Origin: Xanthobacteraceae bacterium
Lineage (GTDB): Bacteria > Pseudomonadota > Alphaproteobacteria > Rhizobiales > Xanthobacteraceae
DNA: 13,774 nt
Assembly (NCBI GenBank): GCA_030037185.1
Contig: JASHRR010000787.1
Span: forward strand, 1 to 13,774
Reading direction: 5' to 3'
This document shows positions 1 through 13,774 of the stretch, piece after piece (the stretch's first letter is position 1; the number at the start of each line of letters is the position of its first letter). The notes beneath the pieces are model-generated. The model made no database searches and was not told the DNA's origin. It was given only the letters and a program-made list of their open reading frames with translations. The position numbers and the translations under genes were made by a program.

Positions 1-186
1 AATGTTTGCACGCACGCCTTTGCCCGCCTGTCGGAAGGCTTTTTGGAAGGCGACTGCATCGAATGCCCGATTCACCAGGCCGTGTTCAACGTGAAGACCG
101 GGGAAGTGGTGGCCCCCCCGGCCTATACGGCGGTGAAAACATATCCATGCCGGATCGAAGGTGACGATGTGCTCGTTGACATTTGA
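1..186 (+). CDS. Rieske [2Fe-2S] ferredoxin, C-terminal part (truncated by window edge)
   Basis: Reading frame 1 is open from the first base to the TGA at 184-186 and gives 61 residues of a small Rieske protein. Both cluster-binding boxes are present: CTH at visible residues 3-5 and CPIH at 22-25, the Cys-X-His and Cys-X2-His pairs that hold a [2Fe-2S] cluster. The spacing and the GEVVAPPAY stretch after box 2 match the small soluble ferredoxins that feed electrons to ring-hydroxylating oxygenases, or the nitrite-reductase small-subunit type. About 40-45 N-terminal residues should lie outside the window. The partner oxygenase or reductase is not visible, so the substrate cannot be named. The next gene faces it on the other strand, so this should be the last gene of its transcription unit. 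Confidence 0.9.
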   Translation, partial: NVCTHAFARLSEGFLEGDCIECPIHQAVFNVKTGEVVAPPAYTAVKTYPCRIEGDDVLVDI

Positions 187-282
187 GCCGGCAGTCCTGC
201 GCGACCAACACCCGATCAATTTTGCCCCGATCGCGTCCGCGGTGAGTTCCGCCGGCAAGGGTCTCGGCTGGCACTACAGCGG

Positions 283-519
283 TTACGCAGGAGTTTTCGC
301 GAAGCCCGACACGCTTTGGAACGGCGGCGACTCCCATCGCACGGTCGTGCAAAACTCATGACCGCAGCTTTCGCACGCCCACCAATGCCGAATTTCGTTC
401 GGGCTCACGTGCTGCGATTTCGCCGCGGCAATGATCAGGTCTTGGCATTGCGGACACAACAATGGCGCATCGTCGGAGGGCGCTATCGAAAATGCTGGCG
501 CTGTCCCGTGGTATTTCAT
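283..519 (-). CDS. Small zinc-ribbon protein, conserved hypothetical
   Basis: This 78-residue protein has two CXXC knuckles, C22-PQ-C25 and C49-ES-C52, separated by 23 residues, with a WACESCGHEF block around the second pair. That is a typical zinc ribbon, of a kind common as single small proteins in Bradyrhizobium and relatives. Zinc binding is inferred from the four cysteines; the role is unknown (nucleic-acid or protein binding are both possible). I chose the ATG at 519 because AGGGAAGGG lies just upstream on the minus strand. The in-frame start at 555 would add 12 residues with no clear Shine-Dalgarno. It converges on the Rieske gene with 96 bp between their stops, and the 632-649 palindrome lies about 110 bp upstream of its start. 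Confidence 0.7.
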   Translation of the reverse strand: MKYHGTAPAFSIAPSDDAPLLCPQCQDLIIAAAKSQHVSPNEIRHWWACESCGHEFCTTVRWESPPFQSVSGFAKTPA

Positions 520-631
520 GCGACCGCCCTTCCCTGTCGCCCCGCCGTACCGCAAGCACCCCGCCGCCGCGAGAGAACCTGCCGTGCATGTTGGGCGCCA
601 GCGTGGCGCAACGAAGAAAGTTGGATGAAAT

Positions 632-649
632 ATGACGCGTGCGCGTCAT
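632..649. repeat. Perfect inverted repeat, 8-bp arms with 2-bp centre
   Basis: ATGACGCG, TG, CGCGTCAT. The short spacer and full symmetry suit a dimeric DNA-binding protein better than an RNA hairpin, since a 2-nt loop cannot fold without opening the central pairs. It sits about 110 bp upstream of the zinc-ribbon start codon and about 570 bp upstream of the RpiR-type gene. Operator function is inferred, not shown. Confidence 0.45.
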
Positions 650-739
650 TGCAATACATGTTGTCATCGCGACGACGCAAAGCATAGCTTGTTGTCCGCA
701 TTGCGCCGCAAAGCTGCGCCAGGGCCGCCTTTAAATCCA

Positions 740-761
740 CGCCCGCCGAGCCGGGCGGGCG
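740..761. repeat. Perfect GC-rich inverted repeat, 8-bp arms
   Basis: CGCCCGCC at 740-747 pairs with GGCGGGCG at 754-761 around the loop GAGCCG. It could form a stable RNA stem-loop in either direction. No T-run follows on either strand, so it is not a canonical intrinsic terminator. Confidence 0.4.
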
Positions 762-805
762 AAACGACCGGGCCCGCAATGTTGCACGCTCTGACGAGCA
801 GGTGA

Positions 806-825
806 GTCAGCGCGGGGGCGCTGAC
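806..825. repeat. Perfect inverted repeat, 8-bp arms with GGGG loop
   Basis: GTCAGCGC at 806-813 pairs with GCGCTGAC at 818-825 around GGGG. It is the third perfect 8-bp inverted repeat within 200 bp. Its role is unknown; an operator for a symmetrical regulator or a transcript stem-loop are both possible. Confidence 0.4.
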
Positions 826-1221
826 GCGGATAGCCCGGCACACCCGTGCAGACGTCGTCCGCTCAGATCTGCAGGCGCCATTGCGACCACAGGTTACGGG
901 TGGGGCGCCTCTTTCACTGCGGCTGCGCACAGCGCGATCGCTGGATTGGGGACGAATTGACGGGGGGCCGTTTTACTGTAACGATTATCCGGGGGCTTGT
1001 CGGGGAGCGGAAGCCGGTGTGGGCGTCACCAACTTGCGGTTGCGCAATTCAGGCGTTGCCGTCGATAGGGCTGCTCGCGAGGGGACGGCCGGTCTTTGAA
1101 TTGCTCCTGAGACAACATCGCTCGGAACGCGGCCGGCCTGGGCGCTGCGTGTTTGCGCGCGCGATTTCGGCGGTTGGCACTGCGTAACGGTGCAACAAAT
1201 CAAAACGTTAGAGGAAACCCC

Positions 1222-2142
1222 ATGGTGACCAGACCGACGGTCGAACAGGTGCGCGCGAAGACCTCGGAGGCCGCCAATGTGATCGAGGAGCTGCGCCGCC
1301 GCTACGATCTGCTCACCCATTCGCAGAAGCGCATTGCCGAGTATATCGTCGACCAGGCCCAGGCGGTGGCGTTTGCGACTGTCGACCAGATGGCCGCGCA
1401 GCTCGGCGTAAATCCTTCGACGATCGTTCGCTTCTGCTATCGCCTCGGCCTCAACGGATTTCCAGATTTGCAAGAGCGGATGCGCCAGGTCGTTCGCGGC
1501 CAATTGTCGCGCGCCGACGAACAGGTCGAGACAGGCGCCACCGGCGCCCACCTCCAAGGCACCACCTTCGGGGAGTCTCTCGCCCATGATCTGCGCAATC
1601 TGCAGCGCACGATCATGGGCCTCACCGCCGACGACCTCAACCGCGCGGTCGATCAGCTGGTCGCGGCGCGTCGTGTCTGTGTGGTTGCCGGGTTTTCGGC
1701 GTTTTCGCTGTCGCATTATTTCGGCATGGTGCTCAGCCGTCTTCGTCCCGATGTCCACATCCTGGCGGCCGACGAGGGCGTCTCCAAGGTCCGGCTTGCC
1801 GAAAACAATGCGCTGGACTGCCTCGTCGCGTTCACCTTTCCGCGCTATGCCCAGTTCACGCTCCGTTGTGCGGTTTGGGCACGCCAACAGAAGTCGACAA
1901 TCATCGCGGTTACCGATACCCCGATTTCGGCGGTCGGCCAGATCGCCGATACCGTATTGGTGGCGGCGCCGACCGGAACCGGGATGCAAAATTCCATGGT
2001 GGCCCCGATGGCTGTCGCTAATGCGCTCCTCAACGGGGTCATCGCTTCCAAAGGAACGGCAGCGCTCGAGCGCTACAACAGCAGCGACGCGTTGTTCGAA
2101 AGTTTGAACTCGTTCGTGCTCAAGCTCGACCAGGCTGATTGA
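1222..2142 (+). CDS. RpiR/MurR-type transcriptional regulator (HTH plus SIS domain)
   Basis: The 306-residue product has the two-domain plan of the RpiR family at its usual length. Residues about 28-95 form the N-terminal HTH_6 domain (SQKRIAEYI, then NPSTIVRFCYRLGLNGFPDL, the family signature of recognition helix and following turn). Residues about 138-275 form a SIS sugar-phosphate-isomerase fold, with the VCVVAGFSAFSLSHYF nucleotide-like loop and SAVGQIADTVLVAA. RpiR proteins usually repress or activate sugar-phosphate or amino-sugar genes, with a phosphosugar bound in the SIS domain; the effector here is unknown. The start is the ATG at 1222, with GAGGAA at 1211-1216. The open frame extends further upstream, but that part lacks family similarity. 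No sugar transporter or kinase is adjacent, so it acts on itself or at a distance. Confidence 0.92.
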   Translation: MVTRPTVEQVRAKTSEAANVIEELRRRYDLLTHSQKRIAEYIVDQAQAVAFATVDQMAAQLGVNPSTIVRFCYRLGLNGFPDLQERMRQVVRGQLSRADEQVETGATGAHLQGTTFGESLAHDLRNLQRTIMGLTADDLNRAVDQLVAARRVCVVAGFSAFSLSHYFGMVLSRLRPDVHILAADEGVSKVRLAENNALDCLVAFTFPRYAQFTLRCAVWARQQKSTIIAVTDTPISAVGQIADTVLVAAPTGTGMQNSMVAPMAVANALLNGVIASKGTAALERYNSSDALFESLNSFVLKLDQAD

Positions 2143-2154
2143 TGTTCCCTCTTC

Positions 2155-2239
2155 CCGGCGCGCGACTCCTCGCCGGCCGTAACCTCGTCACGGCGGGGGC
2201 TTGGCCAACCTCGAACTCGGCGACAGCCGGCTTCGGCTG
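2155..2239. repeat. Two short hairpins in the spacer after the RpiR-type gene
   Basis: CCGGCG (2155-2160) pairs with CGCCGG (2171-2176), starting 12 bp after the regulator stop. CAGCCG (2224-2229) pairs with CGGCTG (2234-2239) around a 4-nt GCTT loop. Neither has a T-run, so they may slow or mark transcript ends without being canonical terminators. Confidence 0.3.
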
Positions 2240-2293
2240 GAGGAGGGGAGAAGGCGCCGGGAGGGTCGCGAGGGGCTCGCTCAGGAGGACTCC

Positions 2294-2533
2294 ATGACTG
2301 ACGCTACGAGCGCCGCAAGGGCGGTGGGAATGGGAATCGCCGGCGGCGCAGCCGTGACGGCGCTGATCGATCTGCTGATTGCCAAGGGCGTGATCGACCG
2401 CGAGGAAGCACGCGGCGTGCTCGAGAGCGCCATGTATCGCGCCGCGATGTATACCGGCACGCTGGAGGGCCATGAAGCAACCAAGATTATCGGAAAGTGG
2501 CTGGAATCGGAGGCGGCAGCCGGCTCGGAGTAG
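2294..2533 (+). CDS. Small conserved hypothetical protein, 79 residues
   Basis: The protein starts at the ATG at 2294, directed by a near-perfect Shine-Dalgarno (AGGAGGA, 2283-2289). It has a small-residue, weakly hydrophobic segment at residues 9-31 (VGMGIAGGAA then VTALIDLLIA), followed by a charged helical part with KGVIDREEARGVLESA. The VIDREEA pattern resembles short helical domains in many alphaproteobacterial hypotheticals. I cannot assign a function. The 151-bp gap and hairpins upstream suggest its own transcript rather than an operon with the regulator. The in-frame start further upstream (2201) gives an arginine/glutamate-rich leader without family character and was not used. Confidence 0.7.
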   Translation: MTDATSAARAVGMGIAGGAAVTALIDLLIAKGVIDREEARGVLESAMYRAAMYTGTLEGHEATKIIGKWLESEAAAGSE

Positions 2534-2542
2534 CTCCAACGT

Positions 2543-2572
2543 TTTAGCGGATTTCGGTTTTGCTAAATCGCT
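2543..2572. repeat. Hairpin between the small gene and the phosphoesterase
   Basis: TTTAGC (2543-2548) pairs perfectly with GCTAAA (2562-2567). An alternative longer fold pairs AGCGGATTT (2546-2554) with AAATCGCT (2565-2572) with one bulge. The two folds exclude each other. It lies 10 bp after the small gene's stop and 87 bp before the phosphoesterase start. No T-run follows, so terminator function is only possible. Confidence 0.35.
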
Positions 2573-2658
2573 TGGCCGGGCGCAATAATCCCAAGGGGTT
2601 GATTTGCTTTCACACGTGAGCATCAATCCGCTCTAACATCCGGAGGCGTTTCTTCAGC

Positions 2659-3954
2659 ATGCGTCATTTCTGCCGCCTTGGTGCCGTTCGCGTAAGCCTT
2701 GCCGCCGCGGCTAATTTTGCAACTGTAGTCGCTCTCCCACCGCCGGCGGCCCAGGCGCGCATTTTTGCCCAGTGGGTCGAGCTCGGGCCGGACGGCGCCT
2801 CGAGCGTTCGCGCCATCACCGACGAGCTCTGCCCGCAGGTGATCTTCGACGGGACCCCGGCTGCAATGACCGTTCGCGCCGAACCCGGACAGAAAATCCA
2901 GAACATCAAGCCGGCGGCATTTCCGGTGCGCAGCTGCGAGGTAACCGTGCCGCAAAGCGCGGTGGCAGCAACTCTCGACGGCCGCGTGCTGCCGCTCGCA
3001 CGGCCAAACCCCCAGCGCATTCTGGTGTTCGGCGATACCGGCTGCCGGCTTGACCGGAGTGCGCTGCAGGACTGCGACGATCCGGCGGCGTGGCCATTTC
3101 CAAGAATTGCTGCCGCAGCAGCGACGGCGAGGCCGGATCTCGTCATCCATGTGGGTGATTACCATTATCGCGAAGCACCGTGTCCGGCGGAGCGCAGTGG
3201 GTGCGCCCGCAGCCCCTGGGGATACGGCTTTGACGCCTGGTATGCCGACTTCTTTGAACCGGCAGCGCCGCTGCTTGCTGCAGCGCCATGGATCATGGTG
3301 CGCGGCAATCACGAGGACTGTTCACGGGCCGGCGAGGGCTGGATCCGATTCCTGGATCGGCTCCCGGTCCCTGCGGCGTGCCGGGACTTGACCGGCATCT
3401 TTGTGGCACGGCTTGGCGATTTGGGGTTCGTGGTTGCGGATGGCGCGCGCGCGGAAGACCCGAAGGGCGATCTCGGCGCGCTCGCCAGTCTGTTGCGCGG
3501 CCAACTCGCCGAGGTAGCAGCAAAGGTGCCGGCGGAGGCCTGGTTCGTAAGCCACCGGCCACTCAATTCCATGCGCGGGGCGCCGGGTGGGCTCGCCAAC
3601 GAAGTCGACAACACAGTGCAGGAATTAGCGTTCGCACCCGTCATGCCGCCCGGCGTGCGGATGACGGTCGCCGGCCACATTCATTTCTTTCAGGCCGTCG
3701 ATTTCGGCGGCAGCCGCCCGCCCCAGCTGGTGGTCGGTACTGGTGGCGACAATCTCGTCAAAGTGCCGCCGCTCAGTGTGATCGGGTCCGACATCAATGG
3801 CCGCAGGGTCACCAATTCAGTGACCTATTCGGGGTTCGCCTACATGGTGTGGGACCGCACCGGAAGTTCCTGGATCGGTACGCTATTCGACGTGGCTGGG
3901 AAAGCGCTCAGTCATTGTCGGCTGCTCGAGCGGTCTCTCAGCTGTGGACCGTGA
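2659..3954 (+). CDS. Exported metallophosphoesterase (calcineurin-like)
   Basis: This 431-residue protein has all five motifs of the binuclear-metal calcineurin-like fold in order: GDTG (D126), GDYHY (D167), GNHE (N217, H218), SHRP (H299) and GHIH (H340, H342). It should hydrolyse phosphomonoesters or diesters using two metal ions; the substrate is unknown. The N-terminus (an RVSLAAAANFATVVAL core ending near AQA, residues 30-33) looks like a Sec signal peptide, and many cysteines in the mature part (58, 93, 129, 139, 175, 182, 221, 241, 420, 429) suggest disulphides in the periplasm. Residues about 40-115 are a small beta-rich domain before the catalytic domain, as in purple-acid-phosphatase-like proteins. 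The start is the ATG at 2659 with GGAGG at 2642-2646. It appears to stand alone. Confidence 0.88.
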   Translation: MRHFCRLGAVRVSLAAAANFATVVALPPPAAQARIFAQWVELGPDGASSVRAITDELCPQVIFDGTPAAMTVRAEPGQKIQNIKPAAFPVRSCEVTVPQSAVAATLDGRVLPLARPNPQRILVFGDTGCRLDRSALQDCDDPAAWPFPRIAAAAATARPDLVIHVGDYHYREAPCPAERSGCARSPWGYGFDAWYADFFEPAAPLLAAAPWIMVRGNHEDCSRAGEGWIRFLDRLPVPAACRDLTGIFVARLGDLGFVVADGARAEDPKGDLGALASLLRGQLAEVAAKVPAEAWFVSHRPLNSMRGAPGGLANEVDNTVQELAFAPVMPPGVRMTVAGHIHFFQAVDFGGSRPPQLVVGTGGDNLVKVPPLSVIGSDINGRRVTNSVTYSGFAYMVWDRTGSSWIGTLFDVAGKALSHCRLLERSLSCGP

Positions 3955-4053
3955 GGAGGCGCGTGGCGGCAACCCAAAAAGAGCCCGGACTGAGCGCCGC
4001 GCAATCTGCGGCCGAGCCGATCGATTGCGGAACGCGGTGTCGCCCGCGTTGAT

Positions 4054-4086
4054 CGTCGGGCCTGCCCGACGGGTCGGCCCTGGGCC
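4054..4086. repeat. Adjacent perfect inverted repeats
   Basis: CGTCGGGC (4054-4061) and GCCCGACG (4064-4071) are perfect arms with a 2-bp centre. They are followed at once by GGCCC, T, GGGCC (4076-4086). The symmetry suggests a REP-like or protein-binding element; I saw no second copy in the window. Confidence 0.35.
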
Positions 4087-4178
4087 GGCCGATATGCGCT
4101 GCGGGCAGACCACGGGCGAGCCGGGCGTCGGGACCGGCGAGACGCCGCCGTAAGCCGCCAAGGGCGGGCGGGTCCGAC

Positions 4179-4195
4179 TGCACCGAAAAGGTGCA
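4179..4195. repeat. Hairpin with GAAAA loop
   Basis: TGCACC (4179-4184) pairs with GGTGCA (4190-4195) around GAAAA. It is a compact RNA-style stem-loop in the spacer upstream of the carbamoyltransferase gene. A cobalamin riboswitch was considered and rejected. Confidence 0.3.
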
Positions 4196-4508
4196 AGGGG
4201 AGCAGCATCCGCCATCCCGGCTCGCGGGGGACGGCTGGGGCGAGGCTGGCGGCGAGGCCGCATAGGCGGGTCGCCATGTCAAAAATACCGCCGGGGGATG
4301 TGAGATGCCCACGGTTGCGGCCTCCGTGCCGTCCTCGTAGGCGCCGCCATCTGCTGGGCCGCTGCGCGACAGCGCCCAGCGGCTGCAAGGCCCGTTAGGG
4401 TTGCCGCGCCGGATTCTCGATCGGGCACTTGAACGCGCAAGCGGCTGCAAGCATAAGCACCGCGGGGGCGTTCAACCTGCAGTCTCGTTTACCCACGCGG
4501 CATCGGCC

Positions 4509-6245
4509 ATGTACCTCCTCGGAATTCACAACTCTGCCCACGACGCAGCAGCCTGCCTGTTTCACGATTATCAGCTGTTGGCCGCAGTTTCGCTGGAGAG
4601 GCTGACACGCAAGAAGGGTGCGGGCGTTTGCGCCGAACAGGAACTGCCGATACCCGCCCTGGACGAATGCCTGGATGTCGCGGGCATCAGGCGCGCTGAT
4701 GTCGACGTGATCTGCTCGACGCGCGATCACTGGGAATATCAGTCCTATGCCTTGCGAGGACGGCTCCGGCTGAAGCAGAAGGCCTTTCGTCTGCTGCGTC
4801 AGAAACGTCTGCCCCGGATGACTTATATGATGCAAAAATTGGGCGTGAGCGACGCGCGCGACATCTTCGATGCGGCCTCGTTTCGGGCTCGTTACGGCTT
4901 CGACAAAGCCGATATCTATTTCGCCAATCATCATTTCGCGCACGGCATCGCGGCCTACTTTTATTCGCCGTTTGACGATAGCCTGATCTATACGGCCGAC
5001 GCTTGCGGCGACAACGTCGCCTACAGCGCGCGGACCGCGAGGCAGAGCGCGTTCAGGGTGTTGTTTGGCGGCGATGCGAAGCTGCACGCCCCGTTTCCGG
5101 CCCACAGCTTGGGGAATCTCTACGGTTTTTTCACCCAGGCGCTGGGTTTCCTGATGGATCGCCACGAGGGCAAGCTGACCGGACTCTCAGCGCTCGGCGA
5201 GGCAAGAGCGGCCAAGGACATCAAACGGCACTTTCGGGTTGAAGAAAATGGCGAGATCAGCGCCGATTTTGCGAGCCACGACGCCATGCGGGATTTCGCG
5301 TTCGATGTGGCCAGCCGATTGTCACGCGAGGATGCTGCTGCTTCCGTTCAGTCGGTACTTGAAGAACTGATATGCGAGGCGGTCGAAAAGCTGCTGCGTC
5401 TGGCGGAAACACGCTCGCTCGCGGTAGCCGGAGGCGTATTTGCGAATGTGCGCCTCAATCGCGCTCTGATCGAGACGACCAGCGCCGAACGGATTTTTAT
5501 TTTTCCCGCGATGGGCGACGAAGGGCTGCCGGTGGGCGCCTGCCTCGCCTACCTGCACCAGCGTGACGGCGCTGCGGCCTGGCAGCGCCAGCGCCATCTG
5601 CTCGAGGATGTCTATCTCGGTCGAAGCTATCACGACAAGTTCGCGGGCTTTGCCGCCATTCACCCGAGCATCGTGTGCGATGGCAACGAGACCATCAGCA
5701 AGGCCGTGGAGGCACTGGTCGCCGGCCAGCTTGTCGCCCTCTACACCGGCCGCATGGAATACGGACCGCGGGCGCTCGGGAATCGATCGATTCTGGCGTC
5801 GCCGGTTGCACGCGAGATGAATGACAGGATCAACAAGCGCCTCGATCGCTCCGAATTCATGCCGTTCGCGCCTGCTGTCCTGGAGAAACATGCCGCGGAC
5901 GTGTTTGACCTTCACGAAGGAAATTCCTACGCGGCGCGGTTCATGACTATCACCTGCGCGGTCCAGCCCTCGTGGCGCGAACGCATCGCTGCCGTCGTGC
6001 ATGTCGACGGCTCGGCACGGCCGCAGATCGTCCGCGAGGGCGACAATCCGCTGTATTTTCGCGTACTGAGCCGGTTCCATGAACGAACCGGCCTGCCCGT
6101 CCTGGTGAACACCAGCTTCAATGTGCATGAAGAACCGATCATCGATGCGCCTGATCAGGCTCTTCGCGCTTTGGTGGACGGCAGGGTCGACTATGTCCTT
6201 ACCGACGACGGGCTGTACTCGAGGCGCCGCAGCGTGATGACCTAG
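4509..6245 (+). CDS. O-carbamoyltransferase of the NodU/CmcH/TobZ family
   Basis: The 578-residue product matches the family in length and motifs. The N-terminal half is a Kae1-like domain that makes carbamoyl-adenylate from carbamoyl phosphate and ATP: HNSAHDAA at residues 7-14, the metal-binding HHFAH at 141-145, DACGD at 164-168, AGGVFANVRLN at 307-317 and GDEG at 336-339. The C-terminal half is the Sua5/YrdC-like transferase domain: GRMEYGPRALGNRSILA (414-430), RSEFMPFAPAVLE (447-459) and NTSFN (534-538). Family members place a carbamoyl group on a hydroxyl of a sugar or antibiotic (Nod factor, cephem, tobramycin). No nod, antibiotic or glycosyltransferase genes are nearby, so the acceptor is unknown. 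The ATG at 4509 begins MYLLGIH, the family start, but has no clear Shine-Dalgarno. Confidence 0.92.
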   Translation: MYLLGIHNSAHDAAACLFHDYQLLAAVSLERLTRKKGAGVCAEQELPIPALDECLDVAGIRRADVDVICSTRDHWEYQSYALRGRLRLKQKAFRLLRQKRLPRMTYMMQKLGVSDARDIFDAASFRARYGFDKADIYFANHHFAHGIAAYFYSPFDDSLIYTADACGDNVAYSARTARQSAFRVLFGGDAKLHAPFPAHSLGNLYGFFTQALGFLMDRHEGKLTGLSALGEARAAKDIKRHFRVEENGEISADFASHDAMRDFAFDVASRLSREDAAASVQSVLEELICEAVEKLLRLAETRSLAVAGGVFANVRLNRALIETTSAERIFIFPAMGDEGLPVGACLAYLHQRDGAAAWQRQRHLLEDVYLGRSYHDKFAGFAAIHPSIVCDGNETISKAVEALVAGQLVALYTGRMEYGPRALGNRSILASPVAREMNDRINKRLDRSEFMPFAPAVLEKHAADVFDLHEGNSYAARFMTITCAVQPSWRERIAAVVHVDGSARPQIVREGDNPLYFRVLSRFHERTGLPVLVNTSFNVHEEPIIDAPDQALRALVDGRVDYVLTDDGLYSRRRSVMT

Positions 6246-6252
6246 GCAGAAG

Positions 6253-6522
6253 CTAATCTGGCAAGAACAGGCGATCAAGTTCGGCATCGAGGGCGTCGTC
6301 GTCCAGGTCATCGTCGTCCTTTGGATGCCTGAGGTATATATCCGACGCTGCCGGCTTGCGCTCAATCAATCGGCCGGCCCGCCAGCATTCGCGGGCAGCA
6401 ACCCGTATGCTTTCGGCTTCTTCCAACAGCCCCGCCCGCCGCAACTGACGGCGGATGCGATTGAGGGCGTGCCCGAAACGGGTTAGCCGCTCACCGGTTT
6501 GCGCAAGAGTGCACTCAGCCAT
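6253..6522 (-). CDS. Small hypothetical protein with acidic tail
   Basis: The frame encodes 89 residues from the ATG at 6522, which has GGGGA about 9 nt upstream. The first two thirds are basic and helical (RLTRFGHALNRIRRQLRRAG). The end is very acidic (HPKDDDDLDDDALDAELDRL), followed by FLPD. This polarity suggests a small helical protein that binds a partner; I do not recognise the family. A start at 6564 would add 14 residues (MAIIQNWLDRGKYV) but has no Shine-Dalgarno; it cannot be excluded. Its stop is only 7 bp from the carbamoyltransferase stop, so the two transcripts converge and must overlap. No terminator hairpin separates them. Confidence 0.6.
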   Translation of the reverse strand: MAECTLAQTGERLTRFGHALNRIRRQLRRAGLLEEAESIRVAARECWRAGRLIERKPAASDIYLRHPKDDDDLDDDALDAELDRLFLPD

Positions 6523-6983
6523 GACGTATTTTCCCCGATCCAGCCAGTTCTGGATTATTGCCATTTCAAAAATGGCGCATGCGAGGCGGATCGGGGTCAA
6601 TCGCGCCAGCCAACCTGAATGGCGGGGAAAGGATTGCGGCAGCGACCAAGCCGTTAGGGCCGGGGGGCACCCACATGACCCAATCGGTAAAGCGTTAGTG
6701 CCACGATAGCAGAGGAACGCCAGCGTTGGAGGGGGGCTGATCGTCACGAAAACGGAAGCGCTGCGCGGGCCCGACCTGCGGCTCAAGTCGCAGGTGCGGC
6801 ACCATGCAGATCAGCACACTCGTCTCACCATGGTCCGGCGTCGGGGTTGGCGCGATTATTGCTTCGCGCCAGGTGTAAGCAGCGTCTGCCACAGGCGCCA
6901 CCAGGAACCGCCGCAGCCTGAGCGCGGCCGGATGCGTACGTTCCGGTTACAGAAGTAGCGGCCAACACATGCGAGGACCAACA
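6523..6983. other. Spacer of about 460 bp between divergent small genes
   Basis: The spacer holds the promoters of the acidic-tailed gene (minus) and the exported small protein (plus). A minus-strand frame at 6695-6901 (68 codons from a GTG, protein-like composition, no Shine-Dalgarno) might be a small gene or a remnant, but I could not support it. Nothing else was recognised. Confidence 0.4.
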
Positions 6984-7340
6984 GTGCGCATCATCATGTA
7001 TGCAGCGTTGATTGCTGCCCTATCGAGCCTGCCGCATACCGCATCGGCTTTCGATAACGGTCAATACAAAGATGTCCCCGACAATGTCCGTTCGTGGTTC
7101 AAGAGCGTCCGCAGCCCGCACGGCGTTCCTTGCTGCGATATGGCCGACGGCCATCGCACCGACTACGACATGCGGCCCGACGGCTATTGGGTACCGATCG
7201 CCGGCGAGATGAGACACGTGCCGCCTGAAGCGATCGTCTACAATGCCGGTAATCCGGTCGGCGAGGCGGTGGTCTGGTACGTGCGCCAAGGCGCCAACAC
7301 CTATTACATCCGTTGCTTCGTGCCGGGCGGCGGCGTGTGA
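6984..7340 (+). CDS. Small exported protein of a conserved unknown family
   Basis: From the GTG at 6984 the product has 118 residues. A short signal peptide (hydrophobic YAALIAALSSL, cleavage after TASA near residue 22) is followed by a compact domain with the block SPHGVPCCDMADGHRTDYDM (residues 44-63), then GYWVPI and a C-terminal IRCFVPG. I recall this pattern in small exported proteins of Bradyrhizobium and related bacteria with no known function. The paired cysteines C50-C51 with D52 and H57, and the distal C111, could bind a metal or form disulphides. GAGGA at 6973-6977 sits 6 nt before the GTG, which decides the start; the ATG at 6969 has no Shine-Dalgarno, and an ATG at 6996 would shorten the signal peptide. 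Confidence 0.75.
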   Translation: MRIIMYAALIAALSSLPHTASAFDNGQYKDVPDNVRSWFKSVRSPHGVPCCDMADGHRTDYDMRPDGYWVPIAGEMRHVPPEAIVYNAGNPVGEAVVWYVRQGANTYYIRCFVPGGGV

Positions 7341-7571
7341 TTGCGAGTGCCGGAGCGAGGATGATCGCGCGGGGAAAGCCCAGCGGCTAGGCGCCGGCGT
7401 CTCGCCCGCACATTCACGCCGGCGACGAGGCACTTTCCTCACCGGAAAGACCTCGCGCAGGACCGGCAGCTTTGGAGCGCAAGCGCGAGACGCTCCGAGC
7501 GACGGGCCATTGGAGCCGGATCATCAGTCGCAGGGCCGGCATGCCGGTTCCCTCGCTTGTCGCAGACGTCC

Positions 7572-7616
7572 CCACCCTGGTATGCATCCACCTTAAGGAC
7601 TGATGCACGAGGGTGG
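7572..7616 (+). promoter_or_regulatory. Inverted repeat that buries the ribosome binding site of the TcuA-like gene
   Basis: CCACCCT (7572-7578) pairs with AGGGTGG (7610-7616), and TGCATC (7583-7588) pairs with GATGCA (7602-7607). A 4+2-nt internal loop lies between them, giving 13 pairs. The terminal loop contains the 8-bp palindrome CCTTAAGG (7591-7598). The right arm is the Shine-Dalgarno region (GAGGG, 7609-7613) for the ATG at 7619. In RNA this would hide the ribosome binding site; in DNA it could be an operator for a dimer. Confidence 0.55.
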
Positions 7617-7618
7617 AA

Positions 7619-9100
7619 ATGACAAGCGAAGTGGCTGACGTGATCGTGGTGGGCGCCGGCAACGCGGCTTTCTGCGCCGCCTTGGCGGCGCGCGAGCAGG
7701 GCGCGTCCGTGCTGATGCTGGAGGCGGCACCAGAGGAGGAGTCCGGCGGCAATAGCCGGTTCACGGCAGGCTCGATCCGCGTCGTCTACAACGGCATCGA
7801 CGACATCAAGGCGCTCGTGCCCGATCTCACCGATCAGGAAAGCGCCACTACCGATTTCGGTACCTACACGCAGGACCAGTTCTTCGACGACATGGCGCGG
7901 GTCACCCAGGATCGCGCCGATCCCGACCTTGTCGAGGTTCTGGTGACGCGCTCGTTCGATACGCTGAAATGGATGACCGCGAAGGGCATCCGCCTGATCC
8001 CGATCTACGGGCGGCAGGCGTTCAAGATCGACGGCAGGTTCAAGTTCTGGGGCGGCCTGACGGTGGAGGCGGTCGGCGGCGGCCCGGGCCTCGTCAAGAT
8101 GCTGACCGACGCCGCGCTCAGGAACGGCATCAGGATTCGCTACGATTCCCGTGCGGTCGAACTCATCTATGAGCACGGCCGCGTCAACGGCGTGCGCATC
8201 CGAAAGGATGATGGCCTGCACGAGCTGCGCGCAAGGTCCGTGATCCTCGCCTGCGGTGGCTTCGAGGCGAACGCGGAAATGCGCACGCGCTATCTCGGCA
8301 GCGGCTGGGACCTCGCGAAGGTGCGCGGCAGCCGCTGGAACGCCGGCGACGGCATCCGCATGGCGCTTGAGATCGGCGCCAGCCCCGCCGGCAACTGGTC
8401 GGGCTGCCATGCCGTACAGTGGGAACGCAATGCCCCGGAGTTCGGCGACCTTGCGGTCGGTGACCAGTTCCAGAAGCATTCCTATCCGTTCTCCATCATG
8501 GTCAACGCCGACGGCAGGCGCTTCATCGACGAAGGTGCTGACTTTCGCAACTACACTTACGCCAAATATGGCCGCGTCGTGCTGGAGCAGCCCGGCCAGT
8601 TCGCCTGGCAGATTTTCGATCAAAAGGTGAAACACCTGCAGCGCGACGAATACCGCATCAAGCAGATCACCAAGGCGGTCGGCAACACCATCGAGGAGCT
8701 GGCCGGCAAGCTCGATGGCGTCAACGCCGCCGAGTTCATCAAGACCGCGGCGCAGTGGAACCAGGCGGTACGCACCGACATACCGTTCAATCCCAATATC
8801 AAGGACGGGCGATGCACCGAGCGCCTCGCCATCAACAAGAGCAATTGGGCAAACACGCTCGACGCGCCGCCCTACGAGGCCTACGCGGTAACCTGCGGCG
8901 TCACCTTCACGTTCGGGGGCCTGCGCATTACCACCGACGGTGAAGTCGTCAACACCGACTATCGGCCGATCCGTGGGCTTTATGCGGCGGGCGAACTGGT
9001 CGGCGGGCTGTTCTATTTCAACTATCCGGGCGGAACGGGCCTGATGGCCGGCTCGGTGTTCGGCCGTATCGCCGGCAATAGGGCGGGCAAGTCTGCGTGA
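7619..9100 (+). CDS. tcuA: FAD-dependent tricarballylate dehydrogenase TcuA-like flavoprotein
   Basis: The 493-residue protein belongs to the fumarate-reductase/succinate-dehydrogenase flavoprotein superfamily. It has the N-terminal dinucleotide fold (VIVVGAGNAAFCAALAA, residues 9-25, with a Glu at 35), GGNSRFT (43-49), the second FAD strand ILACGGFEAN (209-218), RRFIDEG (300-306) and the C-terminal FAD clamp GLYAAGELVGG (453-463) with NYPGGTGLMAGSVFGR (468-483). Length and the last block fit TcuA, which oxidises tricarballylate to cis-aconitate and passes electrons to TcuB. No TcuB, TcuC transporter or LysR-type TcuR is in the window, so another dicarboxylate or cyclic substrate is possible. 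I chose the ATG at 7619; the GTG at 7613 would add two residues. Confidence 0.82.
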   Translation: MTSEVADVIVVGAGNAAFCAALAAREQGASVLMLEAAPEEESGGNSRFTAGSIRVVYNGIDDIKALVPDLTDQESATTDFGTYTQDQFFDDMARVTQDRADPDLVEVLVTRSFDTLKWMTAKGIRLIPIYGRQAFKIDGRFKFWGGLTVEAVGGGPGLVKMLTDAALRNGIRIRYDSRAVELIYEHGRVNGVRIRKDDGLHELRARSVILACGGFEANAEMRTRYLGSGWDLAKVRGSRWNAGDGIRMALEIGASPAGNWSGCHAVQWERNAPEFGDLAVGDQFQKHSYPFSIMVNADGRRFIDEGADFRNYTYAKYGRVVLEQPGQFAWQIFDQKVKHLQRDEYRIKQITKAVGNTIEELAGKLDGVNAAEFIKTAAQWNQAVRTDIPFNPNIKDGRCTERLAINKSNWANTLDAPPYEAYAVTCGVTFTFGGLRITTDGEVVNTDYRPIRGLYAAGELVGGLFYFNYPGGTGLMAGSVFGRIAGNRAGKSA

Positions 9101-9504
9101 GGCTGACTGGCAGCTGACCGCCCGTGTCGTTTACGAGGCCCAGCTGTCGCCTGCACAACAGCGGAGATGGGCTCGACGAGCGACAAGGACCGGAAAACAG
9201 GCAGACGCTGGGACGCCGGGGGTGTCATGAGATCGCCGCGAAATCTTCGTGCGACGTCGGGCTGGGCTGGAGGCGTCCCATCAGTCCCCGAGGGTGGCTC
9301 GCCATAGACCTGCCAGTGCGTGCAGTCCAGCGGCGAGCCGGTCGAGTGAAACAAGCGGCGACGGTGAATTGAACAAGTCCCCAATCCACGGGCCTTTCTA
9401 ACACAAGCGGAGAGTCGCGGCAGGGCGGAATAATAGATTTGTAATCACGCGGTGGCTGAATCTGATGATTGCATTGAAAATGCCGTTCACTCCCAGAGCG
9501 TCCT
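9101..9504. other. Spacer between convergent genes, nothing recognised
   Basis: This 404-bp stretch separates the ends of the TcuA-like gene (plus) and the RING-domain gene (minus). The short open frames in it have no family character. I found no clear hairpin with a T-run for either transcript and no repeat. Confidence 0.5.
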
Positions 9505-12099
9505 TTATGAAAGCAGGTCGCTTGCGGCTAGCGAGGGCGTAACACGCTCGCCAAAGAGGGCGTACGCGCTGCTGCCATCCGGCAGGTCGACGTCTGCGCG
9601 ATAGAGCATGGCTATCACGGATGGGCCATCAAGCCGAGGAGGCCGAGAGCAAGGTTCGTCGGCATCGCCGCGGACGAGCCGGGAGTAAAAGGCTTCGACG
9701 GTCTCGTCCGGCCGGCGCACGAACCGGGAAAAGGTTTGCCCACGAATGAATACGCGCTGGCATCGAGCCGCCGCGTGCAGGAGCGCGAGGTGGAACATCG
9801 AGGTGCGCACGCCACTCGCGAAGTACATCATCAGCTCCGGGCAGATCTTGGTGATCGCCGCGTTTGAGTTCTCCACGTTGTTAAATTGGAACTGGCCCTT
9901 CGCATGCACGTCGAGCCAGTGGACGACATTCTCACGCAGGTCGAACACAAGAGGGAGAAAGACACCATTCTCGCCGTGCAGCGCAAACTTCAACTCGACG
10001 GTGCGCGGGTCGAAATGCTTCCCGGTCAGGTCATCGCGCAGCATCAGCCCTGCAAAGCCTCGCTCGAGAAGGCTGAATGGCATGCCGGCATAGTTGTTCA
10101 CGACCATAACGGCGTAGCGGACACCGGCAGCGAGCGCTTGATCACGATCGAGGTCGACGAACTCGCTCGCACCATCCGGCCAGGGCCCGGCGCGCAGATC
10201 TCCCGCACTCTGAGCGATTAATGCGCCATTCGAGCCCCTTGCCTGCAGCTGGTAGTACGAGCACACCCCAACATACCGCCACGATTCATCATAGAGCCCG
10301 ATCGATAAGTCGAGATCTGTCGTGGATCCATTTTCGGGCTGGCACCAGTGGAGGAACAGGCGAACCAGTTTCCCCGCCGGAACCTGTAGGCGAGAGCCAC
10401 GCGGCAACGAAACCGCCGACCGGCTCGCCGTTCTCTCGTTGAACGGCACAATAATCGTCCGAAGCCCTTCGTCGATCAGGCAATCAACAAATGCAGGCTT
10501 GGCCGAGAAGCGACGCAGAAGCTCCGCCTCGATTGCCTGAACGACCGCCTCTATCGTTTGGCGGGGAAGGGCGGGACGTTGATCGTAGCTCGACACCCCC
10601 TTCGCGACACGACCCTTCGGCCAGTAGACGCGCAGGCGCGCCTTCTCGGCACGCGCGCGAAGATGGCTGGTCAACGTGACAAGCACTGGCGTCGGCATAA
10701 GAGGCATCTTGCTCGTGAAGGTGGCAATCACCCGCCCCCGGGCCGTCGTGGTGCCCGACACGCGGAGCGCGTAATCGAGGCGGCGTGCCAACTCGCCGGG
10801 CCGCTCCGCGAGAACCGAAAGCATTGTGTCGGTGTCCTTTTGCCGGATCGCCTGTTCGAACCTCGCGGACCAACTCTGAAAAGGGGGGGCCGGCGTTCCG
10901 TCCGGAGCCTTCTTGCGCACGATTTGTAACGCGCGCGCCACGTTCGGAAACCTTGCTGCGTACTCGTGAGGATGGAGGAATTCGCCGACCCAAACCCAAT
11001 AGGACCGGTGGCGCAGCATGTCCTCAACGAGGCGATCGGGATCCAGTCCTTCCAGCACACCGAGCAATGCACGGCGAAGGGGGCGCGACAGTTTGGCGGT
11101 TTTGAAGCGCGAAACGCGTAAGGGAATCGTGGTCGTCTTGCGACGGGGCTGCGGCGGGGCTGCGTCAAATAGCTCGGCGATGCGTCCCCAGAATCCGCTC
11201 CGAGCCTCAAGCTGCCCGACGGTCTTAAACACCGTTTCGCGAAGAAGGGAGCCGTCGGTTCCAGAAAGGACCGCGATGAACCGGAGCACATCAGTGGCGG
11301 TCGTCATGAAGCGCCTTGCGTGGGGAAGAACGTCGGAGGGGTCGCAGGCCTTGAAGAGCGTGCCAAAGACGATCGCTACGTTTTGGCGTACCGGGATCGT
11401 CTGCGGCAACCAAGAGAGAACCTGTACTTTGTATTCCTCGAGGATGCTTACGAGCCCATCCCGATCAGCGGGCGACAGCGCCTGCTTGCGCTCGCCCAGG
11501 CTCACGAAGAAGGCCCTGGCTTCGTCGAGCTCATTCTCGCCGAGATCGATAAGCCTGAAAACGACGTTCTCCGACGGGACGCCTGCTGCCGGGTCCGGGC
11601 GAAAAAATGGGGAGGCGTAATCGACACGGTGCTCGCATACGGGACATGCGCTGTAGTTCGAGCCATCGAAACACTGATCGCAGACCACGTGACGGCAAGG
11701 GTCCAGCACGTGGGTCGTACTCTTCCTCCTGCAAAAGAGGCATGGCTGCCCTTCTGCTTGCAGGAAGTGAACAAGAACCTTCTTCCACCACAGTTCGAGG
11801 GTGTCGCTCGGAACTCCGTCTGGAAAACGGCGGAACAGAGGCTTGTGCTTGCGGTCACCGCCGACCTGCGCCAGCAGAGTGGAGAGTGCCCATGCTCGAA
11901 AGGCCACGAGTTCGTCGAGCGATGACACTGCGAGGCGTGCGCGGAGTCGGGACGACAAGACATACCCGACGCCGGCAAGCTCGAGCTCGACAGCCCGCAC
12001 ATGCTCCTCCGACAACGGTTTGCCCTTCGACGAGACGAAGGCAACGCCTCGCCGCGTGAGGAGCAGATCGCGGACGGTGGGGCCCTTCTCGCTACTCAT
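9505..12099 (-). CDS. RING-finger protein with TerD-like C-terminal domain (MXAN_6230/SCO0854-like)
   Basis: From the ATG at 12099 the product has 864 residues. A complete C3HC4 RING lies at 120-155: C120, C123, C135, H137, C140, C143, C152, C155, with the classic CRHVVCDQC centre. Residues about 190-540 are mainly helical (FMTTATDVLRFIAVLSG, LSRPLRRALLGVLEGLDPDR). Residues about 560-735 look like a TerD domain: SLPRGSRLQV, the Asp pair TDLDLSIGLYD (D595, D597) that binds calcium in TerD, SAGDLRAG, GASEFVDLD and VRYAVMVVNNYAG. RING folds act as ubiquitin ligases in eukaryotes; activity in bacteria is unproven. I recall an NCBI family name MXAN_6230/SCO0854 RING-domain protein fitting this plan. 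No E1, E2 or ubiquitin-like gene is visible. A start at 12204 would add 35 residues but would run through the leader hairpin. Confidence 0.85.
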   Translation of the reverse strand: MSSEKGPTVRDLLLTRRGVAFVSSKGKPLSEEHVRAVELELAGVGYVLSSRLRARLAVSSLDELVAFRAWALSTLLAQVGGDRKHKPLFRRFPDGVPSDTLELWWKKVLVHFLQAEGQPCLFCRRKSTTHVLDPCRHVVCDQCFDGSNYSACPVCEHRVDYASPFFRPDPAAGVPSENVVFRLIDLGENELDEARAFFVSLGERKQALSPADRDGLVSILEEYKVQVLSWLPQTIPVRQNVAIVFGTLFKACDPSDVLPHARRFMTTATDVLRFIAVLSGTDGSLLRETVFKTVGQLEARSGFWGRIAELFDAAPPQPRRKTTTIPLRVSRFKTAKLSRPLRRALLGVLEGLDPDRLVEDMLRHRSYWVWVGEFLHPHEYAARFPNVARALQIVRKKAPDGTPAPPFQSWSARFEQAIRQKDTDTMLSVLAERPGELARRLDYALRVSGTTTARGRVIATFTSKMPLMPTPVLVTLTSHLRARAEKARLRVYWPKGRVAKGVSSYDQRPALPRQTIEAVVQAIEAELLRRFSAKPAFVDCLIDEGLRTIIVPFNERTASRSAVSLPRGSRLQVPAGKLVRLFLHWCQPENGSTTDLDLSIGLYDESWRYVGVCSYYQLQARGSNGALIAQSAGDLRAGPWPDGASEFVDLDRDQALAAGVRYAVMVVNNYAGMPFSLLERGFAGLMLRDDLTGKHFDPRTVELKFALHGENGVFLPLVFDLRENVVHWLDVHAKGQFQFNNVENSNAAITKICPELMMYFASGVRTSMFHLALLHAAARCQRVFIRGQTFSRFVRRPDETVEAFYSRLVRGDADEPCSRPPRLDGPSVIAMLYRADVDLPDGSSAYALFGERVTPSLAASDLLS

Positions 12100-12513
12100 C
12101 GCCAGCCACAAAAGGAAAATGGGAGGAAATCGCCCAGGCTGTTTTCGAATGAGAAGGAAGCCTGGGCTCAGCCTCCCGAGGTTGAATTTACCACGATCGA
12201 CCATGCGTGCCAAACGCAACGCGCTCGTTCCCTGCGCTCAGCAAAGCGTTGAGAGCGATAGTGCTCACGCGCAGCCGATGCCGTTGCCGACCCCTTGCAT
12301 TTGCTTTGACGGCCGGAAATGGGGACGGGCAGGAACCGCACTGGCCGAAGTCGCGCGGACCACCCCAATTCATGTTGCGCAGATCGAGACTGCCCGGCTC
12401 CGTGATGTTCGTGACGACGCATCTTGCGGCCCGCCCGGTGCAACAAGCTGTTGCCGAACGGCTAACGCGATCGATTGGTCGGCGCCATGCCCGTGCGGCC
12501 GGGGCTGGCGACG
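12100..12513. other. Leader and promoter region of the RING-domain gene
   Basis: No supported gene lies in these 414 bp. On the minus strand it lies between the small membrane protein's stop and the RING-protein start, and it contains the leader hairpin at 12121-12177. In-frame extensions of the RING-protein frame upstream of 12099 exist (ATG 12204, TTG 12219) but lack Shine-Dalgarno support and family-like sequence. Confidence 0.5.
12108..12177 (-). terminator. Two-tier hairpin with T-rich tail in the RING-gene leader (terminator or attenuator)
   Basis: Read on the minus strand, GGGAGG (12177-12172) pairs with CCTCCC (12126-12121), and CCCAGGCT (12166-12159) pairs with AGCCTGGG (12140-12133). 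That gives 14 pairs in two tiers around an 18-nt loop, and ATTTTCCTTTTG (12120-12109) follows. This is the form of an intrinsic terminator, although the T-run is broken by CC. It ends 9 nt before the start codon, so it may end transcription from upstream or act as an attenuator. Confidence 0.5.
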
Positions 12514-12738
12514 TCAGATCCCTCGATGCGATTGCTTTAAAGCCTCATTTATCAAAACTATCAAAACCAACAAAAGGGCAATAATAACAGAAACCCATGG
12601 CGGCGCGCTCCAAAAGATCGAAAATAGAGAGATACCGAGAAGACCGGCCCCGATGACAAATACGGAAACCCAAAATACGTTACGTAACGTTCGTCTTAAT
12701 GCATGCTGATCTTGCTCCGGCGTCCAATTGTTACGCAT
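12514..12738 (-). CDS. Small two-helix membrane protein
   Basis: The 74 residues from the ATG at 12738 give a polar N-terminus (RNNWTPEQDQHALRRTLRN), two hydrophobic helices (about 21-43 and 47-65) joined by a short SAPPW turn, and a charged tail ending KQSHRGI. The topology suggests a helical hairpin in the inner membrane. I do not recognise the family. The 3' half of the gene is clearly richer in A/T than its surroundings, which suggests a different history. The start is uncertain: none of the in-frame candidates (12738, 12753, 12768, 12837) has a strong Shine-Dalgarno. It lies upstream of the RING-domain gene on the same strand, 414 bp away, and could share its transcript only if the leader hairpin is read through. 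Confidence 0.6.
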   Translation of the reverse strand: MRNNWTPEQDQHALRRTLRNVFWVSVFVIGAGLLGISLFSIFWSAPPWVSVIIALLLVLIVLINEALKQSHRGI

Positions 12739-12808
12739 ACCCGCACTACCCATCGCCGCTCTTGCCATCCTTGACCGGCCGCCACGATGTGCCGCAATCA
12801 CAGTTCGA

Positions 12809-12952
12809 TTAGGGAGCGCCCGGTCGCATATCTTCAAACAAGCGAAGTGAGGACAAAGCCACCGAGAAGCATGTCATCGTGATTGTGCGCAAAGACTGGA
12901 CCGACAGTGCGCCGGCGACTAAACCAAGCAATCCGACGGTGGCGTAATTCAT
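12809..12952 (-). CDS. Tiny membrane-peptide ORF, possibly frameshifted
   Basis: From the ATG at 12952 the frame gives 47 residues beginning MNYATVGLLGLVAGAL, a good membrane-helix start. AGGGAGA lies 6 nt before the ATG, one of the strongest Shine-Dalgarno sequences in the window. After residue 17 the sequence becomes less protein-like (VQSLRTITMT and onward). A neighbouring frame over the same bases reads VGPVFAHNHDDMLLGGFVLT and ends SLV at 12834, which looks like a second helix. The original gene may therefore be about 41 residues with a frameshift near 12900. Function is unknown. It precedes the two-helix protein on the same strand. Confidence 0.5.
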   Translation of the reverse strand: MNYATVGLLGLVAGALSVQSLRTITMTCFSVALSSLRLFEDMRPGAP

Positions 12953-13774
12953 GACACTCTCCCTGGCCGCCGCGCCTGCCGCCGTCCCCCCCGGCGAGCG
13001 CGGCCTGGCGGTGGGCTTGGCCTGCTTGCGCGAGGCGGGGTTGCTGGCGGCCGACACGGCTGGCATGGCGCTGGCAGCGCGTAAGCGAACGCCGGCCGCC
13101 CTTCATTGGTAAACCCTACCCCGAATCGGCGCCGCCCCCAACCTTGCCGCGCGCGAACCCGCGCAGACGATGAAGGCCAGTCCGACAGGGCCGGCTTTGA
13201 CGCAGACCGCCTGGATGTGCGCACCAGCGATCAGGCCGCACCAGGTGGCCGACGTCGTTACTAAGCCTGCGGCGGGGGCGTCGCCTGTGGCAAATCGACA
13301 AGGCCGGCCGCTCGCCAGGGTCCCGCTGGCTCGTATTCCAGCTTGTCGGCTTGGCTGGCTCGGGCATTCTTGCCATGCGGGAAGTATCGACCGCGAGCTA
13401 TGCAGGCTCAATCCGGCTGAAAGCCCGTGGCCGTCGGTGGAGAGCCCGGTAGGGCCGAGGCGGCGTTGCACACTGGCGCCGGCCTCACCCAGCGGCCGGC
13501 GCGCAGGCCGCACCGGCAAATTTTGAACGGAAGGCTGCGCTGATAGGGCTTCAGCGGCAACGGCCTGCGCGCGACAAGCTTCGAGCGGGGTCGACCGGGC
13601 CCAGTGATGGCGCGGCCGAGGACTGAGTGCGAGCGTCGGGGTTGTCGTGTTGTCCCTTCCGGCGCCAATGAGGCGCCCTAACGTCCGGCGCGTAAAGCCG
13701 TCGACGAACGCGGTTGCTTCGGTAGCTCCGAACGCAGTGCCGGCAAGCGATGGGACTGCCCGGCACTGTTGCGT
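12953..13774. other. Gene-poor right end with one minus-strand frame open to the edge
   Basis: No recognisable protein was found in this 822-bp stretch. One minus-strand frame has no stop from the window edge (13774) to the TGA at 13103, about 224 codons. Its product is rich in Ala, Arg, Pro and Ser, with a more protein-like end (CGLIAGAHIQAVCVKAGPVG then LAFIVCAGS). In GC-rich DNA such frames often arise by chance, so I do not call it as a gene. An inverted repeat, GGCGCC twice with AATGA plus one base between (13661-13677), lies near the edge. Confidence 0.4.

Follow-up and report, generated by a model that had tools for sequence, protein, structure and literature searches.

What does a bacterial protein do that joins a RING finger to a TerD-type domain? 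The gene that raises this question lies in a 13,774-nucleotide stretch of Xanthobacteraceae DNA, hereafter the window. A sequence-only reading of it had described a complete C3HC4 RING finger and a C-terminal TerD-like domain in a family known only by name, and had suggested a stress- or conflict-linked machine, either ligase-like or a scaffold. By profile score the full-length window protein is a member of NCBIfam NF041916, 'MXAN_6230/SCO0854 family RING domain-containing protein' (913.7 bits, cut-off 600). This is a named family without assigned function, whose name omits the TROVE-like body, the split vWA part and the RING-less relatives described below; SCO0854 and MXAN_6230 went unmentioned in the literature searched, and to that extent "known only by name" holds. 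Burroughs 2011 and Anantharaman 2012 are the likeliest papers to treat this architecture. The literature searched, including the accessible parts of PMC7159879 and PMC3710099, gave no description of a RING-TerD-Ro60-like architecture; it covered few subscription papers, so one may already be published. Features of the gene are collected in Table 1. The neighbours of the gene between 1153 and 9100 appear ordinary by profile, and include an RpiR-type regulator (1153-2142), a NodU-like carbamoyltransferase (4401-6245) and a TcuA-type FAD dehydrogenase (7613-9100).

Table 1. Features of the RING-TerD gene, in window coordinates.
Feature	Position	Strand	Residues	Remarks
Whole gene, NF041916 member	9505..12099	-	864 aa plus stop	profile match over residues 11-863
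N-terminal helices	11770..12075	-	9-110	predicted structure
C3HC4 RING finger	11602..11751	-	117-166	between N-terminal helices and ring; missing in RING-less relatives
Ro60/TROVE-like helical-repeat ring	10495..11544	-	186-535	predicted fold, weak profile match
vWA-like domain, first strand	10456..10491	-	537-548	D543 invariant; MIDAS DxSxS absent
TerD domain	9877..10386	-	about 572-741	inserted in vWA-like domain
vWA-like domain, remainder	9508..9876	-	742-864	reaches the C-terminus; Ro60 structure alignments extend to 864

The complete RING finger was confirmed. All eight ligands (C120, C123, C135, H137, C140, C143, C152 and C155) are present at RING spacing, the window protein matches Pfam Prok-RING_4 at 8.6e-19, and the family profile matched solved structures of E3 RINGs (BIRC7 at 7.1e-06, CBL-B at 1.4e-05). 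In an alignment of 100 rows, with identities down to about 34%, the zinc ligands are conserved in 99-100 rows. One Planctomycetota member (L019) carries D where the RING histidine would stand. Many E3 RINGs carry an Arg 'linchpin' after the last Cys; here that residue is E in 53 rows, H in 21, G in 15, N in 4 and D in 3 (96/100 together), and residue 122 is F in 39, H in 29 and L in 14, both positions being presumably relevant to E2 binding.

The claim of a C-terminal TerD-type domain also stood. The TerD fold is present in the predicted structure, residues D595, D597, G633, D634, P641, G643, E646 and D649 are invariant in the 100 rows, and an indirect sequence link ties the region to TerD, while Pfam PF02342 (TerD) does not match the window protein at E<=1. 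RING and TerD are thus paired in one bacterial protein, the former by sequence and the latter by predicted fold. D595, D597, D634, E646 and D649 are candidate Ca2+-binding residues, and calcium sensing by the domain is possible. The vWA-like part into which TerD is inserted appears degenerate: at the positions of the MIDAS motif, given as DxSxS in the accessible part of PMC11277228, D543 is kept in 100/100 rows, residue 545 is A in 41, G in 29, E in 10 and S in 5, and residue 547 is A in 29 and R in 28.

The remainder of the protein had escaped the sequence-only reading. The predicted structure matches the TROVE ring plus vWA fold, five of ten Ro60 structure alignments start within the N-terminal helices (model residues 41-46), and on this model a Ro60-like fold is very probable. 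The ring has a mean charge of +12.7 over the 100 rows, in which R339, R342, R363, W368, H376, R433, R439, R490 and R530 are invariant and the 14 best-kept arginines are each present in 93-100 rows. At the level of sequence, residues 180-560 were compared by hhalign with an alignment of 22 TROVE proteins, four of them leading in turn, which scored 27.5, 32.0, 32.1 and 27.1. With L085 or L110 leading, P was 0.004 at a probability of only 8-9%; 40 block-shuffled L085 profiles reached a maximum of 28.5, so that L085 stood above all nulls while P0121 and L117 fell inside the null range. With a TROVE set of lower diversity P was 0.17, hmmsearch for TROVE gave a non-significant 1.8 bits, and the ring profile had no match to PDB sequences at E<=10. 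Pfam PF05731 (TROVE) did not match the window protein at E<=1, nor is it one of the 16 families detected across the 17 rows of A1. Because this sequence evidence is weak, we describe the protein as Ro60-like without assigning it to the TROVE family.

The homologue sample held at least 478 homologues among 7989 scored candidates, and the best 80 of 126 qualifying places gave 76 distinct loci in named genomes, among them Myxococcota, Oxalobacteraceae, Planctomycetota, Streptomyces and Kitasatospora. NF041916 was found over cut-off and without stops in 12/12 carrier genomes. The gene copies at L029 and L030, with 6 and 9 in-frame stops inside the matched stretch, look broken or misassembled. RING-less relatives, which are shorter proteins, match NF041916 at about 5-117, 174-357 and 385-733, skipping the RING, and occur in Streptosporangium, in at least three genomes of the G002 phylum sample and in at least four of the G003 sample. 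Among 121 Streptomyces genomes the full form was over cut-off in 23 (two in fragments) and the RING-less form appeared in about 27 among the rows listed; no genome had both (hypergeometric 0.0015, kinship uncontrolled and at most seven candidates scored per genome). Streptosporangium G009 carries both. In the phylum samples, each of which, like the Streptomyces one, includes its own carrier centre genome, the cut-off was passed in 5/140 (G002) and 1/148 (G003, the centre alone).

Mobile elements carry relatives too, with tblastn detecting them in 11 phage and 31 plasmid records. Scanning of viral sequences yielded 68 loci (34-51% identity to the scan query; partly redundant, with 52 groups at 80% identity among 66), and a RING or half-RING was found by pattern in none of the 66 classifiable frames; further viral scans returned one locus, the Weasels2 record itself, or none. 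Half-RING proteins were found on Variovorax, Vibrio, Deinococcus and Segatella plasmids and in phage SCTP-2. Of the eight ligands just four remain in them: C135 (C3), H137 or a C at that place (H4), C152 (C7) and C155 (C8), which we take to be RING site 2 (the second zinc site), and the spacing equals that of the window protein in four of the five, the Deinococcus one being two residues shorter. A tree of 71 rows was built by a quick method with the RING columns excluded; it has several long branches and a midpoint root only. All 25 full-RING rows lie on one side of one branch (SH-aLRT 98), adjoined by the Deinococcus half-RING (91), with the other half-RINGs outside and a set of RING-less Streptomyces, Streptosporangium and one phage beyond (99). 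In this tree the full RINGs form one clade; a direction from half-RING to RING is not given by its midpoint root. The RING looks like an optional module on its chassis.

Ubiquitin-type and Ter genes had been suggested as neighbours to look for. When the ORFs of the 76 loci and the window were clustered by BLAST, no conserved operon emerged: every cluster besides the family itself was confined to at most 5 of the 12 taxon groups, and the widest was in 7/77 loci. These clusters were not profile-annotated, so that single ubiquitin-type genes could be missed, and Prok-E2_B, the sole E2 family tested, was in 2/12 carrier genomes; the expectation of ubiquitin-type company found little backing in these data. 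For Ter genes it was borne out at only 2/77 loci, where tblastn searches for TerD and TerB detected a TerD gene at L068 and, at L019 (3421-3741), a stretch resembling TerB. A TerB gene also lies near the Deinococcus plasmid relative. Near the full-RING genes of the 76 loci tblastn found no match to RtcR, RtcB or Vibrio RNA ligase, a sigma-54 motif near the start was seen in 0/73 full-RING loci (background 0.003), and tRNA genes lay within 10 kb in 14/76. Rfam at gathering threshold had no match in seven sources, with no Y RNA; one sub-threshold CRISPR-repeat match scored 22.5 versus 45 bits. Assignment to a defence system was also tried, with no PADLOC match.

The phage relatives have a different setting. 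tRNA genes were present in the flanks (up to 10 kb) of 52/68 viral loci and within 5 kb in 45/68. Upstream of the family genes we counted 210 tRNAs in 306 kb at 0-5 kb and 156 in 277 kb at 5-10 kb; downstream the counts were 84 in 322 kb and 15 in 290 kb. This upstream excess and downstream drop point to a tendency of the phage gene to lie late in a tRNA array, near its downstream end (L136-L203). Near-gene counts by ARAGORN were compared with expectations from whole records (Infernal): in 44 viral records 179 tRNAs lay within 5 kb versus 62.0 expected (Wilcoxon p 0.004; 17/44 with none), and for the 30 records longer than 100 kb the observed and expected figures were 141 and 35.1 (p 0.001; 11/30 with none). 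ARAGORN found tRNAs in 6 of the 9 phage records examined (of 11), and none within 6 kb in XacN1, SCTP-2 and WXIN. ARAGORN also placed tmRNA genes upstream of the family gene at L128 (3230-3652) and L134 (2864-3207), both starred, and at L132 (808-1105).

Some enzymes acting on tRNA ends accompany these arrays. The family gene of RpAliso and that of RcXuper each lie within a tRNA array; in RpAliso the next gene carries the annotation tRNA nucleotidyltransferase, while in RcXuper a single small ORF of opposite orientation separates the family gene from one for a nucleotidyl transferase. In Weasels2, RtcB is 3 kb from the family gene. Thg1 relatives (Pfam-confirmed reference) occurred in 10/68 viral loci, PolyA_pol-type genes in 6/68, relatives of the RcXuper/RpAliso nucleotidyltransferases in 3/68 and RtcB in 2/68. 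This is a minority pattern, because NAMPT genes within 8 kb (11/68; L152, L161, L165, L166, L176, L179-L183 and L191) and Nudix and CTP-transferase-type genes (10/68) are equally frequent, and Pfam on 102 phage neighbours returned mostly DNA methylases and HNH genes, with PolyA_pol in 3 and Thg1 in 2. About 4 kb upstream of one phage family gene, L172 4639-6048 encodes a reverse transcriptase whose C-terminal part is a SLOG-type domain, and 7 groups contained its BLAST cluster.

One plasmid locus adds a regulatory hint. Four Variovorax plasmids carry the family gene, and in the one from which the arrangement is known (L204 2822-8028) the 742-aa half-RING member is divergent from a four-gene row ending in rtcR. 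The intergenic stretch holds TGGCACGGGCATTGCA, a sigma-54-type site oriented towards the half-RING gene and 72 bp upstream of its start; no other site of this pattern occurs in the 13,956-base locus. Salmonella RtcR, a sigma-54 activator that binds cleaved tRNA, is encoded adjacent and opposite to rsr-yrlBA-rtcBA (accessible part of PMC7790460). In a Burkholderiales sample the Variovorax-type protein had matches in 4/300 genomes, two covering the TerD part only. A RING-less member from this sample (L213 4971-8020) lies just downstream of tRNA-Pro, tRNA-Arg and tRNA-His with no sigma-54-type site, perhaps in an integrated element.

Taken together, these data make a Ro60-like RNA-handling scaffold, with TerD ligand sensing and RING docking as add-ons, the best explanation and a reasonably probable one; its domains are read from sequence or predicted fold, and RNA binding, ligand and partner are inferred. 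The RNA role, which we rate just as probable, is suggested by the Ro60-like body of the predicted structure and by the RING-less large-phage cousins that often sit beside tRNA genes. Because the body is Ro60-like, the likely job shifts from protein tagging to RNA handling. Our confidence is held down by the two of four TROVE profiles in the null range and the few tRNA-enzyme neighbours, and against an RNA role, the full-RING loci show no RNA-repair context. In the proposed mechanism, a positively charged helical ring closed by the degenerate vWA-like domain would hold small RNAs that are structured or damaged, above all tRNA or RNA resembling it, in and around the ring during stress or phage attack. 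Two modules would be grafted onto this body: TerD, placed in the vWA region that houses the MIDAS in Ro60, would act as a sensor of Ca2+ or a small ligand, and the RING, which follows the N-terminal helices and precedes the ring, would serve through its zinc-built fold as a module for docking or oligomerisation and bring in a partner, ubiquitin-like transfer not being required. It is doubtful, though conceivable, that the protein is a full bacterial Ro60-class RNA-surveillance machine, in which RNA caught in the ring, with an ion or metabolite on TerD as the gate, makes the RING accessible for recruiting or modifying a partner protein. Such a machine would have a single origin, among the bacterial members of a TROVE-TerD family that also serves large phages next to their tRNA arrays, perhaps to counter host defences that cut tRNA, with the half-RINGs as steps towards a RING or relics of one.

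An RNA-care protein is more likely than a classical ubiquitin-type ligase. The near-invariant zinc ligands and the matches to eukaryotic E3 RINGs such as BIRC7 and CBL-B would suit an E3-like ligase working in a ubiquitin-like pathway of bacteria, its RING recruiting an E2 while ring and TerD choose the substrate, but such an enzyme is improbable given the missing widespread neighbour cluster (clusters not profile-annotated), the one E2 family tested in just 2/12 carrier genomes, the E, H, G, N or D that follows the final RING Cys in 96/100 rows (a position whose importance we presume) and relatives that keep the chassis with half a RING or none. The ligase half of the earlier proposal thus has little support, while the stress- or conflict-linked scaffold is plausible, since relatives reside on phages and plasmids. 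A scaffold could also do without RNA: TerD would sense a ligand, the rest would assemble a protein complex, and the Ro60 likeness would be a generic HEAT resemblance. The TerD fold with its invariant acidic residues, the TerB gene by the Deinococcus relative, the Ter-like genes near 2/77 loci and the solitary full-RING gene lacking RNA-repair neighbours all favour this rather unlikely reading. That the gene is a decayed or neutral fusion with no present function is barely credible; its occurrence is patchy (23/121, 5/140 and 1/148 genomes), but down to about 34% identity the zinc ligands, the TerD acids (100/100) and the 14 ring arginines persist, and the 12/12 carrier genomes hold the gene over cut-off without stops.

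The Ro60-like RNA-handling scaffold can be set beside several known systems. With TerD domain proteins it shares the fold, the acidic motifs and a sequence link, but here the domain is inserted in a large protein, with a TerD or TerB gene near only 2/77 loci by tblastn. MPC00265, encoded by mycobacteriophages of clusters C and AF, structurally resembles human RO60 and is described as RO60-like, with no mention of TerD in the accessible part of PMC12363180. It is probably another protein, because the WXIN relative matches five phage records among which WXIN is the only mycobacteriophage. Some jumbo phages have a TROVE protein, and TerD occurs in phages (PMC7824862, in part). The Ro60 domains are described, and a direct Ro52-Ro60 interaction seems absent, in the accessible part of PMC11277228. 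Unlike Ro60/Rsr, which combine TROVE and vWA, the window family has no Pfam TROVE match, MIDAS or found Y RNA, and has TerD inserted and a RING added; like them, it has the predicted fold over both domains, a positive ring and some relatives near tRNA or RNA-repair genes. If our reading is correct, a functionless named family gains testable biochemistry in RNA binding, large phages are seen to have a little-known companion of their tRNA arrays, and full, half and no RING on one chassis provide natural variants for asking what a bacterial RING does outside ubiquitin pathways. Three subjects usually studied apart, RNA quality control by Ro60, the Ter stress system and the RING finger, would then meet in a single protein.
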